A DNA stretch of 64,000 nt, from assembly GCF_014174155.1 (NCBI RefSeq), contig NZ_JABEQM010000004.1, positions 1-64,000 of the forward strand. The letters run 5' to 3'. The position numbers and the translations under genes were made by a program. The notes under the pieces are model-generated. The model was not told the origin of the DNA. It made no database searches and worked only from the letters and a program-made list of their open reading frames with translations. Below are positions 1 to 64,000 of the stretch, in pieces (position 1 is the first letter of the stretch; each line of letters begins with the position of its first letter). Source of the DNA: Gluconacetobacter tumulisoli. GTDB taxonomy: Bacteria; Pseudomonadota; Alphaproteobacteria; Acetobacterales; Acetobacteraceae.

Positions 1-365
1 CGATACAGCAGATCCACCAGGCAATGGTCGAATTTCGATACCATCAGCAGCACCTTCGTCCGCGTCCGGTTGTCCTTCAGCGTCCAGTCCATCCCGAACC
101 GTTCGGCAAGGCCGGCCAACGCCGCGCGCGGTACGTCGGACACCGCATCGGGATCGACGGGACCAAAGACCACGCGCATGAAGAAATGGCGGCTTTCGGT
201 ATCGTCGAACTGCTGCGCCTCGGTGATGTTCATGCCCAGGTCGAACAGGAGCTGCCCGATCGCGGCAACGATGCCGGGTCGGTTGAAGCAACTGAGCGTC
301 AGCGTGTACGCCACCCTGCCCTGCGCTTCGGACGGCATTACTGTACTGGGGACGACAGGCGTCAT
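1..365 (-). CDS. purU: Formyltetrahydrofolate deformylase PurU, N-terminal part
   Basis: Hydrolyses 10-formyl-THF to formate and THF in the cytoplasm, balancing one-carbon pools and supplying formate for purine synthesis. About 121 residues are visible before the gene runs off the left edge. They form the N-terminal ACT-like domain (CFNRPGIVAAIGQLLFDLGMN, then AQQFDDTESRHFFMRV), followed by the linker and the KVLLMVSKFDHCLVDLLYR stretch that opens the formyltransferase domain. The ATG at 365 (MTPVVPST) is the first start that gives the family N-terminus; an ATG slightly upstream is out of frame. Only the 5' part is present, so catalytic residues cannot be checked. Confidence 0.9.
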   Translation of the reverse strand, partial: MTPVVPSTVMPSEAQGRVAYTLTLSCFNRPGIVAAIGQLLFDLGMNITEAQQFDDTESRHFFMRVVFGPVDPDAVSDVPRAALAGLAERFGMDWTLKDNRTRTKVLLMVSKFDHCLVDLLY

Positions 366-460
366 GACGGCCTGCACACCAGGAGAGGGTAACGATCCAT
401 GACCATGGCTCTCATCCGTTCGGTTAAATCACCGTAACGATACGCCGTCCAAGGATGCTT

Positions 461-475
461 ATAAGAATTACTTAT
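461..475. promoter_or_regulatory. Inverted repeat between purU and the siderophore ABC genes
   Basis: ATAAG-AATTA-CTTAT is a perfect 5-bp inverted repeat in an AT-rich patch, just downstream of the importer ATPase gene and about 95 bp upstream of the purU start. It could be an operator for purU or a weak terminator remnant. It does not match a Fur box well. The 137-bp gap 366-502 holds nothing else I can support. Confidence 0.3.
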
Positions 476-502
476 CGATTGCCGGCGGCCAGGCGCCGTC
501 GT

Positions 503-1279
503 TCAGTCGACGCCATCCACTACCACGTGCGGCTGGCCGCGCGAACAGGTTTCGACCCGCGCGCGGACACCATAGACCTGATGCAGCATCGGGGTCGTGA
601 TGACGTCCCGCGCAGTCCCCGCCCCTTCGATCCGGCCGCGACGCAGCATGACAACGTGATCGGCCTGCTGAAGCGCGATATTCAGGTCATGCAGGACTAC
701 GACCGTCACCATTCCCCGTTCGCGGGTTTCCTGCCGGACGAACTTCATGACCGAGAACTGATGATGCAGGTCTAGGGCGCTGAGGGGTTCGTCGAGCAGC
801 AGGATCTCCGGCTGCCGGACCAGCGCCTGCGCCAGGCCGACAAGCTGCCTTTGTCCCCCCGACAATTCGTCCATGTAGCGCAGCGCCAGGTCATCCACCC
901 CCAAGCGGCCCAGGACCTCCAGCGCCTCGCTGACTTCGTCGTCCTCCCAATCGTCGGCCGGTGCGGCCGCACGCCGGGCGGCGATCACGGATTCCAGGAC
1001 CTGGAGATGGACCGGCGGCGGCAGGGCCTGGGGCAGATAGACGCAATGCCGCGCGCGGGCGGCCGGACGCATGCGCGACAATTCCAGGTCGCCGAAACGG
1101 ACGATGGCGCCCGATGGCTCGATCCCCGCCAGGGCGCGCAGCAGCGTCGACTTGCCGCTGCCATTGGGACCCAGCAGCGCCGATACCGCCCCGACCGGCA
1201 GCGAGCCGACCGACAGATCGTCCAGCACCGTGCGGCGTCCGTAGCGCACCGTGACATGCGTCGCCGTCAGGCCGGTCAC
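503..1279 (-). CDS. Iron-siderophore ABC transporter, ATP-binding protein
   Basis: Cytoplasmic ATPase of a FecE/FhuC-type importer, 258 residues. Walker A GPNGSGKST lies at about 37-45, the signature LSGGQ at 139-143, Walker B LLLDEP around 160-165, and the H-loop His near 197. The GTG start at 1279 overlaps the permease stop by GTGA, which indicates translational coupling; a longer reading frame extends upstream but only by crossing the permease gene in another frame. It is the last gene of a three-gene operon (binding protein, permease, ATPase). The substrate (ferric siderophore, haem or cobalamin) cannot be fixed from sequence. No TonB-dependent receptor gene is adjacent. Confidence 0.93.
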   Translation of the reverse strand: MTGLTATHVTVRYGRRTVLDDLSVGSLPVGAVSALLGPNGSGKSTLLRALAGIEPSGAIVRFGDLELSRMRPAARARHCVYLPQALPPPVHLQVLESVIAARRAAAPADDWEDDEVSEALEVLGRLGVDDLALRYMDELSGGQRQLVGLAQALVRQPEILLLDEPLSALDLHHQFSVMKFVRQETRERGMVTVVVLHDLNIALQQADHVVMLRRGRIEGAGTARDVITTPMLHQVYGVRARVETCSRGQPHVVVDGVD

Positions 1280-2397
1280 GATGCCACCTGCCGCCGCAGC
1301 ACGATCGCCAGGAAGAAGGGTATTCCTACCAGCGCCGTGACAATCCCCACCGGCACGATCACCCCCGGCAGCACCGTGCGCGCCGCAACCGCCGACAGCG
1401 ACATGATCAGGCACCCCACAAGAACGCTGCCGGGCAGATAGAACCGGTGGTCCTCGCCCAGCAGCCGGCGCGCGATGTGCGGCGCCACCAGTCCCACGAA
1501 CCCGATCGTGCCCACGAAGGACACCGCCAGCGCCGACAGCACGCTGATCCGCAGCAGGGCCATGATCCTGACCCGACGGACATCGATGCCGAAGCTCGCG
1601 GCCCGTTCCTCGCCCATCCGCAGGGCGGTCAGCGACCAGGAGGCGCGGAAGGACAGCGGCAGGATCACCGCGCAGGCCGTGGCAAGGATGCCCAGCTTGG
1701 ACCAGTTCGCCCGGGTCAGGCTGCCCATGGTCCAGAAGACCAGGTCCTGCAGCGCGTCCTCGCTGGCCACGAACTGCACCAGCGACACCAGGGCATGGAA
1801 GGTAAAGACCAATGCGATGCCGAACAGCACCACCGTGCTGGTTGAGGCGTCGCGCAATCGCGAGACAAGATCGAGCAGGAAGGCGGACGCGATCGCGAAG
1901 GCGAACGCATCCGCCGACACCACCCATTCCGCCGGCACGCCGGGGATCTGCCATTGCAGGACGATGGCCAGCGACGCGCCGAACGCCGCCGCGGCCGATA
2001 CGCCCAGGGTGAAGGGACTGGCCAGCGGATTGTTGAGGATCGTCTGCATTTCGGCCCCCGACAGGCCCAGCGCCGCGCCGACGCACACCGCCATCAGGGC
2101 ATAGGGCAGCCGGATCTGCCAGACGATCACGCTCTGCCCCGCCGGGCCGTCATGCGGGTGCAGCAGGATCCGCAGCAATGTCGCGGGCGACATGCCCGAC
2201 GGCCCCAGCGCGAAATCCAGCACCACCGACCCCAGGATCAGGATGCCCAGCACCGCCAGGATCGACACGCGCCGCCGCAGCAGCCGCCGGTAGGCGTCGC
2301 GGACATGCCCGACCCGCTCCGCCGCCAGCAGCACGCGCGCGCCCGCATCCCGCCCGGCCGTCGCGCGGGCGCCCGTCATCGTGACGTGGTCGTTCAT
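1276..2397 (-). CDS. FecCD-family iron-siderophore ABC permease
   Basis: Polytopic inner-membrane permease of 373 residues that would dimerise to form the translocation path for the ABC importer. The FecCD hallmarks are visible: RLPYALMAVCVGAALGLSGA, then NNPLASPFTLGVSAAAAFG, and the C-terminal GFVGLVAPHIARRLLGEDHR coupling region. A hydrophilic N-terminus of about 40 residues precedes the first helix, somewhat longer than usual. It follows the binding-protein gene by 7 bp and overlaps the ATPase gene by 4 bp, so the three form one operon. Confidence 0.94.
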   Translation of the reverse strand: MNDHVTMTGARATAGRDAGARVLLAAERVGHVRDAYRRLLRRRVSILAVLGILILGSVVLDFALGPSGMSPATLLRILLHPHDGPAGQSVIVWQIRLPYALMAVCVGAALGLSGAEMQTILNNPLASPFTLGVSAAAAFGASLAIVLQWQIPGVPAEWVVSADAFAFAIASAFLLDLVSRLRDASTSTVVLFGIALVFTFHALVSLVQFVASEDALQDLVFWTMGSLTRANWSKLGILATACAVILPLSFRASWSLTALRMGEERAASFGIDVRRVRIMALLRISVLSALAVSFVGTIGFVGLVAPHIARRLLGEDHRFYLPGSVLVGCLIMSLSAVAARTVLPGVIVPVGIVTALVGIPFFLAIVLRRQVAS

Positions 2398-2404
2398 CGG
2401 GCGT

Positions 2405-3550
2405 TCATGGCCGGGCGTCGACCCAGTACGTCCCGCTGTCAGGTACGGGCAGGAAACGGGAATACAGTTCCGCCTTTGTCGCCTGCGGATCGACGTCGCC
2501 GAACAGGTCGGGATGGAACCATTTCGCCATCACTTCGACGGCAAGGATATTGTAGGGCGAGTCATAGAACGAATGCCACAGCCCGTAGGCATGCCCGTCG
2601 CGGACCGCGCGAAGGGTGGAAATCCCCGGGCGTTGAAGGACCGCCTGCACCGACGCGCGCGCCATGGCTTCGTCCACCTCGGCGCCCATGTGCACGGCAA
2701 GGCCTTTGAAGGCCGGGCCCTTCGTCCCGTCGACGATATAGATGTCAGGGTCGGATGCGATCACCTGTTCCAGCGCGATGTCGCCGATATAGCCGGGCAG
2801 CAGCGGGGCCGCGATGTTTCGGCCGCCGGCGGCCTCGATGAACGCGCCCATATTGCCCTTGCCCGCCGTATGGCAGCAGGCTTCACGGGTGCCGGCCAGC
2901 ATTTCCAGGAACACCGTCGGGCGCGACGCCGGGGGCAGGTTGGCGACCCGGTTGCGGATCCGGTCCAGATGGGACTGGTAGAAGGCGATATACGCCTCGG
3001 CCTCGGCCCGGCGATCCAGGGCCTGGCCCAGGATGCGCATGGACGGAACCGTGTCGTCCAGGGGATGGGCCCGGAAATCCACGAACACCACCGGAACATG
3101 TGCGCTTTCCAGTTGCGCGACCAGTTCGCTCGACGCCCCGGGGCCATGCCCGCTGATCGACAGGATCGCCAGGTCGGGACGCAGGTCCAGCACCTTTTCG
3201 GGGCTGACGGTATCGGCGGTCGTCTTGCCGATCAACGCGACCTTCGCCGCGGCGGGGAACGCGGCCACATATCGATCATAGCTCTGGGCGTCGGCCTCGC
3301 GGAATTCGCCCTGCCAGCCGACGATCCGGTCGAAAAGGTGCTTTTTTTCCAGCGGCGCCAACGCGTAGATCAGGCGCCCCTCGCCCAGGACGATCCGGTG
3401 GACATGGGCCGGAATATCGACCTTGCGGCCGGCCAGATCGGTGATCGTCTCCGCCCGGGCACCGGTCGATATCGCCAGGGCGACCGCGATACAGGCGATC
3501 GTCCGCAGGAAACCGCGCCGGTGCTTTCGAATGGATACGACCATCAACAT
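2405..3550 (-). CDS. Periplasmic substrate-binding protein of the iron ABC importer
   Basis: FepB/BtuF-type cluster A binding protein that delivers substrate to the permease. A basic N-terminus, a hydrophobic core (FLRTIACIAVALAISTG) and an ARA-E cleavage site make a standard signal peptide. The mature part starts ITDLAGRKVDIP, a phrase typical of siderophore-binding proteins. In-frame ATGs lie at 3574, 3550 and 3544. A GGGAG motif just upstream of 3550 favours 3550 or 3544, and I use 3550. First gene of the operon. The leader (3551-3795) contains a GC-rich hairpin at 3579-3601 but no recognisable cobalamin riboswitch. Confidence 0.9.
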   Translation of the reverse strand: MLMVVSIRKHRRGFLRTIACIAVALAISTGARAETITDLAGRKVDIPAHVHRIVLGEGRLIYALAPLEKKHLFDRIVGWQGEFREADAQSYDRYVAAFPAAAKVALIGKTTADTVSPEKVLDLRPDLAILSISGHGPGASSELVAQLESAHVPVVFVDFRAHPLDDTVPSMRILGQALDRRAEAEAYIAFYQSHLDRIRNRVANLPPASRPTVFLEMLAGTREACCHTAGKGNMGAFIEAAGGRNIAAPLLPGYIGDIALEQVIASDPDIYIVDGTKGPAFKGLAVHMGAEVDEAMARASVQAVLQRPGISTLRAVRDGHAYGLWHSFYDSPYNILAVEVMAKWFHPDLFGDVDPQATKAELYSRFLPVPDSGTYWVDARP

Positions 3551-3795
3551 ATTCTCCCGCCTGTCATCCGCCACATTCGGGCCGCTTCGCGGACGCGGCC
3601 CCCAGATTGTGCTGGTGTGACGACCCTCTTTCCCGACCGGGCGTGGCCATGCCGCCGAGTGGTGATCTGCTTCACGACGTTCTTACCCCCATCACCGGAC
3701 ACTGAGAAGCATTCGCGGGAAAATCGCTCCACCCCGCATACCTCATATGTCCAGGTCGGATCGCCGTCAGGGGGATTTCCGGACGGGTTTGTCCC

Positions 3796-4413
3796 TCAGT
3801 GTCGCCCGGGCCGGCGCAGCAGGATCCGGACCGAGCCCTGGTTCGCGGCATGGGGATGAACCACAGCGAGAATGTGCGGGCGCAGGTCGGATCGCCCCAG
3901 CCAGAGCGGCAATTCGCGTCGCAGCACCCCGCCGCCCTGACCCGATCCGAGGCCGGTAATGACCTCGACGCACCTGGTATTGTCGGCGCGCGCCTGGGTC
4001 AGGAAGGCATGAAGACGGAGGAATGCCGTCTGGGCATTCTGCCCATGGAGGTCCAGCGTCCGGGTTGGGCGGAGCTTCCCGCTGACCAGGGATCGCCAGC
4101 TGGTATCGTCGATACCCGGCCGGCGGACACCGATTTCCATGGTCGCGTTCGATGGAACCCGTGTGTACGACGGGCCGGGCGGCCGACCGGGAGGCGCCGG
4201 GAAAGCGTCCCCCTCCGTCGCCGGGGCCCGGGCACGTGCCGCATCACCCGGCGCGCGTGAGGCCGGCGTCGCCGGTGCGGACTGGGCTGGACCGCCGGTC
4301 GGTTCCGGCGTCCGGACGGTCGCGGCGTCGCGACGGGCCAGCGGGGTGATGCCCCGCACGAACGCCGTCCAGAGCGCCTGCTCGTCTTCCCTGAGAATCC
4401 GCCGACGGCGCAC
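3796..4413 (-). CDS. Smr-domain protein
   Basis: 205 residues. Residues 1-110 are a basic, then Pro/Ala-rich, probably disordered segment. Residues 115-205 form an Smr (MutS2 C-terminal-like) domain with DLHG at 121-124 and GLGSGQGGGVLRREL at 154-168. Smr domains carry endonuclease activity in some proteins; the role of these stand-alone alphaproteobacterial versions is not settled. In relatives the gene usually lies just downstream of mltA. Here a peroxidase and a methyltransferase gene separate them. Confidence 0.85.
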   Translation of the reverse strand: MRRRRILREDEQALWTAFVRGITPLARRDAATVRTPEPTGGPAQSAPATPASRAPGDAARARAPATEGDAFPAPPGRPPGPSYTRVPSNATMEIGVRRPGIDDTSWRSLVSGKLRPTRTLDLHGQNAQTAFLRLHAFLTQARADNTRCVEVITGLGSGQGGGVLRRELPLWLGRSDLRPHILAVVHPHAANQGSVRILLRRPGRH

Positions 4414-4528
4414 GCATATCCCTCCACCTCCGCCGATCTGCGCAACCCGGCGCCGTCACATCCGTGCGGATCACGACTTCTTAACGGGTCGCCCAGCCGG
4501 GGACAAAGTCCGAAGCGGATATCGCCGG

Positions 4529-5956
4529 TTACTGCGCGGCGTCGGTCAGCATCCGCCCCTGGTAGGTCCCCGTCAGGGTCTGCAGGAACGCCACGATATC
4601 GGCGACATCATGGTCGGACAGGTCATGGTCCGGCGTCTGGTAACGCGCCATCTCCCGCACGGCCTGTTCCAGCGTCTTGACACTGCCGTCGTGGAAGTAG
4701 GGGGCGGTCAGGGCGATATTGCGCAGGTTCGGCACCTTGAAACGTTCGCGGTCGTCGTCCGAATGGGTCACCGTGTAACGCCCTTCGTCGGCATCGGTCA
4801 CCTTGCCGCCTCGGTCGGCGAAATAGTTGCCTTCCAGCCCCATCACCTCGAACGCCTGACCGCCCAACGACACCCCCGTATGGCAGCCGGAGCAGCCGAC
4901 GCTCTTGAACAGGGCATAGCCGTTCTTCTCCTGCGCGTTCAGCGCCTGCGTGTCGCCCTTCAGGTAGCGGTCGAACCGGCTGTCGGGCGTGATCAGCGTC
5001 TTTTCATACTCGGCGATCGCGGCGGTAATCCTGTCCTTGGTGATATCGTCCGATCCGAAGGCGGCTTGGAACGCCGCTACATAGGTCGGGTCCTGCTTCA
5101 GGGCATCGGCGACCTGTCCCCAGTCGTGCGATCCCATTTCCAGCGGGTTCATCACCGGTCCGGCAGCCTGGTCGGCCAGGGTGGCGGCCCGCCCGTTCCA
5201 GAACTGGCTCTGGTTGAAGACGGCGTCATAGACCGTCGGTACGTTGATCGGACCATGCTGGTCGTTAATGCCCAGCGCGGTCACACGACCGTCCACCCCG
5301 CCACGATCCAGCCCGTGACAACTGGCGCAATTGAGCGTGCCATTGCCGGACAGCTGCTTGTCGAAGAACAGGCGTTGGCCCAGCGCCACCTTGCTGTCGT
5401 CGACCGGCAGCGTTTCCGGGATCGGCTGGACCGGTTCGACCGCAAACTGGGCGCTTACCCCCGGCGTGGCGTAATGGGCGCGCCGTTCGTCGGCAATCCA
5501 TGCCAGCAGCGCGTCACGCTGGGCCTGCGACATGTGGGCGTGCCAGTGCATCAGCAGGTACAAGGTCGGGGGCATGCGGTTCTGGCGGACGACTTCCTCG
5601 ATCCGTGCCAATTGCTCTTCGGACGGGACCGTGCCGTTCTGGAACGCCTCGATGACCGGTTCGATCCGGAAGTGACGCAGGCCCTGATCCAGGTCGCGCT
5701 GCATCAGCTGGTTCGCCACGGGCACATGGAAATAGAACGGCAGGTCGGTATTGCGCGCGTGGCAATAATCACACCGGGCCTCGCGAATCACATTGAATGC
5801 GGCCAATGCTGTCGGATTGCCTAGTGTCGGTGAATGCGTACCCAAATTCGGGGCGGTTTCATGATCAAAATGGGTCAGATACCCGACGACACCGCCATAG
5901 GCGACGCAGCCGAGTGCGGCGACCGACAGAATTACCTTACGCACCGACACATCCAC
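4529..5956 (-). CDS. Triheme, membrane-anchored cytochrome c peroxidase (YhjA/CcpA type)
   Basis: 475 residues with three CxxCH haem sites: CDYCH at 62-66, CASCH at 210-214 and CSGCH at 355-359. A single N-terminal membrane segment (about 7-27) anchors the protein facing the periplasm. The second and third haems belong to the di-haem peroxidase core found in bacterial CcpA/MauG relatives. The extra N-terminal haem domain and the length match E. coli YhjA, which takes electrons from the quinol pool to reduce hydrogen peroxide. PYFHDGSVKTLEQAV near 419-433 is typical of the core. Cytochrome c maturation proteins would be needed; none are in the window. Its position between mltA/methyltransferase and the Smr gene suggests an accessory insertion. 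Confidence 0.92.
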   Translation of the reverse strand: MDVSVRKVILSVAALGCVAYGGVVGYLTHFDHETAPNLGTHSPTLGNPTALAAFNVIREARCDYCHARNTDLPFYFHVPVANQLMQRDLDQGLRHFRIEPVIEAFQNGTVPSEEQLARIEEVVRQNRMPPTLYLLMHWHAHMSQAQRDALLAWIADERRAHYATPGVSAQFAVEPVQPIPETLPVDDSKVALGQRLFFDKQLSGNGTLNCASCHGLDRGGVDGRVTALGINDQHGPINVPTVYDAVFNQSQFWNGRAATLADQAAGPVMNPLEMGSHDWGQVADALKQDPTYVAAFQAAFGSDDITKDRITAAIAEYEKTLITPDSRFDRYLKGDTQALNAQEKNGYALFKSVGCSGCHTGVSLGGQAFEVMGLEGNYFADRGGKVTDADEGRYTVTHSDDDRERFKVPNLRNIALTAPYFHDGSVKTLEQAVREMARYQTPDHDLSDHDVADIVAFLQTLTGTYQGRMLTDAAQ

Positions 5957-6064
5957 TCTCCTCTCTCGTCAGGAGACCGGTCTGGCCCATCGGTTATTGG
6001 GCTGTCAAAATAATATTTTCCATCAAAACGATCGAACGGTTCGATAATACCGGCGGACTGCCGG

Positions 6065-6928
6065 TCATTTCATCGCGTGCGCCAGCCGTTCCCGCGCCAC
6101 CTTGACGTACGCGGCGTCCAGTTCGATCCCGATCCCGCGCGCCCCCTCCTCGGCCGCCGCGACCAGCGTCGTGCCGGTGCCCATGAACGGATCGAGGACC
6201 ACCGCGTCCGGCTGGCCGTGCAGTCGGATGCACATCTGCGGCAGGCGCAGCGGGAACGTTCCGGGATGGTTGAATTTCTGCGCCTTTCCCTGCACCGTCT
6301 CGTAGGGAATGAACCAGGTATCGCCCCGGCAGCGGCGATCCTGCGCGTGGCCGCGGCGTGCGATGTTCGACTTGTCCTTGTACGGCACGCCGATCTCCAG
6401 CCTGCGCAGCGCCACGTTGCCCGACCGCGTGAGGTGAAACAGGTGTTCGTGGTTCCGGTGGAGATACCGCGTGCTGTTCACCGGCTTGAAATGACCGAAC
6501 GTGTCATCCTCGACCGATACCGACTTGATCCAGCTGATATGATTCTGCAGGTGAAAGATCGCGCGCAGGCGCACCGCCAGTTCGAACGGGATCCAGGGCT
6601 GCGCCGACGAGCCTGCGATATTCAGGAAGAACGATCCGTCCGGCCGCAGCACGCGATGCAGTTCGGCCGCGACCTCCATCATCCAGTCCAGATATTGCGT
6701 CTCGGCCAGGCGATCGCTGTAGGTGCGGTAATCCAGGCCGATATTATAGGGCGGCGACGTCACCACCACGTCGACCGATTCCGCCTCCATGCGCCGCAGC
6801 ACCCGCAGGCAATCCCCCCGGACCAACAGGTGCGGCCCCACCGGATAGCGCTGGGTGCGGACGGGGCGCGTTGCCACGGGGGCCGCCCCCTTGGCCGCGG
6901 CCTCTGCCTTGCGTCGCCGTTCGGTCAT
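6065..6928 (-). CDS. Orphan site-specific DNA methyltransferase (beta class)
   Basis: 287 residues. Motif IV TSPPYN at 57-62 precedes motif I DPFMGTGTT at 246-254, the circular order of beta-class N4-cytosine/N6-adenine methyltransferases. A Thr/Ser-PPY motif is common in N4-cytosine enzymes but also occurs in adenine enzymes, so the base is undetermined. The central RYLHRNHEHLFHLTRSG region and the following 80 residues would contain target recognition. No restriction endonuclease is adjacent, so it appears solitary and could be regulatory, as CcrM is, although it lacks CcrM's DPPYN motif. The start lies 25 bp downstream of the mltA stop, on the same strand. Confidence 0.88.
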   Translation of the reverse strand: MTERRRKAEAAAKGAAPVATRPVRTQRYPVGPHLLVRGDCLRVLRRMEAESVDVVVTSPPYNIGLDYRTYSDRLAETQYLDWMMEVAAELHRVLRPDGSFFLNIAGSSAQPWIPFELAVRLRAIFHLQNHISWIKSVSVEDDTFGHFKPVNSTRYLHRNHEHLFHLTRSGNVALRRLEIGVPYKDKSNIARRGHAQDRRCRGDTWFIPYETVQGKAQKFNHPGTFPLRLPQMCIRLHGQPDAVVLDPFMGTGTTLVAAAEEGARGIGIELDAAYVKVARERLAHAMK

Positions 6929-6953
6929 ATCCCGCCAATCGTCCGTGCCCGCG

Positions 6954-8132
6954 TCACGACCCGCCGCCCTGGGCCTGGACCACGACGGGACGCGGCAGGA
7001 ACACTACCATCCGCCCATGCTGGCGCAGTTTTCCGGCCGTCTGTTCCGCGTCGGTGCCCCAGCCCAGATAAAGATCCGCCCGCGATGCCCCCTGGATATC
7101 CGTACCGATATCCTGCGCGAACACCAGGCGTCGCCATGTGGCGGCCGAGGGGTCGGGCAGTTTCGTCTCGACCCAGATCGGGGCACCCAGCGGGATGACC
7201 CGCCGATCGATTGCCGCCGATTGCCCGGGACTGAGCGGCACGCCCATCGCGCCGGGTGCACCCTGGTCGACATAGACATTGTCCAGCAGGTTGAAGAAGA
7301 CGTAGTTCGGATTCTCCTCCATCGTGACGCGGGCCTCGCCGGGATGGGCGGCCAGCCAGGCGCGGATCGACTGCATGCTGACATCGTCCTCGGCCATCGC
7401 ACCGTCACGGATCAGGACCCGGCCCAACGGCACGTAGTCCAGTCCGTTCTTGCCGCCGAATCCCAGGCGTACCACCTGTCCGCTGGGCAGCCGCACCCGG
7501 CCCGATCCCTGGATCTGCAGGAAGAACAGGTCGGCCGAATCGGCAACCCACAGCAATTCCAGGTGCCGGCCGGACAACGCGCCGGCATCGATCTGCGCCC
7601 GCGACCAGTACGGGACGAACTGTCCACCCTGCCAGCGCCCCGCCACCATGCGGCCGTCCGTGGCCCGTGTCCTGACCAGGTCATCCGGCACGCGGTAGAC
7701 CGGGGTCTGGTAGATCCCGCCACGTGTCAGCGACCCCCGGATCTCCGGTTCGTAATAGCCGGTGAACAGCGCCGACCCGTCGCCGGTGCGAACCGGCTGG
7801 AACCAGCGTTCGTAGAACGCCTGTGCCGCCTGGGCATCACCGGTGGGCAGGGAAGCCGCCGCCCGGCATGCCGGCAGCCAGTCGCCGACATGCGCGCCCA
7901 GGCCGCTGTCCGATCCCAGCGTCGCATCGGCCGGCAGACGACCCAGATAGCGGCATTCGGACAGGAAGACCGGGATGGATTGCTGGGCGGCATCCGCCCC
8001 CCACCCTTCGAGGTCGGAGAAGGCGACAGACTGGCGCCCGCCACTTTCGTTCTGCGCGGCACAGGCAGACAACAGGGCGATGGCGGCGGCGCCGACGCCC
8101 CGCAGGATTCTGGACGTAAGAAAGTTGGACAA
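6954..8132 (-). CDS. mltA: Membrane-bound lytic murein transglycosylase A
   Basis: Outer-membrane lipoprotein that cleaves peptidoglycan glycan strands to 1,6-anhydromuropeptides. The MltA domain (FYERWFQPVRTGDGSALFTGYYEPEI onward) is followed by a 3D domain ending in AQDIGTDIQGASRADLYLGWG, which carries the conserved Asp. I chose the TTG at 8132 because it places a lipobox LLSAC with Cys at position 24 of a normal signal peptide. The open frame continues upstream, but only into the 3' end of the Tim44-domain gene. No clear Shine-Dalgarno precedes the TTG, so the start is the weak point. Downstream of the Tim44-domain gene on the same strand. Confidence 0.9.
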   Translation of the reverse strand: MSNFLTSRILRGVGAAAIALLSACAAQNESGGRQSVAFSDLEGWGADAAQQSIPVFLSECRYLGRLPADATLGSDSGLGAHVGDWLPACRAAASLPTGDAQAAQAFYERWFQPVRTGDGSALFTGYYEPEIRGSLTRGGIYQTPVYRVPDDLVRTRATDGRMVAGRWQGGQFVPYWSRAQIDAGALSGRHLELLWVADSADLFFLQIQGSGRVRLPSGQVVRLGFGGKNGLDYVPLGRVLIRDGAMAEDDVSMQSIRAWLAAHPGEARVTMEENPNYVFFNLLDNVYVDQGAPGAMGVPLSPGQSAAIDRRVIPLGAPIWVETKLPDPSAATWRRLVFAQDIGTDIQGASRADLYLGWGTDAEQTAGKLRQHGRMVVFLPRPVVVQAQGGGS

Positions 8133-8194
8133 CGACAGAGCCAGACCGTTCGTAAAAGGAAAGAGCGCCAGAAAGCAGAAAATTAAGGAAAGAA

Positions 8195-8887
8195 TCAGGC
8201 GCTGCGGCTTGCTGCCAGACGCCAGGCCGCGCCGGTGATCGTAACGCCCAACAGACGTTCGAATGTCCACAAATCCGAAAACTCGGTCACTGAATCGGTG
8301 CCGGATACCGGTTGGCCGTCCTTGTCCAGGGTCAGGCTGATCTGGTCGGATACGATCCGGACATCGATCCGCGCATGGGCGGCGCCGTCGCGTTCCTCGA
8401 TCGCGGCGTCGACGATGGCCAAGCTGGTGACGGCCCGAACCTCGGCCTTCTGGGTTTCGCCCAATTGCTCCCGCGACCGGATTGCGCCCTCGAACGCCGT
8501 CATGGCGTTGGCGGTCAGGCGTTCGCGCAGCATGGCGACGTCGCCGGCGGCGAAGGCCAGGACGATCTGCTGAAACGAGGCCTCGACACCCTTGAGGAAC
8601 TGGGCCGGCACGAAATCACGCTCGCGTCGCGCGATCTCGGCCAGGACCTGCCCCACCCGGGTTTCGGGCGCAGGCACGTCATAATCCGTCAGCGGCGCCG
8701 GGGCTTCGGGCCGTCCCTCGATCACCGGTCCGGGTCGCGGCGCCGGCATGGGCTGGGGCCGCGGTTCGGCCCCCACGCGCGTTCCCAGGATGCTGCGCAG
8801 CCGCAATGCCAGGAATGCGGCGATCAGGCCGAACAGCACCAGATCGAACGGAAAATGATCGAACGAGAAATCCATCACCATGCCCAT
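8195..8887 (-). CDS. Tim44-domain membrane-anchored protein
   Basis: About 230 residues from the ATG at 8887 (other ATGs at 8881 and 8875). A short N-terminal hydrophobic helix (FDLVLFGLIAAFLALRL) is followed by a Pro-rich linker and a C-terminal Tim44/import-motor-like domain from about residue 75 (AEIARRERDFVPAQFLKG to the end). In alphaproteobacteria this gene sits beside secB and mltA, as here, and is thought to serve protein transport or membrane protein assembly; the exact role is unproven. Divergent from secB across a 206-bp gap that must hold both promoters. Confidence 0.85.
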   Translation of the reverse strand: MGMVMDFSFDHFPFDLVLFGLIAAFLALRLRSILGTRVGAEPRPQPMPAPRPGPVIEGRPEAPAPLTDYDVPAPETRVGQVLAEIARRERDFVPAQFLKGVEASFQQIVLAFAAGDVAMLRERLTANAMTAFEGAIRSREQLGETQKAEVRAVTSLAIVDAAIEERDGAAHARIDVRIVSDQISLTLDKDGQPVSGTDSVTEFSDLWTFERLLGVTITGAAWRLAASRSA

Positions 8888-9093
8888 CAGAGGCGACCCG
8901 GACAGGCCGGCCCGCAGGTCAGAAGTCGCCCCTACACATAGGCAAGGCCCCGGTCGGACACAATGCGGCACCCCGCGCAAACGGGGAATCGGGAAAATCC
9001 GCATGCCCGGCCCATCGAGGTTGGCGAACGTCGCCGGGCATGCTACCGCCGGAACCTGCTTTCCGTCTTCTGCGTGCAAGGAAGTTCTCGTTC

Positions 9094-9612
9094 ATGTCCG
9101 ACACGACTCAGCCCCCCTCCGACGGCGCCCAGGGCGTCCCGCCGGCGTTGCCGCTGACCATCAATCTGCAGTACACCAAGGACCTGTCGTTCGAAGTCCC
9201 GGCCGGTGCCGAGATCTTCGCGACGTTGCGCGCGAACCCCCAGATTTCCGTCAATATCGACGTCCAGGCCAATCGCCTGCAGCAGGACCACCCGGTCTTC
9301 GAGGTGGTGCTGTCGATCAAGGCCGAAGCGCTGGAAGCGCCGGAAAAGGAAGGCGCCGCCCCGGGCCGCGCCGTGTTCATCGCGGAACTGGCCTATGCCG
9401 CGATCGTCACGCTGACGAACGCGCCCGACGAACTTGTCGAGCCGATTCTGCTGGTCGAAGTGCCGCGCCTGATCTTCCCCTATGTCCGCAACATCATCAG
9501 CGAGGTCACGCGTGACGGCGGTTTCCCGCCCGTCGTGCTGCAGCCGATCGATTTCGTGGCCCTGTGGCAGGCCAAGCGCAGCAGCTTCCCCCAGACCGCC
9601 GGCAACGCCTGA
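9094..9612 (+). CDS. secB: Protein-export chaperone SecB
   Basis: Cytosolic tetrameric chaperone that holds preproteins unfolded and hands them to SecA. 172 residues; the SecB core is clear (INLQYTKDLSFEVP, IFIAELAY-like AVFIAELAYAAIV, EVPRLIFPYVRNIISEVTRD, GGFPPVVLQPIDF). The start ATG at 9094 has an AAGGAA motif about 10 bases upstream; the open frame runs further up but without homology. Divergent from the Tim44-domain gene, convergent with hemD. Confidence 0.96.
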   Translation: MSDTTQPPSDGAQGVPPALPLTINLQYTKDLSFEVPAGAEIFATLRANPQISVNIDVQANRLQQDHPVFEVVLSIKAEALEAPEKEGAAPGRAVFIAELAYAAIVTLTNAPDELVEPILLVEVPRLIFPYVRNIISEVTRDGGFPPVVLQPIDFVALWQAKRSSFPQTAGNA

Positions 9613-9670
9613 TCCGATCCGGGAGTGATTCCGGAAGGCCTGTGGACGGCGTGCCGCCGCGGGCCACGGA

Positions 9671-10411
9671 TCACCGCGTGATGATCTGCCGATGCTGTCC
9701 CAGCCGGGACAGCATCGCCCCGCCGTCGGGATGGTCGGCGATTTCGATTCCCCGCCATGCCGCCGCAGCCAGGGCCACCCCTGTCCGGGGGGATATGGCG
9801 ATCGCCCTGACCCCATGCAGCGCCCCCATCCCGTCCGGCGGCAACGCCGCCAGGAACTGGCGCGCCGTTTCGGGGGAATAGAACAAGGCGGCCTCCACGG
9901 ACCCGCGCGCCAGGGCATTGAGGACATCCCGCCCCAGGTTGCCGGCCGGATCGACCGTATAGACACATCGGCGATTGACCTGGAATTCCGCCTGCCGCAG
10001 GCCCGATGCCAGCTCGCCGCCATATCCCTTCGCCGTCGCCAGCAGCAGCGAACCGCGCCGTGGATCCAGCCGCGCGCGGAGCAGGCCCAGCAGCGCCTCG
10101 GCCGTTCCGCCGGCCGCCGTGACGTCGTCAAATCCGGCATCGCGTGCGCGCCGCGCCGTCGCCTCCCCCACCGTAAAAATCGGCATCTCCGGCGGCACCC
10201 GTCCCGCAAGGGCGGCAATCGCCTGGCCGCTGGTCAGAAGGATGGCCTGCGTCCGGCCACCCGGCAGGGCAAGCGGGCGGGTCCCGATCCGCAGCATCGG
10301 CGCGGCATAAGGACGCCATCCCAGGGCCCGCACGTCAGCCAGGGTCTCGCTCAGGCCGGGTTCGGGACGCGTGACCAGAACACCGGGCGGGACCAGGTCG
10401 TCAGTCCGCAA
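9671..10411 (-). CDS. hemD: Uroporphyrinogen-III synthase
   Basis: Closes and isomerises the linear tetrapyrrole hydroxymethylbilane to uroporphyrinogen III, the branch point of haem, siroheme and cobalamin synthesis. The family is poorly conserved, but VLVTRPEPG near the N-terminus, the ILLTSGQAI stretch, and its position directly after hemC support the call. I chose TTG at 10411, which overlaps the end of hemC by 11 bp and gives about 246 residues, the usual length. The open frame extends to 10486 inside hemC. Cytoplasmic. Confidence 0.88.
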   Translation of the reverse strand: MRTDDLVPPGVLVTRPEPGLSETLADVRALGWRPYAAPMLRIGTRPLALPGGRTQAILLTSGQAIAALAGRVPPEMPIFTVGEATARRARDAGFDDVTAAGGTAEALLGLLRARLDPRRGSLLLATAKGYGGELASGLRQAEFQVNRRCVYTVDPAGNLGRDVLNALARGSVEAALFYSPETARQFLAALPPDGMGALHGVRAIAISPRTGVALAAAAWRGIEIADHPDGGAMLSRLGQHRQIITR

Positions 10412-11480
10412 AAATATCCGACGGGCTGTCCGCCCGCAGACTGTGCCCCAGTTCGCGTCCCAGCCGTTCGGCATCGGCCGGGGCACCCGTCGCGACGCGG
10501 CGCAGCAGGAACGACCCGTCCTCTCGCGCGACCAGGCCCGTCAGGCGCAGGGTCGGATCCTGGCCGGGCCCACCCGGCACCAAGCGGGCATAACCGCCGA
10601 TCGGCGTGCGGCAGGATCCGTCCAGTTCGGCCAGCAGCGCCCGCTCGGCCGTGGCCACGGCGCGGGCCTCGTAATCCTCGATCGCCGCCAGAAGCTCGCG
10701 CAGTTCCACATCGCTTTCGCGAACCGTGACCCCCACAATGCCCTGGCCCGCCGCCGGCACCATGATTTCGGGATCCAGCACGACGTCGGCGCGGTCCTCC
10801 ATGCCCAGGCGGCGCAGCCCGGCCAGGGCCAGCAACGTGGCGTCGCACTGCCGTGCCGCCAGCTTGTCCAGCCGCGTCTGGACGTTGCCGCGCAGCAGGC
10901 CGAACCGCAGGTCGGGGCGGACATGCAGCATCTGCGCCTGCCGCCGGACCGAGGCGCAGCCGACCAGCGCATCACGCGGCAGGGCGGCGAACGGGTCCGA
11001 CGCCTCCGCCTTCTCCAGGCCCGGCCCCAGGATCAGCACGTCGCGCGCGTCTTCGCGCCGCAGGGTGCAGGCCAGTACCAGCCCGGGTGGCAGCGTGGTT
11101 TCCAAATCCTTCAGGCTGTGCACCGCGAAGTCGATGCGGCCGTCGGACAATGCGTCGTGGATTTCCTTGGCGAACAGGCCCTTCCCGCCGATCTCCGCCA
11201 GGCGGCGGTTCTGGACCTGGTCGCCCGTCGTGCTGATCTGGTGTTCCTGGAACGCCCCCATGTCGCGCAGCACCGGGCAGAACCGCGTCAGCACCGTCAG
11301 GAACGCCCGCGTCTGCACCAGCGCCAGGGGTGACGCCCGCGTGCCCACACGCAGCGGCAATTGCCGGCGATGATGGGTTTCGGGGCGCTGCAAGCCCTGC
11401 TTCTGGCGCGCGGCGGCCTCGGCCGCGACCTTCTGCAGCGCGGACGACGGATCAGGGACGGGAGATCGGGCAAAATCCAT
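10401..11480 (-). CDS. hemC: Hydroxymethylbilane synthase (porphobilinogen deaminase)
   Basis: Polymerises four porphobilinogens into hydroxymethylbilane. The family landmarks are LRVGTRASPLALVQT at 43-57, the substrate-binding HSLKDLET at 121-128, and GSCRTPIGGY with Cys290, which carries the dipyrromethane cofactor. At 359 residues it is about 40 longer than most homologues because of a charged N-terminus; TTG codons at residues 30 and 41 could be the real start. Operon hemC-hemD, divergent from tsaD across 71 bp. Confidence 0.95.
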   Translation of the reverse strand: MDFARSPVPDPSSALQKVAAEAAARQKQGLQRPETHHRRQLPLRVGTRASPLALVQTRAFLTVLTRFCPVLRDMGAFQEHQISTTGDQVQNRRLAEIGGKGLFAKEIHDALSDGRIDFAVHSLKDLETTLPPGLVLACTLRREDARDVLILGPGLEKAEASDPFAALPRDALVGCASVRRQAQMLHVRPDLRFGLLRGNVQTRLDKLAARQCDATLLALAGLRRLGMEDRADVVLDPEIMVPAAGQGIVGVTVRESDVELRELLAAIEDYEARAVATAERALLAELDGSCRTPIGGYARLVPGGPGQDPTLRLTGLVAREDGSFLLRRVATGAPADAERLGRELGHSLRADSPSDIFAD

Positions 11481-11551
11481 GCTCTGTCTCTATTACCGCG
11501 ACGGGACGAAGGAAAGGTGACATAACGCCCGGCGGAGCTGTATTTTATGCA

Positions 11552-12664
11552 ATGATGATGTCGCCCACGCCCGCCCCCACGTCCGTGCCGACGCCGGTAC
11601 TGGCCATCGAGTCGTCCTGCGACGATACCGCCTGCGCCATCGTTGCGGTCGACGGCGCCATCCTGGCCGAGGCCGTGCTGTCGCAATCCGGGCATATTCC
11701 CTTTGGCGGCGTGGTGCCCGAAATAGCTGCCCGGGCCCACCTGGCCGCCCTGCCGGCGCTGGTGCGCCACACGCTGGACCGCGCCGGCCTGGCGCCGTCC
11801 GGGCTGGGCGCGATCGCGGCCAGCACCGGGCCGGGCCTGATCGGCGGGCTGATCGTCGGCGCGGGGGTCGCCAAGGGGCTGGCCGTCGCGCTGGACCGGC
11901 CGTTCGTGGCCGTCAACCATATCGAGGCCCATGCCCTGACCGCTCGCCTGCCGGGCCTGGTGCCGGGCGGCGCGCCGTTTCCCTATCTGCTGCTGCTGGT
12001 GTCGGGCGGCCACTGCCAGTGCATCGCCGTCGAGGGCGTGGGCCGGTACAGGAAGCTGGGCGGCACGATCGACGACGCGGCGGGCGAGGCCTTCGACAAG
12101 GTCGCCAAGATGCTCGGCCTGGGCTGGCCGGGCGGACCGGCGGTCGAGGCCCTGGCCACCGAGGGCGATCCCGCGCCCTATCCCCTGCCCCGCCCGCTGT
12201 TCGGCCGGCCCGGGTGCGATTTTTCCTTCTCGGGCCTGAAAACGGCGGTGGCGCAGAAACTGGCGCCGTTCGCGGCGGACGCGCTGCCCCGGGCCGCAGC
12301 CGCCGGCATCGCGGCCAGTTTCCAGGACGCCGTGGCCGATATCGTCGCCGACCGCGTCGCCCATGCGCTGGACATGATGCCCGGGGCGACGCTGCTGGTC
12401 GCGGCGGGCGGGGTCGCGGCCAATACCCGGTTGCGCGCCTGCCTGACCGACCTTGCGGTCTCACGCGGCCTGCCCTTCGCGGCCCCGCCGCTGCGCCTGT
12501 GCACGGACAACGCGGTCATGGTCGCCTGGGCGGCGATCGAAACCCTGCGCGAACGCCAGACCCGGGGAATGCCCCCCGCGGACGACCTGGACCTGCTGCC
12601 CCGTCCCCGCTGGCCGCTGGAGCAGATGGCCGAACGGTTTCCCACGACCGCCTCGCCGGTCTAG
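11552..12664 (+). CDS. tsaD: tRNA N6-adenosine threonylcarbamoyltransferase TsaD
   Basis: Catalytic subunit that transfers threonylcarbamoyl to A37 of ANN-decoding tRNAs, working with TsaB and TsaE. Visible are LAIESSCDDTACAIV at the N-terminus, the metal-binding HIEAH, the nucleotide-binding LLVSGGHCQC, and FSFSGLKTAV. Three consecutive ATGs (11552, 11555, 11558) follow a GGAG motif at 11534-11537; I use the first, giving 370 residues. The open frame extends upstream without homology. The next gene, rlmJ, starts 9 bp after the stop, so the two are probably co-transcribed. Confidence 0.95.
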   Translation: MMMSPTPAPTSVPTPVLAIESSCDDTACAIVAVDGAILAEAVLSQSGHIPFGGVVPEIAARAHLAALPALVRHTLDRAGLAPSGLGAIAASTGPGLIGGLIVGAGVAKGLAVALDRPFVAVNHIEAHALTARLPGLVPGGAPFPYLLLLVSGGHCQCIAVEGVGRYRKLGGTIDDAAGEAFDKVAKMLGLGWPGGPAVEALATEGDPAPYPLPRPLFGRPGCDFSFSGLKTAVAQKLAPFAADALPRAAAAGIAASFQDAVADIVADRVAHALDMMPGATLLVAAGGVAANTRLRACLTDLAVSRGLPFAAPPLRLCTDNAVMVAWAAIETLRERQTRGMPPADDLDLLPRPRWPLEQMAERFPTTASPV

Positions 12665-12673
12665 ACCCACGGC

Positions 12674-13507
12674 ATGAACTACCGCCACGCCTATCACGCC
12701 GGCAATTTTGCCGACTGCATGAAGCATGCGCTTCTGGTCCTGCTGTTGCAGGCGCTGCGTCGCAAGCCCGCACCGTTTTCCGTCCTGGACACCCATGCCG
12801 GAATCGGACGCTATGACCTGACGGGCGATCAGGCCGGGCGCACCGGCGAATGGCGGGCGGGAATCGGACGCCTGCTGGATGGGGCGACGACGCCGGATGG
12901 GCCGCTTGAATCCTATCTGGACCTGGTTCGCCAGGCCGGGGCGCCGGATTTCTATCCCGGATCGCCGCAGATCGCCGCCATGATGCTGCGTCCGCAGGAC
13001 CGGCTGGTCTGCTGCGAACTCCACCCCGACGACAGCCGTACGCTGCGTGCGCTGTTCGTGGGCAATCCCCAGGTTTCGGTCCATGCGCGCGACGGCTATG
13101 CCGCGCTGGGCGCGCTGCTGCCCCCACGCGACGCACGGCGCGGGCTGGTGCTGATCGACCCGCCCTTCGAGCAACCGGATGAATTCCAGCGCCTGACGGC
13201 GGGAATCGTCACCGCGCGCCGCCGATTCGCCACGGGGATCGTCGCGGCCTGGTATCCGATCAAGCATCGCGCCCCTGTCAGGGCGTTTCACGATTCGCTG
13301 CGCGATTCGGGGCTGCGGAATATCGTCGTCGTGGAACTGACCCTGCGGCCGCCCCTGGATCCATCGTGCCTGAACGGCTGCGGCATGCTAGTGGCCGGTC
13401 CGCCGTTCGGATTCGTCGAACAGGCCCTTCCGGCGATGCGCGCGCTGACCCACCTCTCGCCTGACGGAATGGGAGAGGCCGCCATCACCCGGATCGTCGA
13501 GGAATAG
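12674..13507 (+). CDS. rlmJ: 23S rRNA (adenine(2030)-N6)-methyltransferase RlmJ
   Basis: Methylates A2030 of 23S rRNA using SAM. 277 residues; the diagnostic N-terminus MNYRHAYHAGNFADCMKH is present, followed by the SAM site VLDTHAGIGRYDL and the catalytic motif LIDPPFEQ. Lies between tsaD (9 bp upstream) and gpsA (4 bp downstream) in what looks like one transcription unit. Confidence 0.94.
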   Translation: MNYRHAYHAGNFADCMKHALLVLLLQALRRKPAPFSVLDTHAGIGRYDLTGDQAGRTGEWRAGIGRLLDGATTPDGPLESYLDLVRQAGAPDFYPGSPQIAAMMLRPQDRLVCCELHPDDSRTLRALFVGNPQVSVHARDGYAALGALLPPRDARRGLVLIDPPFEQPDEFQRLTAGIVTARRRFATGIVAAWYPIKHRAPVRAFHDSLRDSGLRNIVVVELTLRPPLDPSCLNGCGMLVAGPPFGFVEQALPAMRALTHLSPDGMGEAAITRIVEE

Positions 13508-13511
13508 GATC

Positions 13512-14474
13512 ATGACCGTTTCGCGCATCGCCGTCATCGGCGCCGGGGCCTGGGGCATCGCTCTGGCGACGCAGGCCGCCCGGGCCGGGGCGCAGGTTCA
13601 TCTCTGGGCCCGGCGGCCCGAAACCCTGACCGCCGAACGTACCCTGCCGCGCCTGCCGCAGGCCGTGCTGCCGGCCTCGGTCACCGTGACATCGGCCATG
13701 CCCGCGCAGGCGGACGCCGTGCTGCTGGCGGTGCCCATGCAGCATCTGCGCGCGGTGCTGGACCATATTCCGCCCTCCGGGCCGATGATCGCATGCTGCA
13801 AGGGGGTGGAACGCGACAGCCTGGCCCTGCCGCTCGACATCATCGCCGATCGCCATCCCGGGCTGCCGCGCGCCGTCCTGTCGGGGCCCAATTTCGCCCA
13901 CGAGGTCGCACAGGGCCTGCCGACAGCCGCGGTGCTGGCCTGCGACGACGGGGGACTGGCACGTCATCTGGCCGACCACCTGACGACCCCGGCCTTCCGC
14001 CTCTATGCCAGCGACGATACCATCGGCGTGCAGATCGGCGGGGCGGCGAAGAACGTCATCGCCATCGCCGCAGGCGCCACAATCGGCGCCGGCCTGGGTG
14101 AAAACGCGCGGGCGTCGCTGATCACCCGGGGCGTCGCCGAACTGGGCCGCCTGGCCGAGGGGCTGGGCGGACGGATGACCACCCTGTCGGGGCTGGCGGG
14201 CATCGGCGACCTGATCCTGACCTGCACCGGCCCATCCTCGCGCAATTTCAGCCTGGGCCTGGCGCTGGGACGCGGCGAGTCGCTGGATTCGATCCTCGGC
14301 CAGCGCACCACGGTGGCCGAGGGCGTCACGACCGCGCCGGCGATCCTGGCCCTGGCTCGCGCGCACGGCATCGCCGTGCCGGTGATCGAAACGGTGTCCC
14401 TGCTGCTGGCGGGCGACATCGACCTGCTTTCGGCGCGGGACAGGCTGCTCAGCCGGCCCGTGGGGACGGAATAG
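13512..14474 (+). CDS. gpsA: Glycerol-3-phosphate dehydrogenase [NAD(P)+]
   Basis: Reduces dihydroxyacetone phosphate to sn-glycerol 3-phosphate for phospholipid synthesis. 320 residues; Rossmann motif VIGAGAWGIALA near 8-19, CKGVE, then SGPNFAHEVAQGLPTA and the catalytic IGGAAKNVIAIAAG containing the conserved Lys. Third gene of tsaD-rlmJ-gpsA; converges on the nucleoside transporter gene with 22 bp between stops. Confidence 0.96.
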   Translation: MTVSRIAVIGAGAWGIALATQAARAGAQVHLWARRPETLTAERTLPRLPQAVLPASVTVTSAMPAQADAVLLAVPMQHLRAVLDHIPPSGPMIACCKGVERDSLALPLDIIADRHPGLPRAVLSGPNFAHEVAQGLPTAAVLACDDGGLARHLADHLTTPAFRLYASDDTIGVQIGGAAKNVIAIAAGATIGAGLGENARASLITRGVAELGRLAEGLGGRMTTLSGLAGIGDLILTCTGPSSRNFSLGLALGRGESLDSILGQRTTVAEGVTTAPAILALARAHGIAVPVIETVSLLLAGDIDLLSARDRLLSRPVGTE

Positions 14475-14496
14475 GCCCAGCCGCCCGACCGGATCG

Positions 14497-15738
14497 TCAC
14501 AGCACGAACATGCCCGCGATCGTGGCGCTCATGAAGTTCGAGAGCGATCCGGCCAGCACGGCGCGCAGGCCCATCGATGCGATTTCCGCCCGTCGCTCGG
14601 GCGCGACACTGCCGAATCCCGCGATCAGGATTCCCACCGACGACAGGTTGGAAAAGCCGCACAGCGCGAACGAAGCGATCGCCAACGTGCGGGCGTCCAG
14701 CGTCGCCTGGTGGAAATGCGGGGACAGCGACAGGTAGGCGACGAATTCGTTGAACACCAGTTTCTGGCCCATGATCGCGCCGACGACCCCGCATTCGCGC
14801 CACGGCACCCCGATCAGCCACGCCAGCGGCGCGAACAGCACCCCGAAAATGCGTTCCAGCGACAGGCCGGCGAGCCCCAGCCAGTCGCCCAGGCCATGGA
14901 TCATGCCATTGGCCAGGGCGATCAGGCCGATGAAGGCGATCAGCATGCTGCCGACCGCGACCGCCACGGCGACGCCGCTGGCGGACCCCACGGCGATGGC
15001 CTCGAACACATTCACCGGGTGTTCATGCCCGAAGGCGAGGTCGAGATGCGTGATCCGCGTCTCCTCGCGGGTAGGCATGATGATCTTGGCGAACAGCAGG
15101 CCGCCTGGAATCGCCATGACGGACGCGGCCAGAAGATAGTCCATCGGCACGCCCAGCCCCGCATAGCCCGCTAGCACCGATCCCGCGACCGAGGCCGTGC
15201 CGCTGGACATCACCGCGAACAGCTCGGCCCGGGTCAGCAGCGGGACGTAGGGCCGCAGGGCCACCGGCATCTCGCTCTGCCCCAGGAAGATGGTCGTGAC
15301 GGCGGAAAACGATTCCATCGTCGAGGTGCCCAGCGCGCGGCGCACCACGCCGCCCAGCACGGCGGCGAGGCGCTGCATGACCCGGTAGTAATACAGGATG
15401 GCGATCAACGCCGAGATATAGACGATCTGCGGCAGGATCCGCAGCGCGAAGACGAATCCGTTGCCGGGAAACAGCGTGTTCATCCGGTCGTCGACCAGCC
15501 CGCCGAACAGGAAGGCGGTTCCCTGCATCCCGTATCCCAGCACGGTGTTGACCACGGTGGACACAGCGTGCAGCACCTGCCGCCCCGCCGGGACGAACAG
15601 CACCAACCCGCCCAGCGCAACCTGCATCGCAACCGCCGCCGCGACCACCCGAACGCGTATGCCCCGCCGATCCGTCGACACGGCAACTGCCAGGCCGATC
15701 AGGACCGCGATGCCCAGAAGTCCCCGAAGGACGGCCAT
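14497..15738 (-). CDS. Concentrative nucleoside transporter (NupC/CNT family)
   Basis: Inner-membrane cation-coupled nucleoside importer. 413 residues with many membrane helices; the CNT hallmarks are present (FLGQSEMPVALRPYVPLLTRAELFAVMSSGTASVAGSVL, then GQKLVFNEFVAYLSL and the C-terminal CGFSNLSSVGILIAGFGS). Length matches E. coli NupC. Monocistronic, with a palindrome in its upstream region (15761-15780) that may be an operator. Confidence 0.94.
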   Translation of the reverse strand: MAVLRGLLGIAVLIGLAVAVSTDRRGIRVRVVAAAVAMQVALGGLVLFVPAGRQVLHAVSTVVNTVLGYGMQGTAFLFGGLVDDRMNTLFPGNGFVFALRILPQIVYISALIAILYYYRVMQRLAAVLGGVVRRALGTSTMESFSAVTTIFLGQSEMPVALRPYVPLLTRAELFAVMSSGTASVAGSVLAGYAGLGVPMDYLLAASVMAIPGGLLFAKIIMPTREETRITHLDLAFGHEHPVNVFEAIAVGSASGVAVAVAVGSMLIAFIGLIALANGMIHGLGDWLGLAGLSLERIFGVLFAPLAWLIGVPWRECGVVGAIMGQKLVFNEFVAYLSLSPHFHQATLDARTLAIASFALCGFSNLSSVGILIAGFGSVAPERRAEIASMGLRAVLAGSLSNFMSATIAGMFVL

Positions 15739-15760
15739 CCTGCCTCACCAATACAATCCT

Positions 15761-15780
15761 GCAACGACACTGTGCGTTGC
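15761..15780. promoter_or_regulatory. Palindrome between nucleoside transporter and glutathione peroxidase genes
   Basis: GCAACG-N8-CGTTGC, a perfect 6-bp inverted repeat in the 140-bp gap between divergent genes, 23-42 bp upstream of the transporter start. Spacing and symmetry suit binding by a dimeric regulator. No known motif is assigned. Confidence 0.35.
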
Positions 15781-15878
15781 GGATTGCGCTGTCCAGACCG
15801 TCCGTGGGCAGATGGGCAGGCGGCGGAAACTGCTTTAGGCTGTTGTCCGGACAGATTGCGAGAGACAGAATCGGCTCC

Positions 15879-16364
15879 ATGACGACCGCATACGACTTCA
15901 CCCTTCCGGCCCTCGACGGCGGCACGATCAACCTCGGCGCCCTGCGCGGCAAGCCCGTGCTGATCGTGAACACCGCATCGAAATGCGGCTTTACCCCGCA
16001 ATTCGAGGGCCTGCAGGCGCTGTGGTCGTTCTACCGCGGCAATGACCTGACGATCATCGGCGTGCCGTCGAACGATTTCGGCAACCAGGAACCCGGCTCG
16101 GCCGATCAGATCGCGACCTTCTGCAGCCGCAATTACAGCGTCACTTTCCCCATGGCGGCACGCAGCCACGTCAAGGGCGACGGTTGCCTGCCGCTGTTCC
16201 GCTGGATCGCGCAGGAAGGCGGGTTCCTGGCACGACCGCGCTGGAATTTCTACAAATACCTGATCGGACGCGACGGGCACCTGGCCGACTGGTTCGTCAG
16301 CACGACCTCGCCCGAATCGCGCCGCATGCGGCTGGCGATCGAACGCGCGATCCTGGATCACTGA
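15879..16364 (+). CDS. Glutathione peroxidase family, cysteine-type
   Basis: Peroxide-scavenging thiol peroxidase of 161 residues. The catalytic motif NTASKCGFTPQ uses Cys36 instead of selenocysteine. The supporting residues are visible in VPSNDFGNQEPGS (Gln70) and PRWNFYKYLI (Trp/Asn). Cys82 (FCSRNYSVTFP) could be the resolving cysteine of a thioredoxin-dependent enzyme, as in many bacterial members. No signal peptide, so cytoplasmic. The start ATG at 15879 gives the family N-terminus; the frame extends further upstream without similarity. Confidence 0.93.
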   Translation: MTTAYDFTLPALDGGTINLGALRGKPVLIVNTASKCGFTPQFEGLQALWSFYRGNDLTIIGVPSNDFGNQEPGSADQIATFCSRNYSVTFPMAARSHVKGDGCLPLFRWIAQEGGFLARPRWNFYKYLIGRDGHLADWFVSTTSPESRRMRLAIERAILDH

Positions 16365-16466
16365 ATCCAGCCTCCGGATCACAGATCGGAACGACCGCGC
16401 CGGCGTCAGCCGCGCCCCGCACGCGGCAATTGCGTCGGGCCCGCGTCCATATGAAACTGCGTCCTC

Positions 16467-16509
16467 CGCCCGGCCGTACATGGCCGGGCGACGTCATGCC
16501 GCCCGGAGG
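16467..16509 (+). promoter_or_regulatory. murJ leader with mutually exclusive stems and Shine-Dalgarno
   Basis: Three complementary arms lie just upstream of murJ: CGCCCGGCC (16467-16475), GGCCGGGCG (16482-16490) and CGCCCGG (16500-16506). Arm 2 can pair with arm 1 (9 bp, 6-nt loop) or with arm 3 (7 bp, 9-nt loop), not both. Arm 3 overlaps the Shine-Dalgarno GGAGG at 16505-16509, so the second fold would mask it. Pairing is seen in sequence; regulation is inference. Confidence 0.45.
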
Positions 16510-16515
16510 CCCCCC

Positions 16516-18084
16516 TTGCTCAGAGGTTTTCTTACCGTCGGCGGCTGGACGATGCTCAGTCGCGTTCTGGGCCTGGTGCGCGACCAGATCCTGGCAGCGC
16601 TTCTGGGGGCCGGTCCGATCCAGGATGCCTACCAGATCGCCTTCCGCCTGCCGAACATGTTCCGCCGCCTGTTCGGCGAGGGCGCGTTGAACGCGGCGTT
16701 CGTCCCACTGTTCTCCGCCACGCTGACCGCCGAGGGCGAGGAACCCGCCCGCCGCTTCGCCAGCGAGACGCTCAGCGTTCTCCTGACCTGGCTGACCCTG
16801 ATCGCCGTGGCGGGCGAGATCTTCATGCCGCAGGTCCTGCGCGTCATCGCGCCGGGTTTCTCGCACGAGGGCACGCGCTATGCCATGGCTGTGACCCTCA
16901 GCCGCATCACCTTTCCCTACCTGGTGCTGATCTGCGGGGCGGCGCTGGTCTCCGGCGTGCTGAACGGACTGCACCGCTTCGGGGTCGCGGCGGCGGCCTA
17001 CGTGACGTTCAACGTCGTCGGCATCGCCGCGATCTTTCTGCTGACGCCCTTGACCGGGGACGTAGCGCGGGCTTCGGCCTGGGGCATCACGGCCTCGGGC
17101 GTCGTGCAGTTCGGGCTGTTGCTGGTCGCGGCCCGACGGGCAGGATTCCGCCTGACGCTGGTGCCCCCGCATCTCAGCGCGCGCATCCGCATCCTGATCG
17201 GGCGCATGGCCATCGGCTGCCTGGGCAGCGGAATCACCCAGATCAACCTGATGGTCGATACGATGATCGGCACCCTGCTGCCCCCCGGCAGCGTGTCGCT
17301 GATGTATTTCGCCGACCGCGTGAACCAGCTTCCGCTGGGCGTCCTGGGGGCTGCCGCCGGGACCACGCTGCTGCCGGTCCTGGCCCGCCACGTGACGGCG
17401 GAGGACGTCGACAGCGCCCACGCGACGCAGAACCGCGCGATCGAATATGCCCTGATCCTGACCCTGCCATCGGCGCTGGCGCTGGTGGTCCTGGCCGAAC
17501 CGATCATGGCGACCCTGTTCGGCCACGGGGCGTTTACCGCGCGGGATGCCGCGCTGTCGGCGCAGTCGTTGCGTGCCTATGCCGTGGGACTGCCGGCGTT
17601 CGTGCTGGTCAAGGTACTGTCCCCCGGCTTCTTTGCGCGCGGCGACACCGCGACGCCGGTGCGAATCGGGATGGCCACGCTGCTGCTGAATTTCGTGCTG
17701 AACCTGGCCCTGATGCGGCCGCTTGCCCATATGGGCCCACCCCTGGCCAGCAGCATCGCCGCGACCGTCAACGTGGTGATGCTGGTCGTGCTGCTGTCGC
17801 GCCGGGGCGCCCTTCGGGTGGGCGGTCCGACAGTATCCCGCGTCGCACGGATGGCCGTCGCGGCGGTGAGTATGGTGGCGGTCCTGGCCGCGCTGGAGAT
17901 GACGCCGCTGGGGCGTCTGGCCGTCCAGCCCGGACCGCAGCGGATCATGTGCCTCGGGCTGCTGATCGCGGCCGGCATGACGACGTACGGGGTGGGACTT
18001 CAGGCCCTGGGGATCGTCGACCTTCGTGCCGTCGTCGCCGCCCTGCGGGCGCGCCTGGCTCGTCGGCGGGGCCGGCCTGCCTGA
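16516..18084 (+). CDS. murJ: Lipid II flippase MurJ
   Basis: Flips lipid II across the inner membrane for peptidoglycan synthesis. 522 residues from the TTG at 16516, which has GGAGG six bases upstream; an ATG at 16480 is in frame but lies inside the leader stems and lacks homology. MVF/MurJ landmarks are SRVLGLVRDQILAALLGAG, the AFRLPNMFRRLFGEGALNAAFVP block, and VNQLPLGVLGAAAGTTLLPVL. About 14 membrane helices. The stop lies inside a strong palindrome shared with the convergent methyltransferase gene. Confidence 0.95.
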   Translation: MLRGFLTVGGWTMLSRVLGLVRDQILAALLGAGPIQDAYQIAFRLPNMFRRLFGEGALNAAFVPLFSATLTAEGEEPARRFASETLSVLLTWLTLIAVAGEIFMPQVLRVIAPGFSHEGTRYAMAVTLSRITFPYLVLICGAALVSGVLNGLHRFGVAAAAYVTFNVVGIAAIFLLTPLTGDVARASAWGITASGVVQFGLLLVAARRAGFRLTLVPPHLSARIRILIGRMAIGCLGSGITQINLMVDTMIGTLLPPGSVSLMYFADRVNQLPLGVLGAAAGTTLLPVLARHVTAEDVDSAHATQNRAIEYALILTLPSALALVVLAEPIMATLFGHGAFTARDAALSAQSLRAYAVGLPAFVLVKVLSPGFFARGDTATPVRIGMATLLLNFVLNLALMRPLAHMGPPLASSIAATVNVVMLVVLLSRRGALRVGGPTVSRVARMAVAAVSMVAVLAALEMTPLGRLAVQPGPQRIMCLGLLIAAGMTTYGVGLQALGIVDLRAVVAALRARLARRRGRPA

Positions 18085-18098
18085 CAAATCAGGCAGGC
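18075..18098. terminator. Bidirectional terminator spanning two convergent stop codons
   Basis: Perfect 10-bp stem GCCTGCCTGA / TCAGGCAGGC with a CAAA loop. The murJ stop (18082-18084) and the stop of the facing methyltransferase gene (18089-18091) both lie inside the hairpin. No T-tract follows on either side, so termination strength is uncertain. Confidence 0.65.
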
Positions 18099-18919
18099 TT
18101 GCGGAAGCGCAGGGTCATCCGGTCGCTCTCGCCGATCGCATCATATGTCGTATGATCGAAGGACGGATCGGGCTGGCCGCTGGCGGAACTGGCGCGCGTC
18201 GGCGGCAGGGTCCAGACCCCGAACGGATGTTTCTTGTCGTCGCGCGGATTGGCGTTGATCTCTGACGACGCGTCCAGCTGCAGGCCGGCACGGGTCGCCG
18301 CCTGCACCACCGTCGACACGGCGACATAGCCGCTGGCGGCCCCGGCTTCCTGCGGGACGGGGTCGGCGCGATGCTCCTCCACCGCCAGGATGCCGCCGGG
18401 CTTCAGCGCCGCGTCCACCACGCCCATCGCGTGATCCAGATACCCGCCGCCGATCCAGTTATGAATTTCCCGCGCTGTCAGGATCAGGTCGACACTGCCC
18501 GGATCGGCCAGCGGTCCCGAATTCGGCCCGAAGGACACGTCGCGAATATGGCCGTAGTGCGCCACATCGCTGAACAGCCCGTCGAATCGGGTCCGTGCGG
18601 CCCCCATGTCGCCCAGTCCGGCGATGTACGTCCCCCCGGTCCGCGCGGCGTACGGGGCGAGGATCCGCGTCCAGTATCCGCTGCCCGGCTGCAGGTCGAT
18701 GATGGTCATGCCCGGCCGCAGCCCCCAGAACCGAAGCGATGCATAGGGATGCCGCCAGCGGTCGCGCGCCCGGTCGGCCGCCGGCCGGCTGGGCGACGCG
18801 ATGATCCCGCGCAGCATCAGCGCATCGCCGCCCGACGCGGCCCGCGCCACCAGCGACGGCGCCCCCGCCGCCAGCGCCGCCCAGCCCAGAACCGACCGCC
18901 GGCCACATGATCCTGTCAT
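18089..18919 (-). CDS. Exported SAM-dependent methyltransferase-like protein (COG4798 type)
   Basis: 276 residues from the ATG at 18919, which has AAGGA upstream; the frame continues upstream without homology. The N-terminus GRRSVLGWAALAAGAPSLVARA has a twin-arginine-like start and hydrophobic core, so export, perhaps by Tat, is likely. A class I methyltransferase fold follows: GMTIIDLQPGSGYWTRILAPY is the SAM motif I region, VDLILTAREIHNW motif IV, and LKPGGILAVEEHR motif V. Related exported methyltransferase-like proteins are widespread in proteobacteria and their substrate is unknown. Divergent from mutS. Confidence 0.82.
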   Translation of the reverse strand: MTGSCGRRSVLGWAALAAGAPSLVARAASGGDALMLRGIIASPSRPAADRARDRWRHPYASLRFWGLRPGMTIIDLQPGSGYWTRILAPYAARTGGTYIAGLGDMGAARTRFDGLFSDVAHYGHIRDVSFGPNSGPLADPGSVDLILTAREIHNWIGGGYLDHAMGVVDAALKPGGILAVEEHRADPVPQEAGAASGYVAVSTVVQAATRAGLQLDASSEINANPRDDKKHPFGVWTLPPTRASSASGQPDPSFDHTTYDAIGESDRMTLRFRKPA

Positions 18920-19074
18920 CGCTTCACCGTCCTTCTCTTGTTTCCGCTCCCGTCCTCGGGTGCGGCCCCGACAGGATGCACGGGATCGCCGCCCATGCCA
19001 CCCCGCGAATCCGGATCGGGTACGGTCCGATTCGTGGGTGGCACAACGGACGCGCGCCCTATACACAGAACGTC

Positions 19075-21729
19075 ATGACGCTTCCTTCGCCGGACGGCGC
19101 CACCCCGGCAATGGCGCAATGGTTTTCCCTCAAGGCCGAACATCCCGAAGCCCTGCTGTTTTTTCGCATGGGCGATTTCTATGAACTGTTCTTCTCGGAC
19201 GCCGAGGCCGCGTCGGCGGCGCTGGACATCGCGCTGACGACGCGCGGAACGCATGGCGACATCGCGATCCCGATGTGCGGCGTACCCGTCGGTGCCGCGT
19301 CGACCTATCTGGCGCGGCTGATCCGGCGCGGCTTCCGCGTCGCGGTGGCGGAGCAGACCGAACCCCCGCGCAAACCCGGAAAGGGTGGTCCCAAGGGACC
19401 GCTGGCCCGCGCCGTCGTGCGCCTGGTCACCCCCGGCACCCTGACCGAGGATGAACTGCTGGAGGCCGGACGGCAGAACCTGCTGGTGGCGGTCGCACCC
19501 CAGGCGGGCCGCGCCGCGGCCGCACGCGGCTGGGGCGTCGCCTGGATCGATATTTCCACCGGCACGTTTGAAACCGCGCACGTCGCACCGGACGGGCTGA
19601 TGAACCTGCTGGGCCGCCTGGACCCGGCCGAAATCCTGGCAAGCGGAGATGTCGACCTGGGCGATTTCGCCGCGCGCCGCGCGCCCGAGGTCCTGGTGCC
19701 GCAGGTCGCGACCGCGCGACGCCGCATGGCCGAGACATTCAACGCCGCCAGCCTGGATGCCTTCGGTACCTTTTCCGACGAGGAAGCCGTCGCCGGCGCC
19801 ATGGCGCTGGAGTACATACGGCGCAGCCAGGCCGGACAGATGCCCCGGCTGGCGCGGCCGCGTCCCCATGACGACGGCGGCACCCTGGGCCTGGATCCGG
19901 CGACGCGCACCAGCCTCGACCTGCTGCGCACCCGCGAAGGCGGCAGCGAGCACACGCTGTTCGCCAGCGTCTGCCGTACCGTCACGGCCCCGGGCAACCG
20001 CCTGTTGGCCGAATGGATCGCCGCCCCGCTGACCCGGCCCGACGCGATCGCCGCCCGCCAGGAAGGCTGGTCATGGATGCTGGACGAAGGCGGCGTGCGT
20101 GCGACCCTGCGCCAGGGATTGCGCGGCACGCCCGACATCGCCCGCGCCCTGGGACGGCTGTCTCTGGGACGCGGCCTGCCGCGCGACGCCGCGGCGATCC
20201 GCGACGGCCTGGCCACCGCGCGGCGCATCGCCCGCGCCCTGTCCGACGGACGGACGCCGCCCCCGCCTCTGTTGGCCGGACTGCTCGGCCATCTGGGCGA
20301 GGCCACGGCGCTGGAGGCCCGGCTGGGCCAGGCCCTGGCCGCCGACCTGCCCGCCCGGCTGGAGGATGGCGGGGTCATCGCCGCCGGATTCGACCCGGAG
20401 CTGGACGCTGAACGCGCCCTGCGTGACGACAGTCGCCGGGTCATCGCCGGGCTGCAGAACGACTATGCCCAGAAATTCGGGCTGGCCAGCCTGAAGATCC
20501 GCCATCACGCGCAGTTGGGCTATGTCGTCGAGGTCCCGGCGGCAGCGGCGGGCCGCCTGCGCGAACGGACGGACCTGATCCTGCGCCAGGGCACCGCCAG
20601 CGCGTCGCGCTTTTCGACCGAGGAACTGGTCAGCCTGGACCGCCGGATCGCCGAGGCCGCTGAGCGCGCCGCCACGCGCGAACGCCTGGTGTTCGCCACC
20701 CTGGTCCGCGACATCCTGGACGAAGCCGCCCTGCCCCAGATCGCCGAGGCGCTGGCGCTGCTGGATGTCCTGCAATCCTGCGCCGACCTGGCGGCCGGGG
20801 GGATGTGGTGCAGGCCGGAGGTCGGGGACGACGCGTCCTTCATGCTCGTGTCCTGCCGCCATCCGGTGGTCGAGGCCGCCCTGCCCCGCAGCGAGCGGTT
20901 CACGCCCAATGACTGCTCGCTCGACCCCGCGCGGCGCGTGATGCTGCTGACGGGTCCGAACATGGCCGGCAAATCGACCTTCCTGCGCCAGAACGCGCTG
21001 GCGGTCATCCTGGCGCAGGCCGGATTGCCGGTGCCCGCCAAATCGGCGCGCATCGGTGTTGTCGACCGCCTGTTCTCACGCGTGGGTGCGTCGGACGACC
21101 TGGCGCGCGGCCGATCGACCTTCATGGTGGAAATGACCGAGACCGCGGCCATCCTGAACCAGGCGGGCCCGCGATCCCTGGTGGTGGTGGACGAGATCGG
21201 GCGCGGCACCGCGACCCTGGACGGCCTGGCCATCGCATGGTCCGTGCTGGAAGCCATGCATTCCACGTTACGCTGCCGCTCCATTTTCGCAACGCATTTC
21301 CATGAACTGGCGGAGCTGGCCGAGAGCCTGCCCCGCCTGTCGCCCCATACAATGAGCGTACGGGAATGGAGGGGGCAGGTCGTCTTCCAGCACGAGGTCG
21401 TGCCCGGATCGGCGCGGCGCAGCTGGGGCGTCCATGTCGCGCGGCTGGCCGGCGTGCCGGAACCCGTTGTCCGCCGCGCCGCGCGGCTGCTGGCGGGACT
21501 GGAGAAGGAGCGCGCCACCGGCACGCGGCCGCTGCCGCTTTTCGCCCCGGCGGACAGCGACGGAGGCCAGGAAACCGCGGCCGGCTCCGGACAGGACCTG
21601 CCGCCGGCCGTCCGCGACATGCTGGACCGCCTGGACCCGGACGAGCTGACGCCCCGGACTGCGCTGGACGCGGTCTATGCGCTCAAGAAACTGATGCTTG
21701 AAGAATCCGGGCATCTAGACCACGGATAA
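19075..21729 (+). CDS. mutS: DNA mismatch repair protein MutS
   Basis: Recognises mismatches and recruits MutL. 884 residues from the ATG at 19075; the open frame extends upstream through a region with no homology. The mismatch-reading Phe-X-Glu lies in RMGDFYELFF (F35, E37). Walker A GPNMAGKSTFLRQ is near 626-638, Walker B VVVDEIGRGTATLDG follows, and ATHFHELAEL completes the ATPase. The C-terminal 90 residues include the usual helical tail. Upstream of glnD on the same strand with a 33-bp gap. Confidence 0.97.
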   Translation: MTLPSPDGATPAMAQWFSLKAEHPEALLFFRMGDFYELFFSDAEAASAALDIALTTRGTHGDIAIPMCGVPVGAASTYLARLIRRGFRVAVAEQTEPPRKPGKGGPKGPLARAVVRLVTPGTLTEDELLEAGRQNLLVAVAPQAGRAAAARGWGVAWIDISTGTFETAHVAPDGLMNLLGRLDPAEILASGDVDLGDFAARRAPEVLVPQVATARRRMAETFNAASLDAFGTFSDEEAVAGAMALEYIRRSQAGQMPRLARPRPHDDGGTLGLDPATRTSLDLLRTREGGSEHTLFASVCRTVTAPGNRLLAEWIAAPLTRPDAIAARQEGWSWMLDEGGVRATLRQGLRGTPDIARALGRLSLGRGLPRDAAAIRDGLATARRIARALSDGRTPPPPLLAGLLGHLGEATALEARLGQALAADLPARLEDGGVIAAGFDPELDAERALRDDSRRVIAGLQNDYAQKFGLASLKIRHHAQLGYVVEVPAAAAGRLRERTDLILRQGTASASRFSTEELVSLDRRIAEAAERAATRERLVFATLVRDILDEAALPQIAEALALLDVLQSCADLAAGGMWCRPEVGDDASFMLVSCRHPVVEAALPRSERFTPNDCSLDPARRVMLLTGPNMAGKSTFLRQNALAVILAQAGLPVPAKSARIGVVDRLFSRVGASDDLARGRSTFMVEMTETAAILNQAGPRSLVVVDEIGRGTATLDGLAIAWSVLEAMHSTLRCRSIFATHFHELAELAESLPRLSPHTMSVREWRGQVVFQHEVVPGSARRSWGVHVARLAGVPEPVVRRAARLLAGLEKERATGTRPLPLFAPADSDGGQETAAGSGQDLPPAVRDMLDRLDPDELTPRTALDAVYALKKLMLEESGHLDHG

Positions 21730-21762
21730 TGGAGTGTCGGGCATCCGTCCGACCGCAAGCCT

Positions 21763-24684
21763 GTGCAGGACACCGATCAGCCCGCGATGTCGACCTCGTC
21801 TTTCCCGTCCCTGTCCGTCAGGGACCTGATCCAGAGCCTCGCGACCGCCCTCCGTCCTGCGGATGGACAAGGGTCCCTGCCGCGCGAGGAGGCAATCGCC
21901 CTGTTCCGCCGCCATCTCGCCCGCTTCCAGGGCGCAGTGCGCGAGGAGTTCGAGGCCGATCGCCTGCGCGGCGCCACCGCTGCCAAACAGCTGGCGCTGC
22001 ATACGGACGGCATGATCCGCACGCTGGTGGATTTCGCACTGGACCATGCCCTGGCCGATTCGGTCGGACCGGGGGCCCGGACCCTGGCGGTCGCCGCGAC
22101 GGGCGGATACGGACGTGGGATGCTGGCCCCGTTCAGCGATATCGACCTGCTGTTCCTGACACCCGAGGACCCATCGGCCGATGTCAGCCGCGTGGTGGAA
22201 TATATCCTGTATTTCCTGTGGGACCTGGGCCTGAAGGTCGGCCACGCCACGCGGTCGATCCCGCAATGCATCGCCGAGGCCGAAGCCGACACCACCGTCC
22301 GCACCACCCTGCTGGACGCCCGCCTGCTGGCGGGCGACAAGTCGCTGTTCGCGATGTTCGAGGCCCGCTACATCGTCGCCTGCGTCGAGGCCGGGGCTGC
22401 GCGCTTCATCGCCGACAAGCGCCAGGAACGCACATCCCGCCATCACCGCTTCGGCGACAGCCCGTATCTGGTCGAACCCAACGTCAAGGAAGGCCGGGGC
22501 GGCCTGCGTGACCTGCAGACGCTGTACTGGATGTGCCGCTACACCTTCGGCACCCGTCACGTCTCGGACCTGCTGGCCCCTGGGTTCAGCAAGCTTGGCC
22601 TGCTGACGGAACAGGAGGCCAAGCGCGCCCGACGGTCCTGGAATTTCCTGTGGAGCGTGCGGCTGCATCTTCACTATATTTCCGGCCGGGCCGAGGAACG
22701 CCTGACCTTCGATGTCCAACCGGTGGTGGGTGCGCGCATGGGCTATACCCGCCATGGGCGGCAGGTCGGCGTCGAACGCTTCATGCGGCATTATTTCCTG
22801 ACGGTGCGCGAGGTCATGCGTCTGACGCATGTGCTGGAACCCGCCGTGCTGCGCCAGGCGCTGGGCCCGACTGCCAATGCGCCGCAGGCGGACACCGCGA
22901 TGCGCGATGCGGGATTCACCGTGCTGGACGGCCAGATCCTTCCCGAACGCGGGACGTCCTTCGATGCCGAGCCCATCCAGATGATGCGGCTGCTGGAATG
23001 GGCGCGCACGCGCAAGCTGCCGATCCATCCGCTGGCCATGCACCAGATGATCCGCTGGGAGCGCCGCGCGGCCAGCCTGCGCGGTGACGTCGAGGCGTCG
23101 CGTATTTTCCTGGACCTGCTGTGCGGCGCCCCGCCGGAACGCGCACCCCGCCTCGCCCACGCGCCCGAGGGCGAGCATCCGCCAGCAGATGAAACGCCTA
23201 GTTTCCACGCGACGGCACAGGACCGTCGCCAGGGCAACGCCTACTGGCTGCATATCCTGAACGAGACGGGGATCATGGGGCGGCTGCTGCCCGACTGGTC
23301 GCGGATCGTGGGCCAGATGCAGTTCGACACCTACCACGTCTTCACCGTCGACGAGCATACGATCGAGGCGATCAGGATCCTGGGCCGAATCGAGCACGGG
23401 GCGATGGCCGACGAGATCCCGCTGGCCTACGACCTGGCGCGTAACCTGCAATCGCGCCGCGCGCTGTATATGGCCGTCCTGCTGCATGACATCGCCAAGG
23501 GGCGTGGCGGCGACCATTCGGAGCTGGGTTCGGAGATCGCGCTGGAGGTCTGCCCCGAGCTGGGCCTGAGCGGCGAGGAGACCGAGACCGTATCGTGGCT
23601 GGTGCTGCATCACCTGCTGCTCAGCCACACCGCCTTCCAGCGCGATATCGACGACCCCAAGACCATCCTGGACCTTGCCGATACCATCCAGTCGCCCGAA
23701 CGGCTGCGCCTGCTGCTGCTGCTGACCATCGTGGACATGCGTGCGGTCAGCCCGCGCGTGTGGAACGCCTGGAAGGCCACCCTACTGCATGAGCTGTACA
23801 TCCGCGTGGCCGAGGTCCTGGAAGGGGGCTTGGCCACGACCGAACGCGACGTGCGCGTGGCGCGCGCCAAGGACGCGGCGGCCGACATGCTGGACGAGGA
23901 CGGGTTCACCCGGGAACAGGCCGAGCATTTCCTCGGCCTGGGCTATGGCAGCTACTGGCTGTCCTTCGACCAGGATACCCACGCCCGCCATGCCCGTCTG
24001 ATTCGCGAATCCGAGGCCCAGAGCGCGCCGCTGACGATCGAGACCCAGCCCCTGCCCGCGCGCGGCGTGACCGAGGTGACGATCTACACCGCCGACCATC
24101 CGGGCCTGTTCTCGCGCATCGCCGGCGCGCTGGCGATCGCCGGGGCGTCCATCGTCGATGCGCGGATTCACACGCTGATCAACGGCATGGCGCTGGACAC
24201 GTTCTGGATCCAGGATGCCGGCGGCGAGGCGTTCGAGGAACCGCACCAGCTGGTCAGGCTTTCCACCCTGGTGGAGCAGGCGCTGTCCGGCCGGGTCGAT
24301 ATCGGCAAGGAGATCATCTGCAGCGGACGGTCGCGCTACGGACGGCGCATGCGCGCGATCCATGTGCCGCCGCGCGTCGTGATCGACAACCGCGCATCGA
24401 ATACCTACACGGTCATCGAGATCAACGGCCGCGACCGGCCCGGTCTGCTGCATGACGTGACCCATGCCATCAGCGACCAGAAGCTGCAGATCGCCTCGGC
24501 CCACATCACGACCTACGGCGTCCGTGCCGTCGACGTGTTCTACGTCAAGGACCTGTTCGGCCTGAAAATCACCGACGACGGCCGCCTGGGCGAAATCCGG
24601 GAGGCCCTGCTGGCCGGCCTGCGCCAGGCCGAGGAAGCGGCCATCGGCGACGTGACACAGGCGTTGGAAACCATCATCGCCTGA
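21763..24684 (+). CDS. glnD: [Protein-PII] uridylyltransferase/uridylyl-removing enzyme
   Basis: Glutamine sensor that uridylylates PII (GlnB/GlnK) when nitrogen is short and deuridylylates it when glutamine is abundant. 973 residues from GTG at 21763; an in-frame ATG at 21787 is equally possible. Domains in order: nucleotidyltransferase with GGYGRGMLAPFSDIDLLFL (about 114-132), central helical region, HD domain with LLHDIAKGRGGDHSELG (about 573-590), and two C-terminal ACT domains beginning near 768 and 883 (TADHPGLFSRIAGAL, NGRDRPGLLHDVTHAI). Full length; all key motifs present. With gltBD and rpoN in the same window it points to a classical Ntr circuit. Confidence 0.96.
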   Translation: MQDTDQPAMSTSSFPSLSVRDLIQSLATALRPADGQGSLPREEAIALFRRHLARFQGAVREEFEADRLRGATAAKQLALHTDGMIRTLVDFALDHALADSVGPGARTLAVAATGGYGRGMLAPFSDIDLLFLTPEDPSADVSRVVEYILYFLWDLGLKVGHATRSIPQCIAEAEADTTVRTTLLDARLLAGDKSLFAMFEARYIVACVEAGAARFIADKRQERTSRHHRFGDSPYLVEPNVKEGRGGLRDLQTLYWMCRYTFGTRHVSDLLAPGFSKLGLLTEQEAKRARRSWNFLWSVRLHLHYISGRAEERLTFDVQPVVGARMGYTRHGRQVGVERFMRHYFLTVREVMRLTHVLEPAVLRQALGPTANAPQADTAMRDAGFTVLDGQILPERGTSFDAEPIQMMRLLEWARTRKLPIHPLAMHQMIRWERRAASLRGDVEASRIFLDLLCGAPPERAPRLAHAPEGEHPPADETPSFHATAQDRRQGNAYWLHILNETGIMGRLLPDWSRIVGQMQFDTYHVFTVDEHTIEAIRILGRIEHGAMADEIPLAYDLARNLQSRRALYMAVLLHDIAKGRGGDHSELGSEIALEVCPELGLSGEETETVSWLVLHHLLLSHTAFQRDIDDPKTILDLADTIQSPERLRLLLLLTIVDMRAVSPRVWNAWKATLLHELYIRVAEVLEGGLATTERDVRVARAKDAAADMLDEDGFTREQAEHFLGLGYGSYWLSFDQDTHARHARLIRESEAQSAPLTIETQPLPARGVTEVTIYTADHPGLFSRIAGALAIAGASIVDARIHTLINGMALDTFWIQDAGGEAFEEPHQLVRLSTLVEQALSGRVDIGKEIICSGRSRYGRRMRAIHVPPRVVIDNRASNTYTVIEINGRDRPGLLHDVTHAISDQKLQIASAHITTYGVRAVDVFYVKDLFGLKITDDGRLGEIREALLAGLRQAEEAAIGDVTQALETIIA

Positions 24685-24704
24685 CCGATCGCCCGGAGGG
24701 GAGA

Positions 24705-26648
24705 CTATCCCGGTCCTTCCGATTCAAGGTCGCGCCATCGGGCAAGCGCATCGCGCATGCGGGTCACCGGCTCGTCCCATGCACGATCCGGCGGCTCGGG
24801 CCGCATCTGCCGAAACTGATGCAGGGAGGGGTACCAGCGGCTGCCACGGTCGCCCCACGGCGAGGGGGTAGGCGTGTCGAAATGCACCGACCAGCGCCAA
24901 TCGCCGCCGAAGCGGTTCAGCAGCCATACCGGCCGCCCCATCGCACCGGCCAGATGGGCGATCGCTGTATCGACCGTGATCACCAAGTCGAGCCCGGCAA
25001 TGGTCCGGGCGGTGGTCAGCAGGTCGCCCTGCGGCGGCCATTCCAGTGCAAACGGCACGTCGTTGCCGATGGTCCCGCCGGTATCGCCATGGTCCAGTGA
25101 TACGAAGGACACGCCCACGACGTCGCCTAGCGGGGCCAGTGTGCCCAGGGGGACCGAGCGCCGGTGGTCGAACCGGTAGGACGGATTGCCGGCCCAGCAC
25201 AGGCCGACCCGCGATACACCGGACGAATCGGACGCGCGGCCCGCCGGGACCGGTAGAAGATAGGGCGAGAATGCCGGAACATCGGGTATTTCCAGTCGGT
25301 CCGGCAGGCTCATCAGCCCGCAACGCGCCACGATATCGGCAGACGGCTCGGCGCCGGGCGGCAGGAGGCGGCAGCGCGACCATACCGTGCCATCGGGGTC
25401 CGGCAGGGTCCGCACGAGGCGATGCAGGGACGCAGGGATATCGAGCACCAGCTGCGTCCGCCGCACGGCCTGCGGCAGATAGCGCAGGAACTGGATCGTG
25501 TCGCCCAGCCCCTGTTCGGCGTACAGCAGGACGGCACCCGATTCGACGACCGACCCGTCCCATTCGGGGATGTCACGGCCGCGAAAATTGTCCGCGAGGG
25601 GGATCAGCCGCGACCGGGCCTCCAGACATCGCCATCCTTCCGCGCCCGCACCCCGCGCCAGCAGGAGCGTGCCAAGGTTGAAGCGTGCCCGTGCCGCATC
25701 CAGGTCGGTCCCTGCGTCCGCCCGGGCCAGCACGGCGCGGCATAATTCCTCGGCTTCCCCGGTCCGGGACAGTTCCGCCAGGACGGTGGCGACGTTGACG
25801 GCGATCCGCGAATCCTCGGGATTCAGGGCGCGCGCCGCCGCCAGGGCCGCGTGGGCCTCCGGCAGGTGGCCCAGCGCCATCAGGACCAGGCCCAGGTTGT
25901 TCTGCGTCTCCGCCACCTCGGGCGCCAGGCGGGCGGCGTGCTCCAGTGCCGTCCGGGCGACCTCGTGCCGGTTCAGCGCGAACAGGGCCGCGCCGTGATT
26001 GGCCCAGGCCGCCGCGTCGTCCGGCCGAAGGCGCACGATGTCGCGAAAGACCGCCTCGGCCTCCTCTGCCCGTCCTGCGCCGGCCAGCAGGGTGGCCAGC
26101 GCGCCCAGGCTCTCGACCCGGTCGGGCGCCAGGGCGACGGCCTGGCGGGCCAGAGCCAGGCCGCCCAGCCTGTCGCCGCCCCGGATTCGCAGATGCGCCA
26201 GGTTCAGCATCAGGACGGGATCACGGGGCCGCAGGGCAATGGCGCGGCGCAGACTGGCCTCGGCCTGCGTCTCTGCCCCCTGGGCCTCCAGCACGTCCGC
26301 CAGCGCGGCGTGGGCGCGCGGATCGCGGGGTTCGCGCAATGTCGCGACGCTCAGGGCCGCGCGCGCTTCCTCCAGATGCCCGCGTTCCTGCAGCGCGCGG
26401 CCCAGGGTGATGTGAAAATGTGCGGCCGGCAGCGTGGCGATCGCCTTGCCCGCCAGCCCGATGGCGAGGTCCGGCCGACCGGCGGCGCGCGCCACGCATG
26501 CCAGCCCATGCACCGCCTCGGGATCGCCGGGCGCGCGCGACAGGGCGGCCCGGAAATGCCGCAGAGCGCCATCCCGGTCGCCCGCTTCGAGGCAGGCCAG
26601 CCCAGTGGCCACCAAACCCGCCCCGTCGTGACGCTCGTCCTCTGGCAT
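24705..26648 (-). CDS. TPR-repeat protein with C-terminal glycosyltransferase-like domain
   Basis: 647 residues from the ATG at 26648. Residues 1 to about 330 are tandem tetratricopeptide repeats of about 34 residues (for example AAWANHGAALFALNRHEVAR, ETQNNLGLVLMALGHLPEAH). The C-terminal 300 residues resemble the glycosyltransferase-9-like part found in bacterial TPR proteins: LLYAEQGLGDTIQFLRYLP, VGLCWAGNPSYRFDHRRSVPL, and DLVITVDTAIAHLAGAMGRPVW. Similar proteins act near flagellin or surface glycosylation in some alphaproteobacteria, but no such genes are nearby, so the substrate is unknown. No signal peptide. Divergent from the M32 carboxypeptidase. Confidence 0.82.
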   Translation of the reverse strand: MPEDERHDGAGLVATGLACLEAGDRDGALRHFRAALSRAPGDPEAVHGLACVARAAGRPDLAIGLAGKAIATLPAAHFHITLGRALQERGHLEEARAALSVATLREPRDPRAHAALADVLEAQGAETQAEASLRRAIALRPRDPVLMLNLAHLRIRGGDRLGGLALARQAVALAPDRVESLGALATLLAGAGRAEEAEAVFRDIVRLRPDDAAAWANHGAALFALNRHEVARTALEHAARLAPEVAETQNNLGLVLMALGHLPEAHAALAAARALNPEDSRIAVNVATVLAELSRTGEAEELCRAVLARADAGTDLDAARARFNLGTLLLARGAGAEGWRCLEARSRLIPLADNFRGRDIPEWDGSVVESGAVLLYAEQGLGDTIQFLRYLPQAVRRTQLVLDIPASLHRLVRTLPDPDGTVWSRCRLLPPGAEPSADIVARCGLMSLPDRLEIPDVPAFSPYLLPVPAGRASDSSGVSRVGLCWAGNPSYRFDHRRSVPLGTLAPLGDVVGVSFVSLDHGDTGGTIGNDVPFALEWPPQGDLLTTARTIAGLDLVITVDTAIAHLAGAMGRPVWLLNRFGGDWRWSVHFDTPTPSPWGDRGSRWYPSLHQFRQMRPEPPDRAWDEPVTRMRDALARWRDLESEGPG

Positions 26649-26749
26649 GACGCCCTCCCCCTGGGTTGCGCGCCCGCCGCGCCATCGCACAGACTGTCGG
26701 ACAAGACGCGGCCATCCGCGCCGCGAACGAACATGCCGGAGATCAGGAC

Positions 26750-28249
26750 ATGCCCCAGCAGGCCTATGCGGAGCTCGAAACCAATTTTGCGCGCATCGGA
26801 CGAATCCGCAACGCGCTGGGGATCCTCGGCTGGGACAAGGACGTCATGATGCCACCGGGCGCCGCCGACAGCCGGGCCGAAAGCATCGCCACCCTGAGCG
26901 TCCTGTGCCACGACATGATGAGCGCCCCCATCATGGGCGACCTGCTGGCGCAGGCCGAAGTCCCGTCCGGATCGTGGCAGGAGGCCAACCTGCGGGAAAT
27001 GCGTCGGGCCCATATCCACGCGACCGCCGTGCCGTCCGACTTGGTCGAGGCCGCGTCCCGCGCCACCTCGCACTGCGAGATGGCATGGCGGACCGCCCGG
27101 CGGGACAGCGATTTCGCGAGCCTGCTGCCGCTGCTGACCGAGGTGTTGGACCGCACCCGCGACATTGCGGCGGCCAAGGGCGCCGCGCTCGGCCTGTCGC
27201 CCTATGACGCATTGCTGGACCAGTTCGATCCGGGCACGCGACGCACCGACATCGATCCGGTCTTCGCGGAACTGCGGCGCGACCTGCCGGGACTGATCGA
27301 CGCGGCGTTGGCGCACCAGGATCGCCAGCCCGCCCCCTTGCCGATGGCGGGGACGTTTCCCGTGGCCCGACAGGAAGGGCTGGGCCGGACGGTGATGACG
27401 GCGCTGGGATTCGACATGGCGCGCGGTCGGCTGGATATCAGCATCCATCCGTTCTGCGGCGGGGCAGAGGACGACGTCCGCATCACCACCCGCTATGAAC
27501 AGGACGATGTCCTCAACGCCCTCATGGGGGTCGTGCACGAAACCGGCCATGCGGTGTACGAGCAGGGCCTGCCGCCGGACTGGCGGGCGCAGCCGGTGGG
27601 CCAGGCCCGGGGCATGAGCCTGCATGAAAGCCAGTCGCTGCTGATGGAAATGCAGATCGCGCGTTCCCGCCCCTTCATGGACTGGGCGGCCCCGCTGCTG
27701 CGCCGGACGTTCGATATCGCCGAGGACGATCCGGCCTGGGGCGCCGAAAATATCTATCGCACGGTCACCCGCGTCCGCCCCGGCTTCATCCGCGTCGACG
27801 CGGACGAGGTCACCTATCCCGCCCATATCCTGGTGCGCTACGATCTGGAAACGGCGCTGATCGACGGACGCATGGCGCTGCGCGACCTGCCGGAGGCCTT
27901 CAATGCCGGAATCAAGGCGCTGCTGGGCCTGACGGTGCCTAACGACCGGCTGGGCTGCCTGCAGGATATCCACTGGCCGTCGGGATCGTGGGGGTATTTC
28001 CCAACCTACACGATGGGCGCGATCCTGGCCGCGCAACTGCGCGAGGCGGCGTTCCGCGACGACCCCGCGATCCCCCAAGCGATCGGCCGGGGCGATTTCG
28101 CGCCGCTGCTGGCCTGGCTGCGCCCGCGCATCCACGCGCAGGGCAGCCGCCTGTCCACCCCCGACATCATCCGGGCCGCGACGTGCGCGGAACCCTCCAC
28201 CCGCGCCTATCGCATGCATCTGCGCGACCGCTACTGCGGTCAGGGATAG
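26750..28249 (+). CDS. M32-family metallocarboxypeptidase
   Basis: Thermostable-carboxypeptidase-1 family (Taq/Pfu type), 499 residues, cytoplasmic. The zinc motif HETGH is at 263-267, followed by GMSLHESQSLLMEMQ with the third-ligand Glu; SIHPFCGGAEDDVRITTRY and the C-terminal QDIHWPSGSWGYFPTYTMGA are family signatures. The ATG at 26750 begins MPQQAYAELE; the frame runs 28 codons further up without homology. Removes C-terminal amino acids with broad specificity in known members. Confidence 0.93.
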   Translation: MPQQAYAELETNFARIGRIRNALGILGWDKDVMMPPGAADSRAESIATLSVLCHDMMSAPIMGDLLAQAEVPSGSWQEANLREMRRAHIHATAVPSDLVEAASRATSHCEMAWRTARRDSDFASLLPLLTEVLDRTRDIAAAKGAALGLSPYDALLDQFDPGTRRTDIDPVFAELRRDLPGLIDAALAHQDRQPAPLPMAGTFPVARQEGLGRTVMTALGFDMARGRLDISIHPFCGGAEDDVRITTRYEQDDVLNALMGVVHETGHAVYEQGLPPDWRAQPVGQARGMSLHESQSLLMEMQIARSRPFMDWAAPLLRRTFDIAEDDPAWGAENIYRTVTRVRPGFIRVDADEVTYPAHILVRYDLETALIDGRMALRDLPEAFNAGIKALLGLTVPNDRLGCLQDIHWPSGSWGYFPTYTMGAILAAQLREAAFRDDPAIPQAIGRGDFAPLLAWLRPRIHAQGSRLSTPDIIRAATCAEPSTRAYRMHLRDRYCGQG

Positions 28250-28313
28250 GGCGCGCCAGGGATATCGGCCATTCGCCGGCCGGATGTTGCCTTCGACGAC
28301 GGAACATGGCGAC

Positions 28314-29474
28314 ATGGCGCCGATGTCTCACATTCGCTCGATCCCGACCCGCCTCGCGCCCGGCGCGCTGGCTGCCTCGCTCCTTCTGTTCGCCGGACCG
28401 GCGCTGGCCGCCAAACCGGCGCCCCCTCTGGATCCTTCGGCGCCGCTGACCGAAGTCGCACGCTCGGCCTCCCGCGTCTGGAACGGTGTCGTGGTCCTGC
28501 CGGACGAACGGATGATCCTGCAATTTCCCGCGTGGACAGGCACGCCGGGCCCCGCGCTGACGCTGCGCGATACGGATGGCACGCAGCACCCCTATCCCGA
28601 CGCCGGCTGGAACGACGCGGCCACGGCCGATGCCGCGCATCGGTTCGTCGCGGTGGAAGGGCTGCATCTAACCGACGATGGCAGCCTGTGGGTCCTGGAC
28701 AGCGGCATCGCCACCGATGGCCAGCCGGCCGCGCCGGGGGGAACGAAGCTGGTTCGGATCGACACGCGAACCGGCGCCGTCGTCCGGGCCTATCCGATCG
28801 ACCCGGCGGTGCTGCATCCCGGCAGCTACCTGTCGGGGGTGCGGATCGGCCGCAACCATGCCTTCATCGGGGATTCCGGGGTGCCGGGCCTGATCGTCAT
28901 CGATCTGGGTCACGATGGCAGTCCGGTCACCCAGCGCCGGCTGCTGGACCGGCATGCGTCGCTGACCGCGCGGCGTCCGATCACGGTCGGTGGCCAGGTG
29001 CTGCGCGATCGGGCCGGGCACGCCGCCATCATCAACGTCAACCAGCTCGAAATCAGTCCGGACGGCGAATGGCTGTATTATCAGCCGGCCAGCGGCCCGC
29101 TGTATCGGATCGGGACGGAGCTTCTGACCGACACCAGCATCACCGACGTCGAACTGGATGACGGAACGACCCTTTGGTACAATACGCCACCGCTGGGGGG
29201 CATGGCGGTAGGACGCGACGGCACGCTCTATTTCGACGACGTATCGACTGGCAGCATCTTCCGGTTCACCGCCGGGCGGGTGTACCAACGCATCGTGGTC
29301 GATCCGCGCCTGCACTGGCCCGCCAACCCATATGTCACGGCCGACGGCAAGCTATATGTCCCCGTCGCCCAGCTGGACCGTACTCCGCCTCTCGACCAGG
29401 GACAGCTGGATGTCCACTGGCCCCTCGCGATGTACCGGGTCGATGTCGGTGCCCTTCCCCCGCCCGTCCGCTAG
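28314..29474 (+). CDS. Secreted Yellow/major royal jelly protein-type beta-propeller
   Basis: About 386 residues from ATG 28314 (28323 and 28284 are alternatives). A signal peptide is clear: RLAPGALAASLLLFAGPALA, then AKP. The mature chain repeats propeller strands such as DGSLWVLDSG, GTKLVRIDTRTGAVVRAYP, QLEISPDGEWLYYQPASG and GGMAVGRDGTLYFDD, the pattern of the MRJP/Yellow family also seen in bacterial L-dopachrome tautomerase-related proteins. Function in bacteria is not established; gluconolactonases share the fold. Periplasmic. Sits between the M32 peptidase and thrC with no obvious functional link. Confidence 0.75.
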   Translation: MAPMSHIRSIPTRLAPGALAASLLLFAGPALAAKPAPPLDPSAPLTEVARSASRVWNGVVVLPDERMILQFPAWTGTPGPALTLRDTDGTQHPYPDAGWNDAATADAAHRFVAVEGLHLTDDGSLWVLDSGIATDGQPAAPGGTKLVRIDTRTGAVVRAYPIDPAVLHPGSYLSGVRIGRNHAFIGDSGVPGLIVIDLGHDGSPVTQRRLLDRHASLTARRPITVGGQVLRDRAGHAAIINVNQLEISPDGEWLYYQPASGPLYRIGTELLTDTSITDVELDDGTTLWYNTPPLGGMAVGRDGTLYFDDVSTGSIFRFTAGRVYQRIVVDPRLHWPANPYVTADGKLYVPVAQLDRTPPLDQGQLDVHWPLAMYRVDVGALPPPVR

Positions 29475-29524
29475 TGGCCTGTCCCCCCTTCGCGCGGGGG
29501 CCGCTTGGGACTATGATCGGCGCC

Positions 29525-30925
29525 ATGCGCTACGTTTCTACCCGGGGACAGGCCCCCGTCCGTGACTTTTCCTCCGTGCTGCTGGCCGGGCTCGCCGAAG
29601 ATGGCGGCCTGTACCTGCCGGAAACCTGGCCGGTCCTGACCGCCGACGACTGGCGCGCCCTGCGTGGCCTGCCCTATCCGGAACTGGCCGCGCGTATCAT
29701 CGCGCCCTACGCCGAAGGCTCCATTCCGTTCGACGTCCTGCTGCGTCTGTGCCGCGAGGCCTATGCGTCGTTCGACCACGCCGCCATCGTCCCGCTGACG
29801 CAGGTCGAGGACGGATTGTTCGTCCAGGAACTGTTCCATGGTCCGACACTGGCGTTCAAGGACATGGCGATGCAGCTTCTGGGCCGCCTGTTCGACCATG
29901 TCCTGGAGCAGCGTGACGAGCATGTGACCATCGTCGGCGCGACGTCGGGCGATACCGGGTCGGCGGCGATCGAGGCCTGTCGCGGCCGCGCGCGCCTGAA
30001 GATCGTGATCCTGCATCCCGAAGGCCGGACGTCCGACGTGCAGCGGCGGCAGATGACAACCGTGCTGGAACCGAACGTGACGAACCTGGCGGTCCAGGGC
30101 ACCTTCGACGACTGCCAGGACCTGGTGAAGGCGATGTTCGCCGACGCCCCCTTCCGGCAGGACATGCGCCTGTCGGCCGTCAATTCCATCAACTGGGCCA
30201 GGATCGCGGCCCAGATCCCCTATTACGTCTATGCGGCGCTCGCGCTGGGCGCGCCCGACCGCGAGGTCTCGTTCGCGGTGCCGACCGGCAATTTCGGCAA
30301 TGTCCTGGCCGCCTGGGCGGCCCGGCGGATGGGCCTGCCGATCCGTGCGCTGTGCGTGGGGTCGAACCGCAACGACATCCTGACCCGCTTCCTGCACGAC
30401 AACGACATGAGCGTCCACGGCGTGGTGCCCAGCCTGTCGCCGTCGATGGACATCCAGGTCTCGTCGAATTTCGAGCGGCTGCTGTTCGAACTGCTGAACC
30501 GCGACGCGGAGGCCTGCGCGCGGATCATGACGTCGTTCCGCCAGACCGGCCGGATGGAGGTTCCCGACGCCGTCTGGCGCCAGGCCTCCGGTCTGTTCCA
30601 CGGCCTGGCCCTTGACGATGAGGGTACGAAGACCGAAATCCAGCATCTGAACGATGGCAGCCTCTATCTAGCCGATCCGCACAGCGCCATCGGCATCGCG
30701 GCCGGCCGGATGTTCCGGGAGCCCGGAATCCCGATGGTGGCGATGGCGACCGCGCATCCGGCCAAGTTTCCCGACGCGATGGAGCAGGCCACCGGCACCC
30801 GGCCGGCCCTGCCGAAGCGGCTTGGGGATCTGTTCGACCGTCCGGAGCGTTACGACACGGTTCCCGCGCGCCTTGAGGCCGTCGAGAACCTGGTCCGCGC
30901 GGCCGTACTGAAGAACTTCGCCTGA
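29525..30925 (+). CDS. thrC: Threonine synthase
   Basis: PLP enzyme converting O-phospho-L-homoserine to threonine. 466 residues; YVSTRGQAP at the N-terminus, PLP lysine in GPTLAFKDMAMQ (Lys112), and the phosphate-binding region ATSGDTGSAAIEA. Length fits the longer fungal/bacterial class. An in-frame ATG at 29513 adds four residues; I use 29525 because homologues start MRYVSTRG. Followed 61 bp later by the M16 peptidase gene, a pairing seen in many alphaproteobacteria. Confidence 0.96.
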   Translation: MRYVSTRGQAPVRDFSSVLLAGLAEDGGLYLPETWPVLTADDWRALRGLPYPELAARIIAPYAEGSIPFDVLLRLCREAYASFDHAAIVPLTQVEDGLFVQELFHGPTLAFKDMAMQLLGRLFDHVLEQRDEHVTIVGATSGDTGSAAIEACRGRARLKIVILHPEGRTSDVQRRQMTTVLEPNVTNLAVQGTFDDCQDLVKAMFADAPFRQDMRLSAVNSINWARIAAQIPYYVYAALALGAPDREVSFAVPTGNFGNVLAAWAARRMGLPIRALCVGSNRNDILTRFLHDNDMSVHGVVPSLSPSMDIQVSSNFERLLFELLNRDAEACARIMTSFRQTGRMEVPDAVWRQASGLFHGLALDDEGTKTEIQHLNDGSLYLADPHSAIGIAAGRMFREPGIPMVAMATAHPAKFPDAMEQATGTRPALPKRLGDLFDRPERYDTVPARLEAVENLVRAAVLKNFA

Positions 30926-30986
30926 TCCCGTATTCCACTCTCCCGACGCCCGGCTGCCGCCGGCCGGACCGTCACGCAGGACCGTA

Positions 30987-32252
30987 ATGACCGAGCAGAT
31001 CAACGTCACCCGCCTTCCCTCCGGCCTCACGGTCGTCACCGAACGCATGGACCGCGTGGAAACCGTCTCCTTCGGCGCCTATGTCGCCGCGGGGACGTGC
31101 AACGAGCATGCCGAGGAAAACGGGGTTTCGCACTTTCTCGAACATATGGCCTTCAAGGGGACGGACAGCCGGACCGCCGCCGGAATCGCCGAGGAAATCG
31201 AGAATGTCGGCGGCCATATCAATGCCTATACGGCGCGCGAGCACACCGCCTATTACGTCAAGCTGCTGAAGGAAGATCTGGCGCTGGGCGTCGACATCAT
31301 CGGCGACATCCTGACGCACAGCAGCTTCGCCCCTGATGAGGTCGAGCGCGAGCGCGGCGTCATCCTCCAGGAAATCGGACAGGCGAACGACACGCCGGAC
31401 GATATCATCTTCGATCATTTCCAGGAAACGGCGTTCCCCGACCAGGCGATGGGCCGCCCCACCCTGGGCACCGAAGCGCTGATCCGCGACATGAGCCGCG
31501 ACACCCTGATGCGCTACATGCGCACCCACTACACTACGGCGAACACGGTCATCGCGGCGGCGGGAAACCTGCATCACGCTGAACTGGTGGCGCTGGTCGA
31601 ACGGCATTTCCGCGACCTGCCGGCGCCGGAGACGACGGCGCGGTTCGAATCCCGTTATCTGGGCGGCGAATTCCGCAAGGAAAAGGAGCTGGACCAGGCC
31701 CATGTGGTGCTGGGCTTCCCATCGGTCGGATATGGCGATCCGGATTATTATCCCGTTCTGCTGCTCTCGACCGTGCTGGGCGGGGGCATGTCCTCGCGCC
31801 TGTTCCAGGAGATCCGCGAAAAGCGGGGGCTGGTCTATTCGGTCTATTCGTTCAACGCGCCGTTCCGCGACGGCGGCCTGTTCGGCATCTATGCCGGCAC
31901 CGGCGAGGATCAGGTCGAGGAACTGATCCCGGTGACTCTGGAGGAACTGCGCAAGGTTCAGCACCAGGTAGGACAGGGAGAACTGGACCGGGCGCGCGCC
32001 CAGCTGAAATCCTCGCTGCTGATGTCGCTGGAAAGCACCGGCAGCCGATGCGAGCAACTGGCCCGGCAGCTTCAGATCTTCGGCCGGCTGATTCCCACCG
32101 CCGAGACCGTGGCGAAGGTCAACGCCGTCACCGTGGACGACGTGCGACGCGTGGCGGCCCGCCTGTTTCATGGGACGCCGACGCTGGCTTCGCTCGGCCC
32201 GATCCGGAACATCCCCCCCGTCGCCACGATCTCGGAGATCCTCGCGGCATGA
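30987..32252 (+). CDS. M16-family zinc peptidase (processing-peptidase-like)
   Basis: 421 residues. The inverted zinc motif HFLEH is at 49-53 (HFLEHMAFKGT), with the downstream Glu in the ERERGVILQEIGQANDTPDD segment. The C-terminal half carries the second M16 domain including GGGMSSRLFQEIREKRGLVYSVYS. This is the bacterial relative of mitochondrial processing peptidase beta. It lacks a signal peptide and so is cytoplasmic. Overlaps pmbA by ATGA. Confidence 0.94.
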   Translation: MTEQINVTRLPSGLTVVTERMDRVETVSFGAYVAAGTCNEHAEENGVSHFLEHMAFKGTDSRTAAGIAEEIENVGGHINAYTAREHTAYYVKLLKEDLALGVDIIGDILTHSSFAPDEVERERGVILQEIGQANDTPDDIIFDHFQETAFPDQAMGRPTLGTEALIRDMSRDTLMRYMRTHYTTANTVIAAAGNLHHAELVALVERHFRDLPAPETTARFESRYLGGEFRKEKELDQAHVVLGFPSVGYGDPDYYPVLLLSTVLGGGMSSRLFQEIREKRGLVYSVYSFNAPFRDGGLFGIYAGTGEDQVEELIPVTLEELRKVQHQVGQGELDRARAQLKSSLLMSLESTGSRCEQLARQLQIFGRLIPTAETVAKVNAVTVDDVRRVAARLFHGTPTLASLGPIRNIPPVATISEILAA

Positions 32253-33589
32253 CGCACGATCCGCTCGACCTGATCGGCACCCTGATCGGCAAGGCCCGGA
32301 TTGCCGGGGCCGATGCGGCGGACGCGGTCTACATGGCCCGCACGTCCCATGCCGTGCAAATCCGCAACGGCAGGACCGAGGACCTGGAACGGTCGGAAAC
32401 CACCGATCTGGGCCTGCGCGTCTTCGTCGGCCGGCAGTCGGCGATCGTCTCGGCGACCGGGCTGGATCCCGAGCGGTTCGACCAGCTGGTCGACCAAGCG
32501 CTGGCCATGGCCCGCGTGGTGCCGGAAGATCCGCATTCCGGCCTCTCCCCCCAGGCGCAGACCGGGTTCGTCGACGCGGCGGGGCTGGATCTGCTGGACC
32601 CGGCGCGGCCCGGCACCGCCGAATTGCTGGACCGCGCCCGCGCGGCTGAAGACGCGGCGATGGCCGTCACGGGCGTGACCAACAGCAATGGTGGATCGGC
32701 GTCGGCCGGCCTGTCGGAAATCGTGCTGATGACGTCGGCGGGATTTTCCGGACGCTATGCGCGCAGCAGCCATTCGGTGTCGGCCAGCGTGCTGGCGGGC
32801 CAAGGCACCGGCATGCAGCGCGATTATGATTTCCACGCCACGGTGCATCTGGAGGATCTGGACGATCCGGCCGTCATCGGGCGCAGCGCCGGCGAACGTG
32901 CGGTCGCGCGCCTGAATCCGACCCGGCCCCGGACCGGCAGCATGCCGGTCGTCTTCGATCCGCGGGTATCGTCCAGCCTGCTGGGTCATCTGGCGGGCGC
33001 GGTGAACGGCAGCGCCATCGCGCGGGGAACGTCCTTCCTGAAGGATCGCATGGGCCAGCGAATCATGCCCGCCGGCATCGACGTCCTGGACAATCCCGCG
33101 CGCCCGCGCGGCCTGTCCGCCCACCCGTTCGACGGCGAAGGCGTGCGCACGGGCGAACTGGTCATCGTCGAGGACGGCATCCTGCGCAACTGGGCGCTCG
33201 ATTCCCGCAGCGCCCGGCAGATCGGGCTGGCAGCCAATGGCCGGGCCAGCCGTGGCACCTCCGCCCCCCCCGCACCGTCGCTGGGCAGCCTGTATGCCCG
33301 TCCCGGAGCCCCGGCCCCCGGAGAACTGATGGCGGATATCGCCGAGGGGCTGTATATTACCGAGATGATGGGATCGGCCATCAATGGCCTGACCGGGGAT
33401 TACAGTCGTGGCGCCGCGGGTTTCATGATCCGCAATGGCGTCCTCGCGGAACCGGTCGCGGAACTGACCGTTGCGGGGAACCTGAACGACATGTTCGCGC
33501 GTCTGGTCCTGGCCAGCGACCTGGAATTCCGGCGGGGCATCAACGCCCCCACCATCCGGATCGATGGCATGATGATCGCCGGTTCCTGA
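32249..33589 (+). CDS. pmbA: TldE/PmbA-family metalloprotease subunit
   Basis: 446 residues from the ATG at 32249, which overlaps the M16 stop by 4 bp. Family marks: VQIRNGRTEDLERSETTDLGLRVFVG near the N-terminus, NSNGGSASAGLSEIVLMTSAGF, and the C-terminal ITEMMGSAINGLTGDYSRGAAGFMIRNG. In E. coli TldD/PmbA form a heterodimeric protease needed for microcin B17 maturation and CcdA degradation. Only the TldE half is here; PmbA itself lacks the active-site zinc motif. Translational coupling to an M16 peptidase suggests joint peptide turnover. Confidence 0.93.
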   Translation: MTHDPLDLIGTLIGKARIAGADAADAVYMARTSHAVQIRNGRTEDLERSETTDLGLRVFVGRQSAIVSATGLDPERFDQLVDQALAMARVVPEDPHSGLSPQAQTGFVDAAGLDLLDPARPGTAELLDRARAAEDAAMAVTGVTNSNGGSASAGLSEIVLMTSAGFSGRYARSSHSVSASVLAGQGTGMQRDYDFHATVHLEDLDDPAVIGRSAGERAVARLNPTRPRTGSMPVVFDPRVSSSLLGHLAGAVNGSAIARGTSFLKDRMGQRIMPAGIDVLDNPARPRGLSAHPFDGEGVRTGELVIVEDGILRNWALDSRSARQIGLAANGRASRGTSAPPAPSLGSLYARPGAPAPGELMADIAEGLYITEMMGSAINGLTGDYSRGAAGFMIRNGVLAEPVAELTVAGNLNDMFARLVLASDLEFRRGINAPTIRIDGMMIAGS

Positions 33590-33641
33590 ACCCTCCGGAC
33601 GAGGGCGACGGATCGGCAAGCACAGGAATAAGCTGACACCC

Positions 33642-34628
33642 ATGACCAGAACGACCCAGACCGTCGTTTCCCGACCGGCGCGCCGGACCTCCGTACTGTT
33701 GCTGGGGGCAGCCCTTGCCCTGCTGCCGGTGACGGGCATGCCGCATCACGCGGACGCCCGCCCGGGCGGCGGATCGTCGTTCGGCAGCCGGGGATCGCGC
33801 ACCTACAGCGCGCCCCCGCCGACGGCGACCTCGCCCTACGGCGGCACGCCGATGCAGCGTTCCATCACGCCGCAATCCCCTGGCCCGGGCTATGGCATGG
33901 GCGCGCCCTCGGCCTTTCCCCGCTCGCCCTACGGCACCCCCTATGCCGCGATGAGCCGGCCGCATCCGTTCGCCAACGGCTTCCTGGGCGGCCTGCTGGG
34001 TGCCGGGCTGTTCGGCGTGCTGTTCGGGCACGGGATCGCGGGCGGCCTGCACGGGGGCGGCAGCTTCCTGGGGGTCCTGATCCAGCTCCTGTTGCTGGGT
34101 CTGCTGATCGGCTGGCTGGTCCGCCGGTTCGGCGGCGGCGGACGCACCGCCATGCCGACGCAGGCGGGGCCTTACGGTCAAGGAACTTACGGCCAGGGCA
34201 TGCCCGGCCCGTCATCTGCGCAGGTCACGATCACGCCCGACGATTATCGTGCGTTCCAAAGACTGCTGCTGGACATCCAGGCGGCATGGAGCCAGCAGAA
34301 CCTGCCGGCCCTGCAGCACATGGCCACGCCCGAGATGGTGGGATATTTCAACGCCCAGCTTTCGGATCTGGCCAGCCGGGGGGCCCGCAACGTCGTGTCG
34401 GACGTACGGTTCGAGCAGGGAGACCTGTCGGAAGCCTGGAGCGAGAACGGGTTCGACTATGCCACCGTCGCCATCCGCTATTCGATGGTCGACATCACCA
34501 CCGACATGACCGGCCATGTCATCGACGGCAGTTCGACCGAGCGGGTTACGGCGACGGAATTGTGGACCTTCGTGCGGCCGTCACGCGGCGGCGCATGGCT
34601 GCTGTCGGCCATTCAGCAGGCCCGCTGA
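33642..34628 (+). CDS. Secreted Tim44-domain protein with Gly/Pro-rich spacer
   Basis: 328 residues. An N-terminal signal or anchor (TSVLLLGAALALLPVTG) is followed by a Gly/Ser/Pro-rich segment (about 40-100), a hydrophobic Gly-rich stretch (NGFLGGLLGAGLFGVLFG plus FLGVLIQLLLLGLLIGWLV) that may insert as two helices, then the C-terminal Tim44-like domain from about 195 (DYRAFQRLLLDIQAAW to LLSAIQQAR). Proteins of this layout occur throughout proteobacteria; function unknown. It is the second Tim44-domain gene of the window and shares the fold, not the architecture, of the one at 8195-8887. Confidence 0.83.
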   Translation: MTRTTQTVVSRPARRTSVLLLGAALALLPVTGMPHHADARPGGGSSFGSRGSRTYSAPPPTATSPYGGTPMQRSITPQSPGPGYGMGAPSAFPRSPYGTPYAAMSRPHPFANGFLGGLLGAGLFGVLFGHGIAGGLHGGGSFLGVLIQLLLLGLLIGWLVRRFGGGGRTAMPTQAGPYGQGTYGQGMPGPSSAQVTITPDDYRAFQRLLLDIQAAWSQQNLPALQHMATPEMVGYFNAQLSDLASRGARNVVSDVRFEQGDLSEAWSENGFDYATVAIRYSMVDITTDMTGHVIDGSSTERVTATELWTFVRPSRGGAWLLSAIQQAR

Positions 34629-34673
34629 CGGGGCGATGATCAGGGGCCGGTTCGAACCGGCCCCTTCCGGCCT

Positions 34674-34817
34674 CTACATCCGGACCAGGGCCAGCCCATA
34701 GAAAACCGCAGCCAGGGCGAGCAGCGTGATCGCGACGCCATAGATGCGTCCCTTGTGGCGGCGAGCATATTCCGCCGTCTCGCCAGGTGACAGGATAGTG
34801 GGCGGGCGTGTCATCAT
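34674..34817 (-). CDS. 47-residue single-pass membrane protein of the cox locus
   Basis: The start ATG at 34817 (a second ATG follows at once) has GGGAG upstream. A charged N-terminus (EYARRHKGR) precedes one hydrophobic helix (YGVAITLLALAAVFYGLAL) ending in VRM. Alphaproteobacterial cox operons commonly carry a small one-helix gene (CoxF-like) directly after ctaB; position and layout match, sequence homology is my inference. A copy of a palindromic repeat separates it from ctaB. Confidence 0.68.
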   Translation of the reverse strand: MMTRPPTILSPGETAEYARRHKGRIYGVAITLLALAAVFYGLALVRM

Positions 34818-34830
34818 CTTCGTCTCCCTG

Positions 34831-34942
34831 TTCAGGGCTCTGCCCTGAAACCCGCCAAAGGGTATCGCCCTTTGGAAGCCGATCTGTTGATCCATGGTCG
34901 GGGTCCAGGGCTTCAGGCCCTGGAAGTTCGGGGCAAAGCCCG
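34831..34942. repeat. Composite palindromic intergenic repeat, copy A
   Basis: Four short hairpins in a row: TTCAGGGCTCTGCCCTGAA (34831-34849), CCAAAGGG-TATCG-CCCTTTGG (34855-34875), TCCAGGGC-TTCAG-GCCCTGGA (34904-34924) and CGGGGCAAAGCCCG (34929-34942), with a less GC-rich spacer of about 28 nt between the second and third. Copy B at 44336-44424 has the last three modules in the same order. It lies between ctaB and the small membrane gene, inside the minus-strand operon. Confidence 0.65.
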
Positions 34943-34944
34943 TG

Positions 34945-35892
34945 TCAGTGAACGATCAGGAAATGATCGGCCAGAAGGCCGCAGAACAGCAGAAACAGGT
35001 AAGCCAGCGAGTAGCGGAACGCGCGGCGCGCGGGACCGTCCCCGGTCAGGCTCACCCCCTTCTCGTCCTGGCGGTCCAACAGCACGCGGGCGGCGCTATA
35101 GACGAACCCGGCATCCAGCAGCGACGCCGTCGCGGTATAGAGCCAGCCCGACAGGTGCATGACCGACGGAACCAGCGAGACCGCCGACAGGATCAGCGTA
35201 TACCACAGGATCTGCCAGCGCGTATGCCGCGCGCCCCGAACGACCGGCAGCATGGGAATGCCGGCGCGGCCGTAATCCTTGCAGGCATACAGCGACAGCG
35301 ACCAGAAATGGGGCGGCGTCCAGAGGAAGACGATCGCGAACATCACCACCGGCAGCACGCCGATCGATCCGGTGGCAGCGGCCCAGCCGATCATCGGCGG
35401 GAATGCCCCCGCCGCCCCGCCGATCACGATGTTCTGCGGCGTCGAGCGCTTGAGCCACATCGTATAGATCACGGCGTAGAAGAAGATCGAGAATGCCAGC
35501 ACGAACGCGGCCAGCGTGTTGGTTGCCAGCCACATCAGCAGCACCGACGCCACCGACAGGCCGATCCCGAACCCCAGTGCCTCTTCCGCCCCGATACGGC
35601 CGCCCGGGATCGGGCGGGTCGCGGTGCGTGTCATCACGGCGTCGATATCGCGGTCGTACCACATGTTGATCGCACCGGCGGCACCCGAGGCCATGCAGAT
35701 GCACAGAATGCTGACGGTCGCGACCAGCGGATTCATCCCGCCTGGCGCCATGGCCAGCCCTGCGGCGCCGGTGAACACGACCAGCGAGATGACGCGCGGC
35801 TTCAGCAGCGCGAACCAGTCCCGGGCCTCGGTCCCCACCACCGCCGCGCTGAAACGCGCGTCGGCTTCGGCCATGGACGCCCCGGCGCTCAT
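34945..35892 (-). CDS. ctaB: Protohaem IX farnesyltransferase (haem O synthase)
   Basis: Inner-membrane UbiA-family prenyltransferase that converts haem B to haem O. 315 residues, about nine helices. The Asp-rich motif NMWYDRDIDAVMTRTATRP and the second loop YACKDYGRAGIPMLPVV are typical, and LVVFTGAAGLAMAP is near the N-terminus. The start overlaps the oxidase-like gene by 4 bp (ATGA), so the two are coupled. In acetic acid bacteria haem O would serve a bo3-type quinol oxidase; the gene may therefore be kept for that, independent of the decayed neighbour. Confidence 0.95.
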   Translation of the reverse strand: MSAGASMAEADARFSAAVVGTEARDWFALLKPRVISLVVFTGAAGLAMAPGGMNPLVATVSILCICMASGAAGAINMWYDRDIDAVMTRTATRPIPGGRIGAEEALGFGIGLSVASVLLMWLATNTLAAFVLAFSIFFYAVIYTMWLKRSTPQNIVIGGAAGAFPPMIGWAAATGSIGVLPVVMFAIVFLWTPPHFWSLSLYACKDYGRAGIPMLPVVRGARHTRWQILWYTLILSAVSLVPSVMHLSGWLYTATASLLDAGFVYSAARVLLDRQDEKGVSLTGDGPARRAFRYSLAYLFLLFCGLLADHFLIVH

Positions 35893-37274
35893 GCCCGCAC
35901 CTCATAGGCCGGAAAATCGGTGAAGGAATATCGTGGCGCGGGCGACGGCAGGGACCATTCCAAGGTCCGCGCGCCGGCGCCCCAGTAATTGCCCGCGATC
36001 GGCCGCGCGCCGCGCAGCAGGGTCACGCCGATCACGGCGACGAAGGTCAGCATGGACAGGCCCAGCAATACAGCCCCCAGCAGCGCGCAGGCCGGCTGAT
36101 GGGGCACAAGACACAGCAGCGTGCCCGTCGCCGCCAGGACGACATGCAATCGGCCACCCGCCTCGGGGTAGGCATGGCCCGACATCTTGCCGATCCAGTA
36201 GTAGAAACCCCCAAAGGTCGCGAACAGTGCCGCCGGCAGCGCCACAGCATGCCCGTCGGCCGAGCCCGACAGCGCCGACAGCATCGGCCCGACCACCAGC
36301 AGCCCGACGAAGGCACAGGCCCACAGCATCGGAACGCGCGGGACCGGCCGGCCGCCGGCGATGGTCGCACCCCAGGCCACCAGCAGGGCCAGCATCGGCA
36401 TCATAACGGCCACCTGTTCGACCATAGGCCGCGTTCCGGCCGCCATGGCCAGGCCGGCCGTGAACATATCATGCGTCCATACCGTGGCGCCCCCGACGGA
36501 CATGACCACCATCGCGCCCAGGGCGACACGGCGCAGACGCATCGGAACGCCGGAGAACGTCTCGATGATCTGGCAGACGATGCCCGATGCCGGCAGCAGA
36601 AGCAGCGCTACTTCGGGGCCCGAAAAGGCCCGCAGCGCCAGATCGACATCCCGCAGGCCCGTCCCCGCCAGCAGCCCTTTCGTCAGGGCCGCCGCCAGGA
36701 CGGGCAGCACGATGACCATCATCATCGCGGCCAGCGCCTGCGCCCAGACGAACAGCGGCATCTCGCCCAGCGCCAACCCTGGGCGACGCATGTTCAGGGC
36801 CGTCGCGACCATATTGATCGACAGGCCCAGCATGGCGACACACCACAGCAGGGTCGACCATTGCGGCAGCGAGGTCCCCGCGCCGGCCGGCACGCCGGAC
36901 AGCAGCATGAGGAAACTGGCGGCAACGCTGCCCCAACACAGCAGGTTCAGCCGCGGAAACGCCATGGACGGCGCACCCAGCAGCAACGGCACGAACCAGC
37001 TTCCGAACCCGCCGACCAGCGCCGGCAGGGCGCAGAACATGACCATCATCGCGCCATGGTCGATGACGGCACGATCCCACGGACCCGACACCGCCCGGTC
37101 CAGCCCCGCCTGCCCCAGTTGCAACAGCAGGGCCAGGCCGCCACCCGCAAGCCCGGCAAGGACGGCCAGTCCCAGATACAGGGTCCCGATTTCCTTGTGG
37201 CCGGATGCGCGGACACATCGCGCCAGAAAGCCGCCGGTTCCGATCTCCATCCGAACCTGCCCCTCTGTCGGCAT
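35889..37274 (-). CDS. Cytochrome c oxidase subunit I homologue lacking the binuclear site
   Basis: 461 residues, about 12 helices, alignable with COX1 from helix I to the C-terminal LEWSLPSPAPRYSFTDFP. Intact landmarks are DHGAMMVMFCALPALVGGFGSW (His73, low-spin haem a ligand), APSMAFPRLN, NMRRPGLALGEMPLFVWA and FGGFYYWIGKMSGHAYPE. The catalytic centre is gone. The CuB/cross-link motif HPEVY reads GPEVA (219-223). The CuB His pair reads H268-D269. In the HFH motif of helix X the high-spin ligand is Asp340 while the low-spin ligand His342 remains. No frameshift or stop, so it is maintained as a protein. Genes for subunits II and III are absent nearby. It could be a haem-binding electron carrier, a sensor, an assembly partner of CtaB, or a relic. 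Confidence 0.85.
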   Translation of the reverse strand: MPTEGQVRMEIGTGGFLARCVRASGHKEIGTLYLGLAVLAGLAGGGLALLLQLGQAGLDRAVSGPWDRAVIDHGAMMVMFCALPALVGGFGSWFVPLLLGAPSMAFPRLNLLCWGSVAASFLMLLSGVPAGAGTSLPQWSTLLWCVAMLGLSINMVATALNMRRPGLALGEMPLFVWAQALAAMMMVIVLPVLAAALTKGLLAGTGLRDVDLALRAFSGPEVALLLLPASGIVCQIIETFSGVPMRLRRVALGAMVVMSVGGATVWTHDMFTAGLAMAAGTRPMVEQVAVMMPMLALLVAWGATIAGGRPVPRVPMLWACAFVGLLVVGPMLSALSGSADGHAVALPAALFATFGGFYYWIGKMSGHAYPEAGGRLHVVLAATGTLLCLVPHQPACALLGAVLLGLSMLTFVAVIGVTLLRGARPIAGNYWGAGARTLEWSLPSPAPRYSFTDFPAYEVRA

Positions 37275-37296
37275 TCGCCTGTTCTCCTGCGGTAAC

Positions 37297-37347
37297 GGAC
37301 CGCCCGGGGCGGTCCTCCTGAAATCGCGGATACTTTACTCCCGCGAT
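37297..37347. promoter_or_regulatory. Two hairpins upstream of the oxidase-like gene
   Basis: GGACCGCC-CGG-GGCGGTCC (37297-37315) and ATCGCGG-N11-CCGCGAT (37323-37347) lie 23-73 bp upstream of the start at 37274. They could be 5' leader structures or the terminator side of a lost upstream gene such as coxB. No poly-T follows. Confidence 0.35.
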
Positions 37348-37396
37348 CAGGGAAAGACGACCCCCGACCACCTTCGGAACAGGCATGACCGTTATT

Positions 37397-37422
37397 CCTG
37401 TCCTGCCGGGCGGCGGGACAGG
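37397..37422. terminator. Hairpin after pmtA
   Basis: CCTGTCC-N12-GGACAGG, 15 bp past the pmtA stop on its strand. The transcript end would have only AATAAC after the stem, so it is a weak or factor-assisted terminator. Confidence 0.35.
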
Positions 37423-37436
37423 CGGTCGGCATGGGG

Positions 37437-38168
37437 TCAGGCGACCAGTGCCTCGACCGGCTGCATCTCGCCGTCGCGGCGCAGGGACACCAGCGTGAAC
37501 AGGCCGGCGGGCGGGACCGGCCTGATCGTGGCCTGCGCCAGGTCGGCCGGCGGCAGCAGCGATTCGATGGCAAAATCGGGGTGCCAGCCCAGCGAGCGGG
37601 ATGCCCGGGCCATGCCGCGTTCCACCGCCAGGCGAACGCCACCGGTGGCCAGGAAATGGTTCACGAACAGGATATGGCCACCCGGACGGACAACGCGCTT
37701 CAGTTCGCACAGCAGGCGGCGGGGATGCGGGACCACCGATGCCACGAACATCGCCACGGCGATATCGAACGACGCATCGGCGAAACGCGTTTCCTCGGCG
37801 TCCATTTCCAGCAGGGCGTCGACGTTGCGCAGGTTCAGCCGCGCGACGCGCTGGCGCGCACGATCCAGCATGTCGCCTGACAGATCAATCCCGGTGATTC
37901 GCTTGTCGGACCGGTAATGCGGCAGGGCCAGACCGGTTCCCACCCCGACCTCCAGCACCGACGTGCCCGGCAGGGCGTTGACCGCCGCGACGGCACGCTT
38001 GCGCCCGAAGGCGGAAACGCCGCCGAACAGGGTATCGTAGACGCCCGCCCAGCGGCGATAGGCGGCCTTGACCGCCTCGGCGTCCAGTGCAGTACGCGGG
38101 GTCGGCACGCAACCGGCCGCGCCCCCGGTGCCCGTCTCGACGGGTGCTTCTTGAAGAACTTCGCTCAT
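37437..38168 (-). CDS. pmtA: Phosphatidylethanolamine N-methyltransferase (PmtA type)
   Basis: SAM-dependent enzyme that would methylate phosphatidylethanolamine stepwise to phosphatidylcholine, a lipid acetic acid bacteria make. 243 residues from ATG 38168 (MSEVLQEAP). The N-terminal AAYRRWAGVYDTLFGGVSAFGRKRAV block is typical of the Pmt family; SAM motif I is VLEVGVGTGLALPHY, followed by GIDLSGDML and RVVRPGGHILFVNHF. The frame extends upstream without homology. Divergent from a 57-residue membrane protein. A ubiE-like methyltransferase is the main alternative. Confidence 0.8.
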   Translation of the reverse strand: MSEVLQEAPVETGTGGAAGCVPTPRTALDAEAVKAAYRRWAGVYDTLFGGVSAFGRKRAVAAVNALPGTSVLEVGVGTGLALPHYRSDKRITGIDLSGDMLDRARQRVARLNLRNVDALLEMDAEETRFADASFDIAVAMFVASVVPHPRRLLCELKRVVRPGGHILFVNHFLATGGVRLAVERGMARASRSLGWHPDFAIESLLPPADLAQATIRPVPPAGLFTLVSLRRDGEMQPVEALVA

Positions 38169-38304
38169 CAGGATTCCTCTCTGCCCTGCCGGGCGGCTGT
38201 CTTCAAGTGGCGGTCGATCCAATGTACGCTTGGGCACGGAAATTACCTGTCCTCCCGCCTGTCACAGGGGCACCGCGTCGGCGGCGCGGGGAAGATCACG
38301 GGGG

Positions 38305-38478
38305 ATGTCACCCATGCCGTCGCTGAGATTGTTTCTGATCGTCCTGAGCATCGCCCTCTGGTGCGGCCTGTTGACATTCCATTGGCGCAAGGCACTGTGG
38401 GAGTGGTTCGACAACCGCTTCATCCGCGAAGACCCCGTCCGGGAAAAGGCGCGCCCGACCTCACGGGATCAAGCCTGA
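38305..38478 (+). CDS. 57-residue membrane protein, unknown function
   Basis: From ATG 38305 (GGGG just upstream; ATG 38314 also possible). One hydrophobic helix ([19 protein letters not shown]) is followed by an aromatic and charged tail ([14 protein letters not shown], then [10 protein letters not shown]). Its last 10 bp overlap the end of the convergent gshB. I do not recognise the family. Confidence 0.5.
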
Positions 38479-39467
38479 CCCGCCAGGCGGCGCAGGATGC
38501 AATCCCAGATCAGGCCGGCAGAGCTGATCCCGTCGAACCGGTCGATTTCCTGCAGTCCGGTGGGTGATGTCACGTTGATTTCGGTCAGCCAGTCCCCGAT
38601 GACGTCGATTCCCACGAAGATCAGGCCGCGTTCGCGCAGCATCGGGCCGATGGCGGCGCAGATCTCGCGATCGCGGGGGGTCAGCTCGACCTTCGCCGCG
38701 CGGCCGCCCACATGCATGTTCGACCGGGATTCGCCCTCGGCCGGCACCCGGTTGATCGCGCCGATCGGTTCGCCGTCGGCCAGGATGATCCGCTTGTCGC
38801 CGCGCCGGACGGCAGGTTCATAGCGCTGGATCATCAACGGCTCGCGCGAGCGGGCGAAATGCATCTCCAGCAGGGAATTCAGGTTCTCGTCGTCCTCGCG
38901 CAGGCGGAACACGCCGGCCCCGCCGTTGCCGAACAGCGGCTTGACGATGATATCGCGCCATTCGGCCCTGAAGTCGCGGATCGCCTGGACGTCCCACGTC
39001 ACCAGCGTCGGCGGCATCAGCTCCGGATAATGCGTGACCAGCAGCTTTTCCGGCGCGTTGCGGACCGATTCCGGGTCATTCACCACCAGCGCGCGGCCGG
39101 GGCCGACGCCATGCACATGTTCCAGCATATGCGTCGCGGTGATGTAGGCCATGTCGAACGGTGGATCCTGCCGCATCAGGATCACGTCCATGCCCGACAG
39201 GTCCAGGATCTGCTCCGCGCCCAGGATGGCATGATCGCCAGCCACGCGCTGCACGCGCGCCGGCCGCGCCCGGGCCGTCAGGCGTTCGGCGCGCGCACCG
39301 TCCACCCGCGTCTGGCCCTCGCGCAGGCTCAGGCCCTGGACCTGGTAGACGAACAGTTCGTAGCCCCGCGCCTGTGCCTCCAGCATCAGGGCGAAGGTCG
39401 AATCACCGTTGATGTCGATCCCGCCAAGCGGGTCCATCTGTACGGCAACCTTCAACGGGCGGGACAT
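38469..39467 (-). CDS. gshB: Glutathione synthase
   Basis: ATP-grasp ligase that joins glycine to gamma-glutamylcysteine. 332 residues. Family marks: [29 protein letters not shown] at the start, [32 protein letters not shown], the ATP-grasp loop [13 protein letters not shown] and [16 protein letters not shown] near the end. Cytoplasmic; monocistronic by position. Confidence 0.97.
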
Positions 39468-39559
39468 GGACGGGACCTCCGGACGCGATTCGAGCCTTGG
39501 ATGACGACGATCGTCATCCGCCCCTGCCTTTTAGTCGAGTTTCGGGACACTGAGAAACC

Positions 39560-40138
39560 TCATACCGCCGGGACCGGCGCGCACCGGTCCGGCACATCGA
39601 GTCCGGGATAGGCGATCCGCAGGATTTCGATCATTTCCGGACCGGCCGGGGTCAGCAGCCGGACCTCGTCGCCCACCCGTCCGCCGAGCAGCGCACGGGC
39701 CACAGGCGATGCCAGGCTGACCTGCCCGGCGGCCAGATCAGCCTCGTCCACGCCGACGATGGCGACGGTCCGTTCCTCGTCCGCCTCGGTGACGTAGGAC
39801 ACGGTCGCGCCGAAGAACACCCGATCGCGCTGCGTCTGGGCCGCGGGATCGACCACGATGGCCTTCTCGGTCCGGCGGGTCAGGAAGCGTACCCGGCGAT
39901 CGATTTCGCGCAGGCGCTTCTTGCCGTAGATGTAGTCTCCGTTTTCCGAACGGTCGCCATTGCCGGCCGCCCACGACACGATATCCACGATGCGGGGCCG
40001 TTCGTCGCGCAGCAGGAAGGCCAGTTCCGCACGCATCGCCGCCATGCCTGCCGGCGTCACGTAGCGTGAAACGCCCTCCAGCCGGCGCGGGACATCGTCC
40101 TCGTCATTCGCGTCGTCATGCGTATCGTCGTGCATCAT
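39560..40138 (-). CDS. greB: Transcription elongation factor GreB
   Basis: Binds the secondary channel of RNA polymerase and stimulates cleavage of backtracked RNA. 192 residues with an acidic N-terminal extension (MMHDDTHDDANDEDD). The coiled-coil tip acidic residues lie in GNGDRSENGDYIYGKKRLREID, and RERP-like DERPRIVDIVSWAAG precedes it. GKKRLREIDRRVRFLTRR is more GreB- than GreA-like. 16 bp upstream of the aldose epimerase stop, opposite in reading order on the same strand. Confidence 0.9.
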   Translation of the reverse strand: MMHDDTHDDANDEDDVPRRLEGVSRYVTPAGMAAMRAELAFLLRDERPRIVDIVSWAAGNGDRSENGDYIYGKKRLREIDRRVRFLTRRTEKAIVVDPAAQTQRDRVFFGATVSYVTEADEERTVAIVGVDEADLAAGQVSLASPVARALLGGRVGDEVRLLTPAGPEMIEILRIAYPGLDVPDRCAPVPAV

Positions 40139-40154
40139 GGGATCATAATCTGCC

Positions 40155-41042
40155 TCAGCACGCCGTCAGCACAAAGCGGATATGTCCCTCCAGCTTCGCC
40201 CCGGGCGCCAGCACGCGCACGCCGCTGTCAAAAAGGCCAGGATGGTTCAGGCCGTCATTCATGTTCGAGACCGGTTCGACCGCGATGTAGGGTTTGTCCG
40301 GCGGGGTGAACAGGACCAAGTGGCGAAAGGGGTCGTCGGCCTCGACCGTCAGGGCCAGCCCTTCCTCCGGCCAGCGCAGGAAGGCGGCGCCGCTCCATTC
40401 GGCATAGCAATTGTCGATCGCCTGTCCCTCGATCGCGCGCATGTGCTCGAACGACCACTCCCCCGTTGCCGGCACGCGCAGGAACGGCAGGTTCCGTTCG
40501 TCGCTGGTCCAGACGGTGTCCGCGGAAAATCCTAGGCGCAGCCCGTTGCGGCGGGGAAAATAGGGGTGGAATCCCATTCCCACGGGTTGCGGCCGGTTGT
40601 CGGTATTTTCGATCAGCATGCCGATCGACAGGCTGTCTTCCCGCAGGTCGAAGCGTAGTTGCGCGCGATAGGCGAACGGCCACTCCACCACCGGCGCGCC
40701 ATGCGGCGGGTGCCAGGACAACACCAGGGTGGCGCTGGCATCGGACAGCAGTTCCAGGTTCCAGGCATGTTCCCATCCATTCCCATGGATCGCGTGGGAT
40801 TCCCCGCCGAAATTGGGCAGCAGCCGATACTCTTCACCCTCGAAATGGAACCGGCCATCCGCCACGCGATTCGAAAACGGCAACAAGGGATACCCCGCGA
40901 CGCTCCGTCCCTTCTGGGCCAGCAGATTCGCATCGCGGACTGGGTGCAGCAACTGGATATCGCCGGTGGTCCAGTGAGCGATCGCCCCCCCCAGTTCGGG
41001 CAACAGTCCCAGCCGGGCCGTGCCGGCAGCCAGTTCGATCAT
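40155..41042 (-). CDS. Aldose 1-epimerase family protein
   Basis: 295 residues; interconverts alpha and beta anomers of sugars (mutarotase) or hexose-6-phosphates. Active-site marks: AIHGNGWEHAW (His), MGFHPYFPR (His), and IAVEPVSNMNDGLNHP, where the catalytic Glu lies. LLPFSNRVADGRF is the conserved N-terminal signature. No signal peptide. Upstream of greB on the same strand, downstream of uvrB in transcription order. Confidence 0.92.
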   Translation of the reverse strand: MIELAAGTARLGLLPELGGAIAHWTTGDIQLLHPVRDANLLAQKGRSVAGYPLLPFSNRVADGRFHFEGEEYRLLPNFGGESHAIHGNGWEHAWNLELLSDASATLVLSWHPPHGAPVVEWPFAYRAQLRFDLREDSLSIGMLIENTDNRPQPVGMGFHPYFPRRNGLRLGFSADTVWTSDERNLPFLRVPATGEWSFEHMRAIEGQAIDNCYAEWSGAAFLRWPEEGLALTVEADDPFRHLVLFTPPDKPYIAVEPVSNMNDGLNHPGLFDSGVRVLAPGAKLEGHIRFVLTAC

Positions 41043-41101
41043 TCCACCCCTACCTTCGTTTTAATGGCGACCGTGCCGGTACCGCTCTGCGATCCGGCAT
41101 G

Positions 41102-43468
41102 TCAGCGCGCCTCCCGCCGGCCCGCACCGCGCCGGCGCGATCCGCGCCCCTTGTCGGGATCGTAACCGCCCCCCCCAGGCCCCAGGGGCTCCGGCACCTT
41201 GCCACCCTTTGCCCGTCGCGGCGGGGGACGACCGCCGCTGCCGGCCACGCCGGCGGTCGACGCCGGCACGGGCGGCGGTTCCAGGCCCAGTTGCAGGGCC
41301 TCCAGCCGCTTGATCTCGTCGCGCAGACGCGCGGCGGTCTCGAATTCCAGGTCGGCCGCCGCCGCACGCATCCGTTTTTCCAGTTCGGCGATGGCGCTGC
41401 CCAGATCCTTGCCGACGAATTCGCCGATGGTCTCCCCCTTCATCGGGGCAACGGTGACGTAATCCTGCTCGAACACCGAGGACAGGGCTTCGCCGATCTG
41501 CTTGCGGACCGATTGCGGCGTGATGCCGTGGGCCGTGTTCCAGTCCGACTGCTTCTCGCGCCGGCGGGCAGTCTCCTCGATGGCGTAGCGTAGGCTGTCG
41601 GTCATCTTGTCGGCATAGAGCAGCACGCGCCCGTCCACGTTCCGCGCCGCCCGGCCGATCGTCTGGATCAGCGATGTCCGGGACCGCAGGAATCCTTCCT
41701 TGTCCGCATCCAGTATGGCGACCAAGGAACATTCCGGGATGTCCAGCCCCTCGCGCAGCAGGTTAATGCCGATCAGGACGTCGAACGCGCCCAGCCGCAG
41801 GTCGCGGATGATCTCGATCCGTTCCAGCGTATCCACGTCGGAATGCAGATAGCGCACACGGATCCCGGCCTCGTTCATGTAATCGGTCAGGTCCTCGGCC
41901 ATCCGCTTGGTCAGCGTGGTGACCAAAATGCGGCCGCCGGCAGCGATCGTCAGCCGGCATTCGGCCAGAAGATCGTCCACCTGCCGTTCCACCGGGCGCA
42001 CGTCGGTGACCGGATCGATCAGGCCGGTCGGGCGGATGACCTGTTCGGCGAACACGCCGTCGACCCGGCCCATTTCCCAGGGACCCGGCGTCGCGCTGAC
42101 GAACAGCGTCTGCGGACGGAATTTATCCCATTCCGCGAATTTCAGCGGCCGGTTGTCCAGGCAGGACGGCAAGCGGAAGCCGAATTCCGACAGGATCGAT
42201 TTCCGCGCATAGTCACCGCGTTCCATGCCGCCGATCTGCGGCACTGTGACGTGGCTTTCATCGACGATCAGCAGCGCGTCCTCGGGCAGGTATTCGAACA
42301 ATGTCGGCGGCGGTTCCCCCGGCTTGCGACCGGAGAGGTAGCGGGAATAATTCTCGATTCCCTTGCACACGCCCGTGGTCTCGATCATTTCCAGGTCGAA
42401 GGTGGTGCGCTGCTGCAGCCGTTCGGCCTCCAGCAGTTTCCCCTCGGCCGTCAGTTCATCCAACCTCTGGCGCAATTCGTGCTTGATGCCGATGACCGCC
42501 TGGTTCAGCGTCGGGCGCGGCGTCACGTAATGGCTGTTGGCGTAGATACTGACTTCCTGCAGGTCGCCCGTCTTGTCGCCGGTCAGGGGATCGAATTCGA
42601 TGATCGAATCGATCTCGTCCCCGAACAGCGAAATCCGCCAGGCCCGATCCTCGTTCTGGACGGGGAACACGTCCACGCTCTCGCCCCGGACGCGGAAGGT
42701 CCCGCGCTGGAACGCCGCGTCGTTGCGGCGATATTGCAGTTCCACCAGCGCCTTGACCAGCTTGTCGCGGTCGATCTCGCCGCCCGCCTCCAGACGCACG
42801 ACCATGCGGGAATAGGTCTCGACAGAACCGATACCGTAAATGCAGGAAACCGAGGCCACGATGATGACGTCGTTGCGTTCCAGCAGCGCCTGGGTCGCGG
42901 CGTGGCGCATCCGATCGATCTGCTCGTTGATCTGGCTGTCTTTTTCGATATACGTGTCGGACCGGGGCACGTAGGCCTCGGGCTGATAGTAATCGTAGTA
43001 GCTGACGAAATATTCCACCGCATTGTCGGGGAAGAACTGCTTCATCTCGCCATAGAGCTGGGCCGCCAATGTCTTGTTCGGGGCCAAGACCAGGGTGGGC
43101 TTTTGCGTTGCCTCGATGATCTTGGCCATCGTGAACGTCTTGCCTGATCCAGTCACGCCCAGCAGGACCTGGTCCCGCTCTCCCCCTTCGACGCCCGCCA
43201 CCAGTTCGGAAATCGCCTGCGGCTGATCCCCCGCCGGTTCATAGGGCGAGACGATCGTCAGCCGTCGCGTCTTTTCCTTGGGCGGCTGACGTTCGGGCTG
43301 GAAGGTCACGATGTCTTCCGACGGATCGGGACGGCGCGTCTTCTTTCGGGCGGATTGGGCCATGGGTATGGAATCTGGCGACTGCATCGATCCGGCGCAA
43401 GGGCCATCGCATGCATGCCCCTCTTCATCCCCGCCCGCCGATTCGGCCTTGGCATAGTGCCTTGTCAT
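41102..43468 (-). CDS. uvrB: Excinuclease ABC subunit B
   Basis: Damage-verification helicase of nucleotide excision repair. Up to 788 residues from ATG 43468; an ATG at 43363 (MAQSARKK) would give a more usual N-terminus, and the first 60 residues are not conserved. Walker A GVTGSGKT lies at 104-111 (long numbering). [21 protein letters not shown] is the beta-hairpin, [10 protein letters not shown] motif [15 protein letters not shown] and IGRAARN later helicase motifs. The C-terminal UVR domain ([20 protein letters not shown]) is followed by a Gly/Arg-rich tail. Divergent from an exonuclease gene 15 bp away. Confidence 0.96.
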
Positions 43469-43482
43469 CCTAGACTGGGGGG

Positions 43483-44295
43483 ATGAGCGCCCTTTTCCCA
43501 GATGCCGGCGGACCGGAGGAGCCCGTCGTCCGTGTCGTCGACCTGGAAACCAGCGGTCGGGATGTGTCCGACGGCGGCATTGTGGAGATCGGCTGGCAGG
43601 ATCTGCGCCGCGCGGCCGACGGGACGTGGGCCCTGTCGGGACCGCCCCTGGCCCGCCTGACCCACCCGGGCGGCCCGATCACGCCGGCAACGTCGGCGAT
43701 CCATCACATCGCCGACGATGATGTGCGTGACGCGCCGCCTTTCACTGCCGTCGCGCCGGCTGTCCTGCAACCGCTCACTTCCCCCGTCGCCTTCGCCGCC
43801 CATCGGGCGGCGTTCGAGCAACGATGGATCCGGGGCAGCCTGCCCGCCGCGATGACGGCGGGACTGCGCTGGATCTGCACCTATAAATGCGCGCTGCGGC
43901 TGTGGCCGGACGAACCGGGACATTCAAACCAGGGCCTGCGCTATTCCCGCCGCCCCGTCGGACTGAATCGCGATTTGGGACATCCAGCGCATCGGGCCGG
44001 GCCGGACGCCTATGTCACCGCCCACCATCTGCGTGACATGCTCGCCCTCGTGCCGCTCGAAACATTGCTGCGCTGGTCGCGGGAGCCTGCCCTGCTGGCA
44101 AAGGTGCCGCATGGCCCGTTGCGCGGGCGCCGGATCCGGCATCTGGACCAGAGGGAACTGGAACGCATCATGCTCGACGACCGCAAACACAGCCCCGACC
44201 TGGCCTTTACCGTCCGGACCGAGCAGGCGCGCCGGCGTGGCGCGGCGGAAGCCGGGGCGGTGGACCGGCCGGTCCAGCCTTGCCTGCCGCTGTGA
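43483..44295 (+). CDS. DEDD-family 3'-5' exonuclease (ExoX/DnaQ-like)
   Basis: 270 residues. Exo I VVDLETSG (D/E) is at about 18-25, Exo [12 protein letters not shown] carries an Asp-equivalent position as Glu/His context, and Exo [15 protein letters not shown] places the His-x4-Asp type end. The C-terminal 90 residues are basic and fit the extended alphaproteobacterial exonuclease proteins. Its 15-bp divergent spacing from uvrB suggests a repair role. Exact substrate unknown. Confidence 0.78.
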
Positions 44296-44335
44296 CGAGT
44301 CCTCGGGCAGGGCGACGGCAAGGACCTTTCCCCAT

Positions 44336-44424
44336 CAAAGGGCACGACCCTTTGAAAACACAGGGCTTTATCAAATACATAGGATGCAAGGGCCGAGGCC
44401 CTTGCCGGGTTCGGACAGAGCCCG
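44336..44424. repeat. Composite palindromic intergenic repeat, copy B
   Basis: Three hairpins in order: CAAAGGG-CACGA-CCCTTTG (44336-44354), GCAAGGGCC-GA-GGCCCTTGC (44386-44405) and CGGG-N11-CCCG (44406-44424), separated by a 31-nt AT-rich spacer after the first. The CAAAGGG/CCCTTTG module and the order match copy A (34831-34942). It occupies the gap between two convergent genes and could act as a terminator for both. Confidence 0.6.
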
Positions 44425-44437
44425 ACCTTCCTTTTGG

Positions 44438-45802
44438 TCAGGATTCGATGGGGGCTGGCACTCGGGCAACGCGCATGGCCTCCTGCTGCCGGGCGGCAAG
44501 CTGTGCCGCGTCGAAATCGGCGATCAGTTCCTGGAACAGGCGGTACCAGTTCAGCCGCGCGCCCAACCGCAGGAAGACGCTGCCCAACCCGATCGCGGAC
44601 CGGTCGACCAGGACGAATTCGCGCGGCGGACGCACACCGCCTGTCCGCTTCAGGCCCGCATAGACCCGTTCGGCCACGGTACGGCCGAATTGAGGATCGT
44701 CGTCCTCCTGGATCGGCCGGACACGATCCTGCATCAGCGGTTCATAGATGAAGCGCGCCCATTCATTCAGGACCCGCATCGTCTCGCGCGACATATTGAC
44801 GAAGCCCCAGGCCTGATACGCGTGATAGGCCAGATCCTCGTCATTCCGTTCCAGCGCGCGATAGAGGTCGATGATCCCCTGCACGAAACGCGGCTGGAAG
44901 ATCCGGATCGCACCCAGATCCAACAGGTTCAGCCCGTAATCGTCCCGCACGGTGAAATTGCCCATGTGCGGGTCGCCATGAATGACGCCGTAGCGGTAAA
45001 GCGGCACGTACCACGCATGGAACAGGGCGCGCGCCATCTCATTGCGCTGATCCTGCGACGGGCCGGTATCCAGGACCGACTGCACGCCCCGCCCATCCAG
45101 CCAGTCCATCGTCAGCAGCCGCCGGGTCGACAATTCCTCGACCGGCGCGGGTACGCTGACATCGGGTCGGCCGGCGAGCATGGTGCCGTAGAGGCGCAAA
45201 TTCGCGGCCTCACGCGTGTAGTCCAGTTCCTCGCGCAGGCGGGCCGTCAGTTCCACCAGCACGTCGTCCTGCTGGATCGTGCTGTCGATCCGGTAATACA
45301 GGCCGACGGCCATGCGGAACTGCCGCAGGTCGGAATCGACCGTGGCCTGCATGTCCGGATATTGCAGCTTGCACGCCACCCGCCTCCCGTCCGGCAGGAC
45401 GGCGCGATGCACCTGCCCCAGGCTGGCCGCCGCCGCCGCATCACGTTCGAACGAGCGGAAACGGCGTTCCCAGTCGGGACCGAGTTCGGTGGCCATGCGG
45501 CGGCGCACGAAGCTCCATCCCATCGGGGGGGCATTGGCCTGAAGCTGCGCCAGCTCGATGGCGTATTCCTCGGGCAGCGCGCCGGGGATGGTGGACAGCA
45601 GCTGCGCGCCCTTCATCAGCGGGCCTTTCAGGCCGCCGAGAATGGATTTCAGGTCGCCCGCATACGCGCTGTGGTCCGAGCGGATCCCCATCTTGTGCCC
45701 GGCGATCCGCGCCGCGATGCCGCCGACCGCGCCGGACGTACGCACCATCCGGCGGATTTCCCCGAACAGGCCAGTGTTGTCGAGATCCCGTTCTTCCGCC
45801 AC
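44438..45802 (-). CDS. ABC1/UbiB-family protein kinase-like protein (AarF)
   Basis: Atypical kinase family linked to ubiquinone biosynthesis (UbiB/ADCK). Motifs: KxGQ-equivalent KGAQLLSTIPGALPEEYA, the Ala-rich AAAASLGQVHRA, VACKLQYPD (ATP Lys), and the catalytic VIHGDPHMGNF with metal-binding LLDLGAIR. 454 residues from GTG 45802, which has GGAG upstream and follows the oligoendopeptidase stop by one base; an ATG at 45838 overlapping that gene is an alternative. No C-terminal membrane helices are obvious, unlike E. coli UbiB, so this is the short alphaproteobacterial type. Confidence 0.88.
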   Translation of the reverse strand: MAEERDLDNTGLFGEIRRMVRTSGAVGGIAARIAGHKMGIRSDHSAYAGDLKSILGGLKGPLMKGAQLLSTIPGALPEEYAIELAQLQANAPPMGWSFVRRRMATELGPDWERRFRSFERDAAAAASLGQVHRAVLPDGRRVACKLQYPDMQATVDSDLRQFRMAVGLYYRIDSTIQQDDVLVELTARLREELDYTREAANLRLYGTMLAGRPDVSVPAPVEELSTRRLLTMDWLDGRGVQSVLDTGPSQDQRNEMARALFHAWYVPLYRYGVIHGDPHMGNFTVRDDYGLNLLDLGAIRIFQPRFVQGIIDLYRALERNDEDLAYHAYQAWGFVNMSRETMRVLNEWARFIYEPLMQDRVRPIQEDDDPQFGRTVAERVYAGLKRTGGVRPPREFVLVDRSAIGLGSVFLRLGARLNWYRLFQELIADFDAAQLAARQQEAMRVARVPAPIES

Positions 45803-45803
45803 G

Positions 45804-47657
45804 TCAGGCACGCTCCAGCTCGTCGATAAATCCGGCAATCACGTCCAGCCCCTTGCGCCAGAAGCCAGGGTCGGCGGCATCCAGGCCGAAAGGGGCCAGC
45901 AGGTCGCGATGACGCTTCGTCCCGCCCGCGCGCAGCATGTCCATGTACTTGTCCTGGAAATCCGGATGTCCGGACCGGAACACACCATACAGTGCGTTCA
46001 CCAGGCAATCTCCGAACGCATACGCATAGACGTAGAATGGAGAATGGACGAAATGGGGGACATAGGTCCAGTACACGTCATAGTCCGGCGTAAAGGTGAA
46101 GGCCGGGCCAAGGCTTTCCGTCTGGACCTGCCGCCACAGCGCACCGAGGCGTTCGGGCAGCAGCTCGCCCGACCGCCGTTCGTCATGCACCAGAGTCTCG
46201 AACCGGTAGAAGGCGATCTGCCGCACGACGGTGTTGAGCATGTCCTCCACCTTGCCTGCCAGCATCAGGCGGCGGCGGGCCGGATCGGTCTCGGTGTCCA
46301 GAAGGGCCCGGAAGGTCAGCATCTCGCCGAACACGCTGGCGGTCTCGGCCAGGGTCAGGGGCGTACCGGACATCAGGTAGCCCTGTGGCGCGGCCAGGAC
46401 CTGATGCACGCCGTGACCCAGTTCATGCGCCAGGGTCATCACGTCGCGCGTCCGTCCGTGATAGTTGAGCAGCAGGTAGGGATGGGCCGACGGCACCGTG
46501 GGATGGGCGAAGGCGCCTGAGGCCTTGCCGGGCGACGGCACCGCATCGATCCACGGCCGATCGAAGAAATGGCGCGCGACCTCGCCCATGCGCGGGTCGA
46601 ACCCCTCGTACGCCGACAGGACCTGGCGCGTGGCCTCATCCCACGGGATGACGCGGTCTTCGGCCGACGGCAACGGGGCATTGCGGTCCCAATGCTCCAG
46701 CTTCTCCAGCCCCAGCCATTTCGCCTTCATCGTGTAATAGCGATGCGACAGGCGTGGATAATCGGTGGTGACCGCCTGCACCAGCGCGTCGACGACCTCG
46801 TCCTCCACCATGTTGCTGCGGTTGCGGTAGGACCCGGGGCGCGGATAGTGGCGCAGCGAATCGGAAACCGCCTTGTCCTTGGCCAGCGTGTTGGTGATCA
46901 GCGAGAACAGGCGGATATTGTCGCCGAACACCGTGCCGATCGCCTTCGCCGCACGCTCGCGCACCGCGCGGTCGGGATCGGACAGGCGATTCAGCGCCTC
47001 GCCCACCGTCAGGTCGCGCCCGTCCAGCGGAATGCGCAGTGAGGCCATCGTCTCGTCGAACAGGCGGCACCAGGCGGTGGCCCCGGTCACCGATTTCTCG
47101 TGCAGGACCTGTTCGACCTCGTCGGACAGTTGATGCGGGCGAAAGACACGCAGGTCGCGCAGGAACGGCGTCCAGACCGCAAGTGCCGGGTCGGACAGCC
47201 GCGCCGCCAGATCGTCGTCCCCGATCCGGTTCAGTTCCAGGGTGAAGAACAGAAGATGGGTCGAGATATCCGTCAGCCGTTCGTTGATCGACTGCGAGAA
47301 CCGGCCGATCGCCGGATCGGACGAATTGCCCGCGAACAGCAACTGGGCATAGGACGCCGCCCGCCCCAGGATTTCGTCGATTCGCTGGTATTCGGCGATC
47401 GCCTCGGCCAGCGCGGCCGCCGAGGCCCCTGCCAGCCGTCCCCGCCAGGCGGAGGAAAACGCCTCGGCATCCGACGCGGCCAGTTCAAGGTCCGTGCGCA
47501 GCCTGTCCGATTCGGGGCCGTCGTACAGGTCCGACAGGTCCCAGCGCGGCAGGTTGCCGACCGTAACCGCCGCAGTCCCCTCCCCGCCATCACGAAGGGG
47601 GGCCACCCGGCCCGGGAAACCCTGGACCCAAGGGGAGAGAAGAATCTGTTCAGGCAT
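45804..47657 (-). CDS. M3-family oligoendopeptidase (PepF type)
   Basis: Cytoplasmic zinc endopeptidase for oligopeptides. 617 residues from ATG 47657 (MPEQILLSP); upstream ATGs give extensions without homology. The zinc motif is in TLAHELGHGVHQ, with the downstream Glu in TPLTLAETASVFGEM. WDLSDLYDGPESDRL is the family's N-terminal signature and the VYAYAFGDCLVNALY region closes it. Probably co-transcribed with the UbiB-like gene, given the 1-bp gap. Confidence 0.94.
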   Translation of the reverse strand: MPEQILLSPWVQGFPGRVAPLRDGGEGTAAVTVGNLPRWDLSDLYDGPESDRLRTDLELAASDAEAFSSAWRGRLAGASAAALAEAIAEYQRIDEILGRAASYAQLLFAGNSSDPAIGRFSQSINERLTDISTHLLFFTLELNRIGDDDLAARLSDPALAVWTPFLRDLRVFRPHQLSDEVEQVLHEKSVTGATAWCRLFDETMASLRIPLDGRDLTVGEALNRLSDPDRAVRERAAKAIGTVFGDNIRLFSLITNTLAKDKAVSDSLRHYPRPGSYRNRSNMVEDEVVDALVQAVTTDYPRLSHRYYTMKAKWLGLEKLEHWDRNAPLPSAEDRVIPWDEATRQVLSAYEGFDPRMGEVARHFFDRPWIDAVPSPGKASGAFAHPTVPSAHPYLLLNYHGRTRDVMTLAHELGHGVHQVLAAPQGYLMSGTPLTLAETASVFGEMLTFRALLDTETDPARRRLMLAGKVEDMLNTVVRQIAFYRFETLVHDERRSGELLPERLGALWRQVQTESLGPAFTFTPDYDVYWTYVPHFVHSPFYVYAYAFGDCLVNALYGVFRSGHPDFQDKYMDMLRAGGTKRHRDLLAPFGLDAADPGFWRKGLDVIAGFIDELERA

Positions 47658-47765
47658 CAGAGCCCCCAACCTTGCAAGCGTCGCGCATCGACATGCGGCG
47701 ACCATCATGATGGGGGAATCTAGTGCGTAATCCCGTCCGGCGCGACCCCGCCGCGCAGGGTCCAC

Positions 47766-47799
47766 GAAAAACGGCCGGGGAAGGACCCTTCCCCGGCCG
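47766..47799 (-). terminator. Rho-independent terminator of gltDB
   Basis: On the minus strand a 12-bp stem (CGGCCGGGGAAG / CTTCCCCGGCCG, loop of four) at 47772-47799 is followed directly by TTTTT (47771-47767). It lies 6 bp past the gltB stop. This is the clearest intrinsic terminator in the window. Confidence 0.9.
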
Positions 47800-47804
47800 C
47801 CGGA

Positions 47805-52342
<4,538 letters not shown>

Positions 52343-52343
<1 letters not shown>

Positions 52344-53797
52344 CACTCCGCCGCCTGGGCGCGCACCGGCGCCCTGTTGTCCAGCCAACGATGCATCTGC
52401 GCCGCGGCATCCCGTCCGTCGCGGATGGCCCAGACCACCAGGCTGGCCCCCCGCACGATATCGCCCGCGGCAAAAACCCCCGGCAGGCTGGTCATGAAGG
52501 TCTCGTGGTCGACGCGCAGCGTCCCCCAGCGCGATACCGCCAGGTCCGGCTGACCCCACAGGGCGGGCAGCGGTTCGGGATCGAAGCCCAGGGCCTTGAT
52601 CACCAGGTCGGCCTCCAGCGTGAACGAACTGTCCTCGACCGGTTCCACCGACTGGCGTCCCGTCGCGTCCGGCAGGCCCAGCTTCATGCGCGCCGCGCGC
52701 ACGCCGCTGACGGTCCCCTCGCCGGGGAAGGCTTCGGGGGCGGCCAGCCATACGAATTCCACCCCTTCCTCCTCGGCGTTCTTCACCTCGCGGATGGAGC
52801 CGGGCATGTTGGCTCGATCGCGCCGGTACAGGCACTTCACCGACTTCGCGCCCTGGCGGATGGCGGTGCGGACGCAGTCCATGGCGGTGTCGCCGCCACC
52901 GATCACGACCACCGACTTGCCCGCCGCGTTCAGTTCGCCATTCTCGAACGCCTCGACCGTATCGCCCAGCGACAGGCGGTTCGACACGGTCAGGTAGTCC
53001 AGCGCCTTGACGATCCCGCCCAGCCCCGCACCGGGGCCGCCGATGTCGCGCGACTTGTACACGCCCGTCGCGATCAGCACGGCATCATGGCGATCGCGCA
53101 GGGTAGAGAAGGCGATCTGGCCGTCCCCATCCCGATCGCCGACGCCCTTTCCCAGATGGAACGCCACCCCGGATTCCTCCAGGTACAGGTGACGACGGGC
53201 CACGATGTCCTTTTCCAGCTTGAATCCCGGAATGCCGTAGACCATCAGGCCGCCGACCCGGTCGTACCGGTCATAGACGTGAACCTGGTAGCCCTGTTCG
53301 CGCAGTTGCATCGCCGCGGCCAGACCGCCCGGACCCGCGCCGACGATGCCGACCGACGTCGCGCGTTCCACCGGCGGGCGGATCGGCTCGACCCAGCCGC
53401 TGGCGAATGCGGTATCGGTGATGAAGCGTTCGACGGCGCCGATGGTAACGCTCTCGAACCCCTTCTCGATCACGCAATTGCCTTCGCACAGGCGGTCCTG
53501 CGGACAGATCCGGCCGCAGATCTCGGGGAAATTATTGGTCGCCGACGACAGGGCATAGGCTTCCTCCAGCCGCCCCTCGGCCGTCATCTTCAGCCAGTCC
53601 GGGATGTTGTTTCCCAGGGGACAGTGAATCGAGCAGAACGGCACCCCGCATTGCGAGCAGCGACTGGACTGCTGTTCGGCCTGCGCCACGGCGAAGGATC
53701 GGTAGATCTCGTCGAAATCGGTGCTGCGCTCGACAGCCGGACGCTTGTCCGGCTGGCCTTGCGCCACGGAGACGAATTTCAGCATGCGCTCGGCCAT
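52343..53797 (-). CDS. gltD: Glutamate synthase small subunit
   Basis: Passes electrons from NADPH through FAD and Fe-S clusters to GltB. 484 residues from ATG 53797 (MAERMLKFVSV), which has GGGGGA seven bases upstream; 31 further codons are open upstream. Cysteine clusters CSQCGVPFCSIHCPLGNN and CGRICPQDRLCEGNC bind two [4Fe-4S]; FAD site GAGPGGLAAAMQL and NADPH site GGGDTAMDCVRTA follow. First gene of gltD-gltB, the reverse of the E. coli order; the order is known from some alphaproteobacteria. Confidence 0.96.
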
Positions 53798-53957
53798 CGG
53801 CTTTCCCCCGGCAACGGCAGGCGCTCGGTATGGCTGGCGCCCATTGGGCGGAACACCTACGACAGGCACCCGATCCGATAAAGACAGCAATGCTGTCCCT
53901 TTAGCGAAAAATGACCAGCGCTGGGAAAATCAGGTTCAGACTACTTCCATGAAAAAG

Positions 53958-53986
53958 GTCCGATCCGGACTAAATATCCTTTTAGT
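53958..53986. promoter_or_regulatory. Overlapping inverted repeats upstream of gltD
   Basis: GTCCG-ATC-CGGAC (53958-53970) abuts ACTAAA-N6-TTTAGT (53969-53986) in an AT-rich stretch 160-190 bp upstream of the gltD start, about 17 bp past the end of the upstream gene on the same strand. Likely operator(s) for the glutamate synthase operon. No -24/-12 sigma-54 promoter is evident. Confidence 0.42.
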
Positions 53987-54002
53987 GCCCTGTTATGTCA
54001 GC

Positions 54003-54926
54003 CTATGTAATTTTATATCTCTGGAGATAGGACGGCGCAATCAATTCAATCGGAAGCGCTTCGATCCCCAGCAGTCCAAGCCCGCGTGCCCCTTCGGTGA
54101 CCACATTGTCCACCGACAGCATCGCCAGTTGGTCGCGGGTCAGCAGCCGGCCGGGCAGATGTTCAAGCCACATCGCCTGCCATCGGGCCAGGAGCGCCGG
54201 CACCCGCAGCACCGGCCGGCGCCATCCGGTCGTCGCCATGACCCAGCGGGCGATCCCTTCCATCGTCCATACGGCCGGACCGCCGAATTCATAGATTTCG
54301 CCGGCATGACCGCCGGACGACAGAATGCGACGAATCCCCTCGGCCACGTCGCAGACATAGACGGGCTGGATTCGCGTGGCTGCCCCGTAGACCGGCAGGA
54401 TGGGGCTGTAGCGCGCCAGCATGGCGAACAGGTTGGTAAACCTGTCTTCAGCCCCGAACAGGATCGACGGGCGGACGATCGTCGCTTCCGGCATGCTGCG
54501 CAGCACGGCGACTTCGCCCGCTTCCTTGCTGCGGCCATAGGCGGACGGGCTGCCGGGCGAGGCCCCGATGGCCGAGACATGCACCAGCCGCTCGACCCCG
54601 GCCGACGCGGCCAGCCGGGCGAGTCGCCCCGCACCGTCCACATGTACCGCCTGGAATGTCGCCCGCCCGCGTTCCGCCAGGATCCCGACCAGGTTGACGA
54701 TCACATGCGCCCCCTCCACCACCGGGACCAGTGATTCCTCATCGAGGATCGAGGCACGCAGCGGGACGATCTGCCCGACGTCACCCAGCGGGCGCAGCGA
54801 CGCCGCGCGGTCGGCCCGGCGGGCGGCCACGCGAACGACATATCCGTCCTCCGCCAGCCGCCGGACCACGTGACGGCCCAGGAATCCGGATCCGCCGACA
54901 ATTGCGGCCACTTTTCGCGTCGCCAT
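54003..54926 (-). CDS. NDUFA9-like NAD(P)-binding protein (complex I-associated)
   Basis: Extended/atypical short-chain dehydrogenase of 307 residues. Nucleotide-binding VGGSGFLGRHVVRRL at the N-terminus, RVAARRADRAASL after it, LVHVSAIGASPGSPSAYGRSKEAGE with the YxxxK-like pair, and VRPSILFGAEDRFTN. This subfamily in alphaproteobacteria is related to the mitochondrial complex I subunit NDUFA9. No nuo genes are in the window. Upstream of gltD on the same strand but 205 bp away. Confidence 0.85.
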   Translation of the reverse strand: MATRKVAAIVGGSGFLGRHVVRRLAEDGYVVRVAARRADRAASLRPLGDVGQIVPLRASILDEESLVPVVEGAHVIVNLVGILAERGRATFQAVHVDGAGRLARLAASAGVERLVHVSAIGASPGSPSAYGRSKEAGEVAVLRSMPEATIVRPSILFGAEDRFTNLFAMLARYSPILPVYGAATRIQPVYVCDVAEGIRRILSSGGHAGEIYEFGGPAVWTMEGIARWVMATTGWRRPVLRVPALLARWQAMWLEHLPGRLLTRDQLAMLSVDNVVTEGARGLGLLGIEALPIELIAPSYLQRYKIT

Positions 54927-55109
54927 TTCTCATTCCCCAATCGCCAGTCAGCCCGTCAGGATGGGCGGGAGAGCATAACGTCTGTCTCCGTCGCCGGACA
55001 CATCCGTCGCATGATCCTGCCGGCCGGCTGACCTGCCGTGGGGCCGCATCGCCGTGCACGGCCCCGCACATCCGATGCAACAAAAATGACACGAATCGCC
55101 GAAGCCATG

Positions 55110-55138
55110 TTGACCACCCCCAGGCCGCGGGGTAAACG
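55110..55138 (+). promoter_or_regulatory. Promoter of first tRNA-Leu
   Basis: TTGACC (55110-55115), 17-bp spacer, TAAACG (55133-55138), 32 bp upstream of the mature tRNA. The second tRNA copy has the same hexamers and spacing, which is strong support. Confidence 0.7.
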
Positions 55139-55170
55139 GCCTCACCACCCCGGAAACGGGGGCTTTCTGA

Positions 55171-55257
55171 GCCCAGATGGCGGAATTGGTAGACGCGCAG
55201 GTTTCAGGTACCTGTGGCCGAAAGGTCGTGGAAGTTCGAGTCTTCTTCTGGGCACCA
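55171..55257 (+). tRNA. tRNA-Leu (anticodon CAG), copy 1
   Basis: 87 nt including an encoded CCA end. The acceptor stem GCCCAGA pairs with TCTGGGC; anticodon stem CAGGT/ACCTG holds loop TTCAGGT with anticodon CAG, reading CUG. A class II variable arm (GGCC-GAAA-GGTC) and T arm (GTTCGAG) are present. CUG is the dominant leucine codon throughout this window. Copy 2 has the same tRNA sequence 302 bp downstream. The 213-bp spacer between copies holds a second promoter and leader but no gene. Confidence 0.97.
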
Positions 55258-55410
55258 TCCTTCAAAAAACATGTCTCGCCGGCCGGCGACCCGCACCCAG
55301 GCGGATCGTCGGCGTTGTTGCGTTCGCTGTGCGCGATTGCGCGTTCGTGGCGTATTTCGGCGCTGCATCGCCAATGATGGATCGCATGTGGAATGGTCTG
55401 GCAGAGCCTG

Positions 55411-55439
55411 TTGACCCCCCTGTCGTTCCGGAGTAAACG
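55411..55439 (+). promoter_or_regulatory. Promoter of second tRNA-Leu
   Basis: TTGACC (55411-55416), 17-bp spacer, TAAACG (55434-55439), 33 bp upstream of copy 2. Hexamers match the promoter at 55110 while the spacer sequence differs, so the matching parts seem to be under selection or recently copied. Confidence 0.7.
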
Positions 55440-55472
55440 CCCCTTACCACCCCGGAAAGGGGGAGCCTCTGA

Positions 55473-55559
55473 GCCCAGATGGCGGAATTGGTAGACGCGC
55501 AGGTTTCAGGTACCTGTGGCCGAAAGGTCGTGGAAGTTCGAGTCTTCTTCTGGGCACCA
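55473..55559 (+). tRNA. tRNA-Leu (anticodon CAG), copy 2
   Basis: Same 87-nt sequence as copy 1, including CCA. T6 lies at 55563-55568, three bases past the CCA, a possible termination tract that copy 1 lacks. The shared leader (CACCCCGGAAA and a G-run, ending TCTGAGCCC) shows the duplication included the promoter region. The 288 bp from here to the RNase D-like gene contain no ORF I can support. Confidence 0.97.
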
Positions 55560-55847
55560 TCGTTTTTTCGACAATGTAGTATGGTCTGCATCGCCCCGGC
55601 ACGGCCGGACGGCGCAAACGGGTGTCTTGTCCGGTGCATCGCGTACCGCGGCGGATTGTCGACGGCCGCACAACATCGTGTGCGCCCGGACGATTTGGTG
55701 TACATGGCGATGAACAGGGTCCGCCGGCCATTCTTCCCGTCCCGCGGAAGCGCTGTCGCGTATCTGGATGAGGTTCATGGTCTTCCCCACCGTTTCATAT
55801 CGCCCCGCCCATGTTCCCACATCCTGCCACGTTCCGGGATCGCGGGC

Positions 55848-56480
55848 ATGACCGCCGCGACGTCTGCCTCCATCCTGTTTCACCGCGGCGACCTGCCGGA
55901 CGATGTGACGTTCGGCGGATCGATTGCCGTCGATACCGAGGCGATGGGCCTCAATCCCCATCGGGACCGGCTGTGCCTGGTGCAGATCTCGGCCGGCGAC
56001 GGGCGGGCCCATCTGGTGCAGATCCTGCCGGGGACCGCCAGCCCGAACCTGGCGCGATTGATGTCGGACCCGTCGATCACCAAGCTGATGCATTTCGCGC
56101 GCTTCGACGTGGCGCTTCTTCAGCATACGCTGGGCATTACCGTTACGCCCGTCATCTGCACGAAGATCGCATCCAAGCTGGTGCGCACCTTCACCGACCG
56201 TCACGGGCTGGCGCATCTGTGCCGCGAATTGCTGGGCGTCGACCTCAGCAAGCAGCAGCAGACGTCCGACTGGGGCGCCCCGGACCTGACGCCGGAGCAG
56301 CAGGCCTATGCCGCATCCGACGTCCTGCACCTGCACGCCCTGTGGGCGAAGCTGGAGGCCCTGCTGCACCGCGAGGGACGCCGCGACCTGGCACAGGCGT
56401 GCTACGATTTCCTGCCCGCGCGGGCACGGCTGGACCTGCTGGGCTACGAAGAGCCGGACATCTTCGCCCACCGTGCATGA
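55848..56480 (+). CDS. Ribonuclease D-like 3'-5' exonuclease (short form)
   Basis: 210 residues from ATG 55848. DEDDy motifs: VDTEAMGL (Exo I), HFARFDVALL (Exo II) and the Tyr-Asp motif YAASDVLHLHAL (Exo III). It lacks the C-terminal HRDC domains of E. coli RNase D, as is usual for this alphaproteobacterial form that precedes kdsD-lptC. Cytoplasmic; RNA trimming is inferred from family. The frame extends upstream through tRNA copy 2, which is coincidental. Confidence 0.9.
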   Translation: MTAATSASILFHRGDLPDDVTFGGSIAVDTEAMGLNPHRDRLCLVQISAGDGRAHLVQILPGTASPNLARLMSDPSITKLMHFARFDVALLQHTLGITVTPVICTKIASKLVRTFTDRHGLAHLCRELLGVDLSKQQQTSDWGAPDLTPEQQAYAASDVLHLHALWAKLEALLHREGRRDLAQACYDFLPARARLDLLGYEEPDIFAHRA

Positions 56481-56550
56481 CGGGACGCGCGCACCCGTGC
56501 CGTCCGGTTCGATTTGACGGTGGGCATCATCATGGCAATACACACGCGGC

Positions 56551-57606
56551 ATGACCCATTCCGCCTTCCCTGACGGCATCGCCGGACCCGCGCCGGACCA
56601 GGATCGGACATCGTCCGACATCGATGCCGCATGCCAGGTGCTGGCCAGCGAAAGCGACGGCCTGTCGCGCCTGGCCGCGGCCCTGCGCGCGACCGGGTCC
56701 GAGGGAGAGATGCCGGCCCTGGGCACCGCCTTCTCGCGCGCCGTCGAAGCGTTTTCCGCGCTGGCGGGGCGGGTCGTCGTGACCGGGATCGGCAAGTCCG
56801 GGCACGTGGGGCGAAAAATCCAGTCCACCCTGGCGTCGACGGGAACCCCGTCGGTCTTCGTCCATCCGTCCGAGGCGTCGCACGGCGACCTGGGCATGAT
56901 CCAGGCGGGCGATGCCATCCTGGCCCTGTCCAATTCGGGCGAGACGCCGGAACTGGCCGATATCGTGGCCCATGCCCGCCGATTCGGCCTGCCGCTGACG
57001 GCGATGACGGCGCGGGCCGATTCGACCCTGGCCCAAGCGGCCGACATCGCGCTGATCCTGCCCCAGGCGCCCGAGGCCTGTCCCATGGGCCTGGCGCCCA
57101 CGACCAGTTCGACGATGCAGATGGCGCTTGGCGATGCGCTGGCGGTCGTACTGCTGGACCGGCGCAGCTTCACCGCCACCGATTTCGGAATCTTCCATCC
57201 CGGCGGCCGCCTGGGCATCCGGCTGCGCCGGGTCGACGACCTGATGCATCGGGGCACGGCCATGCCGATCGGGACGCCGGACATCACGCTCCGCCAGGTC
57301 ATCATGGAAATGACGCACAAGGCGTTCGGCTGCATGGGCGTGATCACGCCGGACGGCCGGCTGTGCGGCCTGATCACCGACGGCGACCTGCGCCGGGCGC
57401 TGGACCGGGACCTGGAGCGGACTCTGGCGGCCGACATCATGAACACGTCGCCGCTGACCACCCGTCCCGATGCCCTGGCCGCAGATGCGCTGCGCCTGAT
57501 GAACGCGCGCACCCGCCCCATCACCAGCCTGTTCGCCCTGGACGAGTCCGGCGCGCCGATCGGCATCCTGCACGTCCATGACCTGCTGCGGGCCGGCATC
57601 GCATGA
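56551..57606 (+). CDS. kdsD: Arabinose-5-phosphate isomerase (KdsD/KpsF)
   Basis: Makes arabinose 5-phosphate from ribulose 5-phosphate, the first committed step to KDO for LPS. 351 residues: SIS domain with VVTGIGKSGHVGRKIQSTLASTG and ALSNSGETPEL, GLAPTTSSTMQMALGDALAVVLL, then two CBS domains (DLMHRGTAMP onward; ADIMNTSPLTTRP onward). It overlaps lptC by ATGA, tying KDO synthesis to LPS export. Confidence 0.95.
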   Translation: MTHSAFPDGIAGPAPDQDRTSSDIDAACQVLASESDGLSRLAAALRATGSEGEMPALGTAFSRAVEAFSALAGRVVVTGIGKSGHVGRKIQSTLASTGTPSVFVHPSEASHGDLGMIQAGDAILALSNSGETPELADIVAHARRFGLPLTAMTARADSTLAQAADIALILPQAPEACPMGLAPTTSSTMQMALGDALAVVLLDRRSFTATDFGIFHPGGRLGIRLRRVDDLMHRGTAMPIGTPDITLRQVIMEMTHKAFGCMGVITPDGRLCGLITDGDLRRALDRDLERTLAADIMNTSPLTTRPDALAADALRLMNARTRPITSLFALDESGAPIGILHVHDLLRAGIA

Positions 57607-58388
57607 CCGGATCCCCCCCAGTGGCCACGCCCCCCCCGGATATCCGTCCCCCGGACGACGGAAGGGTCGCGCCGCAGCGTGACGATTTCGCCCGATCGGC
57701 GGCGGACATGGCACGCCAGCGCAGCGCCCTGCATCGGCAGCCGGCCAAGACCCGCCACATCCCCGACCCGACCACCATCGCCCGGCGGCGCAAACTGGTG
57801 CGCTGGGCGAAATGGGCGCTGCCGGCGACCGCGCTGGTGCTGCTGGGATCGATCGCCGCATGGCCCGCCATCGACCGCCTGATGAACGCCCAGCGCAACG
57901 CGCTCCAGGAAATGGAGAGCCTGCATGTCGAAAGCGGGAACATGCTCGGCGCGACCTATCGCGGCCTGGACGATCACGGGCGGCCCTACATGATCACCGC
58001 CGAACAGGCCCAGCAGATCTCTTCCGACCGGATCAACCTGACCGGTCCGACCGCCGACACCCTGATGTCGGCCACCGACTGGGTCATGATCCGGGCGAAT
58101 AATGGCGTGTACATGCAGCACGAACAATTGCTGGACCTGATGCACGACGTGGTGCTCTACCGCGCGGATGGCGTGATCATGAACGGCCCCACCGCCGACA
58201 TGAACCTGAAGCAGGGCATTGTCGCCTCCGACCAATGGGTCCATGCCGAAGGTCCGTTCGGCGTCCTGGACGCCCAGGGCTTCCTGCTGTCCCAGCATGA
58301 AGGGATCGGCCAGTTCCGCGGTCCCGGACGGCTGGTCCTGAATGACGACGCCCACGCCCATCCCCCCACGACGGAGCCCCCCCGATGA
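57603..58388 (+). CDS. lptC: LPS export protein LptC
   Basis: Bitopic inner-membrane component that receives LPS from LptB2FG and passes it to LptA. 261 residues; a long Pro/Arg-rich cytoplasmic N-terminus (about 1-70), one membrane helix (ALPATALVLLGSIAAWPAI), then a periplasmic beta-jellyroll (VESGNMLGATYRGLDDHGRPYMITAEQA, LLDLMHDVVLYRADG). It overlaps both neighbours by ATGA. Confidence 0.88.
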   Translation: MTGSPPVATPPPDIRPPDDGRVAPQRDDFARSAADMARQRSALHRQPAKTRHIPDPTTIARRRKLVRWAKWALPATALVLLGSIAAWPAIDRLMNAQRNALQEMESLHVESGNMLGATYRGLDDHGRPYMITAEQAQQISSDRINLTGPTADTLMSATDWVMIRANNGVYMQHEQLLDLMHDVVLYRADGVIMNGPTADMNLKQGIVASDQWVHAEGPFGVLDAQGFLLSQHEGIGQFRGPGRLVLNDDAHAHPPTTEPPR

Positions 58389-59365
58389 CCGCCCTCCCCA
58401 AGGTCGCCGCCGCGTTCCTGCTCGGCGGCCTCGTGGCCTGCGTCCTGCCGGCCGGTCCGGCGCGGGCCCAGGCGATCGACCTGTCGCATGGCGGGCAGAT
58501 CACGGTGACCGCCGCCGGGGGATTCGATTGGGACCAGAAGGCCCAGACGGTGACCGCCTATGACCGGGCGCAGGCGGTACGTGGCAATGTGACGGTGACG
58601 GGCGACCGGCTGATCGCCTTCTACCGCAAGAAGGCGGCCCCCGCCGGAGGCTCCGCGTCCGACTCGGCGACGCCCCCACCGGCCCCGGGCGCGCAGGGGC
58701 AGGCTGCCCAGGGGCCGGGTGGCGCCGATTCCGGGTCGAACGAAGTCTACCGGCTGATGGCCATGGGCCATGTCCACATCTTCACCGACACCGACCAGGC
58801 CTGGGGCGACAAGGCGATCTACGACATCGACCAGGCGGTCCTTGTCATGACGGGCCATGCCCTGAAACTGGTCACGCCCCAGGACGTGCTGACAGCGCGG
58901 GATTCGATGGAATATTATTCCCAGACCCGCGTCTCGATCGGACGGGGGGATGCGCTGGTCACCACCAATGACGGACGCCAGATCCGGGCCGACGTGCTGG
59001 TGGGATACAGCGCGCCGTCACAGCCGGCGGCAACCCCTGCCCCAGCCCCCACGCCGGCGAAACCCGGATCGGATCCATTGACCAGCTCGGGCAAGCTGGA
59101 AAAAGTAAACGCATTCGGTCACGTCTTCGTCCGCACCCAGACCGAGACGGTGACCGGCGACCGGGGTGTATATGTGCCCGACACCGGGATTGCGCGGATC
59201 GTCGGCAATGTCCACATCACACGGGGCCAGAACCAGATCAACGGAGCCGCCGCAATCGTGAACATGCATACCGGAATCGCCACGATGACCGAACGGCCCG
59301 GCGGGCGTGTCAGCGGGCTGGTCGTTCCCAACGAAGCGGGCAGTACCGGGGGACCGGGCCGATGA
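58385..59365 (+). CDS. lptA: LPS transport periplasmic protein LptA
   Basis: Bridges the periplasm for LPS. 326 residues, longer than E. coli LptA (185) because of an Ala/Pro/Gly-rich insertion near 85-120 and another near 215-235. Signal peptide (VAAAFLLGGLVACVLPAGPARA) then the OstA domain (ITVTAAGGFDWDQKAQTVTAYDRAQA, HIFTDTDQAWGDKAIYDID, MEYYSQTRVSIGRGDALV). The start overlaps the lptC stop and the stop overlaps lptB. Confidence 0.9.
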   Translation: MTALPKVAAAFLLGGLVACVLPAGPARAQAIDLSHGGQITVTAAGGFDWDQKAQTVTAYDRAQAVRGNVTVTGDRLIAFYRKKAAPAGGSASDSATPPPAPGAQGQAAQGPGGADSGSNEVYRLMAMGHVHIFTDTDQAWGDKAIYDIDQAVLVMTGHALKLVTPQDVLTARDSMEYYSQTRVSIGRGDALVTTNDGRQIRADVLVGYSAPSQPAATPAPAPTPAKPGSDPLTSSGKLEKVNAFGHVFVRTQTETVTGDRGVYVPDTGIARIVGNVHITRGQNQINGAAAIVNMHTGIATMTERPGGRVSGLVVPNEAGSTGGPGR

Positions 59366-60159
59366 ACGACATTCCGTATGACCTGGCCGGCGACGCGCAT
59401 GCGCTGCCCGCCCAGGCCGACGATGCGGCAGCCGCCTCGCCTGGCCTGATCGCCAGTGGAATCGGCAAGACGTACAAGAAGCGCCCGGTGGTCCGGAACG
59501 TGTCGATCCAGGTCCATCGGGGCGAGGCCGTCGGCCTGCTGGGCCCCAACGGCGCAGGCAAGACCACCAGCTTCTACATGATCGTCGGACTGGTGCAGCC
59601 GGATACCGGCACCATTACGCTGGACGGCACCAACATCACGCAACTGCCGATGTATCGCCGGGCCCGGCTGGGCATCGGCTACCTGCCGCAGGAAGCCAGC
59701 ATCTTTCGCGGCCTGAATGTCGAGCAGAACATCATGGCGGCGCTGGAGGTCGTGGAAGCCGATCCCGACCGGCGCGAGGCGCTGCTGGACGGGCTGCTGG
59801 GGGAATTCGGCATCTCTCACCTGCGGCGGGCCCCATCGCTGGCCCTCTCGGGGGGTGAGCGGCGACGCCTGGAAATCGCCCGGGCCCTGGCCAGCCAGCC
59901 GCACTATATCCTGCTGGATGAGCCGCTGGCCGGCATCGACCCGATCGCCGTGGGCGAAATCCGTGACCTGGTATCGCACCTCAAGGACCGTGGAATCGGC
60001 GTTCTGATCACCGACCACAACGTGCGCGAGACGCTGGAAGTCATCGACCGAGCATATATCATGCATAGCGGCCAGGTCCTGATGGAAGGCCGCCCGGAAG
60101 AAATCGTCGCCAACGAAGATGTTCGCCGGGTCTATCTCGGGGAAAACTTCTCTCTCTGA
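59362..60159 (+). CDS. lptB: LPS export ABC ATPase LptB
   Basis: Cytoplasmic ATPase that powers LPS extraction with LptF/LptG. 265 residues: Walker A GPNGAGKTT at 61-69, YLPQEASIFRGLNVEQNIMA, signature LALSGGERRRLEIARAL, Walker B ILLDEPLAGIDP, H-loop ITDHNVRET. An extra N-terminus of about 28 residues is unusual but includes no alternative ATG. Upstream of rpoN as in most alphaproteobacteria. Confidence 0.96.
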   Translation: MNDIPYDLAGDAHALPAQADDAAAASPGLIASGIGKTYKKRPVVRNVSIQVHRGEAVGLLGPNGAGKTTSFYMIVGLVQPDTGTITLDGTNITQLPMYRRARLGIGYLPQEASIFRGLNVEQNIMAALEVVEADPDRREALLDGLLGEFGISHLRRAPSLALSGGERRRLEIARALASQPHYILLDEPLAGIDPIAVGEIRDLVSHLKDRGIGVLITDHNVRETLEVIDRAYIMHSGQVLMEGRPEEIVANEDVRRVYLGENFSL

Positions 60160-60170
60160 TCCCCGGTATC

Positions 60171-61622
60171 ATGGCGATCGGCCCCAAGCTGGCGCTGCGG
60201 CAGGCCCAGTCTCTGGTCATGACGCCGCAATTGCGGCAGGCCATCCTGCTTCTGCAATTGTCCAACCTGGATGCGTGCTCCTTCATCGAGACTGAGCTGG
60301 AGCGCAATCCGCTGCTGGAAGTCGGCGATCGTCCGGACGATCCGTCGGGGCCTGACGATATTATCCAGGCGACCGGCTCCCATCCCGGCATCCGATCCGC
60401 CCCGTTCGCGTCCGGCGCGATCGACGAAGGCGCCGCCTTTTCCGCCTCCTGGCGGATGCAAGGTCGCCGAACGTACGATGTTCGTCCCGCGCATGATGAC
60501 GGTCCCCAATCCGGCCGTGATCCGAACATGCTGGCCTGCCCACCCCCGTCGCTGGCCGACCGGCTGGCCGAACAGCTGCGCCTGTCCCCATTCGATGCGG
60601 GGGACCGGCTGATTGGTGCCCATCTCATCACGTTGCTGGACGAGGCGGGGCGCCTGCCTGTCACGAACGCAGCGACGGCCCTGTCGCTTGGAACCACCTC
60701 CGAACGGGTGGAGCGCGTTCGCCAGGCGATGATGCGCTTCGAGCCGACGGGTCTGTTCGCGCACGATGTGGGCGAGTGTTTCGCCGCGCAATTGCGCGAA
60801 CGCGGTCGCCTCGATCCCGCCATGGCCGCGCTGCTGCGGCATCTGGATCTGGTGGCACGCCGCGACATGCGCCGGTTGCAGGCGATCTGCGGTGTCGATG
60901 CCGACGACCTGGCCGACATGATCGCAGAATTGCGGACGCTGTCCCCCTATCCGGGACGCGATACCGATCATCCCCCTGCGGCGGCGATCGTCCCCGACGT
61001 GCTGATGTCTCCCGCACCGGACGGGGACTGGTTCCTGGAACTCAACCCCGAAACGACGCCGCGCGTGGTGGTCAATTCGGCGCTGGGCACCAGGATCACG
61101 CTACGGGCGGGACGCGAGGAGCGCAGGTTCCTGAACGAACGGCTGGCCAGCGCCAACTGGCTGGTGCGCGCGCTGCAGCAGCGGGCGGACACGATCATCC
61201 GGGTGGCGACGGCGATCATGCGGCGGCAGGACGCGTTCCTGGAACATGGCGTCGGCCATCTGCGCCCGCTGGGCCTGCGTAACATCGCGGATGCCGTCGC
61301 CCTGCACGAAAGCACCGTCAGCCGGGTGACCGCCCATAAGTACATCGCCACGCCGCGTGGGATCTTCGAGCTGAAATATTTCTTCAGCACCGCCATACCA
61401 GGCCTGTCCGGCGACAGCCACAGCGCCGAGGCCATCCGTCATCGCATCCGCGCACTGGTCGCCGCCGAGATGGGGGACGCCGTCCTGTCCGACGATGCAA
61501 TCGTGAACCTGCTGCGTGACGAAGGAATAGACATCGCCCGCCGAACCGTGGCCAAATACCGGGATGCGCTGAAGATACCGAGCTCAGTGCAGAGAAAACG
61601 GGAAAAGGCTTTCAGGGCCTGA
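60171..61622 (+). CDS. rpoN: RNA polymerase sigma-54 factor
   Basis: Directs polymerase to -24/-12 promoters with enhancer-binding activators; controls nitrogen and other genes. 483 residues. Region I is Gln/Leu-rich (MAIGPKLALRQAQSLVMTPQ, LRQAILLLQLSN). The core-binding region carries ERNPLLEVGD and ALRQ-type helices; the C-terminal RpoN box ARRTVAKYR is at about 456-464. Starts 11 bp after lptB and is followed by hpf. Complete. Confidence 0.96.
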   Translation: MAIGPKLALRQAQSLVMTPQLRQAILLLQLSNLDACSFIETELERNPLLEVGDRPDDPSGPDDIIQATGSHPGIRSAPFASGAIDEGAAFSASWRMQGRRTYDVRPAHDDGPQSGRDPNMLACPPPSLADRLAEQLRLSPFDAGDRLIGAHLITLLDEAGRLPVTNAATALSLGTTSERVERVRQAMMRFEPTGLFAHDVGECFAAQLRERGRLDPAMAALLRHLDLVARRDMRRLQAICGVDADDLADMIAELRTLSPYPGRDTDHPPAAAIVPDVLMSPAPDGDWFLELNPETTPRVVVNSALGTRITLRAGREERRFLNERLASANWLVRALQQRADTIIRVATAIMRRQDAFLEHGVGHLRPLGLRNIADAVALHESTVSRVTAHKYIATPRGIFELKYFFSTAIPGLSGDSHSAEAIRHRIRALVAAEMGDAVLSDDAIVNLLRDEGIDIARRTVAKYRDALKIPSSVQRKREKAFRA

Positions 61623-61706
61623 CGCCCGACGGACGGCCTCGGCAGAATGGCCGCCGGCGTGGTCCCCCGGCTCTGGACGCTTCCTCCATGCAAGGAGTGA
61701 TGTCAC

Positions 61707-62294
61707 ATGCAGATCAGTGTCGCTGGAAAGCAGATCGATCTCTCCGACGCCCTGAAACACAGGGTCACTGCCCATCTCGACCATCTTGCCGACAAATATT
61801 TCGGCCGGGCACTGGATGCCCAGGTCACGTTCAGTCGCGCCCGATCTTTTTTCACCTGCGATATCAATCTTCATGCCGCCCCGGGGCTGACCCTGCGCGG
61901 GGAAGGCGAGGCCGGCGACGCCCATGGCGCGTTCGATGACGCGGCCGAGCATATGGCACGCCGGCTACGGCGCTATCGTGGCCGGGTGAACGACCATCTG
62001 CGCGCCCTGCCCCGCCGGAAATCGCCCGAGGTCGGGCGCAGCTATATCCTGCGCCCCGCCGATACCGGCCGGATGCAGGACGACACGACTGCCGAAGAAA
62101 CCGGCCCCCATGCCACGATCGTCGCGGAACGTGTCGCCGAAATCGCGACATTGAGCGTCAGCGAGGCGGTCATGCGCCTGGACCTGGCCGCCTGCACGCT
62201 GTTGATGTTCCGCAACAGCACCAGCGACCAGATCAACGTCATCTACCGCCGCGAAGACGGTAATATCGGATGGCTGGACCCCAGCCCCGCCTGA
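61707..62294 (+). CDS. hpf: Ribosome hibernation promoting factor, long form
   Basis: Induces 100S ribosome dimers in stationary phase. 195 residues: N-terminal S30AE domain (MQISVAGKQIDLSDALKHRV to about 100) and C-terminal dimerisation domain (AEIATLSVSEAVMRLDLAAC, LLMFRNSTSDQINVIYRRED). A GGAG-like AAGGAG motif precedes the ATG at 61707. In many proteobacteria ptsN follows hpf; here the next gene is on the other strand and ptsN is absent. Confidence 0.95.
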   Translation: MQISVAGKQIDLSDALKHRVTAHLDHLADKYFGRALDAQVTFSRARSFFTCDINLHAAPGLTLRGEGEAGDAHGAFDDAAEHMARRLRRYRGRVNDHLRALPRRKSPEVGRSYILRPADTGRMQDDTTAEETGPHATIVAERVAEIATLSVSEAVMRLDLAACTLLMFRNSTSDQINVIYRREDGNIGWLDPSPA

Positions 62295-62340
62295 TTACGG
62301 CGGAACCCGCCATGTCGACGCGGAGAAATCCGCGCCGGCG

Positions 62341-62363
62341 CCCCGGGGAGATCTCCCCCGGGG
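62341..62363. terminator. Palindrome between hpf and DUF1150 gene
   Basis: CCCCGGGGAGA/TCTCCCCCGGGG, a near-perfect GC-rich palindrome in the 96-bp gap between convergent genes, 47 bp after the hpf stop. It has no T-tract; it would serve both strands. Confidence 0.5.
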
Positions 62364-62390
62364 GTACCAGGCCGCTCAGTGCATGAACCG

Positions 62391-62654
62391 TTAGTGTACC
62401 AGCGCGGGCACCATTTCATGCTGCAGGATTGCTTCGATCGCCGTATCCTGGTCGTCGGTCAGGGCCATCGGCGTGCCGTCGGCGGCGTGGATGGCGAAGA
62501 CATCCTGCCCCTCGATCACGACAGCCTTGATATACGCCACCCGCGATACGCCAAGCGACAGAAGCTGGGTGTCCGTCAGGTGACGGACGTCGCCGGGAAG
62601 CTGCGCCTGATCCGGTTGCAGTACCACCCGGCCGTTCTGGGTCGTAATTCTCAT
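62391..62654 (-). CDS. DUF1150-family protein
   Basis: 87 residues, cytoplasmic, unknown function. DVRHLTDTQLLSLGVSRVAYIKAV and the C-terminal FAIHAADGTPMALTDDQDTA are typical of the family, which in alphaproteobacteria lies beside a small heat-shock gene, as here. ATG 62654 has GGAGG ten bases upstream. 98 bp downstream of hsp20 on the same strand, so probably co-regulated with it. Confidence 0.85.
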   Translation of the reverse strand: MRITTQNGRVVLQPDQAQLPGDVRHLTDTQLLSLGVSRVAYIKAVVIEGQDVFAIHAADGTPMALTDDQDTAIEAILQHEMVPALVH

Positions 62655-62752
62655 GATTTAGGAACCTCCGGACCGGACCATCCCGCCATGTGGCGATGTC
62701 CCCGTCCCGTTATGGCCGCGACCCCGCGCGACCGGTCGGTCACTCTGCTCGG

Positions 62753-63241
62753 TCATTCTTCCTCGATCACGCGCACCACACGCGGGGCGCGCTGCTTGGG
62801 CACGCCGATCTCGCTGACGCCCAGGCCGCCGCGCCCCTGGGTGATCTCGATCCGCCGGACCCTGACCTCGGGCTCCGGACGGAGAAGGTCGATATGCAGC
62901 AGCCCGTTATCAAGCCAGGCGCTGCCGACCTCGATCCCCTCGGCCAGCACGAAGGCCTTCTGGAACTGGCGGGCGGCGATACCGCGATGCAGGAAGATCC
63001 GTCCTTGGGAATCGTCGGTTTGCCGGCCCCGGATCACCAACTGGTTGTCTTCCTGCGTGATCTGCAGATCATCCATCACGAAGCCTGCGACCGCCAGCGT
63101 GATCCGCAGCGCCGTCGGGCTGATCTGTTCGATGTTATAGGGCGGATAGCCGTCCGAAGTTCCCTTGGACGCGCGTTCCAGCATTTGTTCCAGATGGTCG
63201 AAACCAAGAAACATGGGGGATGCGAAAAGTCTTCCCGACAC
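62753..63241 (-). CDS. Hsp20/alpha-crystallin-type small heat-shock protein
   Basis: ATP-independent holdase, IbpA-like. 162 residues from GTG 63241, preceded by AGGAGG at a 5-base gap; the ATG at 63268 lies upstream of that Shine-Dalgarno and is unlikely. FASPMFLGFDHLEQML at the N-terminus, alpha-crystallin domain from YPPYNIEQ to LLRPEPEVRVRRIEI with the GIAARQFQKAFVLAEGIEV strand, and a C-terminal VVRVIEEE. A sigma-32-like promoter lies about 64 bp upstream. Confidence 0.93.
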   Translation of the reverse strand: MSGRLFASPMFLGFDHLEQMLERASKGTSDGYPPYNIEQISPTALRITLAVAGFVMDDLQITQEDNQLVIRGRQTDDSQGRIFLHRGIAARQFQKAFVLAEGIEVGSAWLDNGLLHIDLLRPEPEVRVRRIEITQGRGGLGVSEIGVPKQRAPRVVRVIEEE

Positions 63242-63304
63242 GCAGGCCTCCTCAACCGAGCGAGACAATCATACGGGCCCATCATGGCACCCGCATGCAC
63301 GATG

Positions 63305-63332
63305 ATATGGGACACCATGTCGTTTTCGCAAG
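63305..63332 (-). promoter_or_regulatory. Putative RpoH (sigma-32) promoter of hsp20
   Basis: On the minus strand CTTG (63332-63329), a 17-bp spacer and CCCATAT (63311-63305), close to the alphaproteobacterial heat-shock consensus. It lies 64 bp upstream of the GTG start, leaving a leader that could fold over the AGGAGG. Confidence 0.6.
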
Positions 63333-63426
63333 GGAGCGGTCGTTTTCGCCCGGGATGACGCTCACCGCGCCATTTTCCCGCATGTGCGGACTGGCGCAGG
63401 CGCCATGCTCTCGCTACATCGCCTGC

Positions 63427-63966
63427 ATGATTGACCGTGATGCCATCGCCGCCGCCATTCCGATGCCCATCCTCGTCGCGCCCCAGGCGATCCTGCGCCA
63501 GAAGACGCGTCTGGTCCGGCCCGAGGACACAGCCACCCTGCGCGAAATCCTGCCGCGCATGTTTTCCGCCATGTACCAGGCGCCGGGCATTGGCCTGGCC
63601 GCGCCGCAGGTCGGCATGGGCCTGCGCTTCGCCATCGTCGACTTGGGCGAGGAGGAGCAGCGCGACCCGATGGTGCTGATCAACCCCGAGATCGTGGCGG
63701 AGTCCGAAACTCTCGCCTCGCGCGAGGAAGGGTGCCTGTCGTTGCCGAACCAGTATGCGGACGTCATCAGGCCGGAAAAAGTCCGCGTCCGCTTTCGCAC
63801 GCCCGATGGCGCGGAGCGGGAAATCGAGGCGGACGGATTGCTGGCCACCTGTATCCAGCATGAGATCGACCATCTGGACGGGATCCTCTTCGTCGATCAC
63901 CTTTCCACCCTCAAGCGCAACATGATCATGCGACGCCTGGCCAAGGAACAGCGGCAGAAGCGCTGA
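63427..63966 (+). CDS. def: Peptide deformylase
   Basis: Removes the formyl group from nascent proteins. 179 residues: motif 1 GIGLAAPQVG, motif 2 EEGCLSLP (metal Cys), motif 3 QHEIDHLDG (two metal His and catalytic Glu). ATG 63427 gives the family N-terminus; the frame runs further upstream without homology. Followed 16 bp later by the start of fmt, the usual partner. Confidence 0.97.
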   Translation: MIDRDAIAAAIPMPILVAPQAILRQKTRLVRPEDTATLREILPRMFSAMYQAPGIGLAAPQVGMGLRFAIVDLGEEEQRDPMVLINPEIVAESETLASREEGCLSLPNQYADVIRPEKVRVRFRTPDGAEREIEADGLLATCIQHEIDHLDGILFVDHLSTLKRNMIMRRLAKEQRQKR

Positions 63967-63982
63967 AGCAGGAGGGGTGCGC

Positions 63983-64000
63983 ATGCGTCTGGCTTTCATG
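63983..64000 (+). CDS. fmt: Methionyl-tRNA formyltransferase, first codons only
   Basis: ATG at 63983 with GGAGG at 63971-63975; the six visible residues MRLAFM match the usual Fmt start, and def-fmt is a common operon. The rest lies outside the window. Confidence 0.6.

Follow-up and report, generated by a model that had tools for sequence, protein, structure and literature searches.

Subunit I of the haem-copper oxidases is thought to serve the reduction of O2 or NO, and its bis-His site holds the haem through which electrons enter the true oxidases. Matsutani (2014) is reported to have found ctaB and ctaA functional and to have ascribed the loss of CtaD function to mutations. In PMC10715153, a "deranged COX1-like protein" of Acetobacter is said to lack all conserved metal-cofactor-binding residues (citing Matsutani 2014), and the proposal of Degli Esposti (2023) given there is that the COX1-like protein stabilises CtaB in the membrane. 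In A. pasteurianus, ctaB is APT_01774 and ctaD is APT_01775 (PMC5158111). For oxidase assembly, PMC9145763 describes that subunit I gets its low-spin haem first, that CtaA and CtaB form a complex, and that Surf1, a membrane protein holding haem near CtaA/CtaB, is the haem A chaperone for subunit I.

The Acetobacter protein and APT_01775 lie in the same cluster with ctaB as the gene treated here and almost surely belong to its family. It has been described before, as a deranged remnant; what is new is the single-haem site that it keeps under selection. No mention of the kept low-spin ligands or of selection on this gene was found in the open-access literature, and the literature search yielded nothing on its expression or essentiality.

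The CtaD-like gene and its ligand residues

The window, that is, the whole stretch of 64,000 nucleotides of Gluconacetobacter tumulisoli DNA that was analysed, contains the gene together with two neighbours on the same strand:

34945..35892, minus strand: ctaB, haem O synthase (TIGR01473, 324.9 bits against a cut-off of 210.3), with a 4-nt overlap with the CtaD-like gene
35889..37274, minus strand: CtaD-like gene, 461 aa, a COX1 homologue with the O2 site lost and the low-spin haem ligands present
37437..38237, minus strand: methyltransferase-domain gene, directly upstream in 33 of 33 CtaD-like loci compared

Direct translation gave an uninterrupted frame with an ATG start, 461 aa and a single terminal stop. 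The coordinates in the earlier note were right; translation of both strands assigned the gene to the minus strand, the plus-strand reading not being the gene. The protein matched the Pfam COX1 family PF00115 with 160.6-165.5 bits (cut-off 34.8) and a solved Rhodobacter-type subunit I with E=6.7e-60, and is therefore a homologue within the superfamily. Against the CtaD equivalog TIGR02891 it reached 194.5 bits, below the cut-off of 670.75.

Residues were mapped by aligning the window protein with 12 CtaD proteins of the same GTDB family (12 of at least 30 loci). The R. sphaeroides numbers and ligand roles used below (His102, His421, His284, Tyr288, His333, His334, His419 and others) are those of known oxidase structures.

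37056..37058, minus strand: His73 codon, aligned with the low-spin haem ligand His102, helix II
36249..36251, minus strand: His342 codon, aligned with the low-spin haem ligand His421, helix X
36606..36620, minus strand: GPEVA (219-223) instead of HPEVY, CuB His284 and Tyr288 lost
36468..36473, minus strand: His268-Asp269 instead of the CuB His-His pair (alignment, translation)
36255..36257, minus strand: Asp340 instead of the haem a3 ligand His419 (alignment, translation)

The local contexts read by direct translation were I-D-H73, GPEVA at 219-223, W-T-H268-D269 and D340-G341-H342. In the alignment, G219 and A223 fell on CuB His284 and Tyr288, H268 and D269 on CuB His333 and His334, and D340 on haem a3 His419. 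Thus, the residues that had been read in the earlier note, namely both low-spin ligands in place, Asp340 for the high-spin haem His, GPEVA for HPEVY and H268-D269 for the CuB His pair, were all found again. The protein has two axial His in separate helices at known haem-site positions, and one of the four His of the binuclear centre (H268).

The losses go beyond that centre. In-frame deletions have removed the stretches with Arg481/482, the Mg-site His411 and W172/Y175, so that the claim of an end-to-end alignment with COX1 without frameshift stands for the frame, and for the alignment only if in-frame deletions are allowed. Likewise, it is true that the binuclear centre is lost, but not that only catalytic residues are, since K362, Arg481/482 and His411 are also gone. 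None of the 57 copies aligned has K362, the haem-propionate Arg481/482 or the Mg-site His411; the Arg pair and His411 fell to in-frame deletions. At the D132 column the window protein has Ser, and 14 of 30 close copies have Asp. Compared with CtaD/COX1, subunit I of the A1-type cytochrome c oxidases, the CtaD-like protein is homologous and shares the predicted 12-helix fold and both low-spin ligands, but has lost the binuclear centre, the propionate Arg, the Mg-site His and the K-path Lys.

Structures were predicted for two copies, both with family alignments as input. The AlphaFold2 model of the window protein (36 rows; pLDDT 86.9, pTM 0.90) had twelve long helices, one of them kinked, with H73 in helix 65-99 and H342 in helix 341-365; its top Foldseek match was the R. 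sphaeroides oxidase 3dtu_C (E 7.6e-22, TM 0.80 by query). The model of a distant copy, L097 (401 aa, 27 rows; pLDDT 89.6, pTM 0.90), again had twelve helices, and its His52 and His311 lay in the helices matching those of H73 and H342. These predictions suggest that the 12-helix fold is kept.

Conservation and selection across the acetic acid bacteria

When 397 genomes of the GTDB family were searched, at least 30 loci were found in three genera, the window locus among them; among the matches listed, the gene was present in 13 of 14 genomes of Gluconacetobacter (g1), 4 of 4 of Novacetimonas (g73) and 13 of 13 of Komagataeibacter (g60). Each of these 30 close copies had a start codon and an open frame. 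From 59 chosen genomes, a profile search and the DNA around ctaB together added 27 distant copies of 16 more genera, each a single open frame of 408-482 codons from stop to stop, their start codons being guesses. Stop flags raised on several of them by the profile search were located where the profile overruns the gene's own end. A further 52 copies were read from 24 and 31 more chosen genomes, 8 of them from genomes already counted. Altogether, orthologues were read in 101 genomes of 19 genera, a non-random sample chosen by hand in which the loci listed are minimum counts, and 100 of the 101 were single open frames. Copies were also detected in G173 and G363, outside the 101. In the sole split copy (G327:C21:23817-24976), from a genome that is 85% complete, the two matches lie in different frames, owing to a frameshift or an assembly error. 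A metagenome bin titled Asaia bogorensis (L171) contains a full-length CtaD match with 34% identity to the window protein and unlike the acetic acid bacteria copies analysed; the bin is possibly misnamed.

H342 was His in 101 of 101 genomes and H73 in 100, the exception being the split copy. In the 57 copies, both were His in every case, while His was found at the former His284 site in none, at His333 in 38 (30 close, 8 distant), at His334 in one and at His419 in one. In the 52 further copies, His was found at H342 in 52 and at H73 in 51, and at the former His284 site in none, at His333 in 11, at His334 in 10 and at His419 in one. H268, still His in all 30 close copies, the window's included, was so in only 8 of the 27 distant ones. 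None of the 109 aligned rows had more than two of the four binuclear-centre His, and so no alignment restored the histidines, an outcome that the earlier note had named as contrary to the loss; in those copies that have diverged most, to 20-25% identity, the His columns depend on the alignment, with recognisable local contexts.

The two low-spin ligands stand out from a protein that has otherwise changed extensively. Of 295 columns invariant in the 12 CtaD proteins, the residue was kept in a mean of 7 of the 27 distant copies, and in only six columns, H73 and H342 among them, was it kept in all 27. Parsimony on the tree, for the 365 columns in which no more than 3 of the 33 rows are empty, gave a mean of 12.1 changes per column and zero in six: G30, H73, P96, W177, W266 and H342. 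The former binuclear ligand columns 219, 268, 269 and 340 had 16, 10, 17 and 14 changes, respectively. The family part of the tree amounted to 38.2 substitutions per column. With a root set between the two groups, the mean root-to-tip distance was 3.38 for CtaD-like proteins versus 0.33 for true CtaD, a roughly tenfold higher rate. C81 and C145 do not vary among the 30 close copies and were considered as a new site, which was discarded since C81 is kept in 0 and C145 in 4 of the 27 distant copies.

Selection was assessed by Nei-Gojobori dN/dS, without a codon-frequency model, on within-genus pairs with dS of 0.05-1.5. Over all usable pairs the values ranged from 0.05 to 0.44. The median was 0.325 in Gluconacetobacter (77 of 78 pairs usable, range 0.117-0.442), 0.174 in Novacetimonas (6/6) and 0.176 in Komagataeibacter (78/78), versus 0.122, 0.056 and 0.066 for ctaB of the same genomes. 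By medians, dN/dS is thus about 2.6-3.1 times that of ctaB, which indicates a looser constraint than on CtaB. In other genera it was 0.133 (g85, 5 of 28 pairs), 0.121 (g31, 7/66) and 0.083 (g54, 16/78), most pairs of these three being too diverged, and 0.104 (g33, 23/45), 0.112 (g101, 1/3) and 0.185 (g46, 1/1); the one pair of g61 was not usable. In ten close pairs the majority of differences lay at codon position 3. The gene is therefore under purifying selection, looser than that on CtaB, and random-loss decay was rejected on the strength of dN/dS, the codon-position pattern and the open frames. This bears out the view of the earlier note that the pattern is not that of random decay; a relic had been expected to show dN/dS near 1 and frameshifts in close relatives, and one broken copy in 101 was found.

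The genus g31 was taken to be Acetobacter since two of its citrate synthases matched PDB 2h12, presumably the A. aceti enzyme, at 855 and 883 bits, versus 715 for g54. Apart from H73 in the split copy, both low-spin His are present in the copies read, g31 included, which contradicts and corrects the published statement (PMC10715153) that all ligands are lost.

Genomic neighbourhood and origin

In the window the CtaD-like stop codon overlaps the ctaB start by 4 nt. Judged by eye and with apparent ctaB starts, such an overlap was seen in 20 of 32 loci and none in the other 12. A frame kept solely for translational coupling to ctaB was rejected in view of these 12 loci and of the same evidence that speaks against decay. 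At all 57 loci checked the CtaD-like gene had ctaB as its neighbour, and the same-strand order methyltransferase, CtaD-like gene, ctaB was found in 33 of 33 loci compared. A Tim44 gene facing ctaB came next in 30 of these 33; it was missing at two Gluconacetobacter loci (L141, L142) and at L109, which lies near a contig end.

In Lichenicoccus roseus an intact ctaD, with HPEVY, HHM and HFHY present, occupies the same place beside ctaB. We take the CtaD-like gene to be the original ctaD, passed down at its old position. In the CtaD tree, the 33 degenerate rows formed one side of a branch with support 100/100 and long branches. In a tree of ctaB, the methyltransferase gene and gshB, g56, which has the CtaD-like gene, weakly joined Lichenicoccus with its intact CtaD (35/56), so that parallel losses keeping the same two ligands are conceivable. 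Going by the CtaD tree the degenerate copies would be one clade, a separate event in g56 being possible.

As regards absence, six genomes (G029, G034, G066, G070, G116, G210; G034 is 82% complete) had no window-protein match among the matches listed and no ctaB over the cut-off. Three of them had no COX1 match and three had one of 139-145 bits. In G029, G116 and G066 (genera g30 and g66), this distant COX1-family protein has an open frame of 785-833 aa, a length like that of quinol NO reductases. Neither the CtaD-like gene nor a ctaB over the cut-off was found in G388 (1310 contigs, 87% complete), perhaps due to an assembly gap; this genome has two COX1 proteins. G009 is uninformative, its ctaB sitting at a contig end. 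In G001 (contig C7, locus L132), ctaB comes right after the methyltransferase gene with neither ctaD nor a CtaD-like gene in between. Two full-length COX1-family proteins are encoded in this genome and no CtaD-like one, which indicates that the CtaD-like protein is not required wherever CtaB and oxidase proteins occur together; in the three-neighbour-gene tree the genome is weakly placed outside the acetous group.

Of the 40 genomes searched for ctaA, 20 had it, and in 12 genera that have the CtaD-like gene none was found (1-3 genomes each). Since the gene is retained there, haem A is not needed, and a dependence on it was rejected.

Possible function

The earlier note had suggested a repurposed membrane haem protein, and repurposing is well supported at the sequence level by dN/dS, the open frames, the absence of restored His and the all but invariant low-spin ligands. 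We estimate a probability of roughly 0.85 that the protein binds a haem, six-coordinate and hence not O2-reactive, between helices II and X. The propionate arginines, lost in 57 of 57 copies, count against this reading, and haem binding may be weaker for it.

As to what such a haem would be for, the linkage to ctaB at all 57 loci checked and the absence from the six genomes without a ctaB over the cut-off make us lean towards haem handling, and since the gene persists in genera in which ctaA was not found, haem O or B is indicated rather than haem A. In the scheme that we propose, ancestors of the acetic acid bacteria would have dropped cytochrome c oxidase for ubiquinol oxidase, with ctaD being repurposed rather than lost. 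The protein would have shed the haem a3/CuB oxygen site, the proton-path residues and several loops, while retaining the 12-helix fold and the bis-His site for one low-spin haem, formed by H73 and H342 of helices II and X. Newly made haem O from CtaB, or its substrate haem B, would enter this site and pass to the quinol oxidase; alternatively, the CtaD-like protein would gate CtaB. Since the low-spin haem is the first to enter subunit I during assembly, the CtaD-like protein could be viewed as a subunit frozen at its first haem-loading step and serving as a haem relay. That it works with CtaB in one of these two ways we consider a little short of an even chance; that the old CtaD became, throughout the clade, a one-haem relay that loads haem O from CtaB into the successor quinol oxidase, as an assembly factor, is a more tentative proposal. 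Such a protein would work like Surf1, which is unrelated to it in fold and size. Against a relay, the linkage and the shared absence from genomes could be explained by a common operon alone, G001 has CtaB and oxidase proteins without the CtaD-like gene, and the constraint is looser than that on CtaB.

The bis-His site would also suit an electron-transfer cytochrome or a redox or haem sensor, whose low-spin haem would exchange electrons with quinol, a periplasmic carrier or a partner instead of supplying haem, and W266, W177 and P96 are near-fixed along with the ligands. However, no gene for an electron-donor subunit was found beside the CtaD-like gene in the loci compared, the neighbours being ctaB and the methyltransferase gene, and the gene is missing where ctaB is missing in six genomes, so that we regard this function as unlikely. 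A protein free of haem that merely stabilises CtaB in the membrane, needing its fold and not a cofactor, as proposed in print (PMC10715153), would agree with the constant linkage to ctaB, the fold predicted to be kept and the lost propionate arginines. We judge it improbable, because there is no evident reason for such a protein to retain precisely the two residues, on separate helices, that hold one haem axially, in a sequence that otherwise diverges about ten times as fast as CtaD. The fast divergence, the 20 stop/start overlaps and the one split copy could also be read as signs of a relic in decay, its frame surviving by chance or through coupled translation of ctaB, and Matsutani's 2014 reading of the Acetobacter gene is reported to have been in that sense. 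With dN/dS far lower than 1 in all genera that had usable pairs, differences mostly at third codon positions in the ten pairs, 12 of 32 loci without overlap, and H73 and H342 unchanged on the tree, this is very improbable.

The clade thus appears to keep an oxidase fold and one of its two haem sites after the loss of the reaction centre. If the protein does bind haem, it would be a natural low-spin-only oxidase fold, useful for studies of haem insertion, and it may reveal the route of haem O from CtaB to the oxidase; if it is a relay, the catalytic subunit of a discarded oxidase would have found a second life in the assembly of the enzyme that replaced it.

The window genome encodes two further COX1-family proteins, with 488.1 and 480.1 bits (PF00115). 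CyoB, subunit I of the bo3/ba3 ubiquinol oxidases, shares superfamily and fold with the CtaD-like protein, and the CyoB-type protein of the window genome, with 488.1 bits where the CtaD-like protein has 160.6, lies outside the CtaD-like clade. The protein of 480.1 bits (G000:C3:78679-80004) is full-length and probably a CoxA-type oxidase.
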